61,608 bases of DNA from Bacteroidales bacterium. GTDB taxonomy: Bacteria > Bacteroidota > Bacteroidia > Bacteroidales > JAADGE01. The notes under the pieces were generated by a model. That model worked only from the letters and a program-made list of their open reading frames with translations. It had not been told where the DNA came from and made no database searches. The stretch lies in the NCBI GenBank assembly GCA_021648725.1, contig JAKISF010000021.1, forward strand, positions 1-61,608, in the 5' to 3' direction. The position numbers were made by a program, and so were the translations under genes. Positions 1-61,608 of this stretch are shown in pieces (position 1 is the first letter of the stretch; each line of letters begins with the position of its first letter).

Positions 1-147
1 GCTGTGGAACTTTTCTTCATTAAGCTCATAATCAATATTTTTTGTTAATATTATTCGATAGTCTTCTTTTTGGTTTTCTTCGGGATTACACTTACCCCCT
101 ATATATACCGTAAAAATAAATACTATTCTTAAAAAGCAAAATTTCAA
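1..147 (-). CDS. possible partial small secreted or lipoprotein-like ORF running off the left edge
   Basis: An open frame on the minus strand runs from a possible TTG start at 147 to the window edge (49 codons, no stop). It begins with a hydrophobic stretch containing FCFLRIVFIFTVYIGGKC and continues with a polar, coding-like stretch (NPEENQKEDYRIILTKN). The hydrophobic start followed by Cys suggests a signal peptide, but the residues before the Cys (GGK) do not make a good lipobox. There is no ATG. It could be a real truncated gene or chance in AT-rich DNA. Function unknown. Confidence 0.25.
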   Translation of the reverse strand, partial: MKFCFLRIVFIFTVYIGGKCNPEENQKEDYRIILTKNIDYELNEEKFHS

Positions 148-182
148 AGAACTTTTTATTATATTTTTCTTATTTTTACACA

Positions 183-213
183 GTTATGATTAATCCTTAA
201 CTAAACGACATTG
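183..213 (+). repeat. insertion-sequence-like end, left copy
   Basis: The 17-mer TTAACTAAACGACATTG (197-213) is the exact reverse complement of 61483-61499 at the other end of the window. The similarity continues with GTTATGA at the same spacing, giving a 31-nt imperfect match. At the right-hand copy this sequence directly follows the stop codon of a probable transposase, so I read both as ends of the same kind of insertion sequence. No matching transposase reading frame was seen next to this left copy (a stop at 130-132 closes the equivalent frame). Confidence 0.5.
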
Positions 214-244
214 ATATATGAATAATAATTATATTAAAACATTA

Positions 245-637
245 AATTATGATCCCGGATACATAAAAAAACAAGGATTTCCTTTATATAAACTAAAGTA
301 ATAATCAACAACAGATAATATTCTAAAAAATATACATTTACCGAATGCCGATTGGCATCAAGGCGAAATGCAAGCCGTAACAAGCATACATATTACAAAC
401 GGTTTTCACGCAAGTGCAAGCGATAAGTTGCATTTGCACACCGGAGCATATATAAATAACTTAATTACGGAAGAATGGACCGAAGACGATAAACAAAACA
501 AAACATACAAAAATAAAAATAAAACAAGCAATATAGAATTGCCCGAAACCGAAAACATTACAATTTACCCCAACCCTTCAAAAGGAATATTTAACATAAA
601 CATAAAAAACTTTCATCTTTCATCTTTATACTTTTGA
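245..637 (+). pseudogene. decayed T9SS-sorted surface protein (C-terminal remnant)
   Basis: Two disconnected coding-like stretches are visible. Around 245-300 there is NYDPGYIKKQGFPLYKLK then a stop. From about 329 a frame reads through ADWHQGEMQAVTSIHITNGF, a beta-repeat seen in Bacteroidota secreted proteins, into the start of a type A sorting domain (ITIYPNPSKGIFNINIKN). The sorting domain normally runs about 70-80 residues; here it stops about 12 residues after the IYPNPSKG motif, in a non-coding-looking TTTCATC-repeat stretch. The first ATG is at 368, but the frame is open upstream of it. I read this as the tail of a secreted protein destroyed by insertion or deletion, perhaps linked to the neighbouring IS-like end. 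Confidence 0.6.
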
Positions 638-686
638 CTAAATAAAAAAACAAAGTCAAAAAAAGCTAAAATACACAAGTTTTTTA

Positions 687-694
687 TAACTTTG
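687..694 (+). promoter_or_regulatory. Bacteroidota -7 promoter box upstream of clpC
   Basis: TAACTTTG matches the Bacteroidota sigma-ABfr -7 consensus TAnnTTTG exactly and lies 27 bases before the clpC ATG. No clear TTTG -33 box is visible at the usual 17-23 base spacing. Confidence 0.5.
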
Positions 695-720
695 CAAGTT
701 CTAAAACAGTAAAAATAAAG

Positions 721-3234
721 ATGAATAAAAAGTATTCAAAACATTTGAAAAAAGTAATATCATACAGCCGAGAGGAAGCTGTAAGATTAGGGAACGACTA
801 TATCGGTAACGAACATTTATTTCTCGGAATTTTAAGAGACGGAACCTCAAACATACTGCAAATCCTTGTAGATAACGGAATTGATTTAAACACTATTAAA
901 AAATCAATCGAAAATAAAATAAAAAACAAAGATGTAAGCAAACACCACCCCGATGAACTTCCCTTGCTGAAATCTGCAGTCAGAACACTAAAATTTATTT
1001 GGTTTGAAGCAAAAGATTTTCAAGAAAAATTTGCAACACCCGACCATCTGGTTCTTGCAATCCTGAAAGAAGAACAGGCAGATAAAGGTATTATTTTCAA
1101 TATATTTAATGAAAATGAACTTACCTACGATAAAATTAAAGACTCACTTATAAGTTTAATCTATAACCAAGCAGGAGGTCCCGGCGACATAGATGAAGAT
1201 GATGACGATTTCGACGATGATTATGACGATGACGAATCTTTTGAAGCTTCAAAACGAAAAAGAACATCCAAAACCGACAGCGACACTCCCGTTCTTGATA
1301 ATTTCGGTGTCGATTTAACAAAAGCTGCAACAGAAAATAAACTTGACCCGGTTGTCGGCAGAGAAAATGAAATTGAAAGATTAGTACAAATCCTTAGCAG
1401 AAGAAAAAAGAACAATCCTGTTCTGATAGGAGAACCGGGTGTAGGTAAATCTGCAATTGTTGAAGGACTTGCAATAAGAATCACCGAAAATGCAGTTTCA
1501 AGAGTATTATTCAACAAAAGAATTGTAACTCTCGACATGGCATCAGTTGTAGCAGGAACAAAATACAGAGGTCAATTTGAAGAACGAATGAAATCAATAC
1601 TCAACGAACTTCAAGACAACCAAGATGTTATATTATTCATTGATGAAATACACACAATCATAGGAGCAGGCGGGGCAAGCGGCTCTTTAGACGCATCTAA
1701 TATGTTAAAACCCGCACTTGCAAGAGGCGAAATTCAAACAATAGGAGCAACAACATTAAACGAATACCGTCAACACATTGAAAAAGACGGAGCATTAGAA
1801 AGACGTTTCCAAAAAATAATGGTTGACCCCACAACAGTCGAAGAAACAAGAGAAATTCTTGAAAACATAAAAGACAGATACGAAGACCATCATAATGTCT
1901 ATTATACAGATGATGCCCTGGATTCATGCGTAAAGCTTACCGACAGATACATAAGCGACCGACACTTACCCGACAAAGCTATTGACGCATTAGACGAAGC
2001 AGGCTCAAGAGTTCACATTATGAATTTAAAAGTGCCGGAAGATATTTCCGAAATTGAACAAAAAATTGACGACCTGATTAAAGTAAAACAAGACGCAATT
2101 AATAATCAAGAATTTGAAAAAGCTGCCTCTATCAGAGATAATGAAAGAAATTTACTTAAAGAACTTGAAAAAGCAAAACAACAGTGGTCAGAAAACCTTT
2201 CTAAAAACAGAGATACTGTTGGCCAACCGCAAGTAGAAAAAGTGGTTGCAATGATGACGGGAATTCCTGCAACAAGAATTGCCAAAGCAGAAAGTGTTCG
2301 TCTTCTTGAAATGAAATCCCAACTTAAAGAAAAAGTAATAGGACAAGACAATGCTGTTGAAAAAATAGTTAAAGCAATACAAAGAAACAGAGCAGGTTTA
2401 AAAGACCCCGGAAAACCGATAGGAACTTTCATATTTCTCGGACCTACGGGCGTAGGAAAAACCCACCTTGCAAAAAAACTCACAGAATTTTTATTCGATA
2501 CCGAAGAAGCATTAATAAGAGTTGACATGAGTGAATATATGGAAAAATTCTCTGTTTCAAGATTAATAGGAGCTCCTCCCGGATATGTCGGTCATGAAGA
2601 AGGCGGGCAATTAACCGAAAAAGTAAGAAGAAAACCCTATTCAGTTATTTTGTTAGATGAAATCGAAAAAGCTCATCCCGATGTCTTTCATATACTTCTT
2701 CAAGTTTTTGACGACGGACAATTAACCGACAGCCTCGGAAGAAGAGTCGATTTTAAAAATACCGTAATTATTATGACCTCCAATGTCGGAGCAAGAAAAT
2801 TAGCAGATTTCGGCAAAGGAATAGGTTTCGGAGAAAGTGATGATGACGCACAAAGCAAAACTGTTATTACAAAAGCTCTTAAAAGAACCTTTGCACCCGA
2901 ATTTCTTAACAGAATTGATGATGTTGTTATTTTCAACACACTAAAAAAAGAACATATTTTTGAAATTATCGACATAGAACTGAAAGGACTTTATAAACGT
3001 GTTGAAGACCTTGGTTATAAGTTAAATATAACAGAAGAAGCAAAAGAATTTATTGCAGAAAAAGGGTTAGATATTAAATACGGAGCAAGACCTCTGAAAA
3101 GAGCAATTCAAAAATATCTCGAAGACGAAATGGCTGAAGTTATTATTGAAGCTGAAATCTCAGAAGGCGATGAAATTAAAGTCGGAATAAATAAAGATAA
3201 AATCAAAATCAAAATTGTAAATAAAAAAAAATAA
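721..3234 (+). CDS. clpC: ATP-dependent Clp protease ATP-binding subunit ClpC
   Basis: This is an HSP100 AAA+ unfoldase that feeds substrates to ClpP in the cytoplasm. The N-terminal Clp repeat domain spans about residues 1-150. AAA module 1 has Walker A GEPGVGKS at 237-244 and Walker B ILFIDE near 305. A middle region of the UVR type follows (VKQDAINNQEFEKAASIRDN). AAA module 2 has Walker A GPTGVGKT at 574-581, then the C-terminal D2-small domain. At 837 residues it is the usual length for ClpC. Unusual is the very acidic linker between the N domain and module 1 (about residues 156-175, almost all Asp/Glu). It is the first gene of a co-directional run and has its own promoter box. Confidence 0.97.
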   Translation: MNKKYSKHLKKVISYSREEAVRLGNDYIGNEHLFLGILRDGTSNILQILVDNGIDLNTIKKSIENKIKNKDVSKHHPDELPLLKSAVRTLKFIWFEAKDFQEKFATPDHLVLAILKEEQADKGIIFNIFNENELTYDKIKDSLISLIYNQAGGPGDIDEDDDDFDDDYDDDESFEASKRKRTSKTDSDTPVLDNFGVDLTKAATENKLDPVVGRENEIERLVQILSRRKKNNPVLIGEPGVGKSAIVEGLAIRITENAVSRVLFNKRIVTLDMASVVAGTKYRGQFEERMKSILNELQDNQDVILFIDEIHTIIGAGGASGSLDASNMLKPALARGEIQTIGATTLNEYRQHIEKDGALERRFQKIMVDPTTVEETREILENIKDRYEDHHNVYYTDDALDSCVKLTDRYISDRHLPDKAIDALDEAGSRVHIMNLKVPEDISEIEQKIDDLIKVKQDAINNQEFEKAASIRDNERNLLKELEKAKQQWSENLSKNRDTVGQPQVEKVVAMMTGIPATRIAKAESVRLLEMKSQLKEKVIGQDNAVEKIVKAIQRNRAGLKDPGKPIGTFIFLGPTGVGKTHLAKKLTEFLFDTEEALIRVDMSEYMEKFSVSRLIGAPPGYVGHEEGGQLTEKVRRKPYSVILLDEIEKAHPDVFHILLQVFDDGQLTDSLGRRVDFKNTVIIMTSNVGARKLADFGKGIGFGESDDDAQSKTVITKALKRTFAPEFLNRIDDVVIFNTLKKEHIFEIIDIELKGLYKRVEDLGYKLNITEEAKEFIAEKGLDIKYGARPLKRAIQKYLEDEMAEVIIEAEISEGDEIKVGINKDKIKIKIVNKKK

Positions 3235-3282
3235 GACAAAAAATGTATCTGTAACTGATACTATTACAAAAAGTAAGCTAAA

Positions 3283-4509
3283 ATGAAGAAAGTAAAATAT
3301 AAGTTTTTAAAATATATTAAATTCGACACACAATCAAACCCCGATTCAAATACAACACCAAGTACAGTTAAACAATTTGACCTTGCAAAAGAAATACAAA
3401 ATGAACTCGAGGCTCTTGAATTGAAAAATATAAAACTGACTGACAAATGTTATTTGTATGCAACTTTACCGGCAAATACTGATAAAAAAGTTCCCGCAAT
3501 AGGATTTATTGCTCATTTAGATACAGCACCCGACACTTCCGGCGAAGGTGTTAATCCGCAAGTTATTGAAAATTACAACGGAAAAGACATTGAACTCAAC
3601 AAAGAGAAAAATATAATTCTTTCTCCGAATGATTTTCCCGAATTAAAAAAATACATAGGACAAACACTTATAACAACCGACGGAAAAACACTTCTCGGTG
3701 CCGATGACAAAGCAGGCGTTGCATCAATTATTACTGCAATTGAATACTTGCAAAATAACCCGGAAATATTACACGGAGACATAAAAATCGCATTCACACC
3801 TGATGAAGAAATAGGGAGAGGTGCAGATAATTTCGATGTTGATTTCTTTAATGCAGAATTTGCATATACTGTTGACGGCGGAGAATTAGGAGAATTAGAA
3901 TATGAAAATTTTAATGCCGCAAGTTTAGAAGTTATCGTTACCGGAAGAAATGTACATCCCGGAACAGCTAAAAACCAAATGATTAACTCAATAAATGTTG
4001 CTCACGAATTTCATGCAATGTTACCGCATATTAAAAGACCCGAACACACAACAAGTTATGAAGGCTTCTATCACCTTACAAATATTACCGGTACAATTGA
4101 CGAAACAAAGTTAAATTATATCATCAGAGACCATGACAGAAATAAATTTGAAGAAATGAAAGAACATGTTAAACATGTTGCCGAACTTCTCAACAAATCA
4201 CATCACAAAGAACTTATTTCGGTTGAAGTAAAAGACAGTTATTATAATATGCGTGAAAAAATTGAACCTGTTATGTATATTGTAGATATAGCAAAAGAAG
4301 CTATGAAAAAAGCAGGAATAACACCGATTATAAAACCTATCAGAGGAGGAACCGACGGAGCAAAACTATCGTATGTGGGACTCCCCTGTCCTAACATTTT
4401 TACGGGAGGTCACAATTTTCACGGAAAATATGAATATATTTCTTTGCAATCAATGATGAAAACTGTTGAAACAATAGTTAATATAGCAAAAATAGTACAT
4501 GATAAATAG
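3283..4509 (+). CDS. pepT: peptidase T (tripeptide aminopeptidase, M20B)
   Basis: This is a cytoplasmic di-zinc aminopeptidase that removes the N-terminal residue from tripeptides. Metal ligands and catalytic residues of the M20 family are in order: HLDTAPDTSGEG (His and catalytic Asp), GADDKAGVAS (bridging Asp), TPDEEIGRG (catalytic Glu plus Glu ligand), an Asp in YTVDGGELG and the last His in FTGGHNFHGKYE. The length (408) is normal. It lies 48 bases after clpC and 51 before secA on the same strand, so it may be co-transcribed, though there is no functional link to secretion. It is probably a peptide-recycling housekeeping gene. Confidence 0.96.
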   Translation: MKKVKYKFLKYIKFDTQSNPDSNTTPSTVKQFDLAKEIQNELEALELKNIKLTDKCYLYATLPANTDKKVPAIGFIAHLDTAPDTSGEGVNPQVIENYNGKDIELNKEKNIILSPNDFPELKKYIGQTLITTDGKTLLGADDKAGVASIITAIEYLQNNPEILHGDIKIAFTPDEEIGRGADNFDVDFFNAEFAYTVDGGELGELEYENFNAASLEVIVTGRNVHPGTAKNQMINSINVAHEFHAMLPHIKRPEHTTSYEGFYHLTNITGTIDETKLNYIIRDHDRNKFEEMKEHVKHVAELLNKSHHKELISVEVKDSYYNMREKIEPVMYIVDIAKEAMKKAGITPIIKPIRGGTDGAKLSYVGLPCPNIFTGGHNFHGKYEYISLQSMMKTVETIVNIAKIVHDK

Positions 4510-4560
4510 TAATATCGTGTTCAAATAATATAAAATAAAAAAACTGAAAAAATATAACCC

Positions 4561-7500
4561 ATGGCAATATTAGACAAAGTACTCGGAAAATTTCTGGGAA
4601 ATAAATCTGATAAAGATATTAAAAAAGTAATGCCGGCTGTTGCCCTAATTAATGAAGAATTTGATAAACTTTCAACACTCTCAAATGACCTTTTAAGAGA
4701 AAAAACAAAAGAGTTAAAAAAAGAAATTACAGATTTCTTTAAAGTTGAGCAAGATGAAATAAATTCTCTTAAGGCAGATATTGAAGCAGATAAATTTGAT
4801 ATGCTTGAAAGAGAAGACGTTTATAAGGAAATAGATAAACTGGAAGATACAATTGACAAAAAAATAGAATCAAAACTTAATGAAATTCTTCCGAGAGCAT
4901 TTGCAATAATTAAAGATACAGCAAGACGTTTCTTTGAAAATGAAGAAATTATAGTAACAGCTACTGATTTTGACAGACAATTAGCTCCTCACAGAGAAGA
5001 TATTATTATAAAAAATGATAAAGCCGTTTACCATAACAAATGGTTAGCCGGAGGTGTTGAAATAAAATGGGAAATGATTCATTATGATGTTCAACTTATA
5101 GGCGGTATTATTCTCCACGAAGGAAAAATTGCCGAAATGGCAACAGGTGAAGGTAAAACATTAGTTGCAACATTGCCCGTTTTCTTAAATGCACTTACCG
5201 GAAGAGGTGTTCACATCGTTACCGTTAACGATTACCTTGCAAAAAGAGATGCCGAATGGATGGGAACTTTATATGAATTTCACGGATTAAGTGTGGATTG
5301 TATTGATAAACATCAACCAAATTCAGAATCCAGAAGACAAGCATACAGGGCAGATGTTACTTTCGGTACAAATAATGAATTCGGATTTGATTATTTAAGA
5401 GATAACATGGCTCTGAGCCCGAGTGATTTAGTTCAAAGAAGACATAATTATGTTATTGTTGACGAAGTTGACTCAGTTTTAATTGATGACGCAAGAACTC
5501 CTTTAATTATTTCAGGTGCAGTTGACAGAGGAAGTCAAACAAAAGACGAAGAACTTTTTAAAGAACTTAAACCAAGAATCCAAAAAATATACAGCCTTCA
5601 AAAACAGCTTGTCACAAAACTATTAACTGATGCAAAAAAACTGATTAATTCAGACAAGAAAAAAGAGCAAGAAAAAGGTGCAATTTATTTATTAAGAGCA
5701 CATAAAGGTTTACCCAAAAATAAGGCAATTATTAAATTCCTTAGTGAAGAAGGAATGAAAACCTTAATGCACAAAACAGAAAACATATATCTTGCCGAAA
5801 ACGCAAAACGAATGCCTGAAATTACGGATGATTTATATTTCGTAATTGAGGAAAAAAATAATTCCGTTGAATTAACTGATAAAGGTATTGATATAATTTC
5901 AGCCGAAATTGAAGATAAAGAATTTTTTGTATTGCCCGATATAGGCTCTAAAATTGCAGACATTGAAAACTCCGAAAAATCCGAAAGAGAAATTCTGAAA
6001 GAAAAAGATGAATTATTGTCTGATTATTCTGCTAAAACCGTCAGAGTTCATGCAATGAACCAACTTCTGAAAGCATATGCAATGTTTGAAATAGATGTTG
6101 AATATGTTATCATTGAAAATCAAATAAAAATAGTTGATGAACAAACAGGGCGTATAATGGAAGGCAGAAGATATTCCGACGGCTTGCACCAAGCAATTGA
6201 AGCAAAAGAAAATGTAAAGGTCGAAGCTTCTACCCAAACAATGGCAACAGTTACTTTGCAAAACTATTTCAGAATGTACCATAAACTCTCAGGAATGACC
6301 GGTACTGCCGAAACTGAAGCAGGTGAATTTTGGGACATTTACAAACTTGATGTTACGGTTATACCTACAAATGTTCCTATTATCAGAGATGACAGATATG
6401 ATAAAGTTTATAAAACAAAACGTGAAAAATATAATGCAGTAATCTATGAAATTAACGACCTTGTTAAAGAAGGAAGGCCTGTATTAGTGGGAACAACTTC
6501 CGTAGAAATTTCGGAACTTCTCAGCAGAACACTTAAAATTCGTAAAATTGAGCATAATGTTTTAAATGCCAAATTACACAAAAGAGAAGCTGATATTGTT
6601 GCAACAGCCGGTAAAGCCGGAATTGTTACAATTGCAACAAATATGGCAGGTCGTGGTACTGATATTAAATTGACTGATGAAGTAAAAGAAGCCGGAGGTT
6701 TAGCAATTATCGGTACAGAACGACATGATTCTCGTCGTGTTGACCGACAATTAAGAGGTCGTTCCGGAAGACAAGGAGATCCCGGCTCTTCTCAATTCTT
6801 TGTTTCATTAGAAGATGATCTAATGAGAATGTTCGGTTCCGACAGAATCTCAAAACTGATGGACAGAATGGGATTGAAAGACGGAGAAGTTATTCAGCAC
6901 TCCATGATTTCAAAATCTATTGAAAGAGCTCAAAAAAAGGTTGAAGAAAACAACTTCGGTATTCGTAAACGACTTCTTGAATATGACGATGTTATGAATT
7001 CGCAAAGAGAAGTTATTTATAAATTAAGACGACACGCACTGCACGGCGACCGTCTCAGCGTTGATCTTGCTAATATGCTTTATGATACATGTACAAGTGT
7101 TGCACACGATAATTACGGCTACGATTATGAAGATTTTAAAATGGAATTGTTCAGAATTCTTGCAGTTGAACCTCCGGTTACAGAAGAAGAATTCAAAGAA
7201 CTAAAACCCGATGTTATTACAGAAAAAATATTTAATGTAGTTGTTGAAGATTATAAACGAAGAAAACAAAATATTGTTGAACAAGCATTTCCCGTTATCA
7301 AAAATGTTTATGAAACAATGTCCGGACAATACAAAAACATTGACGTACCTATTACCGACGGAAGAAATATTTATCACATTATTGTTAACCTTGAACGAGC
7401 ATACAACTCTAACGGTAAAGATGTTGCAACAGAATTTGAAAAACAAATTGTTCTTTCTACAATTGATACTTCTTGGAAAGATCATCTTCGTGAAATGGAT

Positions 7501-7914
7501 GATTTAAAACAATCTGTTCAAAATGCATCTTATGAACAAAAAGATCCTTTATTGATTTATAAATTTGAATCTTATGAATTATTTAAAGGTATGCTTGATA
7601 AAAACAATAAAACTGTTGTAAATGCACTTCTGAAAGCAAAACTTCATACTCAAGAAGCAGGAGATATTCGTCAAGGGCGTGTTCAAAAACTTGACATCAG
7701 TAAATACGACACCGAAAAAGAAGAATACAGCGGGCAGGCTTCGGCACAAGGTCAAGGTCAAGAAAAGAAAAAAGCTGAACCTGTAAGAGTAGGGAAAAAA
7801 ATAGGAAGAAACGATTTGGTAAAAGTTCAATATAAAAACGGTAAAATTGTTGAAGGAAAATACAAAAAAGTTTTAGTTGATATTGAAAATGGTGATGCTG
7901 TTTTGATTGAGTAG
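4561..7914 (+). CDS. secA: preprotein translocase ATPase SecA
   Basis: SecA is the motor ATPase that drives unfolded proteins through SecYEG. Visible are the nucleotide-binding motif MATGEGKT (residues 193-200), the DEAD-like [20 protein letters not shown] (around 300), a NBD2 with NMAGRGTDI and the arginine-finger region [14 protein letters not shown], and the helical scaffold with HxxxMDDLKQ near the C-terminus. At 1117 residues it is in the long Bacteroidota range, with a charged insertion around residues 350-480. The C-terminus reads [20 protein letters not shown] where many bacteria carry GRNDPCPCGSGKKYK, so the zinc-binding SEC-C Cys cluster is absent. A transglycosylase follows 21 bases downstream. 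Confidence 0.97.
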
Positions 7915-7935
7915 ATAAAAAAGATAAAATTTACA

Positions 7936-8916
7936 ATGAAGAAAATAAGTTCAGGATTAACAATAAGTTTTGCAATCATCGGTGTAGTAACTGTGTTTAT
8001 ATTTGCAAAAAATTACTATACACTTGATAAAAAATATAAAGAGCTAAGAGACAGCACATATTCAGTTTATGCTTTGCCGTTACCGGACAGTATTACATTT
8101 GCAGGAGAATATGTACCTGTCGAAAACTTTGATGTGCGTGAAGCATTAGACAAAGAACTTCACAAGATAACGTATTGGCATTCAGAAACTTTCTTATATT
8201 TAAAAAGAGCTCATCGTTTTTTTCCGGTTATTGAGAAAATACTTGCAGAAAACGGTATTCATGATGATTTTAAATATCTTGCAGTTGCCGAAAGCGGTTT
8301 AACCGATGTCGTTTCTCCTGCCGGAGCTGCCGGATTTTGGCAATTCTTAAAAGCAACCGGCAAAAGTTACGGATTAGAAATAAATAAAGAAGTTGACGAA
8401 AGATACAATCTTGAAAAATCAACTGTTGCCGCTTGTAAATTTTTAAAAGATATTCACAGAAAATACAAAGATTGGGCAATGACTGCCGCAGCATACAATA
8501 CCGGACCGGGAAATTTGAATAAACAAACAATAAGACAAAACAATAATAACTATTACGATTTATTATTAAATTCAGAAACTTCAAGGTATGTTTACAGAAT
8601 AATTGCTTTTAAATTAATAATGAGCAATCCGCAAGATTACGGTTTCAAATTCAGAAAAAAAGATTTATATCCTCAGATTCCGACCTATAAAGTTAAACTT
8701 GACAGTGCAGTTACTGATTTTGCAGCTTACGCAAAGCATTTCGGAACAAACTATAAAATGCTTAAAATTTTTAACCCTTGGTTACGAGACAATTTTCTTA
8801 CGAATAAATATAAAAAAACTTACACGATTATTTTACCCGAAGAAAATGCCAGAAATAAAGATTACTTTGAAAATATACAAGACAAAGACTCAATAATCAA
8901 TACTGTAAATTATTAA
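7936..8916 (+). CDS. membrane-bound lytic transglycosylase, SLT domain (MltD-like)
   Basis: This enzyme should cleave the MurNAc-GlcNAc bond of peptidoglycan in the periplasm, leaving 1,6-anhydro ends. A single N-terminal hydrophobic segment (about residues 8-25) is a signal anchor. The lysozyme-like SLT core follows, with catalytic Glu119 in AVAESGLTD, then SPAGAAGFWQF and AAAYNTGPGNL, which are the standard ES, GLMQ-type and AYN motifs. The last 80 residues (AAYAKHFGTNYKMLKIFNPW) resemble a degenerate LysM module, the usual MltD partner, but no clear second copy is seen. It sits between secA and era with short gaps (21 and 42 bases). Confidence 0.9.
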   Translation: MKKISSGLTISFAIIGVVTVFIFAKNYYTLDKKYKELRDSTYSVYALPLPDSITFAGEYVPVENFDVREALDKELHKITYWHSETFLYLKRAHRFFPVIEKILAENGIHDDFKYLAVAESGLTDVVSPAGAAGFWQFLKATGKSYGLEINKEVDERYNLEKSTVAACKFLKDIHRKYKDWAMTAAAYNTGPGNLNKQTIRQNNNNYYDLLLNSETSRYVYRIIAFKLIMSNPQDYGFKFRKKDLYPQIPTYKVKLDSAVTDFAAYAKHFGTNYKMLKIFNPWLRDNFLTNKYKKTYTIILPEENARNKDYFENIQDKDSIINTVNY

Positions 8917-8958
8917 TATACACATATTTAATTCTCACTTTCTACTCTATCTGAATAA

Positions 8959-9834
8959 ATGACCCATAAAGCTGCATTTGTAAATATAATAGGAAATCCC
9001 AATGTCGGGAAATCAACCCTAATGAATGAATTTGTCGGAGAAAAACTTTCGATTATTACTTCAAAATCACAAACGACACGCCATAATATTAAAGGCATAG
9101 TAAATACCGATGAATACCAGATAGTTTTTTCGGATACACCCGGAGTTTTAAAACCTCATTACAAGTTGCAAGAATCAATGCTTAAATTTTCTGAAACTGC
9201 ATTGATTGATGCCGATATAATAATCTATGTTACTGATATTTATGAAAAAACAGACAAAAACCCCGAATTTCTTAAAAGAGTTAAAAGTGCGAAGGTTCCG
9301 GTTTTGTTGGTTTTAAATAAAATTGACTTATCAAGCCAAGAAGACATTGTTAAACATGTAAAAAAATGGCAAGATGAACTTCCGAATGCTGAAATATTTC
9401 CTACATCAGCACTTGAAAAATTTAATGTGAGGAATTTGTTTAACAGAATTATTGAATTAGCTCCCGAGTCTCCGCCTTTTTTTCCGAAAGACCAATTAAC
9501 CGATAAAACAGAACGTTTTTTTGTTTCTGAAATAATAAGAGAAAAAATTTTAATAAGATATAAAAAGGAAATCCCCTACTCTGTTGAAGTTGAAGTTGAA
9601 GAATTTAAAGAAAGTGAGGATATTATCAGAATAAGAAGCATTATTTATGTTGAACGAAAATCGCAAAAAGGCATTATTATCGGTCATCAAGGAAAAGCAA
9701 TAAAACATGTAGGTATTGATGCCAGAAAGGATATTGAAAAATTCTTTGAAAAACAAGTGTATCTTGAACTATATGTAAAAGTAGCTGATGATTGGCGTTC
9801 AAAATCAAGTGATTTAAAACGTTTCGGATATTGA
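8959..9834 (+). CDS. era: GTPase Era
   Basis: Era is an essential Ras-like GTPase that binds the 3' end of 16S rRNA and assists 30S assembly. G motifs are intact: GNPNVGKST (G1, residues 12-20), the T-rich switch I, DTPG (G3), NKID (G4) and SAL (G5). The C-terminal KH RNA-binding domain is visible as ERKSQKGIIIGHQGKAIK. The length (291) is standard. It is the last gene of the first co-directional block. The next gene is convergent, only 19 bases away, with no recognisable terminator hairpin between them. Confidence 0.97.
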   Translation: MTHKAAFVNIIGNPNVGKSTLMNEFVGEKLSIITSKSQTTRHNIKGIVNTDEYQIVFSDTPGVLKPHYKLQESMLKFSETALIDADIIIYVTDIYEKTDKNPEFLKRVKSAKVPVLLVLNKIDLSSQEDIVKHVKKWQDELPNAEIFPTSALEKFNVRNLFNRIIELAPESPPFFPKDQLTDKTERFFVSEIIREKILIRYKKEIPYSVEVEVEEFKESEDIIRIRSIIYVERKSQKGIIIGHQGKAIKHVGIDARKDIEKFFEKQVYLELYVKVADDWRSKSSDLKRFGY

Positions 9835-9853
9835 ATCAATTTATACCGGTTCT

Positions 9854-11440
9854 CTACCTTATTATCATCTTTTTCACAAATTGCTTATTGCCGACTTTTA
9901 ACTTGACAAGATAGAAGCCTTTACTTAAATCACTTACATTAATTTGCTGTTTCTTAAAAACTTTTCCCGAATTTAATTCTTTTCCGTTTATATCGGCTAC
10001 TTGATAAGAAATAATATCGTTAAATTCAGTATTAATTTGTATAAAATTTATTGCAGGATTAGGATAAATTTCAAAACTGTTTTCATCAAGTTCTTCAAAT
10101 CCTACATTTTGGTTATATACAGCCAAACCTTTTATGCAAAAGTTTCCTGTTTGGTTAAAACTTGAAGGGTCATTATAGTTGTATAAATCTTTCCACTTAC
10201 CTTTTTCATAATAATAACTTTCGGCAGGATTAGCAACAGAAGGAACAACGGTTTTTATTTTACTGCCGAGCAAAGCAGTAACATCAGAAGTTCTGTCATA
10301 CGGTTGCCCGCCTTTTGATAAATATAAGAAAATATAAAAATCTTCGCCGTTATTAATCGTAACCGGAGTTTCCAAATCTACGGTATGAAAACCTCTGTGC
10401 ATAATATTTCCCGACACAACTGAGCTTAAATTACTTAAAAGTGAGCCGTCAAAGTTCCTAAAAATCTTTATCTCGAAGTTTAGGTCAACAGAATCTGCAA
10501 AAAAACTTACTGATTTTAATATTATATTTTCTTTTGCATGAAAAGCATTAAAAGCAGAATCACTGTCTGCCTTCGTATCTCGCCAACCGTGATAATCATG
10601 ATAATAAACCATCTCATATTGCAAAGGTTCAACATCAATAAACGAAACTGCTCCCATATCAGGTTCTTTACATGCCCATTTATCATAGTACGAAATCCAG
10701 AAATAACCGGAAAAACCCCAGCTTGTATCCCAACTATTTTTTGCCAGCCATGCACCATTTTGCCCGGCTGCCGGAACATTACGGTTATCATCCCAACCTA
10801 TAACAGTTACCGAATGATTAGGCAATAAAGAACTTGTGTTCGGCTGATAATGATTGTAATCAGCATCAATAAAACTTCCGTCAAAGTGCATACAAGTTGC
10901 CATTGCACCATATTGCATTAATTTTGCTTTAATTGTATCAATTTTCGACAAATCTTCTTCGGCGGTGTACCACTCCACATTTCTAGGATAATAATAATGA
11001 AAACCGGCATCACTCCTAACAGGCGGATTATCGTATGATTGCCCGTCAACATCTCTTACAACGCCTTCCAATCTTGATAAATAAGCTGTTGAAATCCTGT
11101 AATCACCCCCCAAATGCACATCTAATCCTTGCGAATTTACACCTCCCAAATCGTCATTATTGTATTGGTTAAAACCGTTCCACCAATCTAAGTGATATTC
11201 TGCCAAATCAGGCTCTCCTGTTTCTCCGTTAGAAGTCCATATTCCCGTAATCATTAAATTACTTTCAATTGATGCCGTTGTTCCGAATGCCCAACCGGTT
11301 CCGCCTCCCTGCGATTTTACTGAAGTAACATAATTTGTACCGTTATAATTCCTTAAGTCAAAGGTAACCGGTAATTGAGAGTAAGATAAAAAACCGATTA
11401 TTAATAAAAAAGAAGAAAATAAATATCTCATATTCAACAT
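9854..11440 (-). CDS. secreted papain-fold (C1) protein with lectin-like domain and T9SS type A tail; catalytic Cys replaced by Gly
   Basis: A signal peptide (residues 1-21) is followed by a C1-family domain (about 22-270), a beta-rich lectin-like domain (about 290-445) and a type A T9SS sorting domain (IYPNPAINFIQINT to the end VKKMIIR). The C1 domain keeps His209 (PNHSVTVIGWDD) and Asn235 (LAKNSWDTSWGFSG). However, the cysteine that should precede Trp50 is Gly49: the motif reads GGTGWAFGT where relatives have GGTCW or GSCW. The codon is GGT (11294-11296), one base from TGT. If the read is correct the protein cannot be a normal cysteine peptidase and may bind peptide or carbohydrate instead. 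It should be exported by Sec and then T9SS to the surface. Confidence 0.85.
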   Translation of the reverse strand: MLNMRYLFSSFLLIIGFLSYSQLPVTFDLRNYNGTNYVTSVKSQGGGTGWAFGTTASIESNLMITGIWTSNGETGEPDLAEYHLDWWNGFNQYNNDDLGGVNSQGLDVHLGGDYRISTAYLSRLEGVVRDVDGQSYDNPPVRSDAGFHYYYPRNVEWYTAEEDLSKIDTIKAKLMQYGAMATCMHFDGSFIDADYNHYQPNTSSLLPNHSVTVIGWDDNRNVPAAGQNGAWLAKNSWDTSWGFSGYFWISYYDKWACKEPDMGAVSFIDVEPLQYEMVYYHDYHGWRDTKADSDSAFNAFHAKENIILKSVSFFADSVDLNFEIKIFRNFDGSLLSNLSSVVSGNIMHRGFHTVDLETPVTINNGEDFYIFLYLSKGGQPYDRTSDVTALLGSKIKTVVPSVANPAESYYYEKGKWKDLYNYNDPSSFNQTGNFCIKGLAVYNQNVGFEELDENSFEIYPNPAINFIQINTEFNDIISYQVADINGKELNSGKVFKKQQINVSDLSKGFYLVKLKVGNKQFVKKMIIR

Positions 11441-11506
11441 TTTTTTTAAAAAAGGATAAAAATACTTAATAAAATTTGCATTTAAAAAACATCTTGCCGG
11501 TATGCG

Positions 11507-14500
11507 TTACTTTATTATTGCATCATAAACAACCGTATGAATTTTTTGTCTTATTTTCAGCCTGTTAATTCTCCAATTTTTTGCACTGGGGTAAACTCTG
11601 TTCGAAAGAAATACATAAACAATATCATTAACGGGGTCAACCCAAATGCAGGTTCCGGTAAAGCCTGTATGTCCGTATGATTCCGGCGGTGCTCCTTTGC
11701 CTATGATACTTTTTTTACCGGGTTTATCAAATCCTAAACCTCTGTGACTGTCTTCCTGAAAACCGGTAAACTTTTGCACCGTTTTTTTTGAAATAAAACT
11801 CATTCCGCCGTACGAGCCGCCGTTTAACCACATTTGCCCTAATAAAGCTAAATCATAGGCATCTGAAAATAATCCTGCATTTCCGGAAACTCTTCCCAGC
11901 AAAGCAGCAGAAGGGTCGTGTACATTTCCTCGCAGAACTTGTTCTCTCCAATATTTATCATTTTCGGTAGGAACAATATTATATTTTGAGAAATATTTTG
12001 TGGGCTTATAACACATTGTATTTAAGCCCATAGGTTGATAAACATTATATCTTAAATATCTATCAATACCTCTTCGGTTTATGCTGTCAATTGCCTGTTG
12101 AAGCAATATCATATTGATATCTGCATATTGATATATTTTTCTGGAATAAACCCTTAAACGTTTTGTATCTCTCCAAAGTGTATCAAAATATCTGTTTTGA
12201 AGAAAAAAACTGTTTGCAATTTTTGTTTCTGAACTGTCTTTAATATATTTTCTTGTGAAGTACTTATCAAAAACTTCTTGCAAGCCTTTTTTAACATTAA
12301 ATATTGTATCTGCGTTATTCTTTAAAGTGTCATTTTTAATTTTTTTGTAAAACCGTTGTTTAATTAGTTCAAGAGAATCATAATAATTCTTTTTATACAA
12401 AACATAGGGTAAAATAGGCAAAGTCGGCGTAATACCTGATTTATGCAAAAGCAAATCTCTTATTTTAACTTTAAAAATGTTATTCCCGGGTGTTGTTGTT
12501 ACAATTAATGTATCAAAAGCAACAAACACAGAATCGTTAAGATGAATAGTATCTTGGTATCTTAATATCTTACGAAAGTCTTTAACATCTGCAAATTTAA
12601 GGGTGTCAATATTAAAAATTGTATCGGGCTTAATATTAGAATAGTCAATTTCGGTATCTCGGAAAAAACGCCCCAAATTATTGTTTAGTCGAAGTCTGCC
12701 GTTGTCATACAGCCTCATTGCCGCCAATGTTGTTGCTGCAATTTTTGTAATCGAAGCTAAATCATATAAATCAGTTTTTCTTACTCTTCTTTGTTTTGCG
12801 TAAGTATGATACCCGAAAGTTTTATCAAAAACTGCATTTCCGTTTTTAAAAACAACAACCTGGCAACCCGGAAAAGCTCCTCTTCTGATTCCGTCGTTTG
12901 CAATTGAATCAATTTTTGACAGAATTTTTGAATTTAAACCTTCTTCTTCCGGTAAAACACGGGAAACTCTTACTTTTTTTGCCTTAACAGATTTTCCGAA
13001 ATAGAGAGAATCGTTAATATTCACAGGAAGTTGCCCTTGCATTGATATACCGCCGAATATTGCATCAGCAACATATTTTTGTTCAATTTCAGAATTTCCG
13101 TAAACTTGAATAACTGCATTAAAACTGTCTGCAAATTGTAAATTCTCAATATTTCCGAAGTTTATTAAGCTTATTGTTTTTGATGAATTATTTTCAAATA
13201 TTGCATTTATAATATTAGTATCTGCCTTTATATTATTAAACAAAATTATTAAATCGGACTTCTTTTTATGCTTTTTTAATTTCGAAATAAAAGCATCATC
13301 TTCAGAATCGAAACTTGAAAAAGATGAAAGGGAGTATTCTGAAAATGTTTTTTTAAAAGATGTATAATTTTGTTCTCCTATATTTAACACCTTAAAATTT
13401 AATTTTCTCAAGTTCATAAAAGGCAATAAATTATTTTTTACGGAAGTAATTGTTTTTTTTAAAACATTTCTTAAAATTACTTGATTTTTAATATTCTTTG
13501 AAAAAGAAATTACAGAATCAGCTTCAATATGTATGTTTGAATCAACCCCTGTCCATGTTTTTGCCAATAATATTTTTCTTACTGTGTAATTAATATCTTC
13601 TTCTGTAATAAGTTCATCTTCCAGCAAATTAGAAATATTATTTATTATTTTTTCCGGTTTATCGGTAATAAAAAGTTCGGCACCGTTTTTTATTAAATTA
13701 AGAATTGATTCAGGTGTTAAGTCTGCATCTTTAATTTCAACTGCTGATAAACCTCCGAAGTTGTATTTTGTTTTAATATTATTTGTCAAACCGAATTCAT
13801 TATTTTGTATATTGTTATAATTCGGTAAAATTGCGGATAAGCCGGATTTAAATATTTTGTTGTTTACCTCAAAATTTGTTGAGTCAAACATGAAAAAACT
13901 TTTTTCAGAAAGACATGAAATAATCTTTTTGTCTTTTAAGTTTTCATTATATGAAAGAAGTATGTTTAAATACTTTTTATTATAAGAACTGTCATTGCTT
14001 GAACTTCTAAATTCCGGAAGAATATTGAATGAGATATTAAGTTGTTTACTAAACTCTGCAAAAAAATCAACATAAATGTCTGTTATTGAGTCGTTTCTAA
14101 TTGACAGTAAGGTTTGTATATCAGGGTAAGAATTGATATCAATAAATTCAGGAATTCCTGTTTCTGATTTGCAAATTGTGAGCAAATTGATTTTAGAAAT
14201 CTTTTGAATATTGTTTTGGTATTTTACAAATTTATTTAATGAATCAGTATTAAATATTATACCTCCGGGCATAAATTTATACAAATCCGAAAACAAGCTG
14301 TCGCTGTTATTTTTAGAAATCTTACCTGCATCATATATTATCAATTGCCCTATTTTCTCCTCAACGGATAAATATTTTATAGTTGTGTCAGCCCAAGCGG
14401 ATTCTACTGACAAAAAAGGAGTAGGATAAATTTGTTTTTCTTTATCTTTTTTCGGAAATAAAAAAATAATAATTACACCTGCTGTTACTAATATTCCTGC

Positions 14501-14545
14501 AAATATCAGATACTTTAATTTTAAATGTATTTTTCCTATAGTCAT
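11507..14545 (-). CDS. GH3-like domain fused to serine beta-lactamase-family hydrolase
   Basis: An N-terminal membrane anchor (about residues 8-30) leads into a GH3-like TIM-barrel region (about 55-350, starting with LSVEEKIGQL and ending LLAKTWTGVD), a linker domain, and a C-terminal class C beta-lactamase/DD-peptidase fold. The hydrolase part has SxxK as Ser598-Lys601 (LASITKIAA), a YAD motif in QYADINMILL and GHTGFTG as the third box. The same domain order is known in Bacteroidota, where the GH3 half is a NagZ-type N-acetylglucosaminidase. Here the KHFPGHG catalytic loop of NagZ cannot be found, so the GH3 half looks inactive. Its likely site is the periplasm, acting on peptidoglycan. It is monocistronic by spacing. 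Confidence 0.8.
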   Translation of the reverse strand: MTIGKIHLKLKYLIFAGILVTAGVIIIFLFPKKDKEKQIYPTPFLSVESAWADTTIKYLSVEEKIGQLIIYDAGKISKNNSDSLFSDLYKFMPGGIIFNTDSLNKFVKYQNNIQKISKINLLTICKSETGIPEFIDINSYPDIQTLLSIRNDSITDIYVDFFAEFSKQLNISFNILPEFRSSSNDSSYNKKYLNILLSYNENLKDKKIISCLSEKSFFMFDSTNFEVNNKIFKSGLSAILPNYNNIQNNEFGLTNNIKTKYNFGGLSAVEIKDADLTPESILNLIKNGAELFITDKPEKIINNISNLLEDELITEEDINYTVRKILLAKTWTGVDSNIHIEADSVISFSKNIKNQVILRNVLKKTITSVKNNLLPFMNLRKLNFKVLNIGEQNYTSFKKTFSEYSLSSFSSFDSEDDAFISKLKKHKKKSDLIILFNNIKADTNIINAIFENNSSKTISLINFGNIENLQFADSFNAVIQVYGNSEIEQKYVADAIFGGISMQGQLPVNINDSLYFGKSVKAKKVRVSRVLPEEEGLNSKILSKIDSIANDGIRRGAFPGCQVVVFKNGNAVFDKTFGYHTYAKQRRVRKTDLYDLASITKIAATTLAAMRLYDNGRLRLNNNLGRFFRDTEIDYSNIKPDTIFNIDTLKFADVKDFRKILRYQDTIHLNDSVFVAFDTLIVTTTPGNNIFKVKIRDLLLHKSGITPTLPILPYVLYKKNYYDSLELIKQRFYKKIKNDTLKNNADTIFNVKKGLQEVFDKYFTRKYIKDSSETKIANSFFLQNRYFDTLWRDTKRLRVYSRKIYQYADINMILLQQAIDSINRRGIDRYLRYNVYQPMGLNTMCYKPTKYFSKYNIVPTENDKYWREQVLRGNVHDPSAALLGRVSGNAGLFSDAYDLALLGQMWLNGGSYGGMSFISKKTVQKFTGFQEDSHRGLGFDKPGKKSIIGKGAPPESYGHTGFTGTCIWVDPVNDIVYVFLSNRVYPSAKNWRINRLKIRQKIHTVVYDAIIK

Positions 14546-14696
14546 TTAATAATACTATTATGTTTTACAATGCTTTAAGTGAGCTCAGCTTATTATATTA
14601 ACTGAACATTCGGAAGATTTTGCACTTTCCAAAATTAGAATTAAAACAATAATAACTCAGTTTTTCTGTTATTAATTTCTGAAATTTTTGATAAAG

Positions 14697-15623
14697 TTAC
14701 TTTCCTCGAGGATGATAATCGTTTACGACCTGCTTTAAATATTCTCTGTTTAAATGAGTATAAATTTCGGTTGTAATTATTGACTCATGCCCCAACATTT
14801 CTTGTACGGCTCTTAAATCTGCACCTCCTTCAATTAAGTGTGTGGCAAAAGAATGCCTGAATGTATGCGGGCTTATATTTTTTTTAATTTCAGCAGCAAT
14901 TGCTAAGTTTTTAACTATAGTAAAAATCATTACTCTTGTCAATTGTTTTCCTCTTCTGTTTAAGAATAAAATATCGGAAAAATCAGGATGTACTTCTAAG
15001 TTACTTCTGTAATGTTTTGAATAATATGAGATTTCTTCAACAGCTCTCTCTCCTATCGGAATTATTCTTTGTTTGTTTCCTTTGCCTTTGACAATAATAA
15101 AGCCTTCTTTAAAATGTAAATCTGAAATTTTAAGTCCGATTAATTCGCTTACACGAAGTCCGCAACTGTATAAAGTTTCAATAATCGCCTTGTTTCTGTG
15201 TCCTTCGGGTTTACTTAAATCAATTTTTGATTGCAGCAAATCAATTTCATATACAGATAAAACTTCGGGAAGTTTTCTTCCGATTTTAGGAGATTCCAGT
15301 AATTCAGCAGGATTTTCCGTAAGTAATTCTTCTTGAATTAAATAATGATAAAAAGCTTTTATTCCGGAGATTGTTCTTGCCAAAGATCTTGCACTAATAA
15401 TTACTGTTTCAGCATCTTTGTTATTTTCACCTTGCAATTCATTTAAAAACTCATTTAAATCCGACAATTTAATATTTAAAGGACTTTTATTTGAATATTT
15501 TGCAAGTTTATTAATATCTCCGATATAAGCTTCAACAGTATTTTGCGACAATGATCTTTCTAACTTCATATAATACATAAAATCATTAATAATATTCTTC
15601 CATTCTGCAGTTATAACTCCCAT
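14697..15623 (-). CDS. xerD: site-specific tyrosine recombinase XerD
   Basis: This recombinase acts with XerC at dif to resolve chromosome dimers. The N-terminal SAM-like core-binding domain covers about residues 8-100 (LERSLSQNTVEAYIGDI). The catalytic domain carries the full set: Arg157 (GLRVSE), Lys181 (KGKGNKQR), His253 and Arg256 (SPHTFRHSFATHL), His279 (LGHES) and the nucleophile Tyr288 (EIYTH). The length of 308 fits chromosomal Xer proteins and there is no nearby integrase cargo, so a housekeeping role is more likely than a mobile-element integrase. The neighbouring Usp gene is divergent. Confidence 0.92.
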   Translation of the reverse strand: MGVITAEWKNIINDFMYYMKLERSLSQNTVEAYIGDINKLAKYSNKSPLNIKLSDLNEFLNELQGENNKDAETVIISARSLARTISGIKAFYHYLIQEELLTENPAELLESPKIGRKLPEVLSVYEIDLLQSKIDLSKPEGHRNKAIIETLYSCGLRVSELIGLKISDLHFKEGFIIVKGKGNKQRIIPIGERAVEEISYYSKHYRSNLEVHPDFSDILFLNRRGKQLTRVMIFTIVKNLAIAAEIKKNISPHTFRHSFATHLIEGGADLRAVQEMLGHESIITTEIYTHLNREYLKQVVNDYHPRGK

Positions 15624-15741
15624 ACCTTGATGCCTATATCAAAAAAATATTTGCAAATTTCATTTACTTATATCATAAAACCGGCTCACTAAAATAAGCT
15701 TTTAAAGCTCAATATTTATCAAATATAAAAAAAATAGAAAA

Positions 15742-15749
15742 TATATTTG
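15742..15749 (+). promoter_or_regulatory. candidate -7 promoter box upstream of the universal stress protein gene
   Basis: TATATTTG matches the Bacteroidota -7 consensus TAnnTTTG and lies 86 bases before the Usp start codon, in the 212-base divergent gap with xerD. No -33 box is evident. The remaining AT-rich gap shows nothing else recognisable. Confidence 0.35.
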
Positions 15750-15835
15750 GTTTCTTAAGTTATTTTCAATAATTTTATAACGCAGTTTGCAATTAATTAT
15801 ATTAAAAAAAATTAAAACATAAAACATTATATGTC

Positions 15836-16687
15836 ATGAAAAAAGCTAAAAATGATGTAATTTTAGTCCCGACTGATTTTTCGGAAGTTTGCCAGAATGC
15901 TGTTGAACACGGAGCATCTATTGCTTCAATTATGAAGTACAGAGTAGTTTTACTTCACGTAATCAATAAGGATACTGATAAATATTTAGATGAAGAAAAC
16001 TTGTCTGAGGATGTTATTACGGAAAAACTTGAAAGTATTGCAACTGAAGCATCAAAGAAATTTGATGTTCAAGTAGAGTTTCTTGTAAAATCAGGTGATT
16101 TATTTGATAATATTAAAGAATCTTCTGATAAAGTAGGTGCAAAATTAATTATTTTAGGTACTCACGGAAAAGTAGGATTCCAAAAAATAACAGGAAGTTA
16201 TGTGCTGAAAGTAATAAGTATTACAAACACCCCTACTGTTATTGTTCAAAAACGACAATATGTTGAAGGTTATAAAAATATTGTATTCCCGATTACTGCT
16301 TCGACACAAGACAGGCAGAAAGTTACTTGGGCAATAAATATTGCAAAAATGTTTGAGGCAACTGTTCATATGATTCCTAAATTTGAATCGGGAAGGTTTT
16401 ATAAAAACAGAATTATGAGCATTACGAAACAAATTAAAAATATTTTTGATGAATACGGCATTAAATATATTGATAAAGTTTCATCACCTACCGAAGGAAA
16501 TTTTGCAAAACAAGTTGTTGACTATGCTGTTCAAAATGATGCAGAATTGATAATGACCTTAGTTAATAAAGATAAGAGTTTATTCTTCTCGTCTTGGGAT
16601 GAAAAAATTATTTATAATACATCTCAGATACCTGTTATTTGCATTAATCCGATAGAAACTAAAACAACAAGTTGGGGTACTCCATAA
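15836..16687 (+). CDS. universal stress protein, tandem UspA domains
   Basis: Two UspA folds lie in tandem, about residues 5-140 and 145-275. Domain 1 begins ILVPTDFSEVCQNAVEHG and ends with a nucleotide-loop motif GTHGKVGFQKITGS, suggesting ATP binding. Domain 2 (KNIVFPITASTQDRQKVTWA) has a degenerate loop (NKDKSLFFSSWDEK) and probably does not bind ATP the same way. Tandem Usps are common in Bacteroidota and are tied to starvation and oxygen or energy stress, but the specific role cannot be read from sequence. The gene is isolated, divergent from xerD, and ends at a clear bidirectional terminator. Confidence 0.88.
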   Translation: MKKAKNDVILVPTDFSEVCQNAVEHGASIASIMKYRVVLLHVINKDTDKYLDEENLSEDVITEKLESIATEASKKFDVQVEFLVKSGDLFDNIKESSDKVGAKLIILGTHGKVGFQKITGSYVLKVISITNTPTVIVQKRQYVEGYKNIVFPITASTQDRQKVTWAINIAKMFEATVHMIPKFESGRFYKNRIMSITKQIKNIFDEYGIKYIDKVSSPTEGNFAKQVVDYAVQNDAELIMTLVNKDKSLFFSSWDEKIIYNTSQIPVICINPIETKTTSWGTP

Positions 16688-16708
16688 ATTAATATTTAAA
16701 AAGAACTT

Positions 16709-16745
16709 AAAAACTTATCTTGAAATTCAGGATAAGTTTTTTTTA
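16709..16745. terminator. bidirectional intrinsic terminator between the Usp gene and the M16 homologue
   Basis: An 11-bp perfect stem (AAAAACTTATC at 16709-16719 with GATAAGTTTTT at 16731-16741) is extended inward by TGAA/TTCA and followed by a T run on the plus strand; the 5' A run serves as the T tract on the minus strand. It sits in the gap between convergent genes. Confidence 0.85.
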
Positions 16746-18020
16746 TTCAGTACCTACCGTAATTTCATACATTGAATTCTCATTTAGGTACTTTTCGGCT
16801 GTTTCCTTAATTATTTGAGGAGTAATTTTTTTAATTGTATCAAAATATTGATTATAGTAATTCAAATTGAAACCATAAAACAAAATTGATTTGAAAGCGT
16901 CTGATACAGAGAATGCTCCGTCAAAAGTGCTGTGAAAATTTCCTGTTAAATAATTTTTTACACGACTTAACTCTTCATCTGATACATAGCTTGTTCTTAA
17001 TATTTTTAACTCTTTATATATTTCATCAATTGCTTTTCTGAATACTTCTTTTCCTGATTCTGCCGAAATACTGAAAAACCCGGCATCAAGCAGTGAATTT
17101 ACTCCTGCATATATTCCGTACGTATAACCTTTGTCTTCTCTGATATTATTCATAAGTCTTGAACCGAAGTAACCGCCTAAAATAATTGATGTAATATTCA
17201 GATTAAAGAAATCAGGATGATTTCGGTTAATTATTTTTTTTCCTACTTTTATTGATGTTTGCATTGCACCGTCAACTGCAACAAATTTTTGCTTAGTTTC
17301 AGAAGGTTTAGTTTTAAAATTAAGCTTACTTTTTTTGATTTCCGTTAATTTATGTTTGCCGAATCTCTCATTCAACAAATTAACATGGTATTCTTCAACT
17401 TTTCCCGACATTATTATTTTCAAACTGTTTAACAGGTATTTTTCTTTATAAAATTTATTTAAGTTGTGTGAATTTATGTTATTGAAGTCTTTTTCGGTTA
17501 TTTTCCTTCCGTACGGGTGGAAAGAACCGAAAATTGATTCTGAAAAAAGTTCTTGTGATAACACATCAGTTTTTTGTCTGCTGATTGAAAATTTTTGCAA
17601 TCTGTTTTTTATATAAATATCAACTTCGTTTTCCGGAAAAATCGAGTTAAAAATTATGTCTTCAATAATATCTAATGTTTCTTCTAAATATTTATTGAGC
17701 GAGTATAATATTATTTGGGAAAAGTGATTGCCTATATTCAGTTCCAAATATGCACCGTAAAAGTCAAGAGTTTCAGCAATTTCAACAGAAGATTTGGTCT
17801 TTGTTCCTGCTTCAAGCAGTGCATTTACCGAATCTGCAATTAACGGATTGTTATTATGTATTGTGCCTGCATCAAATATGAAATCAATTTTTACTACATC
17901 TTGATTTCCGGCATTTACTATGTGAACAGGAATATTGTTTAATAATTTCCGGTTTTCAACATTTATTATTTCTAAACTTTCAGATGTTTTAAATTTAGGC
18001 TGTATTTTCCTGTTTATCAT
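16743..18020 (-). CDS. M16-family peptidase homologue, non-catalytic (no HxxEH)
   Basis: The protein has the two-halved M16B (processing-peptidase-like) fold over 425 residues. Where active members carry HxxEH, the sequence reads ADSVNALLEAGTKT, so the zinc ligands are missing. The C-terminal half keeps the conserved Arg/Tyr pair (RLMNNIREDKGYTYG) typical of the subunit that closes the chamber around substrate. In bacteria such subunits normally pair with an adjacent HxxEH-containing partner; none is next to it here (the neighbours are Rel and Usp). It is best viewed as the regulatory subunit of a heterodimer encoded elsewhere. There is no signal peptide, so it is likely cytoplasmic. Confidence 0.82.
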   Translation of the reverse strand: MINRKIQPKFKTSESLEIINVENRKLLNNIPVHIVNAGNQDVVKIDFIFDAGTIHNNNPLIADSVNALLEAGTKTKSSVEIAETLDFYGAYLELNIGNHFSQIILYSLNKYLEETLDIIEDIIFNSIFPENEVDIYIKNRLQKFSISRQKTDVLSQELFSESIFGSFHPYGRKITEKDFNNINSHNLNKFYKEKYLLNSLKIIMSGKVEEYHVNLLNERFGKHKLTEIKKSKLNFKTKPSETKQKFVAVDGAMQTSIKVGKKIINRNHPDFFNLNITSIILGGYFGSRLMNNIREDKGYTYGIYAGVNSLLDAGFFSISAESGKEVFRKAIDEIYKELKILRTSYVSDEELSRVKNYLTGNFHSTFDGAFSVSDAFKSILFYGFNLNYYNQYFDTIKKITPQIIKETAEKYLNENSMYEITVGTE

Positions 18021-18047
18021 ATATTTATGTCTGTTTTTTAATCCTAA

Positions 18048-20243
18048 CTAACCTAAAATACTGTCTGAAACCCTGAATGCTTTTTTTATATATTTTATCT
18101 TTCTGATTTGCTTTAAAACATTATATAAAGTATCAGCATTTGATACCATCAAATCTATTGTTCCGTTAAATGTACTTTTTTCAGTTTTTATTGATAATGA
18201 AGTCATATTTATTTTATGCTCGTTTGATATAAGGTCAATAATTTCCGACAGTAAGCCTTTATTATCAACACCGTTAAACTTTATTGTTGTTCTGAACTGA
18301 ATTTCTTGAATAAGGTTCCATGTAATTTTTGCGGTATTTTTTCCGTCGGATGCATTTAGCTTCTTTGCTTGCACGCAATCACTTCTGTGTATTATAAATT
18401 CATTATTTTTTTTTCTGTAAATAATTGAAGAGTCTCCGTCAACAGGTCTGCAACATTTAGCTAATGATATATTTACGAAATTTTTTAAAATAAAGTTCTC
18501 TTTAGCACTAAATTTAATTATATCAACTTTGTTTTGCTTATCATTTGTCCAAATTCCTGTTACTCTGCTGAACACTCCTCTGTTTGATTTAAGAAAACTT
18601 ATAATTTCTTTTTCGGTAATTGTTTCATTCGCAACTCTGAAATAAAATTCTTTGTTGTCGGCACAATTAAATTTAATAATTAATTTATATAATTCTTTTT
18701 CGGTAACTTTAAATTTAGTTGAAATATTTTCATATATGTTTTCTCCTATATTTGTTGTTTTTCTTTTTTGCTTTTTTAAATAATGTCGTAATACATTTTT
18801 ACTTTGCGGACAAGCTAACACGTTTAACCATTCATTTTGAGGTTCAATTGAATCAGAATATCGAATCTTAACCTGGTCGGCATTATTAAGTTTATAATTA
18901 TGTCCTACAAGTTTTCCGTTTACTTCGGCACTTTGAAAATGAATACCGAAATCTGAATGAATTCTGAAAGCAAAATCTAAGGCTGTTGCATCTTTAGGCA
19001 GTTTTATTATTTTACCTTTCGGAGTTAGTGCATATATTTCCCTGTCCTGCGGCCTTATTAGCTCCATTACCTCTTCGTTGGAGAGATCTTTGTTTTCAAT
19101 AATATCTTTTATTGAATTAACCCATCTGTATATATTTTCAATATGCGGATTTTCATAACCGGAGGCATATCCTACTTTTGCAACTTTATTCATACGTTCG
19201 GTCATAATCTGTACTTCGGCCCACCTTCCTTTATACATTATATCAGCAATTAATGCTTGAAATCCGTTCGATTTCGGATTTGTAATCCAATCTTTAAATG
19301 TAAATTGTCTTACAGGAAAAATATCAGTCAGGTATGAATAAACTGTATAGCATTGTTGTTTTTCAGAATAAGTTTTCATAGGTTCAATAATAACTCTTAT
19401 GCTGTTAAAGTTATGAATCTCGTTAAAACTTATTTTTTTAAGCTTTGTTACCCTCCATGCTCTGTATAGTGAACGCTCTGTTATTTCAATTCTGAATTTG
19501 AATTTATTTTTCGGAAGATATTTTTTAAGTTTTTCGGTTATCTCGTTATAATATTTTTTTCTTTCGGGTCGCAGCTTTTTGGCTTTATTTTTTGTCTTAT
19601 TATACTCAACAGGCTGCCGATACATAAAACTTAAATCTTCAATTTCTTTTTTTATCTCAAATAAGCCTAAAAGATGGGCTAATGGTGCATAAATATCGTA
19701 AGCCTCAGCAGTTTTTATCATTTGAGAATTTTCTCTGATTCCTGCAAAAGTTCTTAAATTGTGTAATCTGTCAGCTATTTTAACATAAGCAGTTCTTTTA
19801 TCAATAGCCATATTATTGATAAACTTCTTGAAGGTTTCAACTTGTATTGTACTTTTAGGGTTAAAACCTTCTATAATTTTTGTTACACCGTCAACAATTA
19901 CGGCAACATCATGTCCGAACTTATTTTCAATATCTTCTACTGTATATTTGCCGTTGCTGTCTTCAACAACATCATGCAATAAAGCTGCAACTGCAGTTGT
20001 TGTTCCGAAGCCCATTTCACCAGTTGTGATTTTTGCAACTGCAATAGGATGAGTGATATAAGGGAGTTCTAATCCTGTTTTTCTGGATTGTTCAATATGT
20101 GCATCATCTGCTAATTCAAATGCTTTTTTAATTTTGATTATTGATTCCTTTGATTGTATTTTGTCAGAAGATTTAATAAAATCATTAAATCGTTTAGTTA
20201 CGATTGCTCTTTTTTCGTAATATGTAAGTTCTTTTGCCTCCAT
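18048..20243 (-). CDS. RelA/SpoT homologue with intact (p)ppGpp hydrolase and degenerate synthetase (SpoT-like)
   Basis: The domain order is HD hydrolase (about 40-195), synthetase-like (about 245-360), TGS (about 395-460, EIYALTPKGKIIKLPKDATA), zinc-finger-like Cys/His region (AKCCRPVDGD) and C-terminal ACT. Hydrolase residues are intact: His65, His90-Asp91, Glu94-Asp95 (LLHDVVEDS) and Asp158 (KIADRLHNLRT). The synthetase site is damaged: the Arg of the GRxKH box aligns with Thr255, the catalytic Asp with Asn278 (EIHNFNSIR) and the conserved His of NGYQSxH with Ile332. It should degrade (p)ppGpp but not make it. It lies 27 bases downstream of nothing co-directional but directly upstream of the M16 homologue (27-base gap). 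Confidence 0.9.
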   Translation of the reverse strand: MEAKELTYYEKRAIVTKRFNDFIKSSDKIQSKESIIKIKKAFELADDAHIEQSRKTGLELPYITHPIAVAKITTGEMGFGTTTAVAALLHDVVEDSNGKYTVEDIENKFGHDVAVIVDGVTKIIEGFNPKSTIQVETFKKFINNMAIDKRTAYVKIADRLHNLRTFAGIRENSQMIKTAEAYDIYAPLAHLLGLFEIKKEIEDLSFMYRQPVEYNKTKNKAKKLRPERKKYYNEITEKLKKYLPKNKFKFRIEITERSLYRAWRVTKLKKISFNEIHNFNSIRVIIEPMKTYSEKQQCYTVYSYLTDIFPVRQFTFKDWITNPKSNGFQALIADIMYKGRWAEVQIMTERMNKVAKVGYASGYENPHIENIYRWVNSIKDIIENKDLSNEEVMELIRPQDREIYALTPKGKIIKLPKDATALDFAFRIHSDFGIHFQSAEVNGKLVGHNYKLNNADQVKIRYSDSIEPQNEWLNVLACPQSKNVLRHYLKKQKRKTTNIGENIYENISTKFKVTEKELYKLIIKFNCADNKEFYFRVANETITEKEIISFLKSNRGVFSRVTGIWTNDKQNKVDIIKFSAKENFILKNFVNISLAKCCRPVDGDSSIIYRKKNNEFIIHRSDCVQAKKLNASDGKNTAKITWNLIQEIQFRTTIKFNGVDNKGLLSEIIDLISNEHKINMTSLSIKTEKSTFNGTIDLMVSNADTLYNVLKQIRKIKYIKKAFRVSDSILG

Positions 20244-20262
20244 TGTTATTTACCAAAAACAA

Positions 20263-20287
20263 AAAACAGATTATGAAAATCTGTTTT
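20263..20287 (-). terminator. intrinsic terminator or attenuator hairpin upstream of the spoT-like gene
   Basis: A 10-bp perfect stem (AAAACAGATT with AATCTGTTTT, loop ATGAA) is followed on the minus strand by a T-rich run. It lies downstream of the T9SS type B gene and 20 bases before the start of the Rel-family gene at 20243, so it probably ends the former transcript. It could instead act as a leader attenuator for the latter. Confidence 0.65.
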
Positions 20288-20382
20288 CAAATTTACTTTT
20301 CAAAGATATAACAGTTTTTTTTATATTTAAAACAAATTTTGAAAGAAATATTTTAATTAACGATGATTACAAGTTGTATTCG

Positions 20383-21912
20383 TCAATATACCAAAGACAC
20401 AAATCCTTTTTTTTGTATTCTTTTTCCGTAAGCATTTGTATAGCTTATAAAATATAAATATGATGCTCGTTCGGCAAGTTTTCCGCCGGGCAAGTATCCG
20501 TTCCAGCCTGAATCAGGGTTATTGCTTTGAAAGATTATATTTCCGAAATTATTGTAAACGGTTAGTTCATAGTCAGAAATAAAAGCAATTTTAGGTTTGA
20601 ATACTCTATTTTCTTCAATATTGCTGTTAGGATTAAATGCATTCGCAATAAAAACTGTTTCTTCATATTCAACACAGCCGATATCAGATTTATTATAGAA
20701 ATTATTTCTTTCGGTTGTAATGTAATAACAAAAAGTTCCGTCATCTGTATTATTAATAAATTGATTTTCAAATACAGTTTGAATATCATCAGTATAATTT
20801 AATTCCGGTGTTTTATCTATTTCTATAAATTCTGAGTCGGCATTTTCTCTTCTGAATATTATGAACTCATTGCCTGTATCATAATCCCATTTAATTTTGT
20901 TTACTTTATCAACTCCTTCTGACTTATTTACCTCTATTTTTATATTACTTATAATTTCTGTTTTACTTACTTCATCTCCGCAATAATCAATTGCCGATAA
21001 ATAATAATAGTTCTTTTCGTTATTATAATTATCCGTGAAGTTTAAGTATTTTTTATTGGTGTGATAAACTCCTGAAACAGAGTCGTATAAATCCATATAA
21101 TTATCTGATTTATAAAGTATATATCTTTTAACTTCTGAATTCGGATCTACATTAAAATAAAGACTTATATTATCATTTACAATTAGGGAATCAACTTTTA
21201 AATATTCAGGGTATTTAATGGTATTCGTAAAAACATTTGTGATATTTGAGAATGATTCGGCTCCGTCATTCCTTACTGCTTTAACATAATATTTATAATC
21301 AAACTCATATTCCGCCCCATTGTGTACAAATATTGTATCGTTATATGCCGTTGTTCCTATTTTTGTATATGTACCCGAATTTATTTTACAGTAAATTTCA
21401 TAATTTTTAAAATTGCTTCCCCATGAAATATAATTATTCCATTTAAGAATATTTTGCTTATTACAGTAGTCAAATTCTGCTTGTAAAAAAATAGTTCTGT
21501 GAAATGCATCTATAGAGCTTCTGACAGTATCTCCCGCATCAATTCTGAATGCTATAATTCCGAAAGTTTCTTTTCGTATATTTGGTTCGGCAGGGCAATC
21601 AACACTATTATCTTCATATAAAAGTTGAAAAGAATCGTTAATTACTTTTATTGTGTGAAAGCTGTTCGGAGCATAATCAGGATTCGAGCAATTATATATA
21701 TATCTTTTTATCGAATATCCGCTTACTAAATTCGGATTATTCATTAACCACGAAACTATAGGCTTACCCGTTACCTGATTTACAGTAACATAGTCAATAA
21801 CAGGAGTTTCAACAGGTTGTGATGTTGAATTTTTGATATTAATAAATATCAATAATAATATAAGAAGATATGTTTGTTTCAGCTTTGTATATTTAATTAA
21901 AATAATTGTCAA
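20383..21912 (-). CDS. secreted protein with T9SS type B (gliding-motility-associated) C-terminal domain
   Basis: An N-terminal signal peptide (about residues 1-31) is followed by several fibronectin-III/Ig-like beta modules (about 35-410) and a type B sorting domain (about 425-509). The sorting domain has the recognisable core IANAFNPNSN, YELTVYNNFGNIIFQ, GWNGYLPGGKLA and YFISYTNAYGKRIQKKGFV. The protein should be exported by Sec and the type IX system. No catalytic motif was seen; it may be an adhesin or structural surface protein. It ends upstream of a hairpin terminator, and the SiaC-like gene lies 55 bases upstream in the same direction. Confidence 0.85.
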   Translation of the reverse strand: MTIILIKYTKLKQTYLLILLLIFINIKNSTSQPVETPVIDYVTVNQVTGKPIVSWLMNNPNLVSGYSIKRYIYNCSNPDYAPNSFHTIKVINDSFQLLYEDNSVDCPAEPNIRKETFGIIAFRIDAGDTVRSSIDAFHRTIFLQAEFDYCNKQNILKWNNYISWGSNFKNYEIYCKINSGTYTKIGTTAYNDTIFVHNGAEYEFDYKYYVKAVRNDGAESFSNITNVFTNTIKYPEYLKVDSLIVNDNISLYFNVDPNSEVKRYILYKSDNYMDLYDSVSGVYHTNKKYLNFTDNYNNEKNYYYLSAIDYCGDEVSKTEIISNIKIEVNKSEGVDKVNKIKWDYDTGNEFIIFRRENADSEFIEIDKTPELNYTDDIQTVFENQFINNTDDGTFCYYITTERNNFYNKSDIGCVEYEETVFIANAFNPNSNIEENRVFKPKIAFISDYELTVYNNFGNIIFQSNNPDSGWNGYLPGGKLAERASYLYFISYTNAYGKRIQKKGFVSLVY

Positions 21913-21967
21913 TTAAATATCTATTTAACAAAAAAAACTGTTTTTTAGTATTCGTAATAATAGAAAG

Positions 21968-22405
21968 TTATAATAAAGAGTCTATTAAACTATCTGTAAT
22001 TCCTACGTTATCATCATCGTTATCATCATCTTCATAAGGGATTAACTCAAAGTTTACATCCAACATGTTTTCAAAATCTTGTCCGGCTTCTTCTAAATCT
22101 TCGTCATCTTCGGGATAAAACCATCTTACTTTTACATTATTCCCTTTTTCGGAAATTTCTTCAAGTCTCAACATAATCATCATTAGTATTTTTGAAGAAA
22201 CAGTATTAAAGTATGTAAGTCTGAAATCAAAAACAGTTTCCTCAAGCGGGTTTTGCGAATACTCATCCAACCAGTTAAACACAGGATCGTAAAACTCAAT
22301 AGCATCCTCCGGGCATGTTTTTCCGGAAATCTCGAATTTACCGGAATCTCTGTCAAGAATAATACCGGGTAAATATCCGTCCGGCTTATAACTCAATATT
22401 TTCAT
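21968..22405 (-). CDS. SiaC-family regulatory protein (DUF1987)
   Basis: This 145-residue protein matches the DUF1987/SiaC pattern: YLPGIILDRDSGKFEISGKT, PEDAIEFYDPVFNWLDEY, then FRLTYFNTVSSKILMMIM and VRWFYPEDDEDLEEAG. In Pseudomonas, SiaC is an anti-anti-sigma-like partner that is phosphorylated on a Thr or Ser in the loop after YFN and binds a diguanylate cyclase. The equivalent here is the TVSSK loop, which keeps hydroxyl residues. The expected SiaA phosphatase and SiaB kinase genes are not adjacent. An acidic tail (EDDDNDDDN) ends the protein. It is located between the two Rel-family genes. Confidence 0.82.
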   Translation of the reverse strand: MKILSYKPDGYLPGIILDRDSGKFEISGKTCPEDAIEFYDPVFNWLDEYSQNPLEETVFDFRLTYFNTVSSKILMMIMLRLEEISEKGNNVKVRWFYPEDDEDLEEAGQDFENMLDVNFELIPYEDDDNDDDNVGITDSLIDSLL

Positions 22406-22562
22406 TTTTAATTATATTTAATAAAAAAAAACTGTTTTCTGCTTCCGGTGTTTTTTTAAATGGGATACAAAATTAAAAAAAAAAGAATAAACAAACAAAA
22501 CGAACAGACAAGATTTTTTTATTTTTCAGTAAGATACAAACAAATTTAAAACTATAATTTTG

Positions 22563-22570
22563 TATATTTG
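22563..22570 (+). promoter_or_regulatory. -7 promoter box upstream of the relA-like gene
   Basis: TATATTTG matches TAnnTTTG exactly and lies 36 bases before the ATG at 22607, in the divergent gap with the SiaC-like gene. A run of A/T precedes it; no convincing -33 box. Confidence 0.5.
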
Positions 22571-22606
22571 CAAAAAGCAGAATAGTTATTTCGGCTATTA
22601 TTTTTT

Positions 22607-24781
22607 ATGGTAATTAAACATAAAACACAAGAACAAAGTATTAAGTCTGAATTTGAAAGTTTTTTAACGAGAAATAAACATCGTTTTAAAACTAAGGAGC
22701 AGACTGAGTTATTGCGAAAAGCTTTTAAATTTGTATATAAAGCTCACAAAAATATGGTGCGGTATTCCGGAGAACCATATATAAATCACCCCCTTAAAGT
22801 AGCAAAAATTGTATCGGAGGACATAGGTTTGGGGACAACATCTGCTGTTGCTGCATTATTACACGATGTTCCGAACAAAACAGAATATGACCTTGAAGAC
22901 ATTAAGCGATATTTCGGAGAAAAAATATATTCAATAGTAAGCAGCTTAACCAAAGTAAAAAAAACAGAATATTTTGAGAATCACGCACAAGCATCTGTAT
23001 TAAGGCAAATTTTGCTTTCTATTTCTGACGATATTCGCGTTATTTTCATTAAAATTGCTGATAAGTTGCACAATGTCAGAACAATTGAACATTTAGCAAA
23101 AAAGAAAAGAACAAAAGTTGTTGATGATATTTTAAATATATATGCTCCTTTAGCTCACAGGTTGGGTTTGTACGATATTAAATCGGAAATGGAAGATATT
23201 TGCCTTAAAAACTCAAATCCGTATATTTATAATCAAATTAGTGAGAAACTTCAAAATTCGGAGCGAGAAAGAATTCAATTTATAAATAAGTTTATTTTAC
23301 CCATTAAAGAAAAACTTGATTCCAATAATTTTAAATATGAAATATACGGCAGGTCAAAATCAAAATATTCTGTTTGGAAGAAAATGCAAACAAAAAAAGT
23401 TCCTTTAGAAGAAATTTACGATTTATTTGCCGTAAGAATTATTTTTAAACCAAAAAAAAAGGAAACAGAAAATTTTGAAGCATTACAGATAGGAACTTTA
23501 ATAACTGATCTTTACAAAGAAAAAAAAGAACGAAAAAGAAACTGGTTAAAAATAGGTAAAGATACAGGCTACAGAGCATTGCATGTAACAGTTATGAGCA
23601 ATGAAGGACGTTGGGTAGAAGTTCAAATACGCTCTGAAGACATGCATGAAGTTGCAGAACACGGACTGGCTGCACATTGGAAATATAAAGGTTTAAAAGA
23701 AAAAAAGACTGAATTTGATAATAAAGTTAAAGATATATTAGATTATTTGTCGGAGGATAATTCTACGGCATTAACTTTTATCGATAATCTTAAACTAAAC
23801 TTATTTACATCAGAAATTTTTGTTTTTACACCGAGAGGTGATGTTATAAGCCTTCCGAAAGGTGCAAGTGTATTAGATTTTGCATTTAAGATACATACGG
23901 ATATTGCAATAAGAAGTATTGCCGGAAAAGTAAACGGTAAATCACAATCGTTAAATTATATTCTGAAAAACGGAGACCAAGTTGAAATTTTAACAACAAA
24001 AAAAGAAAATATAAAAAAAGAATGGTTTGAATCAGTAATTACACAAAGAGCTAAATATCAATTAAGAAAATATTTTAAAAAAGATATAAAGAAGAACATA
24101 AAAACCGGAAAGAAAATGCTGGAATATATTCTGAAAGATATGGAAACTGCAAATATTGAAAAATGTATTGACAAAATAAGTACAAAATTATCGTATCGTA
24201 ACAGAGAAAAATTATTTGAAAACATAGGAGAGCAAACAATTTCTGAAAAACAACTTAAAGAATTAATTAAGAAATATTGTTATAACGAAAAAAATACAAA
24301 ATTCTGGAAAATTAAAATGCCTTTTTCGGGAGGTGACAAAGAAAAAACTAACAAGCAACTGCCTGATTCTTATAAAATTGCAAAATGCTGCAATCCTATT
24401 CCCGGAGATGAAATTATAGGTGTAAAAGACCCTAAGGGGAATAATATAATACACATACATAATAAAAATTGTTTAACGGCTCAAACCGAAATTGCTTTCG
24501 GCTCAATTGAAATTGCAACCTACTGGACATCATACAAAGCAATATCCGTTTTAAAAGAATTTAAAATTTCGGGAATTAACGAAATCGGATTAATTAATAA
24601 AATAACTTCTGTTATTTCAAAAAATTTATCGGTAAATATCAAATCAATTAATTTTGATACTTCTAAATCTAATTTTACTGCAGAAATAAAGTTATATACA
24701 AAACAAGAAGGTTACACCGAAACTTTAATAAAACAACTGAAAAAAATTTCTGCCGTAAAAAATATTGAAGTAGTAGGTTGA
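22607..24781 (+). CDS. RelA/SpoT homologue with intact (p)ppGpp synthetase and degenerate hydrolase (RelA-like)
   Basis: It has the same architecture as the paralogue at 18048-20243: HD domain (about 35-190), synthetase (about 240-355), TGS (about 395-455, EIFVFTPRGDVISLPKG), AKCCNPIPGDE and ACT. The synthetase motifs are intact: GRSKSKYSVWKKM, YDLFAVRI with the catalytic Asp, TGYRALHVTV with the His, and VEVQIRSEDMHEVAEHG. In the hydrolase, His61, His86-Asp87 and the ADKLHN Asp remain, but the Glu-Asp pair needed for hydrolysis is Asn90-Lys91 (LLHDVPNKT). It should therefore make (p)ppGpp without degrading it. ATG chosen because it follows the promoter box. Confidence 0.92.
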   Translation: MVIKHKTQEQSIKSEFESFLTRNKHRFKTKEQTELLRKAFKFVYKAHKNMVRYSGEPYINHPLKVAKIVSEDIGLGTTSAVAALLHDVPNKTEYDLEDIKRYFGEKIYSIVSSLTKVKKTEYFENHAQASVLRQILLSISDDIRVIFIKIADKLHNVRTIEHLAKKKRTKVVDDILNIYAPLAHRLGLYDIKSEMEDICLKNSNPYIYNQISEKLQNSERERIQFINKFILPIKEKLDSNNFKYEIYGRSKSKYSVWKKMQTKKVPLEEIYDLFAVRIIFKPKKKETENFEALQIGTLITDLYKEKKERKRNWLKIGKDTGYRALHVTVMSNEGRWVEVQIRSEDMHEVAEHGLAAHWKYKGLKEKKTEFDNKVKDILDYLSEDNSTALTFIDNLKLNLFTSEIFVFTPRGDVISLPKGASVLDFAFKIHTDIAIRSIAGKVNGKSQSLNYILKNGDQVEILTTKKENIKKEWFESVITQRAKYQLRKYFKKDIKKNIKTGKKMLEYILKDMETANIEKCIDKISTKLSYRNREKLFENIGEQTISEKQLKELIKKYCYNEKNTKFWKIKMPFSGGDKEKTNKQLPDSYKIAKCCNPIPGDEIIGVKDPKGNNIIHIHNKNCLTAQTEIAFGSIEIATYWTSYKAISVLKEFKISGINEIGLINKITSVISKNLSVNIKSINFDTSKSNFTAEIKLYTKQEGYTETLIKQLKKISAVKNIEVVG

Positions 24782-24795
24782 TTTTTTGTTTTATT

Positions 24796-25053
24796 GCCAT
24801 GAATACACGATTTTTTTCTTTGTTTTTTATTCGTGAATTAGTGGCTATTATTATTCTCCCAAAACTTTCGCAATTCTATCTTTTATCTTTTGTTTTGTTG
24901 CCACGAATGCACGAATTTTGTTTTTTGCTTTTTTATTCGTGAATTCGTGGCTATTATTATTCTCCCCAAACTTTTGCAATTTTATCTTTTATCTTTTGTT
25001 TTGTTGCCACGAATACACGAATGTTTTTTGCTTTGTATTCGTGAATTCGTGGC
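24796..25053 (-). repeat. tandem palindrome array 1, behind hsdMS (three copies)
   Basis: Imperfect palindromes lie at 24796-24845, 24900-24951 and 25006-25053 (period 104-106). Each has 17-nt arms (left near GCCACGAATACACGAAT, right near ATTCGTGAATTCGTGGC) around a T-rich loop. The two 54-base spacers differ from each other at about three positions. Read on the minus strand they spell the last codons of the adjacent hsdMS gene with its stop: KIKDKIAKVWGE* and KIKDRIAKVLGE*, against KIKDRIAKVWGE* in the gene itself. So the repeated unit is 'gene tail plus palindrome'. Copy 3 ends six bases before the hsdMS stop triplet. Confidence 0.9.
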
Positions 25054-25058
25054 TAATA

Positions 25059-27566
25059 TTATTCTCCCCAAACTTTTGCAATTCTATCTTTTATCTTTTG
25101 CTCAAAAATCTCAATCAATTGTTTGCTTGAATTGACCAACTCCTGCTCTTTTTCAATTTTGGCTACGATTTGTTTTTGAGTTTCGAGTGGGGGAAGGGGG
25201 ATTTTGAATTGTTTAATTACTGTTGCAGATAGATTGCCTTGATTTCCTCCTCTTGAATCACTAATTTCTCGTAATTTTTCATAACTGCTTTGTAATATCG
25301 AAAACAAGTACCCAGAAGAAAGTCTTTCGGTTTTAATTATTAATGCAGCACATGCCTGATTTAGACTCGCATCAATACCTAACTTTGCAACTTTTCCTCT
25401 TGTTATTCCTTGACCATACATTGCCATAAGAATAGTTCCATTGGGAATAATACTTGCTGATGAGTTTTTCAATCCTAATTCTGTGATTTTTTCATCTGTA
25501 TCTGCAATTATTTCATAATTAATTTCGCCTGTTTTAACCCAAGGAATATCACCATTCCAGTATTTTGATTCATTTCTGCTTGGTGTTCCTCCTGATTTCA
25601 CTTTACAAATCTCCCCCAACTCCACCATTTCCCAATCGGGGTCAATATCAATTTGGGGTTTGTAGTTTTCCACTACCATTTTTGCACCGTCTATTATTTT
25701 TTGGTAGCCCTCTATTTCGGCTACTATCTCTTCTTGAACGGATAAGGGCGGTAGGGGGATTTTTAAAGTTCTAATTCTGGATAATGCAAGTTTGGGGACA
25801 CCAACAGCGTGAGTTAAACTTTTTATTTGCTCTTGAACTTTATCAGAACTCAAAATATTAGATAAATATATATTTGATATAACACTGTAGTCGCGAATAA
25901 CAAGTTTAGCAGCATTTTCAGTTAAATTAGCTCCATCTAAGTTGCTTGGTACTGTTCCTGTAAGACCAATTGTTCCTGCTATTGAGATAAACACATCTTC
26001 TGAACTTATTGTGTATCTTGAAATTCCTTTATGAATTGATTCAGAAATATATTTCAAATTTGACTGATTTATTGTTTTCTTTCCAAAATCAGCAACTCTT
26101 ATATATGGATGTTTAGTTATACTTTCAGAATATTTACAACCTTTTGGTAACCGTTTGCCACCTTTAACTTCAACAATTTCACCCAATGCAATTAACTTAT
26201 AATAGTGGCTAATTAACTTATTGTTTTTATACCTCTCCCCACTTAAATTAAACTCCCCATTTTCGGCAATCTTTGCTTTTTCAACGGCGTGGGCTATTTT
26301 ATATTTAGCCACTAATTCACGAATAAATTCGTCTTCCGTTCGTGTATTCGTGGCTTCCTTATATTTCCCAAGCAGTTCAATAGCTTCGCCAAGCTGTCCG
26401 CCCTTAATTGCATTTCGTTGTGCTCCGAGGTTGTAACCGTCATTTTCAATTTTTACAAAAAGGATTTTATTGCTCTTTTTGGCAATGGCTTTATCCATTA
26501 GCAGAATGGAAGTTTTTACACCGGAATAAGGATTAAAAACACCTGCGGGCAAACTTACTACTGCGTACAGATAATTTTCAACCAACATTTTACGCAGCTC
26601 TTTGTAGGCTTTTCCGCTTTGGAAAATAATTCCTTCGGGAACAATTATACCTGCTCTTCCGTTTGGGTTTAGATGCTCGGCAATATAATCTACAAACAGC
26701 ACTTCCGAACGGTTAGAAGTAACCGTAAACTTTTTATGCGGTCGTATTCCGCCTTTCGGACTCATAAACGGCGGATTGGCAAGAACTACATCAAAGTTTT
26801 CGTTCCAACGCTCTTCGCTTGTTAAGGTATCATATTCAAAAATATGTGGGTCAGAAAAACCGTGCAGATAAAGATTTACCAAACTGAGTCGCACCATATC
26901 GGGCGAAATATCGTAACCGATAAAGTTTTTAATCAGTTTTTTACGTTCGTCAGGTGTAAGCTGGTTATTGTTTTTTTCTTTAATTCTTTTAAAAGCAGAA
27001 ATCAAAAAACCTGCTGTTCCGCAAGCCGGGTCAAGAATGGTATCCGTTTTGCCCGGGTCAACGGCTTTTACCAAAAAATCAATAATATGGCGTGGTGTTC
27101 TAAATTGTCCTGCATCGCCTTGGCTTCCCATTACCGAAAGTAAATATTCAAAAGCGTCTCCTAACTTTTCGCTGTGGGTATATTCAAATTCGCCTATGGT
27201 TTTCAGAAACAGTTTCAGCGTTTCGGGGTCACGATAAGGCAAATAAGCATTTTTAAAAATATTGCGGAAAAGCTGTGGAATATTCGGGTTTTTCTCCATG
27301 CTTTCAATGGATTCCGAATATAATTTTAGCATTTCGGTTGCTGTAACTTTTGCATCAAAAAGACTGTTCCAACTGTATTTGGCATAATCTCCCGAAAAGA
27401 ATTTTGCTTCTCCGCCTAACTCAATGGATTCTTTATCCATATCGTCCATAAACTTATAAATCAAAGCTATGGTAATCTGTTCAATTTGCGATTTCGGGTC
27501 GGGAAGTTTCCCTACGAGAATATCCCTGCAATCGTCTATTCTCTTTTTGGTTGTATTATCTAACAT
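25059..27566 (-). CDS. type I restriction-modification HsdM-HsdS fusion (N6-adenine methyltransferase plus specificity subunit)
   Basis: The N-terminal half is HsdM: a helical domain, then SAM motif I DPACGTAGF (179-187) and catalytic NPPF (264-267). The C-terminal half is HsdS with two target-recognition domains (about 455-620 and 650-800). Each is followed by the conserved helical repeat (IPLPPLSVQEEIVAEIEGYQ and IPLPPLETQKQIVAKIEKEQ). Fusion of M and S is uncommon but known. Residues 405-420 (ATNTRTEDEFIRELVA) are encoded by a copy of the palindromic repeat found nine times around the locus. GC sampled by eye is higher in the M half (27001-27060: 31/60; 26761-26820: 27/60) than in the S half (26101-26160: 18/60; 25861-25920: 17/60). 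Confidence 0.93.
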   Translation of the reverse strand: MLDNTTKKRIDDCRDILVGKLPDPKSQIEQITIALIYKFMDDMDKESIELGGEAKFFSGDYAKYSWNSLFDAKVTATEMLKLYSESIESMEKNPNIPQLFRNIFKNAYLPYRDPETLKLFLKTIGEFEYTHSEKLGDAFEYLLSVMGSQGDAGQFRTPRHIIDFLVKAVDPGKTDTILDPACGTAGFLISAFKRIKEKNNNQLTPDERKKLIKNFIGYDISPDMVRLSLVNLYLHGFSDPHIFEYDTLTSEERWNENFDVVLANPPFMSPKGGIRPHKKFTVTSNRSEVLFVDYIAEHLNPNGRAGIIVPEGIIFQSGKAYKELRKMLVENYLYAVVSLPAGVFNPYSGVKTSILLMDKAIAKKSNKILFVKIENDGYNLGAQRNAIKGGQLGEAIELLGKYKEATNTRTEDEFIRELVAKYKIAHAVEKAKIAENGEFNLSGERYKNNKLISHYYKLIALGEIVEVKGGKRLPKGCKYSESITKHPYIRVADFGKKTINQSNLKYISESIHKGISRYTISSEDVFISIAGTIGLTGTVPSNLDGANLTENAAKLVIRDYSVISNIYLSNILSSDKVQEQIKSLTHAVGVPKLALSRIRTLKIPLPPLSVQEEIVAEIEGYQKIIDGAKMVVENYKPQIDIDPDWEMVELGEICKVKSGGTPSRNESKYWNGDIPWVKTGEINYEIIADTDEKITELGLKNSSASIIPNGTILMAMYGQGITRGKVAKLGIDASLNQACAALIIKTERLSSGYLFSILQSSYEKLREISDSRGGNQGNLSATVIKQFKIPLPPLETQKQIVAKIEKEQELVNSSKQLIEIFEQKIKDRIAKVWGE
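26308..26354 (-). repeat. palindromic repeat copy translated inside hsdMS
   Basis: This 47-base copy has arms GCCACTAATTCACGAAT (plus strand, left) and TTCGTGTATTCGTGGC (right) with a 13-base loop. Compared with the nine intergenic copies it is in the opposite orientation. On the gene strand it is read without stop as ATNTRTEDEFIRELVA. It falls between the conserved HsdM segment LGEAIELLGKYKE and the following KIAHAVEKAKIAENGEFNLS, a loop of variable length and sequence in HsdM proteins. Confidence 0.85.
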
Positions 27567-27586
27567 AAATTTGTTTTTTTCTTATT

Positions 27587-27823
27587 GCCACGAATACACG
27601 AATTTTGTTTTTTTCTTTTTTATTCGTGAATTAGTGGCTATTATTATTCTTCCAAAACTCTTTCAATCCTGTTATGTTTGCCACGAATACACGAATTTTG
27701 TTTTTTTCTTTTTTATTCGTGAATTAGTGGCTATTATTATTCTTCCAAAACTCTTTCAATCCTGTTATGTTTGCCACGAATGCACGAATTTTGTTTTTGC
27801 TTCTTTATTCGTGTATTAGTGGC
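27587..27823 (-). repeat. tandem palindrome array 2, between hsdMS and the GxxExxY gene (three copies)
   Basis: Copies lie at 27587-27638, 27680-27731 and 27773-27823, with an exact 93-base period. The first two copies have the same arms; the third has GCCACGAATGCACGAAT and ATTCGTGTATTAGTGGC. The two 41-base spacers are essentially identical. On the minus strand they spell HNRIERVLEE* followed by TAATA, a gene tail that does not belong to either neighbour. Copy 3 ends three bases from the stop triplet of the GxxExxY gene. Confidence 0.9.
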
Positions 27824-27825
27824 TA

Positions 27826-28200
27826 TTACAATACAATTCTTTTATAATTTAATTTCAATTCTCCAAAATTTACAATTAAAGCAAGTTTATTGCCCGATAC
27901 TTTCAGGTAGTTTAATGCCTGTGCTGTAAATTCATCAGCTATGCCTGCAACTCCTTTTATCTCTAAAATAATCTTGTCGAACACCACAAAATCAGCATAA
28001 AATTTGTGCGGCAAAATAACGCCTTTGTAGTTTACTTCATATTTTTTTTCTCTTTCGTATGGGATATCAGCTTTTTTAAACTCCAATTCAAGAGCATCTT
28101 TATAAACAATCTCCAAAAATCCCGCTCCTAAATTATTATAAACATCCATACATTTGCCTATTATCTGATAGCTTTCTTCTTTATAAATAATACTTGTCAT
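27826..28200 (-). CDS. GxxExxY protein (PDDEXK-like fold)
   Basis: A 124-residue protein of the GxxExxY family: the name-giving motif is GFLEIVY (GAGFLEIVYKDALE), and a nuclease-like core follows as YADFVVFDKIILEIKG, with Asp and ExK in the PD-(D/E)xK arrangement. The family is widespread in Bacteroidota and its biochemical role is not established; a nucleic-acid-processing role is inferred only from the fold. It is embedded in the restriction locus, on the same strand as hsdR and hsdMS, with palindrome arrays on both sides. It ends NYKRIVL with a stop three bases from a palindrome. Confidence 0.85.
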   Translation of the reverse strand: MTSIIYKEESYQIIGKCMDVYNNLGAGFLEIVYKDALELEFKKADIPYEREKKYEVNYKGVILPHKFYADFVVFDKIILEIKGVAGIADEFTAQALNYLKVSGNKLALIVNFGELKLNYKRIVL

Positions 28201-28218
28201 AATACTTCTCTTTTATTT

Positions 28219-28460
28219 GCCGCGAATGCACTAATTTTGTTTTTGCTTTTTATTCGTGAATTCGCGGCTATTATTATTCTCCTAAAACTTTATCTATTAT
28301 TTTTTATTTTATTGCTTGCCACGAATACACGAATGGTTATTAATTTTATTCGTGAATTTGCGGCTATTATTATTCTCCTAAAACTTTATCTATTATTTTT
28401 TATTTTATTGCTTGCCACGAATACACGAATGGTTATTAATTTTATTCGTGAATTAGTGGC
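28219..28460 (-). repeat. tandem palindrome array 3, between the GxxExxY gene and hsdR (three copies)
   Basis: Copies lie at 28219-28268, 28318-28364 and 28414-28460 (periods 99 and 96). The first copy has paired changes at both ends (GCCGCGAA with TTCGCGGC in place of GCCACGAA with TTCGTGGC), so the stem is kept. The two 49-base spacers are near-identical. On the minus strand they spell KIIDKVLGE* followed by TAATA, again a gene tail not belonging to a neighbour. The last copy ends six bases from the hsdR stop triplet. Confidence 0.9.
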
Positions 28461-28465
28461 TATTT

Positions 28466-30994
28466 TTATGCTGCAAACAGCTCTAAGTTAATATAATCTT
28501 CAATATATTCGGGAACTTTTTTTCTGTACTTTGGTGCAACTTTCTTAAATTCCGAAATCGGCAAAGTTGCATTGGTTTGTAATGCTTGAAAATCTTTTGC
28601 TTTTAAAATCTCTCGTATATCTTGGTCAACAACATAAGCTTTGAAAAAGTATTTTAATGCTCTTACATTTACATCTTCATCAGGCGGATAAATGGAAATG
28701 AATTTGTCAAATTCTTCTTCCAATAATTCGTCTTTTGATTTGAATTTCGGAATAATACCAAAAATCTTTTCTACCACTTCACGAATTGAAACTTTTCTGT
28801 CAATTTTAGCTGCTTTACGCAGTTTTTCTAAATTGAAATATTCTTCGGGTTTATCAAATATTTCGCTTTGAATATGACTAATTACATGCTCCCAATTGCC
28901 AAGTTCAACATTCTTTTTAATAATGTCGTCCATAACAATGCGGTCTTCAAACTTTTTGAACAGTTCACGGTCGATTCTCATTCCTTCATAACCGATTGCT
29001 TGTTCTTTGACCATTACCAATGGGTCGGGGCGTAAACTTGTGTATTTGTCAATATCAACACCGCCACCACCACCTTCACCGCCTTTGGTTCTTGGTTTAG
29101 GAAGTTTTAATTTCTCGTCATAATCAAATTTTTCTTCAAAATATTCGCAGTTGGCAAAGAAATCAAAGAGTTTGAAATACTCTTTTTCGTGTTGAATTAT
29201 TTCATCTTCGCCCAATTCGTTTTTGTGCTTAAATTCAAAAGTGTGTTTTCTTGTTCCTCTGCCTTTTATCTGAACAAAATCGGCAGGACTGAAAATAGGT
29301 CTTGCCATGCAAAGATTTAATAAATCGGGGCAATCGTAACCTGTTGTCATCATACCTACTGTAACGCAAATTCTTGTTTTACTCGATTTGTAACCCTCTA
29401 ACCAATTTGTTTTACCGTTCAGATTATTGTTGGTGAAATTGATAGTCATTTGTTGAGCATTATCAATTTGCGATGTTACTTGCACTGCAAAATCAGATTT
29501 GTATTTGCCCGGATAAAGTTCTTCTGCAAACTCGTTTAATATTTCGGTTAATTTTCTCGCATGATTTTGACTAACTGCAAAAAACAAAGTTTTACCAATT
29601 TCGTTTGTAATCGGGTCGTGCAAGGCATTTTCTAAAAATGTTTTACAGAAAACACGGTTTGTTTTTTCTGAGAAAAATTTCTTTTCAAAATCACGGGAAA
29701 CAAAAGTTTCGGTCTCTTCACCTTCTTCTTTTGGAATAGCAACCGCATAACCTTCATCAGATAAAAGTTGAGTAGTTATTTCCGTTCTTGCATCAAGAAC
29801 TTTCGGATTAATTAAAAATCCGTCTTTTACTCCGTCAATCAACGAATAACGATAAGTCGGGTCGCCACCTTCACAACCAAAAGTTGCATAAGTATCACGC
29901 AACATTCTGCGTTCTATTTCTCTTGGGTCATTCTCTTTTACTTTGTTGATGTCAACATTTTTCAAATAGTCTTTTGGTGTGGCTGTTAAACCTAATTTAT
30001 AACCATGAAAATATTCAAAAACTGCTCTTGAATTTCCTGAAATTGACCTGTGAGATTCGTCTGAAATTATCAAATCAAAATCGGTAGGCGAAAACAGATA
30101 AAGATATTTATTGTCGAATGTCAAAGATTGAACAGTTGTAACAACAATGTCCGCTTTTCTCCAATCGCTTTTATGTTCTTTGTAAATAAATGTAGTGTAA
30201 TCAGGTTTCAGATAATTTGTAAAAGCTTTCCATGCCTGGTCTTCCAATTCCAAACGGTCAACCAAAAACAAAACTCGTCTTGCATTTTCAGTTCGCAGAA
30301 AGAGACGAATTACCGCAGCAGAAGTCAGGGTTTTTCCTGTTCCTGTTGCCATTTCGTATAAAAATCTGTCTTTGCCATTTGTAACTGCTTCTTGTAATTT
30401 ATGAATTGCAGTTTTTTGATAATGGCGTAAAAAACGAAGTCCGTTATCCCAAATAAAATCTTTGCTGTTTTCAATAGAACCGTTCCAAGCCGGTCTTTCT
30501 TTGTAATCGGGCATTTGAACGGTAACAATATAATCATCATCAACAATTTCGTTTGCTAATGCCTCTCTGTCAGGATTCCATTCTTTTATTGCTCCAATTT
30601 CGTTTGGCGAAGGAAATTTATAAATTGGTTTTGGATTTCCTTTTTCCAAATCCCATAAATAGTGAACAATTCCGTTTGATAAAATGATAAATTGAGCATT
30701 TACGGTTTTTGCATATTTTCTTGCTTGCTCTTTTGCTGCCAAAGGATGTAAATCTTCTCTCTTTGCTTCAAGAACACAAATCGGTTTGTTGTTGCTGTCA
30801 ACCAGTAAAAAATCTAATGAACCTGATTTTACTTTTTCAAAATCATTTCCCCAAGCATCAACTTCCGTTTGAGTAATCTTTACATGATTCTCAAGCAATA
30901 TATTTGCTTTCCCTTGCTCATTGTCAAAGAATCGCCAGCCTGCTTCTTCAAGCAGTTTATTAATCTTTATTCTTGCATGAGCTTCATTCTTCAT
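28466..30994 (-). CDS. hsdR: type I restriction enzyme R subunit HsdR (EcoEI-type)
   Basis: This is the ATP-dependent translocase and nuclease of the type I complex. The N-terminal PD-(D/E)xK nuclease has Asp61 (SLDFLLVD) and Glu76/Lys78 (VLEAKRE). The SF2 helicase core follows, with Walker A MATGTGKT (to 222), DESH at 312-315, GLTATP (motif III) and the second RecA domain (VTVGMMTTGYDCPDL, QIKGRGTRKH). A Gly-rich linker (GGEGGGGGVD) leads to the EcoEI R C-terminal domain ending YIEDYINLELFAA. At 842 residues it is full length. It is upstream of the GxxExxY and hsdMS genes in one minus-strand set, so with HsdMS it could form a complete system. Confidence 0.95.
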   Translation of the reverse strand: MKNEAHARIKINKLLEEAGWRFFDNEQGKANILLENHVKITQTEVDAWGNDFEKVKSGSLDFLLVDSNNKPICVLEAKREDLHPLAAKEQARKYAKTVNAQFIILSNGIVHYLWDLEKGNPKPIYKFPSPNEIGAIKEWNPDREALANEIVDDDYIVTVQMPDYKERPAWNGSIENSKDFIWDNGLRFLRHYQKTAIHKLQEAVTNGKDRFLYEMATGTGKTLTSAAVIRLFLRTENARRVLFLVDRLELEDQAWKAFTNYLKPDYTTFIYKEHKSDWRKADIVVTTVQSLTFDNKYLYLFSPTDFDLIISDESHRSISGNSRAVFEYFHGYKLGLTATPKDYLKNVDINKVKENDPREIERRMLRDTYATFGCEGGDPTYRYSLIDGVKDGFLINPKVLDARTEITTQLLSDEGYAVAIPKEEGEETETFVSRDFEKKFFSEKTNRVFCKTFLENALHDPITNEIGKTLFFAVSQNHARKLTEILNEFAEELYPGKYKSDFAVQVTSQIDNAQQMTINFTNNNLNGKTNWLEGYKSSKTRICVTVGMMTTGYDCPDLLNLCMARPIFSPADFVQIKGRGTRKHTFEFKHKNELGEDEIIQHEKEYFKLFDFFANCEYFEEKFDYDEKLKLPKPRTKGGEGGGGGVDIDKYTSLRPDPLVMVKEQAIGYEGMRIDRELFKKFEDRIVMDDIIKKNVELGNWEHVISHIQSEIFDKPEEYFNLEKLRKAAKIDRKVSIREVVEKIFGIIPKFKSKDELLEEEFDKFISIYPPDEDVNVRALKYFFKAYVVDQDIREILKAKDFQALQTNATLPISEFKKVAPKYRKKVPEYIEDYINLELFAA

Positions 30995-31417
30995 ATTTCA
31001 ATTCTCATTATTAACGGTGCGTTGGCGTTTCATTTCAATATTTTTTTGTGGCAAATTTATCATTCTATGTTCGTTCTTTTAGCTTCTGACTAACGTCAAA
31101 ATTAGTTGATGATTATCATCTGTTTATGTTTTTTTAATTTTTCTTATTAGTTCACTTAATTTTCTTTTTTATCCCTTTGTCAGCTAAAATATTCAACGGA
31201 ATTTTTCGGTAGGGGGATTGCCCCTAACGTTTGGCTAAGCCCAGTAAGGTTTTAAAACTTAGAACTTTACTTTAAGCGAATAGCCAAATTTTTGATTTTA
31301 CAATAATAATCATTTTAAAAGCAAAATCAAATATTTTGCGATGTTTACTTAATACAAACAGCTAAATTACAGAAAGTTACCCTTATTGGGTTTAGCTTTT
31401 GTTGCCAACCGTATCTT
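30995..31417. other. 423-base non-coding gap between hsdR and higA
   Basis: No supported gene is present. It holds a 59-nt hairpin (31230-31288, listed separately) and AT-rich sequence that should include the hsdR promoter, though no exact TAnnTTTG box was recognised on the minus strand. The edge near higA carries GTTGCCAACC (31402-31411). Confidence 0.5.
31230..31288. repeat. two-part long hairpin upstream of hsdR
   Basis: The outer stem is TTTGGCTA (31230-31237) with TAGCCAAA (31281-31288). An inner 13-bp stem (AGTAAGGTTTTAA with TTAGAACTTTACT) has two mismatches that are G-T or wobble pairs in RNA. The two stems are separated by unpaired bases. It is preceded by CCCTAACG. It looks like a folded mobile or cassette element or a structured RNA; no protein is encoded. 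Confidence 0.5.
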
Positions 31418-31786
31418 CTATACAGCAAGTTGATAATCATGGATTAATAGTCCTGCTGAAAGATTTAACCTTGTTGTCAAATTACGAATCATTTCAACAG
31501 TCAATTTACGCTTGCGATTCAATATTTCGGAAACTCGACTTTTCCCGCCAATCTCAGTTACCAAATCAACTTGTTTAAGTTGCATTTCTTCCATACGAAT
31601 CTTAATTGCTTCAATTGGGTCAGGTGCTTCAATTGGATAATGTTTCTTTTCAAAGTCATCAATCAATAACCCCAGAATGTCAGCTTCGTCACTTTCCTGT
31701 GAGCCAATTGCTGCATCAAATATTACTTCAAGTCTTTTTAAAGCCTTTTGATAATCTGATTTAGTTTTTATCGGTTTTATTTTCAT
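31418..31786 (-). CDS. higA: HigA-type antitoxin, XRE-family DNA-binding
   Basis: A helix-turn-helix protein of the HigA/COG5499 type: KQVDLVTEIGGKSRVSEILNRKRKLT is the HTH with a conserved SEILN recognition helix. The N-terminal half (SDYQKALKRLEVIFDA and EADILGLLIDDFEKKHYPIE) is typical of this antitoxin group. I chose the ATG at 31786 because the protein then starts MKIKPIKTKSDY like relatives and follows the higB stop by 10 bases; an upstream ATG at 31825 would overlap higB by 29 bases. HigA should neutralise HigB and repress the operon. Toxin-first order is the normal higBA arrangement. Confidence 0.9.
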   Translation of the reverse strand: MKIKPIKTKSDYQKALKRLEVIFDAAIGSQESDEADILGLLIDDFEKKHYPIEAPDPIEAIKIRMEEMQLKQVDLVTEIGGKSRVSEILNRKRKLTVEMIRNLTTRLNLSAGLLIHDYQLAV

Positions 31787-31796
31787 AATATTTCTT

Positions 31797-32093
31797 TTAA
31801 ATTGTGTTTGCGTCAATTTTATCATATTCTAGATGTGTTCCTATAAACCGGATAAAAATCCATTGTTTTTCAAAATTCAATTTTACTACCAGTCTATATG
31901 AATTCCCTTTTATATTAAAAAAAATCCTGCTGTCCTTTAAAATACTTGCTTTTGCATAAGTTTGTTTTATGTCATTGGGTGTTTTCCAGTCCGAACTCAT
32001 TGCTGTATCATACCATGTCTTTAAATATTGTTCTGTGTCAGAATGATTTTCCCAATATTCCCTCAATGTGCTTTTGGCAAATATTCTTTCCAT
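31797..32093 (-). CDS. higB: HigB-family mRNA interferase toxin
   Basis: The 98-residue protein has the HigB family end motif KQWIFIRFIGTHLEYDKIDA and the upstream YRLVVKLNFE, with a RelE-like fold expected. HigB toxins cleave mRNA in a ribosome-dependent way. The gene precedes higA on the minus strand, so both should be co-transcribed and autoregulated. The N-terminal STLREYWENHSDTEQYLKTW helix is the usual family start. Together with hsdMS, the GxxExxY gene and hsdR it makes up an accessory island between relA and the TPR gene. Confidence 0.92.
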   Translation of the reverse strand: MERIFAKSTLREYWENHSDTEQYLKTWYDTAMSSDWKTPNDIKQTYAKASILKDSRIFFNIKGNSYRLVVKLNFEKQWIFIRFIGTHLEYDKIDANTI

Positions 32094-32191
32094 TTCTTAT
32101 TTTATTATATGGACAAAGGAAATACAAAATTCTCATTCTGGGAACTTTTTGATATTTTTATTTTTTTATGGCTGGCAACGTATGTATAAAC

Positions 32192-34873
32192 CTAATCCAA
32201 TCTTTTCCATTGTTTTTTATATGCTTTTTTAAAGTATTTAAAAAACTTATCTCCGGCAATATAACTTGCAATATTAGAATTTAGGTTTCCTCTCGAATTT
32301 TCTCCGAAATCATTTGTTGCCATGTCAGTTCCGAGAATTGTTTGCATATCTTTCGTATATTTGCTTTTAACTTTTCTTCTGCTTAGTTCTCTCAACAAAT
32401 CTAATGCTTTGTTATACTCTTTATTATGATTATAAAAACCTACCGAATAAATTATAAAGTCGGTATAACTTGCTTGAATAAATTCAAATAACGGCTTATG
32501 TGCTATGCCATATTTGCTGATAACTTGAACTTTATGATAATTTTCAGCAGCAATATAATTCTCAATTGCCGATTTATAATTTCTTCTTTTTAAATAATCA
32601 TTAACCGCAATAATCTTTTTCAAATAATTAACGGCAACTGAAATATAATCTTTTTTATCTCTTAACTCTCGTGTGTCAATTTCGCACTGTGCATAACTGT
32701 CTGAGTGAGAAAATGCTTGATTAATCTTATTATCTGCTTCAATATATTTTTTTGCTGAAATTAAATTTTGAACTTCATTTGCGTAAACATCATATGCTTG
32801 TTGTGCGTTAATACATTCTTGAGCAAAAATTTGTCCTTTTAAATCAGATAATTCTCTTTTAACAATAGTATTATTTCCTAAATTATATTTTGCAACCAAG
32901 CTTTTTGCTTTATTATATAATTTACGAGCTTTTGTTAAATTATTAACTCTAACTTTATTTTTTCCGGCATCAACAGTTTGAAGCACCATTTTTTTTGCAG
33001 CATCGGTAATGTATGTTCTTAATTTAGGATTTGAACGTAAGCCGAAACTTTTTTCTAAATTATCAGCTTCGTCAAATTTATTTAATGCTGTTTTATAATT
33101 TCCTGCATTTGAGAATTTTCTTCCGTCATCAATTAAAGTTGCATAAACAGACTGCTTAATATCTAAAAACAATCGGTCTTCTTTTGCATTTTGTTTTAAA
33201 TTATATTTTTTCCTGAATGAAATTGCTTTGTCAATGTACCTTTCGGCTTCCGAATTATTTCCTGAACGAAACACATTTTCGGCTTGTTTTATAAAAGAAT
33301 TATACATACCGGTTCTGGCTCTGAAGTACCCCTTTTCTAATTCATTTGTACAATTTATTTCTCTGTAACCGTTACAAACACGAGCAGCATTGTCAAATTC
33401 GTTAATTGCTTTTGAAAATTTTGATTGATAGTTGTATTTATTTCCGTTTTCAACATATTTGAAATATAAATTTGAAATTTTATCGGCTACGGCAGAATTA
33501 TCAGAAATAAATGTTCTGTTATTTTGAGCAAAATCTAGTGCAACTCCTATTATTCTTTCTGCTTCTTTGTAATTATTATTTCTTAAATTAACATCAATTT
33601 CATTTAAAATTGCTTGATATTTTCCGTTTATAGCTCTTGAAAATTCAATATCCATATTTTGCCTGCAATGTACTTCGGGAAATTCTCTGCATATTTCTGC
33701 TGCTCTGTTTAATATTGCAATTGCATCGTTATATCTTCTGTCATTATTTAATTCTCCGGCATCTAAAAGAAAATCACTGTAAATACCTTTTGCAAGTTCT
33801 ACAGTCTGTAATTTTGTTTCCGTATCAGGATTCATACTTCTGATTTCAAAAACCTTATCTACTGCTTTATCAACATAGCCGCTGTTGTAGTATAAACGAG
33901 CCAATTGATAATGAGAAGGAGCAAAATTCGGATTTATTTCTAATGATTTATTAAAAAAATAATCTGCTCTGTCAGGTTTACGTTGCGACAACATTTCAAT
34001 TCCTCTTTCATAATAAATCCTGTCGAAATTATCAATTATATCATTACAAATATCTCTTAATGTTTCTGCCTTATCCTCAATTGCAATTAATTTATTTTTT
34101 ATTCCGCTCGGGTCGTAAGTATCAATCGGTAAGTTTTTGTAAAAATTCTTTTGCTTTACATTTACGGTATATTCAATATAAGTATTTGCTTCATCCCTTA
34201 AAGTAAATAATTGATTCAAATCTTGCAAATGACTTAAATAGTCTTCACTTATATTCATTCCGTTTAACTTTCTGATTTTATTTCGTGCAACAATATTTTC
34301 ATCATAATAATTGTCAACTAAATCTACGGTATTATTAAACAGTTGCATATTATCATACGAATACTTAAAAACTTTATCAATCAAATTAATACTGATGTTT
34401 ACACTTTGTTCGGCTTCTGTTACTGTCATATTAACTAAAGAAATATAACTGTCAGAAATCGAAACATCATTAAAAGTATAAGTATTAATAATATTGCGAC
34501 CGTTCAACCATTGCATTTTAAAAGACATTTTACTCGGAACCAAAGCATTGCTTATATCAAATTCTCGATACAAATTATCTCCTGACAATCTGATATCTGA
34601 CATATTTACTATGAATTCAAGTTGATTTCCGGTTCTTAAAACTTGCCTTGACAATTTATATGAGAAGGTAAAACTTACGGCATTCCGAGGTTTGTTATAA
34701 CTATTAGCTAATTTAGTGAAAATTTGATTTTTATATGTGTTTTCACCTTGTCCGTATCTAATCAGAAAAGATTGCGTTTCTGTCCTGTCAAAAATAATCT
34801 CACTTTGGGAAAAAGAATTTAAAATACCGAAAATTAGTAACAATGTTAAAAGTAGTATTTTCCTCATAATCAA
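32192..34873 (-). CDS. secreted TPR-repeat protein of unknown function
   Basis: A signal peptide (about residues 3-22, ending FSQSE) is followed by a beta-rich N-terminal domain (about 25-200), a helical linker and many TPR-like helical pairs. Clear repeats include NPNFAPSHYQLARLYYNSGY, FSKAINEFDNAARVCNGYRE and SNAGNYKTALNKFDEADNLE. The C-terminus ends SYIAGDKFFKYFKKAYKKQW. I do not recognise a named family. The layout suggests a periplasmic or outer-membrane-facing scaffold that binds other proteins. It is divergent from serC with a 133-base gap and is not obviously in an operon. It may start at the second Met (residue 3). Confidence 0.75.
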   Translation of the reverse strand: MIMRKILLLTLLLIFGILNSFSQSEIIFDRTETQSFLIRYGQGENTYKNQIFTKLANSYNKPRNAVSFTFSYKLSRQVLRTGNQLEFIVNMSDIRLSGDNLYREFDISNALVPSKMSFKMQWLNGRNIINTYTFNDVSISDSYISLVNMTVTEAEQSVNISINLIDKVFKYSYDNMQLFNNTVDLVDNYYDENIVARNKIRKLNGMNISEDYLSHLQDLNQLFTLRDEANTYIEYTVNVKQKNFYKNLPIDTYDPSGIKNKLIAIEDKAETLRDICNDIIDNFDRIYYERGIEMLSQRKPDRADYFFNKSLEINPNFAPSHYQLARLYYNSGYVDKAVDKVFEIRSMNPDTETKLQTVELAKGIYSDFLLDAGELNNDRRYNDAIAILNRAAEICREFPEVHCRQNMDIEFSRAINGKYQAILNEIDVNLRNNNYKEAERIIGVALDFAQNNRTFISDNSAVADKISNLYFKYVENGNKYNYQSKFSKAINEFDNAARVCNGYREINCTNELEKGYFRARTGMYNSFIKQAENVFRSGNNSEAERYIDKAISFRKKYNLKQNAKEDRLFLDIKQSVYATLIDDGRKFSNAGNYKTALNKFDEADNLEKSFGLRSNPKLRTYITDAAKKMVLQTVDAGKNKVRVNNLTKARKLYNKAKSLVAKYNLGNNTIVKRELSDLKGQIFAQECINAQQAYDVYANEVQNLISAKKYIEADNKINQAFSHSDSYAQCEIDTRELRDKKDYISVAVNYLKKIIAVNDYLKRRNYKSAIENYIAAENYHKVQVISKYGIAHKPLFEFIQASYTDFIIYSVGFYNHNKEYNKALDLLRELSRRKVKSKYTKDMQTILGTDMATNDFGENSRGNLNSNIASYIAGDKFFKYFKKAYKKQWKRLD

Positions 34874-35006
34874 TAAATTTATACGTTTGAAAATGTTTTT
34901 TTATAAAACTGTTAAAAATCATTCAAAAACAGTTCCGTTTTTTATTATTTTATTGCAAATTTGCAAAAATTGATTTTATAACTATCATATTTAATAACAT
35001 AATAAG

Positions 35007-36065
35007 ATGAAAAAACATAATTTTTATGCAGGACCTTCAATATTGCCGCAAGAAGCAATTGATGAAACAATAAAAGCTTTACAAAACTTTGATGGCACAG
35101 GTCTTACTTTAGCATCGGTTTCTCACCGTTCAAAAGAATTTGATGCGGTTATGAATGATGCAGTTGCTTTATTCAAAGAACTGTTAGATATTCCGGAAGG
35201 ATATTCAGTATTATTTTTGGGTGGGGGTGCAAGTTTACAATTTGCAATGATTCCTTTCAATTTAATGAGAAAGAAAGCAATGTATATTAATACCGGAACT
35301 TGGGCAACAAAAGCTGTCAAAGAAGCAAAAATGTTCGGTGAAGTTATTGAAATTAAAGGAGATGATTTCTTTTCGATTCCTAAAGGATATAATGTTCCTG
35401 ATGATATTGATTATCTTCACATTACAACAAATAATACAATTTACGGAACTGAACTGCATGAAGATTTGAACGTTAATGTTCCTTTAGTTGCAGACATGTC
35501 TTCTGATATTTTCAGCAGAAAAATTAATATTTCAAAATATGCAATTATATACGGAGGAGCTCAAAAAAATCTTGCTCCTTCAGGTGTGGCTTTTGTTATA
35601 ATTAAAAATGATATTTTGGGAAAAGTTGAACACAAAATCCCTACAATGTTAAATTATCAAACCCATATTGATAAAAATTCTATGTTTAATACTCCTCCTG
35701 TAATTCCTATTTTTACGGCACTTCAAACGATGAAGTGGGTTAAAGCAAACGGCGGAGTTGAAGGCATGAATAAAAGAAATACAGAAAAAGCAGATGCACT
35801 TTACAATGAAATAGAAAGAAATAAATTATTTAAAGGAACTGTTGCAAAAGAAGATCGTTCAATAATGAACATTTGTTTTGTAATGAATGATGAATATAAA
35901 AGTCTTGAAGCTGAATTTGCAGAATTTGCTGCTTCAAGAGGAATGACAGGCATTAAAGGACATCGTTCCGTAGGCGGTTTCAGAGCATCTGTTTATAATG
36001 CTTTATCAATTGAAAGCGTTAATGCTTTAATTGATGTTATGAAAGAATTTGAAGCAAATCATTAA
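35007..36065 (+). CDS. serC: phosphoserine aminotransferase SerC
   Basis: SerC converts 3-phosphohydroxypyruvate and glutamate to phosphoserine (serine synthesis) and the related step in pyridoxal 5'-phosphate synthesis. It is a class V aminotransferase: the start [13 protein letters not shown], the PLP-site [10 protein letters not shown], and the Schiff-base lysine in [16 protein letters not shown] are present, and the C-terminal [14 protein letters not shown] is typical. The length (352) is normal. It heads the serC-serA-DUF1015 cluster; serA starts 19 bases downstream. Confidence 0.97.
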
Positions 36066-36084
36066 CCGATATAAAATAAAGATT

Positions 36085-37005
36085 ATGAAAATAACAGTAG
36101 CAACAGAAAAGCCCTTTGCACCGGCAGCAGTTGAACTTATAAAAGAAGCAGCAGAAGATGCAGGATATGAATTTGAATTGTTAGAAAAATATGAAAGCAA
36201 AGATGACTTAATTAAAGCGGCTAAAAATACTGATGCACTAATTATCAGAAGCGACAAGGCAACAAAAGAAGTCATTGAAGCAACTGACAGATTAAAAATA
36301 ATCATCAGAGCCGGTGCAGGTTATAACAATATAGATTTAGATGCGGCAATAAAAAAAGGAATTGTAGTTATGAATACTCCCGGGCAAAATTCAAATGCCG
36401 TTGCAGAACTTGCAGCAGGAATGATGGTATTAATGGCAAGAGGTAAATACAACGGACAATCAGGAACAGAATTATCGGGAAAAACACTGGGCATTCATGC
36501 ATACGGAAATGTAGGAAAAAGAGTTGCAAAAATTGCAAAAGGTTTCGGTATGAATATTTCAGCTTTTGATGCATTTGTTAAAAAGGAGGATATTGAAAAA
36601 GACGGTATAAAAGCCTATGATTCAGCAGAAGAACTATATTCAAATTGTCAATATATTTCATTACATATTCCTGCAAATGAAGACACGAAAGAATCTGTTG
36701 ACTACGAATTACTTTCTAAAATGCCTAAAAATGCAACACTTGTAAATACGGCAAGAAAAGAAGTTATACACGAAGATGATATGTTAAAATTAATGTCTGA
36801 AAGAAATGATTTTTCATATATTTCGGATATTGCACCAGATAAAAAAGACGAGTTTGAGAGCAAATTTGAAAGTCAAGTTTTCTTTACTCCAAAAAAAATG
36901 GGAGCACAAACAGTTGAAGCAAATTTAAATGCTGCTGCTGCATCTGCAAAACAAATCATTAACTTTTTTGAAAACGGAGATACTACTTTTCAAGTTAATA
37001 AATAA
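36085..37005 (+). CDS. serA: D-3-phosphoglycerate dehydrogenase SerA, short form
   Basis: SerA oxidises 3-phosphoglycerate to 3-phosphohydroxypyruvate with NAD. I chose the ATG at 36085 (306 residues, MKITVATEKPFAPAAV); a frame-compatible ATG at 36049 lies inside serC. The substrate-domain motif is RAGAGYNNIDLDAA and the NAD loop is HAYGNVGKRVA. Catalytic Arg is in VNTARKEVIH. The usual C-terminal catalytic His site (TPHxGA) reads TPKKMGAQTVEAN, a variant I recall from Bacteroidota SerA, so the catalytic dyad differs from the textbook enzyme. There is no ACT or ASB regulatory domain, so serine feedback on this protein is not expected from domain content. Confidence 0.93.
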   Translation: MKITVATEKPFAPAAVELIKEAAEDAGYEFELLEKYESKDDLIKAAKNTDALIIRSDKATKEVIEATDRLKIIIRAGAGYNNIDLDAAIKKGIVVMNTPGQNSNAVAELAAGMMVLMARGKYNGQSGTELSGKTLGIHAYGNVGKRVAKIAKGFGMNISAFDAFVKKEDIEKDGIKAYDSAEELYSNCQYISLHIPANEDTKESVDYELLSKMPKNATLVNTARKEVIHEDDMLKLMSERNDFSYISDIAPDKKDEFESKFESQVFFTPKKMGAQTVEANLNAAAASAKQIINFFENGDTTFQVNK

Positions 37006-37020
37006 TAAAAAAAATTAAAT

Positions 37021-38268
37021 ATGTCAATATTAAAACCGTTCAAAGGAATAAGACCTAAGCCTGAATTGGCAGAAAAAGTGGCATCAAGACCTTATGATGT
37101 ACTTAATTCGCAAGAAGCAAAAAAAGAAGCGAAAGGAAATCCGTATTCATTTTATCACGTTATAAAACCTGAAATTGATTTGCCCGAAGATGTTGATATT
37201 CACTCAACACAAATTTATGAAAAGGCAAAAAGCAATTTCGAAAAGTTATTTACAAATGCTTTAATGCAAGATGATAAACCTGCATATTATATATATGCAC
37301 AAACAATGTTCGGAAGAACACAATACGGACTTGTTGCGGGTGCTGCTGTTGAAGATTATGAAAATAACATTATAAAAAAGCATGAATTAACTCGTCCAGA
37401 CAAGGAAGAAGACAGGATGAATCATGTAAGAACTGCAAATATTAATGCTGGTCCGGTTTTCTTTGCGTATAAAGACAATGCAAAAATTGATACAATAGTT
37501 GCCGGAAAAACAAAAGATACACCTGAATATGATTTCACAACGGAAGACAACATAAGACATCAAATGTGGGTTGTAAATGATACTGAAACAGTTGCAAAAA
37601 TTGAAAAAACTTTTGCCGAAGAGGTTGAATACATTTATGTTGCTGACGGGCATCACAGAACTGCAGCAGCTGCACTGGTTGGAAAAGAAAGAAGAGAGCA
37701 AAATCCGAATCATACAGGAAATGAAGAATATAACTTCTTTTTATCTGTAAATTTTCCTGCAAGTCAATTAACAATTATTGATTACAACCGTGTTGTAAAA
37801 GACCTTAACGGATTAAGCAATGATGAGTTTATTGAAAAATTAAAAGCAAGTTTTGAAATTGAAAAAGTCGGAAGTGAAGAATACAAACCGACAAAACTTC
37901 ATGAATTTTCAATGTATCTTGATAATAACTGGTACAAATTAACTGCAAAACCGGGAACTTTTAATGAGAGTGACCCTGTGGGAGTTTTAGATGTTACCAT
38001 TTTAACAGAGCAAGTTCTTGCACCGCACCTTAATATAAAAGACCTTCGTCGTTCTGAACGAATTGAATTTGTCGGAGGAATCAGAGGTTTAGGAGAATTA
38101 AAGAAAAGAGTTGACTCAGGTGAAATGAAAGTTGCATTTGCATTGTTTCCTGTTTCGATGGAGCAACTCATGGATATTGCTGATAATGATATGATTATGC
38201 CGCCGAAAGTTACTTGGTTTGAGCCAAAACTCAGAAGCGGACTTATTATTCACAGTTTGGCAGACTAA
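37021..38268 (+). CDS. DUF1015 family protein, linked to serine synthesis by context
   Basis: The protein follows the DUF1015/COG4198 pattern: KPFKGIRPKPELAEKVASRP at the start, then SRPYDVLNS-type residues, and the highly conserved YVADGHHRTAAAA with Asp-Gly-His-His-Arg at 209-213. Its biochemical activity is not firmly known to me. The DGHHR box resembles the nucleotide-binding box of ParB/SerK-like proteins (inference). It starts 15 bases after serA and no phosphoserine phosphatase (SerB) is in the window, so a role in the last step or in serine control is plausible but unproven. Length 415. It ends at a strong terminator. Confidence 0.85.
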   Translation: MSILKPFKGIRPKPELAEKVASRPYDVLNSQEAKKEAKGNPYSFYHVIKPEIDLPEDVDIHSTQIYEKAKSNFEKLFTNALMQDDKPAYYIYAQTMFGRTQYGLVAGAAVEDYENNIIKKHELTRPDKEEDRMNHVRTANINAGPVFFAYKDNAKIDTIVAGKTKDTPEYDFTTEDNIRHQMWVVNDTETVAKIEKTFAEEVEYIYVADGHHRTAAAALVGKERREQNPNHTGNEEYNFFLSVNFPASQLTIIDYNRVVKDLNGLSNDEFIEKLKASFEIEKVGSEEYKPTKLHEFSMYLDNNWYKLTAKPGTFNESDPVGVLDVTILTEQVLAPHLNIKDLRRSERIEFVGGIRGLGELKKRVDSGEMKVAFALFPVSMEQLMDIADNDMIMPPKVTWFEPKLRSGLIIHSLAD

Positions 38269-38290
38269 ATATTAGCTGCATAAAGTTTTT

Positions 38291-38322
38291 AAAAAAACTC
38301 CCTCAAAATTGGGAGTTTTTTT
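38291..38322. terminator. bidirectional intrinsic terminator
   Basis: A 12-bp perfect stem (AAAAAAACTCCC at 38291-38302, GGGAGTTTTTTT at 38311-38322, loop TCAAAATT) lies between the convergent DUF1015 gene and the lipoprotein gene. The 3' end overlaps the last codon or stop of the latter (stop triplet at 38321-38323). Confidence 0.95.
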
Positions 38323-39154
38323 ATAAGGCCTTATTTTTCTTAAATTGATTCAAATTAAAAACCATTCCTACATTAAAATGTAAGGCAGAAGTAAAAAATG
38401 AATAATTATAATAATTTGGTTTATTATCGTAAAAAGAAAACCCGGGACTAACTTCAAATTGAATTTTCTCGTTTCCTGTTCTGAAAAAATAATATGCAGA
38501 AAATGAATTGAAAAAACTCGTTTCTTCAATGCTTATGTCTTTCCAAACATCTATATAATCATAGTATTCACCGGCATCATTCCAAACTTCTGTATATGAA
38601 TATTCTTTACTGATTCCCAAAACATGATAATTGTGATATCCGTATCTTAAAGACAAACCTTGTTCTCTATATTTTTTAGTTTGACCTCCTTTTTGATACT
38701 TAAAACCTGCCGTATATTGTAAAAAATATTGAACATATTCTGTTTGAAAATAACCGCTGAGATAATCATTTGTTTTTCCGTGTTGATAAGCCATATTTCC
38801 GGTACCTACACCGAATGATATATGATTTGCAAGTTGTTTATAATTTCCGAAATAGCCGAATGCTACCTCAAAATTATTAGGTGTTTTTTTTAAAAACATA
38901 CTGTCATAATCTTGAATATAGTCAGCATTATCAAGAATATAGTTTCCTGATGCTGAGAACAGCACATGCTCGGTTAGTGCATAAGTAAAGCTTCCTCCTA
39001 TTTCATTAAAATTTCCGTAAGCTGATAGTTTCGCTTCTCCTTCTTCGGTAATCAGAGGAATAGTTGCACCTGACGGAATATTGTAAGTATAACAACTTGC
39101 AGAGAGGGTTATTAAGAATAAAAAAGCTATATTTTTAATTGTTTTCATTTTCAT
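38321..39154 (-). CDS. putative outer-membrane beta-barrel lipoprotein
   Basis: The N-terminus is a lipoprotein signal (hydrophobic segment then LSASCYTYN, Cys at about residue 21). The rest alternates aromatic and glycine-rich strands (EVAFGYFGNYKQLANHISFG, SLRYGYHNYHVLGI, FFTSALHFNVGMVFNLN), consistent with a small outer-membrane barrel. No named family is recognised. A downstream Met at residue 3 (MKTIKN) is an alternative start. Monocistronic, with no clear link to its neighbours. Function unknown. Confidence 0.7.
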   Translation of the reverse strand: MKMKTIKNIAFLFLITLSASCYTYNIPSGATIPLITEEGEAKLSAYGNFNEIGGSFTYALTEHVLFSASGNYILDNADYIQDYDSMFLKKTPNNFEVAFGYFGNYKQLANHISFGVGTGNMAYQHGKTNDYLSGYFQTEYVQYFLQYTAGFKYQKGGQTKKYREQGLSLRYGYHNYHVLGISKEYSYTEVWNDAGEYYDYIDVWKDISIEETSFFNSFSAYYFFRTGNEKIQFEVSPGFSFYDNKPNYYNYSFFTSALHFNVGMVFNLNQFKKNKAL

Positions 39155-39370
39155 TTAGTTTCTTAGTTCTTCTTATTCTTTATTTTCGGATAAAACGCCT
39201 AACTAATAATGTTGCACCACAATTTTTTTATTTTCAGACTCCCATTTTGATATTGTGTAAAACATTGTTTTGATTTTAAATTATAAGGCTGAAAAATCAT
39301 TTCTTAAATAACCCAACCAAAATAGCTAAAAATAATCAAAAAACAGCCTTAAAATTCTTTCTGCTTTTTC

Positions 39371-39874
39371 TTAATAATTAGGCTTTAAAATATACCTTTT
39401 TGAAAAATAAATTAAGCTTATTACAATTGCCGCAATTAAAAGACCTATTCCTAAACCTAACATTATTGATGCAAGTACAGTTCCTTGAAAAATAAAATAT
39501 GCAGTTATAATTAATGCGGCAAGCAAACAAAAAATTGCTCCGAATATAATTATGTTATATAAATTTCTGTTTCTGTTTTTAAAACTGCTTTTCATTTTAT
39601 CTTTTTTAGATTTTCGTTTAGAAATTTTGCGTTTTATTTTATTTGCAATTTTCCTGTAAACTTTTTTTACTTTGTTCTTTATTTTAATAATTATTTTTTT
39701 TATAAAGCCTTTGTCTGTGGTCTTTTCTCCTCTCAGTTCACTTTTATTTATCTCAACATTAAATGTTTCCTTTATGTTTATTGTGGCTTCAGTCGCCTCG
39801 ACATTCATTGGTAAAATAAATAAGAAAGCGATGAATAAAACGGGGATATATGACTTATAAGATATTTTTTTCAT
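39371..39874 (-). CDS. small membrane protein with Lys-rich linker
   Basis: A signal-peptide-like or first membrane segment (YIPVLFIAFLFILPMNVEAT) is followed by a region about 55 residues long that is unusually rich in Lys and Arg (such as KKIIIKIKNKVKKVYRKIAN). Two adjoining hydrophobic segments (IIIFGAIFCLLAALIITAYF and ASIMLGLGIGLLIAAIVISL) follow. The C-terminus is short and polar. The basic region could bind nucleic acid, LPS or phospholipid head groups (inference). No family is recognised. Gaps of 216 bases (to 39154) and 43 bases (to 39918) surround it; I see nothing else in them. Confidence 0.55.
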   Translation of the reverse strand: MKKISYKSYIPVLFIAFLFILPMNVEATEATINIKETFNVEINKSELRGEKTTDKGFIKKIIIKIKNKVKKVYRKIANKIKRKISKRKSKKDKMKSSFKNRNRNLYNIIIFGAIFCLLAALIITAYFIFQGTVLASIMLGLGIGLLIAAIVISLIYFSKRYILKPNY

Positions 39875-39917
39875 CTAACAAAGGTAATAAATCCACGAAT
39901 ATTAATAAAGCTATTTG

Positions 39918-41021
39918 TTAACTTTTAGCATTAAAGCCGAAAGTAAGCCCTGCTCTGATTCCGCTGTTTGAAGGAATTACATAAAGATTAACAGGATAAT
40001 TCATTCGACCTGATTTAAATGATTTACCGAATGCGAAAACAAAGCCTGTATGAGTTGTAACATATCCTCTGCTGTCAAGGCGTCTTTCAGTAGGATTCGG
40101 ATTTGTTTCGGGTCCTATCCAATCAGTTGATAAATGCCACTCTCCGTCATCAGTATAGTAACCTTTTGCTTTCTTTGTAAGACCTGCGGTAGGGCCTAAG
40201 GCAATTTCCCATCCCCTTATATTGTGTCTGAATCCCATTAAAACAGATAAGTTAGGCATAAACAAGCCTTGATCAACACCTGTTATTGTCGGCAAAAACT
40301 CAAATAATGCTTGAAAGTTTCCTGAATTAAGATATTGAACTTCAAACTGATAGCCGAACATAAATGATACAGGCAACATGTCATATCCGCCTTCATATCT
40401 AGGGTTTTGCATTATGTCGGCAATTTCACCTTGAAAATAAGTAAGTCCTAATCTGGGACCGGATAAATTTAGTTTATCTTTATCGGGGTTTATTAAAACA
40501 TTTTCGTATTGCTCTTCATTTGTCAGGCTTTTAATTTGGTTCTTAAAATCATCCATGGGAAGCTCAAACATTTCATACATTGTAATTCTTATCATTGTTT
40601 GTATTTCTTTAGGGTATTTTAAAAACTCTTTTACTTGTGCTTTTTCAATATGTTCTGTTTTTACGTCAACTAATCTGAGCGATAAAATAATTTTATCTCC
40701 GTACATTTCAACACTTCCGCTCATCATTTTGTCTGTTTTTAGGAGTTTACCAATCTCTACCAAACAAATTTTTCCGTAACAATTTTCAATTTTTAAATTG
40801 TGTTTTTCCACAAGATATGAAACATCATATCTGTCCATAACTTCAAACTTATTAAGTTTTTCTATTTCCATCCTAACCAAATTTCCTAACTGGACGGGAG
40901 TATATTCAAGTCCTTGCGAATCCAAATTTAATACTGATAAACTTGGTTTTTGAGCAAATATATTCAGATTAAAAAAAATGAATAAACTTGCAATAACTGT
41001 TAATTTCATTTTTGTTTTCAT
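39918..41021 (-). CDS. CsgG-like N-terminal domain with C-terminal outer-membrane-protein-like domain
   Basis: I chose the ATG at 41021 (MKTKMKLTVIASLFIFFNLN) because it starts a clean signal peptide; an in-frame ATG at 41096 adds 25 less typical residues. The mature N-terminal part (LDSQGLEYTPVQLGNLVRME, FEVMDRYDVSYLVEKHNL, GKLLKTDKMMSGSVEMYGDK) resembles the CsgG/LpoB-like fold used by lipoproteins in envelope assembly. The second half (about 195-367) is rich in aromatic beta strands, with a final NSGIRAGLTFGFNAK. The role is probably in the envelope; I cannot name the partner. Direct repeats lie 130-190 bases upstream. Confidence 0.7.
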   Translation of the reverse strand: MKTKMKLTVIASLFIFFNLNIFAQKPSLSVLNLDSQGLEYTPVQLGNLVRMEIEKLNKFEVMDRYDVSYLVEKHNLKIENCYGKICLVEIGKLLKTDKMMSGSVEMYGDKIILSLRLVDVKTEHIEKAQVKEFLKYPKEIQTMIRITMYEMFELPMDDFKNQIKSLTNEEQYENVLINPDKDKLNLSGPRLGLTYFQGEIADIMQNPRYEGGYDMLPVSFMFGYQFEVQYLNSGNFQALFEFLPTITGVDQGLFMPNLSVLMGFRHNIRGWEIALGPTAGLTKKAKGYYTDDGEWHLSTDWIGPETNPNPTERRLDSRGYVTTHTGFVFAFGKSFKSGRMNYPVNLYVIPSNSGIRAGLTFGFNAKS

Positions 41022-41154
41022 AACTTCTTTTTTAATTATTTTAATACAAAGATATGACATGAGCAGATGGAAACAAAACGGATATTTGCAATACATTTAT
41101 AAATATATGTTAAGAAATACAAAAAACAGGATATATTAACTCGTTTATCAGTAT

Positions 41155-41203
41155 TATTTGCAATTTTTGCAAACCGGAAACTGGTATTTGCGATTTTTGC
41201 AAA
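41155..41203. promoter_or_regulatory. 19-bp direct repeat pair, operator-like
   Basis: TATTTGCAATTTTTGCAAA (41155-41173) recurs at 41185-41203 with one change (CAA to CGA). The spacing of 30 bases is about three helical turns, with CCGGAAACTGG between. The repeats also contain TTGCAAAAATTGC-like inverted halves on the minus strand. It sits between the yidC terminator and the CsgG-like gene, upstream of the latter. Confidence 0.45.
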
Positions 41204-41243
41204 TATTAGTAATGCTTTTTCTTAATTATTAAGTATTTTTAAC

Positions 41244-41276
41244 ATAAAACCCGAAACTGCAGGTTTCGGGTTTTAT
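41244..41276 (-). terminator. intrinsic terminator of the DUF349-pyrG-yidC operon
   Basis: A 14-bp perfect stem (ATAAAACCCGAAAC with GTTTCGGGTTTTAT, loop TGCAG) lies 22 bases after the yidC stop on the minus strand and is followed by a short T-rich run. Confidence 0.9.
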
Positions 41277-41298
41277 ATATTACTTTAAAATAAGTTAT

Positions 41299-43218
41299 TT
41301 ATCTTCTTTTTTTCTTTTGAAGTTCTTGTTGCTTTTGCATTTCACCAAGGCGTGTTTGCCACTTAGATTTCTTTTTAGGCTTTTTCTTTTGTGCATTTAA
41401 TTGAGACAGTAGTGCTTTTTCATCAATCATTCTTCTTATAACAAGTGTCTGAATAATTGTAATAACATTTGATAAGAAATAATAATAACTTAAACCTGCC
41501 GAATAATTATTGAACCACAACAGCATCATAACCGGCATTAAGTAAAGCATAAATTTCATACCGGGCATTTGAGTATTACCGCCTGACATTTGATTTTTAT
41601 TTAACAATTGACTGATTAACATTGCAACAGCCATTAATATAGTAAATAAACTGACATGATCACCGTACATCGGAATGCTGAATCCGTCCGGGAATGTCCA
41701 AATTGAATCATAAGATGATAAATCTGTTGCCCAAAGGAAACTTTTTTGACGAAGTTCAATAGATGCCGGAAAAAACCGGAACATCGCAATTAATATAGGC
41801 ATTTGCAACAGCATGGGCAAACAGCCGCCCATGGGGTTAACACCAACCTTTTTGTATAGTGCCATGGTTGCTTGTTGGCGTTCCATTGTTTTTTCTTTCG
41901 GAATTTTTTTATTTATTTCATCAATTTGCGGTTTTAAAACACGCATTTTTGCAGATGATTTAAAAGATTTAAAAGTTAAAGGAAATAAAGCCAATTTAAT
42001 TATTAAAGTCATAATTAAAATGATTAATCCCATATTTGATCCGAAAATTGAACCTAAGAAATTGAATAAGGGAATTACAATAATTTGATTTACCCATCTG
42101 AAAACAGACCAACCAAGCGGTATCATCCTCTTTAAATCTAAATTATCTTCACCTCTTACAGAAATTTTTCTTAGTATATCATAGTCATTCGGTCCCATAT
42201 AATATGAAAATTCATATTTTTGGTCGTTAGATTTATCAAATTCTAAATAAATATTGCTTTCAAAATCTTTTATATATTTCTCTTGTAACTCATCTTTCTT
42301 ATATTTAATTTTAGCCTCACTAAAACTGTCATGTGCAATTAAAATAGTTGAAAAAAAGTGATCTTTATATGCAATCCACTTAACTTTTGTGTCTAATATT
42401 TCTTCATCGTCATCAGACATACCTGTCATATATGTTACTTTATCATTCAATTGCTTGTAATAAATTGTAGTATTTTGATTTTCCCATTTAGCACCGTGCT
42501 CTTGTCTTCTGGATTTTGCTTTCCATAAAATATCAATATAACTTGAATTTGATGCTAATTCAGCTTCTAACCCGTAAAATCTGACATCAAATTTCAGGAT
42601 ATAAGATTCGGGTTCTAATGTGTATAAATATTCAATATACTTTCCTTGTCCGGCATTAATTCTTAAAGAAACTGATTGTTTTGAAGAACTTGCATCTATT
42701 AAAGTATCTCCGTTCATATTTTCAAAATATAAGCCTGATGTATTTATACGAATATTCTTACCGGAAAAGCTTAAATCAAATTGATTTTCATTATTATCAA
42801 ACAGAATTAAAGGTAGGCTGTCGTATGTTTGGAAGTTCTTTAATTGAGCAAAATACGGATATGCACCTTTTGTTGTAAATTTTATTTTGATTAATTGGTT
42901 TTCAAGTGTTATAAACTCTTCTTTTCCGTTAACCGAATTTGCAAATACACCGTAATCCTTTTCTAAGTTTATATTTTTTACAGAATCTACAACTGATGTG
43001 TCAACTATATTCTGAGTTTCTTTAATTTTTGCATTTTCAATTGAGTCCTGAATTCGTTTAATTGAATCAAAACGAAGTTGCTCTGCCCGGGCTCTGCTAA
43101 TTGAATCTTGTCTTTGCTGCATTGCTGCTTTTTCTTCTTTTGACGGGGCAGTGTATATTCCGTAACCGATCAGCAATGCAAAAATTAATATAATTCCGAT
43201 AATTTGATTTTTATCCAT
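41299..43218 (-). CDS. yidC: membrane protein insertase YidC
   Basis: YidC inserts and folds inner-membrane proteins, alone or with SecYEG. The first hydrophobic segment (residues 5-23, GIILIFALLIGYGIYTAP) is followed by a charged Arg/Gln-rich segment, a large periplasmic beta domain (about 85-350), and the C-terminal five-helix insertase core. Diagnostic features are MGLIILIMTLIIKLALFPLT, the cytoplasmic loop KTMERQQATMALYKKVGVNP, GCLPMLLQMPI and MLYLMPVMMLLWFNNYSAGL, ending in a basic tail. The length (639) is usual for Bacteroidota. It is the last gene of a DUF349-pyrG-yidC set (33-base gap from pyrG) and is followed by a strong terminator. Confidence 0.96.
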   Translation of the reverse strand: MDKNQIIGIILIFALLIGYGIYTAPSKEEKAAMQQRQDSISRARAEQLRFDSIKRIQDSIENAKIKETQNIVDTSVVDSVKNINLEKDYGVFANSVNGKEEFITLENQLIKIKFTTKGAYPYFAQLKNFQTYDSLPLILFDNNENQFDLSFSGKNIRINTSGLYFENMNGDTLIDASSSKQSVSLRINAGQGKYIEYLYTLEPESYILKFDVRFYGLEAELASNSSYIDILWKAKSRRQEHGAKWENQNTTIYYKQLNDKVTYMTGMSDDDEEILDTKVKWIAYKDHFFSTILIAHDSFSEAKIKYKKDELQEKYIKDFESNIYLEFDKSNDQKYEFSYYMGPNDYDILRKISVRGEDNLDLKRMIPLGWSVFRWVNQIIVIPLFNFLGSIFGSNMGLIILIMTLIIKLALFPLTFKSFKSSAKMRVLKPQIDEINKKIPKEKTMERQQATMALYKKVGVNPMGGCLPMLLQMPILIAMFRFFPASIELRQKSFLWATDLSSYDSIWTFPDGFSIPMYGDHVSLFTILMAVAMLISQLLNKNQMSGGNTQMPGMKFMLYLMPVMMLLWFNNYSAGLSYYYFLSNVITIIQTLVIRRMIDEKALLSQLNAQKKKPKKKSKWQTRLGEMQKQQELQKKKRR

Positions 43219-43250
43219 TTTTTCTTTCTTATTTTTTTTAAATAATTAAA

Positions 43251-44852
<1,602 letters not shown>

Positions 44853-44871
44853 TTAAATTGAGTTTACTATT

Positions 44872-46881
44872 TTATTCGTCACTTATATTTTCTAATTCTT
44901 CAATATTCTTTTTCATCATTGAAACTTTATCTTTTGCGGTTTCAATTTTATCATGAATATTTTTTATCAACGAATCTGACTCTTTTGAGCCACTGAAAAA
45001 CCCAATATTATTTTCCCATATTCTGATATCATCATTTAACTTATCGATTTGATTTTGAAGTCTTGATATTTCTTTGTAAGCTAATCTGTCTGAACCGGGC
45101 GATTTTTTAATAATTTCAAGATTTTCGTTAAATTTAAGTTCACGTTGTTTTTCTTTGCTTATATTTAACTTCCCTAATTGAGTGTCAATAGCATTATGAT
45201 ACTGTTTATAAATTTCATCTTTACTGTCGAAAGGGACATATCCAATTTCCAAAAATCTGTTTTGGAATTCTTTTAAACTTTTCAAGTCTTCAATTTGATT
45301 ATCTGAAAAATTGAATTCTTCAATTTCTTTTATTATTTCTTTCTTAAGAAATAAATTTTCTTTTTCGTTTGCTTTTTTACTTTTAAAATATTCTTTTTTT
45401 CTGTCAAAAAAGTTATTGCAAGCTTTTCTGAATCTTGTCCATATTTCATCAGAATATTTTTTAGGAACGGGTCCTATTGTTTTCCAGTCGTTTTGAATTT
45501 GCTTATATATTTCGGAAGTATTGTTCCATTCATTACTGTCTTGGAGGCTTTCAGCCTGCACACATAAATCTAATTTTTTCTGGTAATTATCATCTTTATG
45601 TTTTTCGCTCTCACTATAAAATTCTCTTATGCGAACAAAGAATTTATCGCAGGCAGTTTTAAATTGCTTATAAATTTCATTATTATGTTCTTTCGGAACA
45701 TATCCTATTTTTTTCCAAAGTTTTTGAAGTTCAACTACCTGGTTGGAAGCATCTTTCCATTCTTTATGATTTGTATATTCTCCTATTGCATATTCATCAG
45801 CTTTGCTGACTAAGAATTGCTTTGATTCAAGATTTTTCTCTTGTTGAACTTTTATTTCCTCAATATATTCCGAAAATTTTTCATTTATTTTTATTGTTGC
45901 AGCTTGAAACCTGCTCCAAATATCTTCTCGGTTTTCATTAGAAACAGATCCTGTTTCTTTCCATTTTTTATGTAGATTTTGTAATTCTTTTTTTGCTTTT
46001 GAATAGTTTGACTCTAAAAGAAGTTCTTCTGCTTGTTCACATAATTTAATTTTTGCATCAAAATTCTTTTTAAAATCGAGTTCTCTAAGCTCTTTATTAA
46101 CTTCTAAATAATCATAGAATTTTTGAACATTTTTATTATACTCGTCAAATAATACTTTTACATCATTTTTAGGCACCAAACCTATAGCATTCCATTTTTT
46201 TTGTAATTCTCTGAAATGATTAAATGTTTTATTAAATGTTTCGGGTTTGTTTATAAGTTCCTCAATTTCTTTTATAACTTTATATTTTAACTCAAGATTA
46301 TTCTTTTTTTCATCATTTAATTTTCTTTCCCAGGTTTCCTGTTTATCAATAAACTTTTGGAATAAATCTTTAAATTCATTTTCTTTTTCATCTTTAACTG
46401 ATTCATAGTCATCTGCATTTCCTCCGTCCTCAATAAATTTATCTTTTCTTTCTTGATCTTCTTTTTTTATTAAGTTATAAAAATTATCTCTTAAACTCTT
46501 TGCTTTTTTGTTATATTTTGTGGTATCATCATTTAACAGCAGTTCTTTAAAAACAACAATTATTTCTTCTTTTGATTTAGAAGAATAGTCGAATACTTCT
46601 TCTTCCGGAATGTCTTGTTCTTTAGTATCTTCTTGCTGTATTACCGCTTCCTTAGTTTCTGAAATATTTTCAGTATTTTTTTCCGAATTTTCATTTTTTT
46701 CAGGTTCAGCAGCTTTTTTTTCTGATTCAGAGTTAACTTCCTTGTTTAAGTTATCATCAGCATTTTTTTTATTCTGTTTTTCTTTTATTTTTTGTAATAT
46801 TTTATCAGCACTGCTAAGTTCTTTTTTTTCATTAACAGTATCTTGCAAGTTTTCAGTATTTTCGGTATTTTTTTCAGACAT
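44872..46881 (-). CDS. DUF349 repeat protein, coiled-coil
   Basis: Following an acidic, low-complexity N-terminus (about residues 1-105, rich in Glu/Asn/Lys), the protein has at least five DUF349 repeats: KKWNAIGLVPKNDVKVLFDE, KKWKETGSVSNENREDIWSR, KLWKKIGYVPKEHNNEIYKQ, NDWKTIGPVPKKYSDEIWTR and NRFLEIGYVPFDSKDEIYKQ. A C-terminal coiled coil (about 600-665) ends the protein. DUF349 is widespread in Bacteroidota and Actinobacteria; its function is not established to my knowledge. It is cytoplasmic by composition and first in the operon with pyrG and yidC, with a good promoter upstream. Confidence 0.88.
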   Translation of the reverse strand: MSEKNTENTENLQDTVNEKKELSSADKILQKIKEKQNKKNADDNLNKEVNSESEKKAAEPEKNENSEKNTENISETKEAVIQQEDTKEQDIPEEEVFDYSSKSKEEIIVVFKELLLNDDTTKYNKKAKSLRDNFYNLIKKEDQERKDKFIEDGGNADDYESVKDEKENEFKDLFQKFIDKQETWERKLNDEKKNNLELKYKVIKEIEELINKPETFNKTFNHFRELQKKWNAIGLVPKNDVKVLFDEYNKNVQKFYDYLEVNKELRELDFKKNFDAKIKLCEQAEELLLESNYSKAKKELQNLHKKWKETGSVSNENREDIWSRFQAATIKINEKFSEYIEEIKVQQEKNLESKQFLVSKADEYAIGEYTNHKEWKDASNQVVELQKLWKKIGYVPKEHNNEIYKQFKTACDKFFVRIREFYSESEKHKDDNYQKKLDLCVQAESLQDSNEWNNTSEIYKQIQNDWKTIGPVPKKYSDEIWTRFRKACNNFFDRKKEYFKSKKANEKENLFLKKEIIKEIEEFNFSDNQIEDLKSLKEFQNRFLEIGYVPFDSKDEIYKQYHNAIDTQLGKLNISKEKQRELKFNENLEIIKKSPGSDRLAYKEISRLQNQIDKLNDDIRIWENNIGFFSGSKESDSLIKNIHDKIETAKDKVSMMKKNIEELENISDE

Positions 46882-46934
46882 GGGTTCTTATTTATTAAAT
46901 TAAAAAGTGATAGAACATAAATTAATACAGACCG

Positions 46935-46966
46935 CAAATTTAATATATTATGTCAAAATCATCAAA
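46935..46966 (-). promoter_or_regulatory. Bacteroidota promoter for the DUF349-pyrG-yidC operon
   Basis: On the minus strand a TTTG -33 box (46963-46966) is separated by 20 bases from a TAAATTTG -7 box (46935-46942). Both fit the consensus TTTG-N17-23-TAnnTTTG. The DUF349 start codon is 53 bases further on. Confidence 0.65.
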
Positions 46967-47024
46967 AAAAAGGTTAAAGTTATACATAAATATAAAATAA
47001 CTATTTAAAAAAACAAATACACAT

Positions 47025-47050
47025 AATAAAAGATGAGATTATCTTTTATT
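47025..47050. promoter_or_regulatory. perfect 10-bp inverted repeat in front of the ccs promoter
   Basis: AATAAAAGAT (47025-47034) and ATCTTTTATT (47041-47050) are exact reverse complements around GAGATT. The right arm abuts the -7 box at 47054-47061, where an operator would be expected to sit between -33 and -7. Confidence 0.5.
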
Positions 47051-47053
47051 ATT

Positions 47054-47061
47054 TATATTTG
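47054..47061 (+). promoter_or_regulatory. -7 promoter box of the ccsB-ccsA operon
   Basis: TATATTTG matches TAnnTTTG exactly, 13 bases before the GTG start chosen for ccsB. A TTG at 47059 overlaps the box, which argues against it as a start. The implied leader is very short. Confidence 0.5.
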
Positions 47062-47073
47062 CAAAAAAAAGAC

Positions 47074-48360
47074 GTGAGCGATAATAATAAAAAAAGAAAA
47101 CTATTTAAATTTCCGTGGCAATACAAAGAAGGGTTTGTAATTTCATTATTATTAATAATACTCGGATCGATTTTAGGCTTAATTACAAAAGAGCCGATAA
47201 ATTTTCCGGGATTCCCGACAAATTTATCCTTTGTAATAACATACACATTATTATTAACAGCTATATATAAATTTGAAAGAAATAATAAAGTTGTACAATG
47301 GCTTTCCGGAATTCCTGCTGCTGTAAGTTCGATTATACTATTTACTGCTCTTTCCTTAATTCTCGGCATTGTTCCGCAAGTAAATACAGGGGTTGTTTTA
47401 AAAGATGATATATTCTTTTCGTTAGGCTTAAAACATATGGCAACAAGTTGGCTGTTGGTATTCGGATATTTCTTTTTTATGACTTCTTTAGGTTTTGCTA
47501 CGGTAAAAATGTTTATGCCTTTTAAAAAGAAAAAATTAGGAATACTATTCAGCCACTTAGGGTTATACATTATCATTATTGCAGGAATTGCCGGGAGCGG
47601 AGATGCAATGAGAACTTATTTTTCTCTTGAAAAAGATGCGATTCCTACAAATATTGTCAGGGACTTTTATTCTGATAAAATGTATAAAACTCCTTTTAAA
47701 TTGAAATTACGAGAATTTAATATTATTGAGTATAATCCTAAGATTGTTCTTGTTAAATCAAAAAATGACAGTTTAATTTTTCCTGATAATAATAAACATT
47801 TTATTGCTGGAGATTCATTAACGGGAGAATTTCAGGAATGGAAAATTAAAGTTGTTAAATATTTAAAATCATCATATCCTACTGACAGTTTATATTCAAA
47901 TTTCACTGAAGCAAATTATATCGGTTCTCTGCCTTCTGCATTAGTTGAAATATATAATAAAAATAATGAATTAATAAACAAAGATTGGATTACTGCCGGA
48001 AATTTTGTTTGGTACAGAAAAAACATTGCTGTTAATGACAACTATTATTTTGCAATGTTAAAGCCCGAACCGAAAGAATTCAGTTCTGCTGTAACTGCTT
48101 TTTTGCCTGACGGAACTTCAGAAAATTTCATAATAAAAGTTAACAAACCTAAAACAATTATGGGCTGGAAAATATATCAAACAGGTTATGATACAACCAG
48201 AGGAAAATGGTCTAATCAAAGTATTTTAGAAGCAGGAAAAGATCCTTGGTTACCGGTTGTATATTCCGGAATATTTTTGCTGATAATCGGAGCATTTTAT
48301 TTGTTTTGGTTAGGCGGTACAACAATTAAAAATGAAGATGAAATAACTAATAAAAATTAA
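47074..48360 (+). CDS. cytochrome c biogenesis protein ResB/CcsB-like
   Basis: This is a ResB-domain membrane protein of cytochrome c maturation system II. Hydrophobic helices are visible at about 20-40 (EGFVISLLLIILGSILGLIT), 50-70, 90-110, 130-155 and 165-185, then a large soluble domain (about 190-395), and a last helix PVVYSGIFLLIIGAFYLFWL near the C-terminus. I chose the GTG at 47074 (428 residues); a TTG at 47059 adds five residues but lies on the promoter box. The ccsA gene follows after four bases, so the two halves of the haem lyase (ResB/ResC) are separate genes here. Confidence 0.85.
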   Translation: MSDNNKKRKLFKFPWQYKEGFVISLLLIILGSILGLITKEPINFPGFPTNLSFVITYTLLLTAIYKFERNNKVVQWLSGIPAAVSSIILFTALSLILGIVPQVNTGVVLKDDIFFSLGLKHMATSWLLVFGYFFFMTSLGFATVKMFMPFKKKKLGILFSHLGLYIIIIAGIAGSGDAMRTYFSLEKDAIPTNIVRDFYSDKMYKTPFKLKLREFNIIEYNPKIVLVKSKNDSLIFPDNNKHFIAGDSLTGEFQEWKIKVVKYLKSSYPTDSLYSNFTEANYIGSLPSALVEIYNKNNELINKDWITAGNFVWYRKNIAVNDNYYFAMLKPEPKEFSSAVTAFLPDGTSENFIIKVNKPKTIMGWKIYQTGYDTTRGKWSNQSILEAGKDPWLPVVYSGIFLLIIGAFYLFWLGGTTIKNEDEITNKN

Positions 48361-48364
48361 GAAA

Positions 48365-49252
48365 ATGAACTGGATAGATTTCCCGTATATTGCATATACA
48401 GCTGTTATGCTTTTAACTTTTTCATTTACTGTTTTTTTCTTTCCGGTTAAAAAGAAAATTAAGTATTTATTGGCAAATATTTTATCAATTACAGCAATTC
48501 TGCTGTTTGCTTATTTTATAACTTCGTTATGGGTAAGTCTTGAAAGACCTCCGTTACGAACCCTAGGAGAAACACGCCTTTGGTATGCAGTATTTTTGCC
48601 GATTTTAGGTTTAATAACTTTTAATCGTTGGAAGTATTTTTGGTTTTTGGCATACAGTAATCTTTTAGCTGTTGTATTTATTTTGATAAATTTATCGCAT
48701 CCCGAAACTTATAACAAAACTTTAATGCCAGCCTTACAAAGCCCTTGGTTTGTGCCTCATGTTATTGTTTATATACTTTCTTATGCAGTATTAAGTGTTT
48801 CATGGTTGGTAGCAATAAAAGGTTTAACAATATCAAATTCTAAATTAAAGGGTTTTGCAAAAAATGTTTCGATTCTTTTAAGCCCGTTTTATTTTTTAAT
48901 ACAGCTTTTCTCAGAAGATGAAGACGAAAGCAGCGAAAAAGTTCTGAAAATGGCAGACAATATTGTATTTATCGGTTTTGCATTTCTGACTCTCGGCATA
49001 TTATTCGGAGCTTTGTGGGCAAAAGAAGCTTGGGGTAATTATTGGACTTGGGATCCGAAAGAAACATGGGCATTATTAACTTTTTTAGTTTACCTTATTT
49101 ATATTCATATAAGAACACACCACAAAGACAGAACAAAAATGCACTTACGGGTTTTAAGTATTTCTTTTATTTTTCTACTGGCAGCTTGGTTTGGTGTAAA
49201 TTATATGCCGTCTGCAAAAAACAGTGTTCATACATATTCGCAACAAGAGTAG
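48365..49252 (+). CDS. ccsA: cytochrome c biogenesis protein CcsA (ResC)
   Basis: This is the haem-handling half of the system II cytochrome c synthase. About eight hydrophobic helices are visible. The haem-binding tryptophan-rich WWD-type motif is WGNYWTWDPKETWALLTF at about residues 224-241, near invariant in the family. Conserved His residues occur before and after it (PHVIVYILSY and IHIRTHHKD). The length (295) is normal. It is directly downstream of ccsB and is followed, convergent and one base away, by lptD; no terminator hairpin was seen. Confidence 0.93.
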   Translation: MNWIDFPYIAYTAVMLLTFSFTVFFFPVKKKIKYLLANILSITAILLFAYFITSLWVSLERPPLRTLGETRLWYAVFLPILGLITFNRWKYFWFLAYSNLLAVVFILINLSHPETYNKTLMPALQSPWFVPHVIVYILSYAVLSVSWLVAIKGLTISNSKLKGFAKNVSILLSPFYFLIQLFSEDEDESSEKVLKMADNIVFIGFAFLTLGILFGALWAKEAWGNYWTWDPKETWALLTFLVYLIYIHIRTHHKDRTKMHLRVLSISFIFLLAAWFGVNYMPSAKNSVHTYSQQE

Positions 49253-49253
49253 T

Positions 49254-51908
49254 TTAATTGTAATTTCTTATTACTTCTTTACGTTTTTCGTATTTTAAAT
49301 CTTTAAGAACCGAAGATTTAATATTTATACGGAATGTATAACTTTTCCATGATCCGAAAGGAATAACATTAAAGCTCATTTCCCAACAGTGCAAATCTCT
49401 GTACACCGATAAATTTGCCGAAATAAACTTTTTTGCCGAAAAGTCATATCGTGAACTTGCAGTTATTTTCCAGTTATTTGTTAAAGAAAAGCTACCGTTT
49501 AAAGATGCAGTTTGCGTAGTTTTAGGAATAAATGATTGAGTGGCGGCATCAAAAACTGTTTTATTGAATACAAAATCATAATTTATGCTTAAATTCCAAG
49601 GAATATTAAAATCTGTGTACGGGATATCCGGATTTAAATAATAAAAAGAATTGCCGAGAAACCCGGAAGTCTTTGAAGCAGATTTATTTTTTTTCTTATT
49701 AGTTCTTAATGAACCGGAAACTGAAAAGCTCGCATTCTGAAACCTTGCAATTCTCTTATTTTCAACCAGTTCAAAAACATTTATTTTTTTTCCTACAGAG
49801 TCAACAGCATAAGGTTCAAAACTTGCGGCAAATCTTGCAGAAAAATTACCGAATAATTTTGTGTTACCGGCTATTCTTATCGGTGCCATATTTAAAGAAT
49901 CTACGGCTAAATTATAAGATGTATTTACTGACAGATTATCTAAAAGCTTAATTTTTGTTGCTTCTTCAATAGTATCGTTTTTATTTTTCAACTTCATTTC
50001 AAAGTTATTCCCTATACTTAAACCTATTGCACCTCGTCTTCCGGTAGGAGGTGTTCCGTAAATAAACCCGGCTGTATGTGAATAGTACGGAGATATGCTG
50101 TCTAAACTGTTATAACCGTAAAAACCCCAAAATTCTCGACTGAAATCAGGATTATAATTAAATGAAATTGCGGGAGACATTACATGTCTTATTGCTTGTA
50201 CTCGACCTTTATTAATATTTAAAGTTCCGTATAGTTTGGTTGAAAAAGGAACAGAAATACTAAAATTAAAAGGATGAGAAATTTTATTAATTGTATCTTG
50301 TGTTGCTTCTTGGATAATTTCATTATTATTGACAACAAATACATTTCTTTCGTTTAAATATTTTGCATATAAACGTCCGGTATAGCTTATTGACGGAGCA
50401 ACATTAATAAATTCGAACAAACTAAAAGATGTACTGACAGGAACAGAATATTGCAAACCGTTTTGCATCCTATTTAATGTTTGGCGAGTAAAAAGTAAAG
50501 TATCAACCGTATTTACAGTATTTTTTGCATTAATATTAAGTGAATATCCTATTTTTTGATACCATTTTGAACTTCCTGTTCCTAAATTCTTAAAAGGAAA
50601 CTGTTTTTTTACATTAAAAGAAAATGTCGGAAGGTTTAAATTTGTCATCTGTGTTTTTGTGTTTTGACTAAACCCCAGCTTTGCAGAAAAGTTAAAAACA
50701 CTTCCGGGTTTAGACCACATATAAGAAATATTTGACGATTTCTGAGTATTTGCATTTTCAGAAATGTTCTTTGCATTCAAATCATTATGTCCAGACATTC
50801 CAAAGTCTAAATTGGTTGAGAAAGTACTGTTAGGATTTGCTTTTGTATCTTGTCTGTATGAGCTTTTTACCCAAAAAGTATTTCTTACAACAGAATTAGG
50901 CAATTCTTTTTCTCCGGTTCTGTGTTTACTGTAAACAAAATTTAATTTTCCCGAAAACTTATAAAGCACTTTAAAATCAGAATTCAAAGTTAAACCCCAA
51001 CTTCCTTTTGAATAAACTTCACCGGTTAAAGAAGCATTTACTTTTTCGTTAATTGCCATAAAATACCCTCCGTTTCTTAAATAAAACCCCCTGGCTACAT
51101 CTTCTCCGTATTCGGGAATAATTAATCCGGAAGAATTCTGTTTCTGGTTAGGCAATAAACCGAAAGGTAAACCGATAGGCAGAGGAATATCTGCAATTAC
51201 AAAATTCATCGGTCCTGAAATTACATGCTTATCAGGAATTTTTTTTGCTTTGCTTAGCCTGATATAATAATGCGGATGATCTAAATCACAAGTCGTAAAC
51301 TTTCCGTTTTTTATATGAAACTCTTTATTAGATTGCATCTTACCTCTGTCAGCATGTAGGTGAAAACCCTGCTCTTGATCCATCTTTGTATCAATAACCA
51401 AAGCTCTTTTACTTTTAAAGTTATATTTAATACTTTTTACGGTAAATGATTCCTTATCTTGTGTTAATATAGGCTTTGTTGTGCCTGAACTGTCTTCAAC
51501 CATTTTTGCATACAAATAACTTTCATCTGTACTTATTTCAACATAGGCAGATTTTAAATTCATGTCGGTTGCGGATAAATCACCTATCCCGTATAAATAC
51601 ATTTTTTCTGCTGCTAAATCAAACAATATTGAGTCTGCACTTGTATAATCAATAACTTGGTCAATTGCATCCGAAGAAATTGTTTTAGTCTTTACAGAAT
51701 CAACAGAAATACTGTCAGCAGTGATACTATTTGTTTGAATACCTGACAAGATAATTGAATCTTTTAATATAATATTCTTCTCAACCGAAATTGAATCTTC
51801 TTGAGACAAAACTATTTTCACAGAAAATAAAATTAACGACAGCAGTAAATACTTTGTATAAAAAAATCTATTTTTAATAATTAATATATTAATTTTGTTG
51901 AAATTCAA
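49254..51908 (-). CDS. LptD-like outer-membrane LPS assembly protein (OstA type)
   Basis: The protein inserts lipopolysaccharide into the outer leaflet. A signal peptide (YLLLSLILFSVKIVLSQ, about residues 20-36) precedes an OstA/LptA-like beta-jellyroll (about 90-230, with DQVIDYTSADSILFDLAAEK and HADRGKMQSNKEFHIKNGKF). A large barrel domain (about 270-880) follows, with repeated aromatic strands such as IGYSLNINAKNTVNTVD. At 884 residues it is the size of Bacteroidota LptD homologues. It is divergent from the amidase-mlaD pair, as is common in Bacteroidota. Confidence 0.85.
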   Translation of the reverse strand: MNFNKINILIIKNRFFYTKYLLLSLILFSVKIVLSQEDSISVEKNIILKDSIILSGIQTNSITADSISVDSVKTKTISSDAIDQVIDYTSADSILFDLAAEKMYLYGIGDLSATDMNLKSAYVEISTDESYLYAKMVEDSSGTTKPILTQDKESFTVKSIKYNFKSKRALVIDTKMDQEQGFHLHADRGKMQSNKEFHIKNGKFTTCDLDHPHYYIRLSKAKKIPDKHVISGPMNFVIADIPLPIGLPFGLLPNQKQNSSGLIIPEYGEDVARGFYLRNGGYFMAINEKVNASLTGEVYSKGSWGLTLNSDFKVLYKFSGKLNFVYSKHRTGEKELPNSVVRNTFWVKSSYRQDTKANPNSTFSTNLDFGMSGHNDLNAKNISENANTQKSSNISYMWSKPGSVFNFSAKLGFSQNTKTQMTNLNLPTFSFNVKKQFPFKNLGTGSSKWYQKIGYSLNINAKNTVNTVDTLLFTRQTLNRMQNGLQYSVPVSTSFSLFEFINVAPSISYTGRLYAKYLNERNVFVVNNNEIIQEATQDTINKISHPFNFSISVPFSTKLYGTLNINKGRVQAIRHVMSPAISFNYNPDFSREFWGFYGYNSLDSISPYYSHTAGFIYGTPPTGRRGAIGLSIGNNFEMKLKNKNDTIEEATKIKLLDNLSVNTSYNLAVDSLNMAPIRIAGNTKLFGNFSARFAASFEPYAVDSVGKKINVFELVENKRIARFQNASFSVSGSLRTNKKKNKSASKTSGFLGNSFYYLNPDIPYTDFNIPWNLSINYDFVFNKTVFDAATQSFIPKTTQTASLNGSFSLTNNWKITASSRYDFSAKKFISANLSVYRDLHCWEMSFNVIPFGSWKSYTFRINIKSSVLKDLKYEKRKEVIRNYN

Positions 51909-51926
51909 AAGAGTTAATTTTCATTG

Positions 51927-51934
51927 CAAAATTA
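51927..51934 (-). promoter_or_regulatory. candidate -7 box for the lptD-like gene
   Basis: On the minus strand TAATTTTG fits TAnnTTTG and lies 18 bases before the ATG at 51908, so the leader would be very short. No -33 box found. Confidence 0.35.
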
Positions 51935-51998
51935 TAATAATAAAGATAACTATTAAAACTCGTTTATATTAATATTTGTTAAAACTGCAATATTAAAA

Positions 51999-53057
51999 AT
52001 GATAAAACTTTTTAAAATAATATTTGTTGCTGTAAGCACGCTTTTTTTTAACACAACTTTTGCTCAAGATAAAACAGATAATGTTGATATAATAGTTATT
52101 GATGCAGGACACGGAGGAAAAGATCCCGGAGCAATCGGAAAAAAAAGTAAAGAAAAAGATTTAACTTTGGCAATAGCCTTAAAATTAGGAAAATATATCG
52201 AGACTAATCTTTCTGATGTTAAAGTAATTTACACAAGAGATACTGACGAATTTATCGAACTGCATAAAAGGTCTGAGACAGCAAATAAAAACAATGCAGA
52301 CTTATTCGTTTCAATTCATGTAAATGCCAGTAGAGCAAGCCATGTTACAGGAACTTCAACATTTGTTATGGGGCTTAACAGAGCAGAAAAACAACTTGAA
52401 GTTGTTAAAAGAGAAAACTCTGTTATTCTTATAGAAGACAATTACAAAATAAAATATGAAGGATTTGACCCAAATTCACCCGAAACTGAAATAATATTCT
52501 CATTATACCAAAATGCATACTTAGAACAAAGTATTAAAATTGCCGGAAAAGTTCAAGAGCAATTTGCAGAAAAAGCAAAAAGAGTAAACAGAGATGTAAG
52601 GCAAGCAGGACTTGTAGTTCTTTGGAATTGTTCCATGCCCGGTATCTTAATTGAAACAGGCTTTATAACCAATCCGGAAGAAGAAAAATTCCTGAATACA
52701 GAAGACGGACAATCAATAATTGCTTCTTCAATATACAGAGCAATAAAAGATTATAAAAATATTATTGAAGGAATAAAAGACCCTGTTATTGAAAATAACA
52801 TTGTTTTTAAAATCCAAATTGCATATTCAGGAAAAAAAATTAATACTGTTCCTGAAAATTTTAAAGGAGTAGAAAATGTAGAAAGAGTTGAAGACGGAAA
52901 ATATTACAGGTATTTTACCGGAAATGCTAAAACCTATGAAGAAATTGCAGAACTTCAAAGTAAAATCAGAAAAAAAATACCGGCAGCTTATGTTGTAGCA
53001 CTCAACAACGGTAAACTGATTACAGTTAAAGATGCTTTGCAATTGTTAAACTATTAA
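51999..53057 (+). CDS. N-acetylmuramoyl-L-alanine amidase (AmiC-type, Amidase_3)
   Basis: This enzyme splits stem peptides from MurNAc in the periplasm and is needed for cell separation. A signal peptide (residues 1-22, ending TFAQ) is followed by the Amidase_3 domain: zinc ligands are the His of DAGHGGKDPGAIG, Glu of KEKDLTLAIA and His of SIHVNASRAS, and catalytic Glu is in MPGILIETGFITN. The C-terminal 80 residues (NIVFKIQIAYSGKKINTVPE) resemble a SPOR/peptidoglycan-binding domain. The mlaD gene begins 14 bases after the stop, so they are probably co-transcribed. Confidence 0.92.
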   Translation: MIKLFKIIFVAVSTLFFNTTFAQDKTDNVDIIVIDAGHGGKDPGAIGKKSKEKDLTLAIALKLGKYIETNLSDVKVIYTRDTDEFIELHKRSETANKNNADLFVSIHVNASRASHVTGTSTFVMGLNRAEKQLEVVKRENSVILIEDNYKIKYEGFDPNSPETEIIFSLYQNAYLEQSIKIAGKVQEQFAEKAKRVNRDVRQAGLVVLWNCSMPGILIETGFITNPEEEKFLNTEDGQSIIASSIYRAIKDYKNIIEGIKDPVIENNIVFKIQIAYSGKKINTVPENFKGVENVERVEDGKYYRYFTGNAKTYEEIAELQSKIRKKIPAAYVVALNNGKLITVKDALQLLNY

Positions 53058-53071
53058 TTCTATCTGAAAAA

Positions 53072-56078
<3,007 letters not shown>

Positions 56079-56132
56079 ATTCATAATTTCAACATCATTT
56101 TGTATTATTGTAAAGAATAATAAAAAAATATC

Positions 56133-56654
56133 GTGGGATTAAAAGACATCATTATTTCAAAAAAAATACGAAAAATAAATCGTAATGTTCAATTTCATAA
56201 TTTTGAAACTGCAAAATCTGTTGCTATTCTGTTTACCATAGGAAATAAACCTGAATTTGATACCGTAAAAAATTATTATAAAGAAATTGAAGCAAAAAAT
56301 ATTAATACACATGCTTTAGGTTTTGTAAAAAAACCGGACGAAATAGGACAAGTATATTTCGGACAAGGCAATTTCAACTTTTATTCCGAAAAACACATAA
56401 CAAATATCGGTAAAATTAAAGAAGAAGTTGTAAACAACTTTATAAAACAAGAATTTGATATTTTAATTAACCTATCTTGTATTAATAACTTTTATGTTGA
56501 ATACATTTTTGCTTTATCAAAAGCAAAATTTAAAGTTTCGGGAATTATTAATTGCAAATATTCCGACCTAAATATTAACTTCAAACGAGAAAAAGGCTTG
56601 CAATATATGATTTCTCAAATTAATCATTATTTGAATACTATTAAAAAAGCTTAA
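56133..56654 (+). CDS. DUF6913 family protein, unknown function
   Basis: A 173-residue soluble protein starting at GTG (56133). The pattern fits the DUF6913 family as I remember it: AKSVAILFTIGNKPEFDTVK, KNINTHALGFVKKP and a final helical tail. No transmembrane segment, no catalytic motif that I recognise. It lies in the run ligA-DUF6913-dapA-ywbE (gaps 54, 14 and an overlap). The family is often next to dapA in Bacteroidota, so a lysine or cell-wall role is suggested only by neighbourhood. Confidence 0.7.
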   Translation: MGLKDIIISKKIRKINRNVQFHNFETAKSVAILFTIGNKPEFDTVKNYYKEIEAKNINTHALGFVKKPDEIGQVYFGQGNFNFYSEKHITNIGKIKEEVVNNFIKQEFDILINLSCINNFYVEYIFALSKAKFKVSGIINCKYSDLNINFKREKGLQYMISQINHYLNTIKKA

Positions 56655-56668
56655 AAAATTATAAAGAT

Positions 56669-57547
56669 ATGCAAAGCAAACTAACAGGAACCGGAGTAGC
56701 AATGGTTACACCGTTCAGAAATGACGACAGTATTGATTTCGGAGCTTTAAAAAAGCTAACGGAACATATTATTAACGGAGGAGTTGATTTTTTAGTAGTT
56801 ATGGGAACAACCGGAGAAAACCCTGTTCTTTCCGAACAAGAGCAAACGGCTGTTTTAGACTATATTACAGAAGTTTCAGAAAAAAAAGTACCGATTGTAT
56901 TCGGTATTGCCGGTAATAATACACAAGCTGTTGTTAACAGAATTAAAAATACCGATTTCACGAATATTGATGCAATTTTATCTGCAACACCTTACTATAA
57001 TAAACCCACCCAAGAAGGTTTATATGCTCATTATAAAACAATTGCAGGAGCTTGTCCTGTTCCTGTTATTTTGTATAACGTGCCGGGAAGAACTTCAGTA
57101 AATATGAATGCAGAAACTACCTTGAAATTAGCAAATAATTTCGAAAATATAATTGCCGTAAAAGAAGCATCCGGTAATTTAGACCAAATAATGCAAATAA
57201 TTAAGAATAAACCTGAGGGTTTTTCTGTTTTATCAGGAGATGATACATACACAATGCCTTATATTGCTATGGGAATGAACGGTGTAATTTCAGTAACGGG
57301 AAATGCTTATCCGAAAGAGTTTTCCGATATGGTAAAAGCATCTTTAAAATATGATTTCAAAACTGCACAAAAACTTCATTATAAATTACTTGATTTATCA
57401 AACAGCCTATTCAGAGAAGGTAACCCCGGAGGTGTAAAAGCTGCTTTGGAAATACTGGGTATTTGCGAAAAACACGTACGATTGCCTTTAGCATCTGTAA
57501 GTAATGAAACTTATGAAATTATTAAAGCAAATATGAAAAATATATAA
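56669..57547 (+). CDS. dapA: 4-hydroxy-tetrahydrodipicolinate synthase DapA
   Basis: DapA condenses pyruvate and aspartate semialdehyde, the first committed step to diaminopimelate and lysine. The (beta/alpha)8 aldolase motifs are VVMGTTGENPVLS, ATPYYNKPTQEGLYAHY with catalytic Tyr, and the Schiff-base Lys in IIAVKEASGNLDQI. The length (292) is normal. It shares the sequence ATAATG with the ywbE start (one-base overlap), so the two are translationally coupled. Confidence 0.97.
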   Translation: MQSKLTGTGVAMVTPFRNDDSIDFGALKKLTEHIINGGVDFLVVMGTTGENPVLSEQEQTAVLDYITEVSEKKVPIVFGIAGNNTQAVVNRIKNTDFTNIDAILSATPYYNKPTQEGLYAHYKTIAGACPVPVILYNVPGRTSVNMNAETTLKLANNFENIIAVKEASGNLDQIMQIIKNKPEGFSVLSGDDTYTMPYIAMGMNGVISVTGNAYPKEFSDMVKASLKYDFKTAQKLHYKLLDLSNSLFREGNPGGVKAALEILGICEKHVRLPLASVSNETYEIIKANMKNI

Positions 57548-57762
57548 TGCAAGAATCAAAACTTTCAGGCAAAAACCGAAGCAATATTAAAATAGGACAG
57601 GAAGTTGAGATTATTCAAAAACAACATCAAAGAACCGGAGAATTAACCGACGGTTTTGTGTACAAAATTTTAACAAAATCTAAACACCATCCGCACGGAA
57701 TTAAAGTTGAACTGGATACAGGAGAAGTCGGGCGTGTTCAAAATATTTTGGGTGCTGAATAA
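57547..57762 (+). CDS. YwbE family protein
   Basis: A 71-residue protein with the YwbE pattern: GKNRSNIKIGQEVEIIQKQH, then QRTGELTDGFVYKILTKSKH, HPHGIKVELDTGEVGRVQNI. The fold is a small KOW/SH3-like beta barrel, so RNA binding is possible, but its function is not established. Its ATG overlaps the dapA stop. It is followed by a convergent gene after 13 bases; no hairpin terminator is seen. Confidence 0.9.
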   Translation: MQESKLSGKNRSNIKIGQEVEIIQKQHQRTGELTDGFVYKILTKSKHHPHGIKVELDTGEVGRVQNILGAE

Positions 57763-57775
57763 TTTCACAATACTT

Positions 57776-58612
57776 TCATTTAACTTTTTTATCAATCTCC
57801 TTTTTAAAAAACCTTCTTACACTTTTTGGCAATGTATCAACTAAAACAGCTTCTTCAGGATTTCCAGAATTATAAATAACAGGTTCTTTCCCTTCATCTT
57901 CAAGAAGATATGTTTTGTGGGTATTTCCTGTTGCAGTATATAAATTACCGTCTGTTGCAATAAAATCAAAATAAAACTTATAAACAGCCTGCTTATTTAT
58001 ACTTACATTGGTTGCCTCTTTTCTGCTGTAAGTTCCGAAAGCAACTTTCCCGAATTTAAGAATATTAACGTTTCGGATTCCTTTTTTAATACCGAAATAA
58101 AGCATGGTTATACCTGCAACGGGAAATATCAACAAAAACAATAATACCCACTTAGGAAATTGTTCGGTTTCCATTCCTGCAATAACTGATTCCTCCGGAT
58201 TTATTTCATTATACCTTACTGCAACATTATCTCCGGGTCTGTCATATCTATGGCTTGCAAAAGAGATGCCTGAGTATTGAATTCCTTCTTTATTTTTAAA
58301 TTTATAATGATATTCAAAAACCTGATTATTATTAATATAGGTGTTGGTAGGTATTATATCTGTAATTTCTCCGTTAACAGAAGGAGAATTATCAGAAACC
58401 GAAATTGTGTTAAACTGAACGGAAACCAACATAACAAATAAGAAAATTCCGCCGAAAAGTGTAAATACTAATCCGATTGTTGCCATAATATCTGAAAACA
58501 TAACAGCAATTTTTATAAACACCGGAATTGTATTCTCTTTTACAATTGTTGCTTCACTTGATGTGAATCGGTTCCTGCTTGCCGAATATTTAGATTTAAA
58601 TCTGTTTTTCAT
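57776..58612 (-). CDS. DUF3592 membrane protein
   Basis: Two hydrophobic segments (about 45-70, ATIGLVFTLFGGIFLFVMLV, and about 150-172, WVLLFLLIFPVAGITMLYFG) flank a soluble beta-rich domain (YHYKFKNKEGIQYSGISFAS, RPGDNVAVRYNEINPEESVI), and a C-terminal soluble domain follows (AVYKFYFDFIATDGNLYTAT). The PGDxVxVxYxxxNPxxS pattern is typical of DUF3592. Function unknown. It is 16 bases downstream of mazG and may be the last gene of that operon. Confidence 0.75.
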   Translation of the reverse strand: MKNRFKSKYSASRNRFTSSEATIVKENTIPVFIKIAVMFSDIMATIGLVFTLFGGIFLFVMLVSVQFNTISVSDNSPSVNGEITDIIPTNTYINNNQVFEYHYKFKNKEGIQYSGISFASHRYDRPGDNVAVRYNEINPEESVIAGMETEQFPKWVLLFLLIFPVAGITMLYFGIKKGIRNVNILKFGKVAFGTYSRKEATNVSINKQAVYKFYFDFIATDGNLYTATGNTHKTYLLEDEGKEPVIYNSGNPEEAVLVDTLPKSVRRFFKKEIDKKVK

Positions 58613-58628
58613 GTTTTACATTTTAGTT

Positions 58629-59411
58629 TTATTCATTATTTTTTGCTTTCTGCCAAACAATTTCCATTTCTTCCAAACTCATATCTTTAAGAGACAAGCC
58701 TTTATTAATTGTATTCTTTTCTAAGAAATTAAATCTTTTAATAAACTTTCGATTAGTTCTTTCCAATGCGTTATCCGGATTTATATCATACAATCGAGCA
58801 GCATTTATTAAAGAAAACATCAAGTCGCCGAATTCATCTTCCATTTTTTCTTTATCTCCGTTTTTTATTTCTTCCTCAAATTCCGACAATTCTTCTTTTA
58901 CTTTTCCCCAAACTTGTTCTTTTTCATCCCAATCGAATCCTACTCCCCTCGCCTTTTCCTGCATTCTTACTGCTTTTATCATCGAAGGTAAAGAACTTGG
59001 AATTCCGCTGAGAACTTTTCCTCCGCTTCCTTTTTCTTTTAATTTTAGTTCTTCCCAGTTCTTTTTAACATCTTCCGGATTATCGGCAACTTCATTTCCG
59101 AAAACATGCGGATGCCTGTAAATCAGCTTATCTGAAAGACTGTTTATAACATCTGCTATATCAAATTGCTTTTTTTCTGATGCAATTTTTGAATAAAAAA
59201 TAATATGTAAAAATAAATCTCCGAGTTCTTTTTTTATTCCGTTTACATCATTTTCCAAAACTGCATCGACAAGCTCGTATGTTTCTTCAATAGTCATTGC
59301 ACGAAGAGTTTCATTTGTTTGTTCTTTATCCCAAGGACATTTTTCACGAATATCATCCATTATTTCAAGAATTTTCTTGAATGCTTCTAATTTATCTTGA
59401 ATTGTATTCAT
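58629..59411 (-). CDS. mazG: nucleoside triphosphate pyrophosphohydrolase MazG
   Basis: MazG hydrolyses NTPs and dNTPs to monophosphates and protects against non-canonical nucleotides. Two all-alpha MazG domains are visible. The first has CPWDKEQTNETLR, EETYELVDAVLEND and LGDLFLHIIFYSKIASE with the EExxE/ExxD metal pattern; the second has KEELSEFEEEI and EFGDLMFSLINAARL. The length (260) is normal. The ATG overlaps the stop of the preceding gene as ATGA, so translation is coupled. Confidence 0.95.
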   Translation of the reverse strand: MNTIQDKLEAFKKILEIMDDIREKCPWDKEQTNETLRAMTIEETYELVDAVLENDVNGIKKELGDLFLHIIFYSKIASEKKQFDIADVINSLSDKLIYRHPHVFGNEVADNPEDVKKNWEELKLKEKGSGGKVLSGIPSSLPSMIKAVRMQEKARGVGFDWDEKEQVWGKVKEELSEFEEEIKNGDKEKMEDEFGDLMFSLINAARLYDINPDNALERTNRKFIKRFNFLEKNTINKGLSLKDMSLEEMEIVWQKAKNNE

Positions 59412-59707
59412 ATATCCTCATTATTAACATTTACCAAACTCCACGCCTCAGGTTTATCGGCAAACCATTTTTTTGTTTTCGGCCAAATATTCTTAAAAAA
59501 GTCCGAATTTCTGTAATTATTTAAATCATTTTCGCTATTCCAACAACTGTATGTAAAGAAAATTTCCGGATTTGCAACATCTTGCAATATATCTAAATAA
59601 TTGCAACCTTCTTGGTTTCTTATAATACTTTTTATATCTTTTGTAAAGTTTTTAAAGTTTTCAATATATTTTTCTTGAAACTTCATTTTAACTATTCTTG
59701 TTATCAT
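59408..59707 (-). CDS. antibiotic biosynthesis monooxygenase (ABM) domain protein
   Basis: A 99-residue dimeric ferredoxin-like ABM protein: TRIVKMKFQEKYIENFKNFT, then CNYLDILQDVANPEIFFTYS, then SCWNSENDLNNYRNSDFFKN. Members act on small aromatic or quinone-like substrates, or degrade haem; the substrate cannot be told. I used the first Met (59707): the start pattern MITRIVKM matches relatives, though it overlaps the SAM-transferase homologue gene by 20 bases. The mazG start overlaps its stop. Confidence 0.85.
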   Translation of the reverse strand: MITRIVKMKFQEKYIENFKNFTKDIKSIIRNQEGCNYLDILQDVANPEIFFTYSCWNSENDLNNYRNSDFFKNIWPKTKKWFADKPEAWSLVNVNNEDI

Positions 59708-60482
59708 AAAATTCTATTCTGATTTTTGTATCGTAATTAAAACTGAAAATTTCTGTGATTTTTCCTTTATACATTGCTATCTCAAGTAAACCCAAAGAGT
59801 TAAATATTGCAACCAAATCCCCTTTCTCGACTTCTTGATAGGAGTTGCTTATTTTATTTATTTTATATGAATGACTTCCTGCATAAATAACATAAGGTCT
59901 TCCCCGCCCTATCTCCTGAAAAAGAACATAATTAATATCCGTAATTGCATTTTTATAACTGTTAATATACACCAAATGACCTAAAATATAATCTTTATCA
60001 TAAGTAGGATTTAATGCCATTAAACGTTTTACAGAAGTTGCTTCTTCTCCGAATTCATCAATTTCTTTACCGAGAATAATTTTACATGCAATTTTTCCGA
60101 AAGAAAACAAAGCAGGAACTCTGAATTTATTATCTTCACACGGGCTTATTTCTATAATCTTTTCTATTTCAGACGGTTCAAAAACAAGGCTGAACAAACC
60201 GGTATCAGCAGTAATAAAATATTGATTAAATACTTTTGCTATTAAATGATTTTTATTTTCTGAACATTCTCCGTCAACTCCGATTATATGAACAGTATTA
60301 TCAGGAAAATCTTTATAACTGTTTTTTAAAACAAAGGCAGCTTTTGCAATACTGTGATGCTTTATATTATGAGCCAAATCAACAATACTGAGTTTTTCAC
60401 AAGAACTTAATAATTGCCCTTTTAATCTTCCGAGAATAAAGTCATCATTATTTCTGTCAGTTATTAATGTGATTACAGGCAA
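59688..60482 (-). CDS. SAM hydroxide adenosyltransferase (DUF62/chlorinase-fluorinase) homologue, active-site positions altered
   Basis: The 264-residue fold of the fluorinase/chlorinase/SAM-hydrolase superfamily is recognisable: TLITDRNNDDFILGRLKGQL, then LSIVDLAHNIKHHSIAKAAF, then FPDNTVHIIGVDGEC and FNQYFITADTGLFSLVF. Family members make adenosine and Met from SAM and water, or halogenate. Usual motifs are changed: TDxG is TDRN, and the segment expected as PARDxFxxAAxH reads PALFSFGKIACK, losing the Arg-Asp pair and the His. Activity is therefore doubtful. It is first in a tightly overlapping set with the ABM gene and mazG. Confidence 0.75.
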   Translation of the reverse strand: MPVITLITDRNNDDFILGRLKGQLLSSCEKLSIVDLAHNIKHHSIAKAAFVLKNSYKDFPDNTVHIIGVDGECSENKNHLIAKVFNQYFITADTGLFSLVFEPSEIEKIIEISPCEDNKFRVPALFSFGKIACKIILGKEIDEFGEEATSVKRLMALNPTYDKDYILGHLVYINSYKNAITDINYVLFQEIGRGRPYVIYAGSHSYKINKISNSYQEVEKGDLVAIFNSLGLLEIAMYKGKITEIFSFNYDTKIRIEFYDNKNS

Positions 60483-60541
60483 AAATCTTATTTTTTAGGT
60501 AAAATATATTTACTTTGTCTTTGCAAAAATAAGATTACTTA

Positions 60542-61471
60542 ATGATTGAGAAAAATATATATTTAGAACATGACTCTTTAATTGACTTTTACGGAAAAGA
60601 AAGTGAAAATATCAAAAAAATAAAGCAGCTTTTTCCTAAACTTAAAATTGTTATAAGAGGTGATGAAATAAAAGCCGACGGAGAAGAAAATGAAATTGAA
60701 AATTTCTCTCGATTTATAGATAATATAAAAAAACAAATTGAAAGGTATAATAAGCTGGAAATTAATGATATTGAATTAATCTTTCAAGAAAAAATACAAT
60801 TTAATAAATCGGAAGATGTAATTGTGTACGGCGTAAGCGGCAAACCGATTGTTCCTCGTTCTGAAAATCAAAAGAAATTTGTTATTCAGTATCAAAAAAA
60901 TGACATGTTGTTTGCGGTAGGTCTTGCAGGAACAGGAAAAACATATCTCGCCATTGCATTGGCTGTCAGGGCATTAAAAAACAATGAAATAAAGCGTATT
61001 ATTTTAAGTCGTCCTGCCGTTGAAGCAGGAGAAAATCTTGGATTTCTTCCCGGAGATTTAAAAAATAAACTTGATCCTTATTTGCAAGCACTTTATGATG
61101 CTTTATTAGATATACTGCCGGGAGCAAAACTTAACAAACTTATGGAACAAGGGGTAATACAAATTGCTCCGTTAGCCTTTATGCGAGGCAGAACTTTAAG
61201 CGATGCGGTTGTAATTTTAGATGAAGCCCAAAATACGACAGTTGCACAACTAAAAATGTTCTTAACCAGAATGGGTGAGAATTCAAAATTTATAATTACC
61301 GGAGATATTACACAAATTGATTTACCTAAAAAATCAAACTCAGGATTATTAAAAGTCAGTAAAATATTAAAAGGTATAAAAGGAATTGAATTTATATTTT
61401 TCAATAAAGATGATATTGTAAGGCACAAGCTGGTTTCTCCTATTATTGAAGCTTTTGAGAAAGACGGTTAG
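60542..61471 (+). CDS. PhoH family ATPase
   Basis: A PhoH-like P-loop ATPase of about 309 residues. Walker A is VGLAGTGKTYLAIALAV, Walker B VVILDEAQN, and the conserved LGFLPGDLKNKLDPYL and MRGRTLSDAVV segments follow. An N-terminal KH-like region (about 1-110) is typical of PhoH proteins associated with RNA processing. It is phosphate-starvation-linked in some bacteria. It is divergent from the SAM-transferase homologue gene; a 59-base gap separates them. No strong promoter consensus was seen. It ends 11 bases before the IS-like element. Confidence 0.93.
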   Translation: MIEKNIYLEHDSLIDFYGKESENIKKIKQLFPKLKIVIRGDEIKADGEENEIENFSRFIDNIKKQIERYNKLEINDIELIFQEKIQFNKSEDVIVYGVSGKPIVPRSENQKKFVIQYQKNDMLFAVGLAGTGKTYLAIALAVRALKNNEIKRIILSRPAVEAGENLGFLPGDLKNKLDPYLQALYDALLDILPGAKLNKLMEQGVIQIAPLAFMRGRTLSDAVVILDEAQNTTVAQLKMFLTRMGENSKFIITGDITQIDLPKKSNSGLLKVSKILKGIKGIEFIFFNKDDIVRHKLVSPIIEAFEKDG

Positions 61472-61482
61472 TACTAATAATA

Positions 61483-61513
61483 CAATGTCGTTTAGTTAAT
61501 AATCTGTCATAAC
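61483..61513 (-). mobile_element. insertion-sequence end, right copy
   Basis: CAATGTCGTTTAGTTAA (61483-61499) is the exact reverse complement of 197-213, with the further match TCATAAC at equal spacing. It directly follows, on the minus strand, the stop codon of a probable transposase (61507-61509), so it should be the inverted-repeat end of an IS that continues beyond the window. Confidence 0.6.
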
Positions 61514-61608
61514 CTTTTGTAATTCATAGAATAAGGTTTCTTTTGCCGATGTTTTCGAATGTTTTTCCGATTAGGTCTTACAAGCTCCCGGGTGTTGTAA
61601 ACAATTTT
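61507..61608 (-). CDS. probable transposase, C-terminal 33 residues only
   Basis: On the minus strand an open frame enters from the window edge and ends at TGA (61507-61509). The residues are strongly basic: NTRELVRPNRKNIRKHRQKK followed by PYSMNYKRL. This is typical of the C-terminal tail of IS transposases (RPNRKxxRKxR), and it is followed by a short gap and an inverted-repeat-like end. The family (IS4-like or other) cannot be assigned from 33 residues. Confidence 0.5.
   Translation of the reverse strand, partial: KIVYNTRELVRPNRKNIRKHRQKKPYSMNYKRL

Follow-up and report, generated by a model that had tools for sequence, protein, structure and literature searches.

The 61,608-nucleotide stretch of Bacteroidales DNA studied here (the window) contains a type I restriction-modification (R-M) operon on its reverse strand. 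Its hsdMS gene (25059 to 27566) encodes an HsdM-HsdS fusion of 835 residues (P0001), in which an N6_Mtase domain (residues 133 to 450) and two Methylase_S stretches share a single frame, and domain searches identified the HsdR gene of the same operon at 28466 to 30994. Between hsdR and hsdMS we found, also by domain search, a small gene on the same strand (27826 to 28200) for a PD-(D/E)XK nuclease (PDDEXK_3) that is a member of the GxxExxY family (TIGR04256, PF13366).

Repeat and half-site searches identified nine intergenic copies of a palindromic repeat, family F1 (CACGAAT type, with element ends GCCAC..GTGGC), arranged in three arrays: downstream of hsdMS (24796 to 24845, 24900 to 24951 and 25006 to 25053), between the GxxExxY gene and hsdMS (27587 to 27638, 27680 to 27731 and 27773 to 27823), and between hsdR and the GxxExxY gene (28219 to 28268, 28318 to 28364 and 28414 to 28460). 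Allowing up to two mismatches, we counted 20 instances of the half-site CACGAATNCACGAAT in the window, where shuffled sequence gives an expectation of 0.40. The GxxExxY gene is bracketed by inverted CAC repeats on both sides (27587 to 27823 and 28219 to 28460), which places these repeats in the CACRRA(G/T) class proposed below. Within each array the F1 copies alternate with two spacers, which read on the reverse strand as C-terminal protein tails with stops. The spacers at 24846 to 25005 duplicate the final part of the window's own hsdMS, stop codon included, as judged from sequence reading, repeat families and comparison of C-termini, and those at 27639 to 27772 (ending NRIERVLEE-stop) and 28269 to 28413 (ending KIIDKVLGE-stop) resemble HsdS tails by eye. 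The three kinds of spacer thus look like copies of different hsdS 3' ends, and suggest either tandem duplication of a tail together with its palindrome, or remnants of hsdS genes that have since been lost.

A further F1 copy lies inside hsdMS. This 47-bp palindrome (26308 to 26354), located by repeat search and translation, is free of stops on the gene strand (reverse), where it reads ATNTRTEDEFIRELVA, residues 405 to 420 of the fusion. It is inverted relative to all nine intergenic copies, with a 49-nt match that is 84% complementary to 28414 to 28462. The sequence-only reading had proposed the in-frame capture of a palindromic repeat where the methyltransferase joins its specificity half, and this was upheld when we compared orthologs of the fusion. 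One source of these was a contig scan with 546 relatives, of which the top 80 were used; their HsdM parts are 93% to 63% identical to that of the window, and their record titles name Bacteroidota, Spirochaetota, Proteobacteria, Planctomycetota, archaea and others. The other was a draw across the phylum, in which 27 of 395 genomes matched at E 1e-60 or better. The 110 sequences (109 loci and the window) were reduced to 97 frames by removing L186 (no match), five duplicate frames and seven distant ones. The same element was present, in frame and at the same place (site B), in the relatives L088, L090 and L089 (93%, 89% and 86% identical to the window, respectively), indicating that the reading frame is real and not an artefact. 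Scanning all 97 frames for F1 half-sites with up to two mismatches, we found F1 at site B only in the window and these three relatives; the residues of the insert are thus common by descent to these four alone among the 97. One further half-site lay close to the start of the L089 frame, and four other frames had single two-mismatch hits away from site B.

In an AlphaFold2 model made from 72 aligned sequences (mean pLDDT 86; pTM 0.52, too low to trust how the M and S parts are placed with respect to each other), the insert is predicted to form the end of one helix, a turn and most of the following helix. Residues 408 to 411, within site B, form the turn between helices 392 to 407 and 412 to 421, so that the insert lies at an inter-helix turn in the predicted structure. 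Between the window and L090, 7 of 17 residues of the insert differ, compared to 29 of 374 in the HsdM part, and the nucleotide divergence is alike in both (10 of 51 and 206 of 1122 positions, respectively). At the protein level the insert behaves like unconstrained sequence in this pair, and it is most likely a tolerated passenger.

We identified strong palindromes (score of at least 11, loop of up to 20 nt) at only two places in the HsdM orthologs. There were 16 in 12 of the 97 frames, with 12 at site B (residues 400 to 428), four at a second place, site A (185 to 212), and none elsewhere; twenty synonymous-codon shuffles gave mean expectations of 0.30, 0.25 and 3.2, respectively, in a test that was not blind, since both sites were defined after a first view of the ortholog palindromes. 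At a score of at least 9, the counts were 15 at site B (1.25 expected), 11 at site A (2.3 expected) and 51 elsewhere (42.4 expected). In the window, site A corresponds by alignment to residues 199 to 204 (26955 to 26972, reverse strand), which carry no palindrome and form a coil between helices 186 to 198 and 205 to 213 in the model. Thus, the acceptor site is not particular to the F1 insert, which amends the sequence-only reading: the in-frame element is shared by three relatives, but the M-to-S junction also accepts about ten palindrome families (assigned by eye over the two sites), and it is not the sole hotspot, as the neighbourhood of residue 199 is also hit.

Site B carries GTAGAGACGC-type palindromes in L091, L105, L107 (twice) and L117, GGAGACAGGGC in L096, a TGAACTTGTTTCAG-type element in L101, ATTCCCGCG-type elements in L153 and L155, ATTCCGGACT in L183, a CAGGAT-type element in L139, a AATTACGAATT-type element in L164, CCCCCCTTG in L103 and a GATCGGTCC pair in L180. 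Site A carries a TGAACTTGTTTCAG-type element in L088, GTAG-type elements in L091, L107 and L117, and others in L096, L153 and L161. Hand-assigned states on a quick HsdM tree, made with the columns of both sites removed and with 36 of its 94 inner branches poorly supported, require at least 12 changes at site B and at least seven at site A. Palindrome density alone is a weak argument, with two palindromes in 68 hsdR frames, 14 in 78 hsdMS frames and 19 in 385 other frames, at least three of these 19 being misfiled (hsdMS frames of L096 and L101, and a RAYT-like frame of L105); position and family identity carry the case. As separate observations, L107 has two GTAG palindromes at site B together with a partial duplication of the next HsdM segment (2218 to 2467), and L131 (7957) and L126 (4016 and 5388) have inverted repeats of CAGGAT type or TCTGAATCAGGATT type, situated at or close to GxxExxY genes and within hsdMS, the hsdMS repeat of L131 being located in the S half.

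The close relative L088 provides a filled counterpart to the unfilled site A of the window. The two are 93% identical over the HsdM query and both carry F1 at site B, but at site A L088 reads VRSNAELVSASKQIPKQVRNDG where the window reads IKEKNNNQ. Since both share the site-B insert and only L088 has the site-A element, the site-B insertion is older than the split of the two lineages. The L088 site-A half-site (TGAACTTGTTTCAG family) has 25 exact copies in the L088 genome, including the one in hsdMS, and none in the window genome. The site-A insertion thus probably came after that at site B, in the present host of L088, with loss in the window lineage as another possibility.

We investigated the distribution of F1 in the whole window genome (3.24 Mb in 66 contigs, 98.1% complete). 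With zero or one mismatch there are 17 half-sites, every one of them within 3.7 kb of the one R-M operon, and seven two-mismatch half-sites were found outside it, compared to five for a backwards control, so that a genome-wide spread of F1 in this genome is rejected. We sought a close HsdMS relative in 21 genomes of the window's family and found none, the best match outside the window having an E value of 5e-33 and 32% identity. The confinement of F1 to the operon, and this absence of a close relative from the family, suggest that the operon probably arrived by horizontal transfer together with its palindromes. Elsewhere, the F1 pattern GCCACGAATNCACGAAT was identified in 22 of 395 drawn Bacteroidota genomes, counting that of the window, and some of these have dozens of dispersed copies.

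Capture within coding sequence was rare in the places where such elements usually reside. We sampled stretches with 23 of the 25 G415 half-sites, 20 stretches of G442 and 20 from three F1-rich genomes, and found element groups deep inside a frame in 0 of 20, 1 of 20 and 1 of 26 cases, respectively; the frame in the third sample is short, at 105 residues. Thus, against these samples, HsdMS is unusual.

We consider it probable that a non-autonomous palindrome was captured in frame at a permissive loop tip of HsdM, and that the operon later moved horizontally with its palindromes. The insert would be a copy of a short palindromic element which belongs, as its CACGAAT variant, to a repeat class found on both sides of many GxxExxY PD-(D/E)XK genes. 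It would have entered in frame in an ancestor of the HsdMS proteins of the window, L088, L089 and L090, landing on a hairpin tip, between two helices, at the junction of HsdM and HsdS. This tip and that near residue 199 may be the places that best tolerate extra residues, which would explain why palindromes of many families are kept at sites A and B and not elsewhere. Transfer of the operon, with the palindromes carried along, would explain why F1 is found nowhere else in the window genome.

The readings differ in where such palindromes come from. The inserts could derive from whichever palindrome family abounds across the genome of the current host, with the operon carrying its older stamps onward and the small genes beside hsdMS playing no role, which we regard as a real possibility that stops short of being probable. 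The abundance of the L088 site-A family in the L088 genome agrees with this, as do the L153 genome, with 12 sites of its site-B family including the insert, and the dispersal of F1 in some other Bacteroidota. Searches of three further genomes point the other way, since the matching families were confined to the R-M operon, beside a GIY-YIG or RAYT-like gene, in L101 (two of two exact half-sites), L108 (three of three) and L107 (five of five palindromes, with up to three mismatches), all three being metagenome-assembled genomes without a stated completeness.

In many relatives we additionally identified small genes for nucleases or transposases that lie between hsdR and hsdMS (in the gap), called by motif and with Pfam or NCBIfam confirmation for a sample. 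GxxExxY genes were found in the window, L089, L120, L126, L131 and L139, GIY-YIG genes in L101, L103 and L108, and IS200-type genes in L093 and L099 (others by eye). RAYT-like genes were found in L096, L098, L104, L105 and L107, at 52 to 59 bits, which is under the NCBIfam cut-off of 80, and a fragment was seen in L095 by eye. Each of the five intact gap RAYT-like genes itself contains an in-frame GTAG-like palindrome (L096 at 5686, L098 at 5069, L104 at 5694, L105 at 3194 and L107 at 560), and in L108 (5431 to 5778) the GIY-YIG gene appears to take its final codons and its stop from the palindrome itself.

Such a cassette might seed its own palindromes into nearby DNA, hsdMS included, a local origin that we hold to be possible and rather doubtful. 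Across 80 loci, gap nucleases and hsdMS inserts co-occur (9 of 15 versus 9 of 65 in a broad set, p 0.0005; 6 of 15 versus 6 of 65 in a strict set, p 0.008). In this comparison the families and the membership of the broad set are visual assignments, the rows share ancestry, and the window and L089 represent one event. The association was not significant within a Bacteroidota clade of 25 rows (strict, 5 of 11 versus 4 of 14, p 0.32; broad, 7 of 11 versus 4 of 14, p 0.09). Where a locus has a gap nuclease and its insert is F1, GTAG-like or TGAACTTG, the pairing is as expected in all six cases, namely F1 with GxxExxY (window and L089), GTAG-like with RAYT-like (L096, L105 and L107) and TGAACTTG with GIY-YIG (L101); in L103, L126 and L139 the insert accompanying the gap nuclease is of another family, which places them outside this comparison. 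Against local seeding, neither site A nor site B carries an insert in L098, L104, L108 and L120, which do have a gap nuclease, and the RAYT-like assignments are below cut-off. Conversely, a GxxExxY gene was not found in the gap of L088 and L090, which keep F1 at site B, nor a RAYT gene in that of L091 and L117, which have GTAG-type inserts, indicating that a resident nuclease is not needed now.

A selected role for the palindromes, in tuning the joint between M and S or in providing homology for the swapping of HsdS halves, is unlikely. The junction would be the exchange point of S modules, and the intergenic spacers resemble hsdS tails followed by palindromes, as such a role might predict, but a long stretch of sequence separates site A from the S half, the window and L090 show no constraint on the insert at the protein level, the families differ between close relatives, and many orthologs have no palindrome at all. 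That the insert is a chance or low-complexity linker merely resembling the repeat, as the variability of the linker among orthologs might suggest, is refuted to a near certainty by the inverted match, the excess of half-sites and the presence of the element in three relatives.

In-frame capture at a permissive tip is the reading that we retain, and it shares features with several known systems. Like Rickettsia palindromic elements (RPEs), the F1 insert is a short palindrome translated within an intact protein. The likeness to RPEs drawn in the sequence-only reading holds in this respect but not in others, as the F1 copies are not dispersed in their own genome (17 of 17 in one operon), differ in sequence, and lack the CGTC terminal tag described for RPE-type repeats in PMC3733652, which assigns the intragenic repeats of R. 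conorii to RPE-4 and RPE-6 of the CGTC class. Here, furthermore, there is one acceptor family, with two fixed sites and many palindrome families. GTAG REPs and their RAYT genes (REPtrons) similarly combine palindromes with a small adjoining mobility gene, and L107 resembles a plain REPtron within an R-M operon; in contrast, the gap gene of the window is of the GxxExxY family, and its repeat has neither a GTAG end nor an adjoining RAYT gene. Intragenic REPs are also reported in that paper, many in DNA-repair genes, with recB hit at nearly the same position in two species of Xanthomonas (PMC3733652), whereas the palindromes studied here occupy two recurrent sites of one protein family and belong to about ten families. 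The word "restriction" is absent from the main text of that paper, and its supplementary list of target genes may include R-M genes. Among the papers listed in our literature search, none reported a palindrome inside HsdM or a pairing of these nucleases with palindromes, and we found no description of repeats bracketing GxxExxY genes, a term that was incidental in the passage checked.

The sequence-only reading had correctly placed the insert at the M-to-S junction, and had left the bracketed GxxExxY gene of the operon unconnected with it. We investigated whether such genes are accompanied by palindromes elsewhere. The simple rule that CACGAAT copies lie beside GxxExxY genes failed, with a GxxExxY gene, by motif only, at one of 49 F1 loci, a set that includes the window's, and a nuclease link was seen only for the wider CAC class. 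This class was formed on a first set of 30 GxxExxY loci. It was then tested on 40 further loci, drawn from 33 genomes that partly overlap those of the first 30, with 40 control stretches of the same genomes located 30 kb away (15 kb for one). The CAC double repeat was present at 17 of the 40 new loci, compared to 3 of 40 controls (p 0.0003) and 1 of 30 GIY-YIG loci. A CACRRA(G/T) 7-mer within 150 nt to the left of the gene, with its inverse to the right, was found at 18 of 40 loci and 0 of 40 controls, with the 150-nt limit and the single-7-mer bracket chosen after the test set was known; for the double repeat the corresponding counts were 15 of 40 on at least one side and two of 40 on both, against none of the controls.

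For GIY-YIG genes, 6 of 34 small frames (up to 300 residues) lay within 1 kb of a TGAACTTGTTTCAG half-site, compared to 0.127 expected and to 0 of 19 large frames; three of the six (G428, G435 and G415) were known before the test, and the three new ones alone give P 0.0003 against the same expectation. The corresponding signal for family F4 was weak (1 of 6, P 0.05). An independent draw yielded GTCAT hairpins at 4 of 30 GIY-YIG loci, compared to 1 of 70 GxxExxY loci and none of the 40 controls (p 0.0076 against these 110 pooled, and 0.03 against the 40 controls alone). Hairpins scoring at least 13 within 500 nt of the gene were present at 10 of 27 GIY-YIG loci, three of the 30 having been dropped as too short, versus 3 of 40 controls (p 0.004) and 6 of 40 GxxExxY loci (p 0.04). 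On visual inspection, the ten include at least one tRNA gene and two others that look unrelated to repeats. Stand-alone GIY-YIG genes thus tend to adjoin CGTC-type palindromes, as far as gene neighbourhoods can tell. We also observed tandem GIY-YIG arrays, with three copies at 317-nt steps in G132 (C1:1733881-1734727) and five copies at 450-nt steps in G236 (C1:120132-122135).

We tentatively suggest, as a testable idea for which the evidence is positive and partly negative, that GIY-YIG and GxxExxY nucleases may be the missing mobilisers of CGTC and CACRRA(G/T) palindromes, the role ascribed to RAYTs for GTAG REPs, and that the gap between hsdR and hsdMS may be a recurrent home of three types of cassette that seed the two loop tips of HsdM. 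The F1 insert of the window may accordingly have been mobilised by a GxxExxY nuclease, and those of its relatives by RAYT or GIY-YIG proteins.

The CGTC repeats are apparently without a dedicated transposase according to the 2013 account in PMC3733652, which leaves open the enzyme that moves them. The gene neighbourhoods described here give GIY-YIG proteins as a candidate, and provide a second assayable pair in GxxExxY proteins and CAC repeats. HsdMS additionally offers a natural series, in which the same two loops hold many different inserts, so that the growth of proteins by palindrome capture becomes testable.
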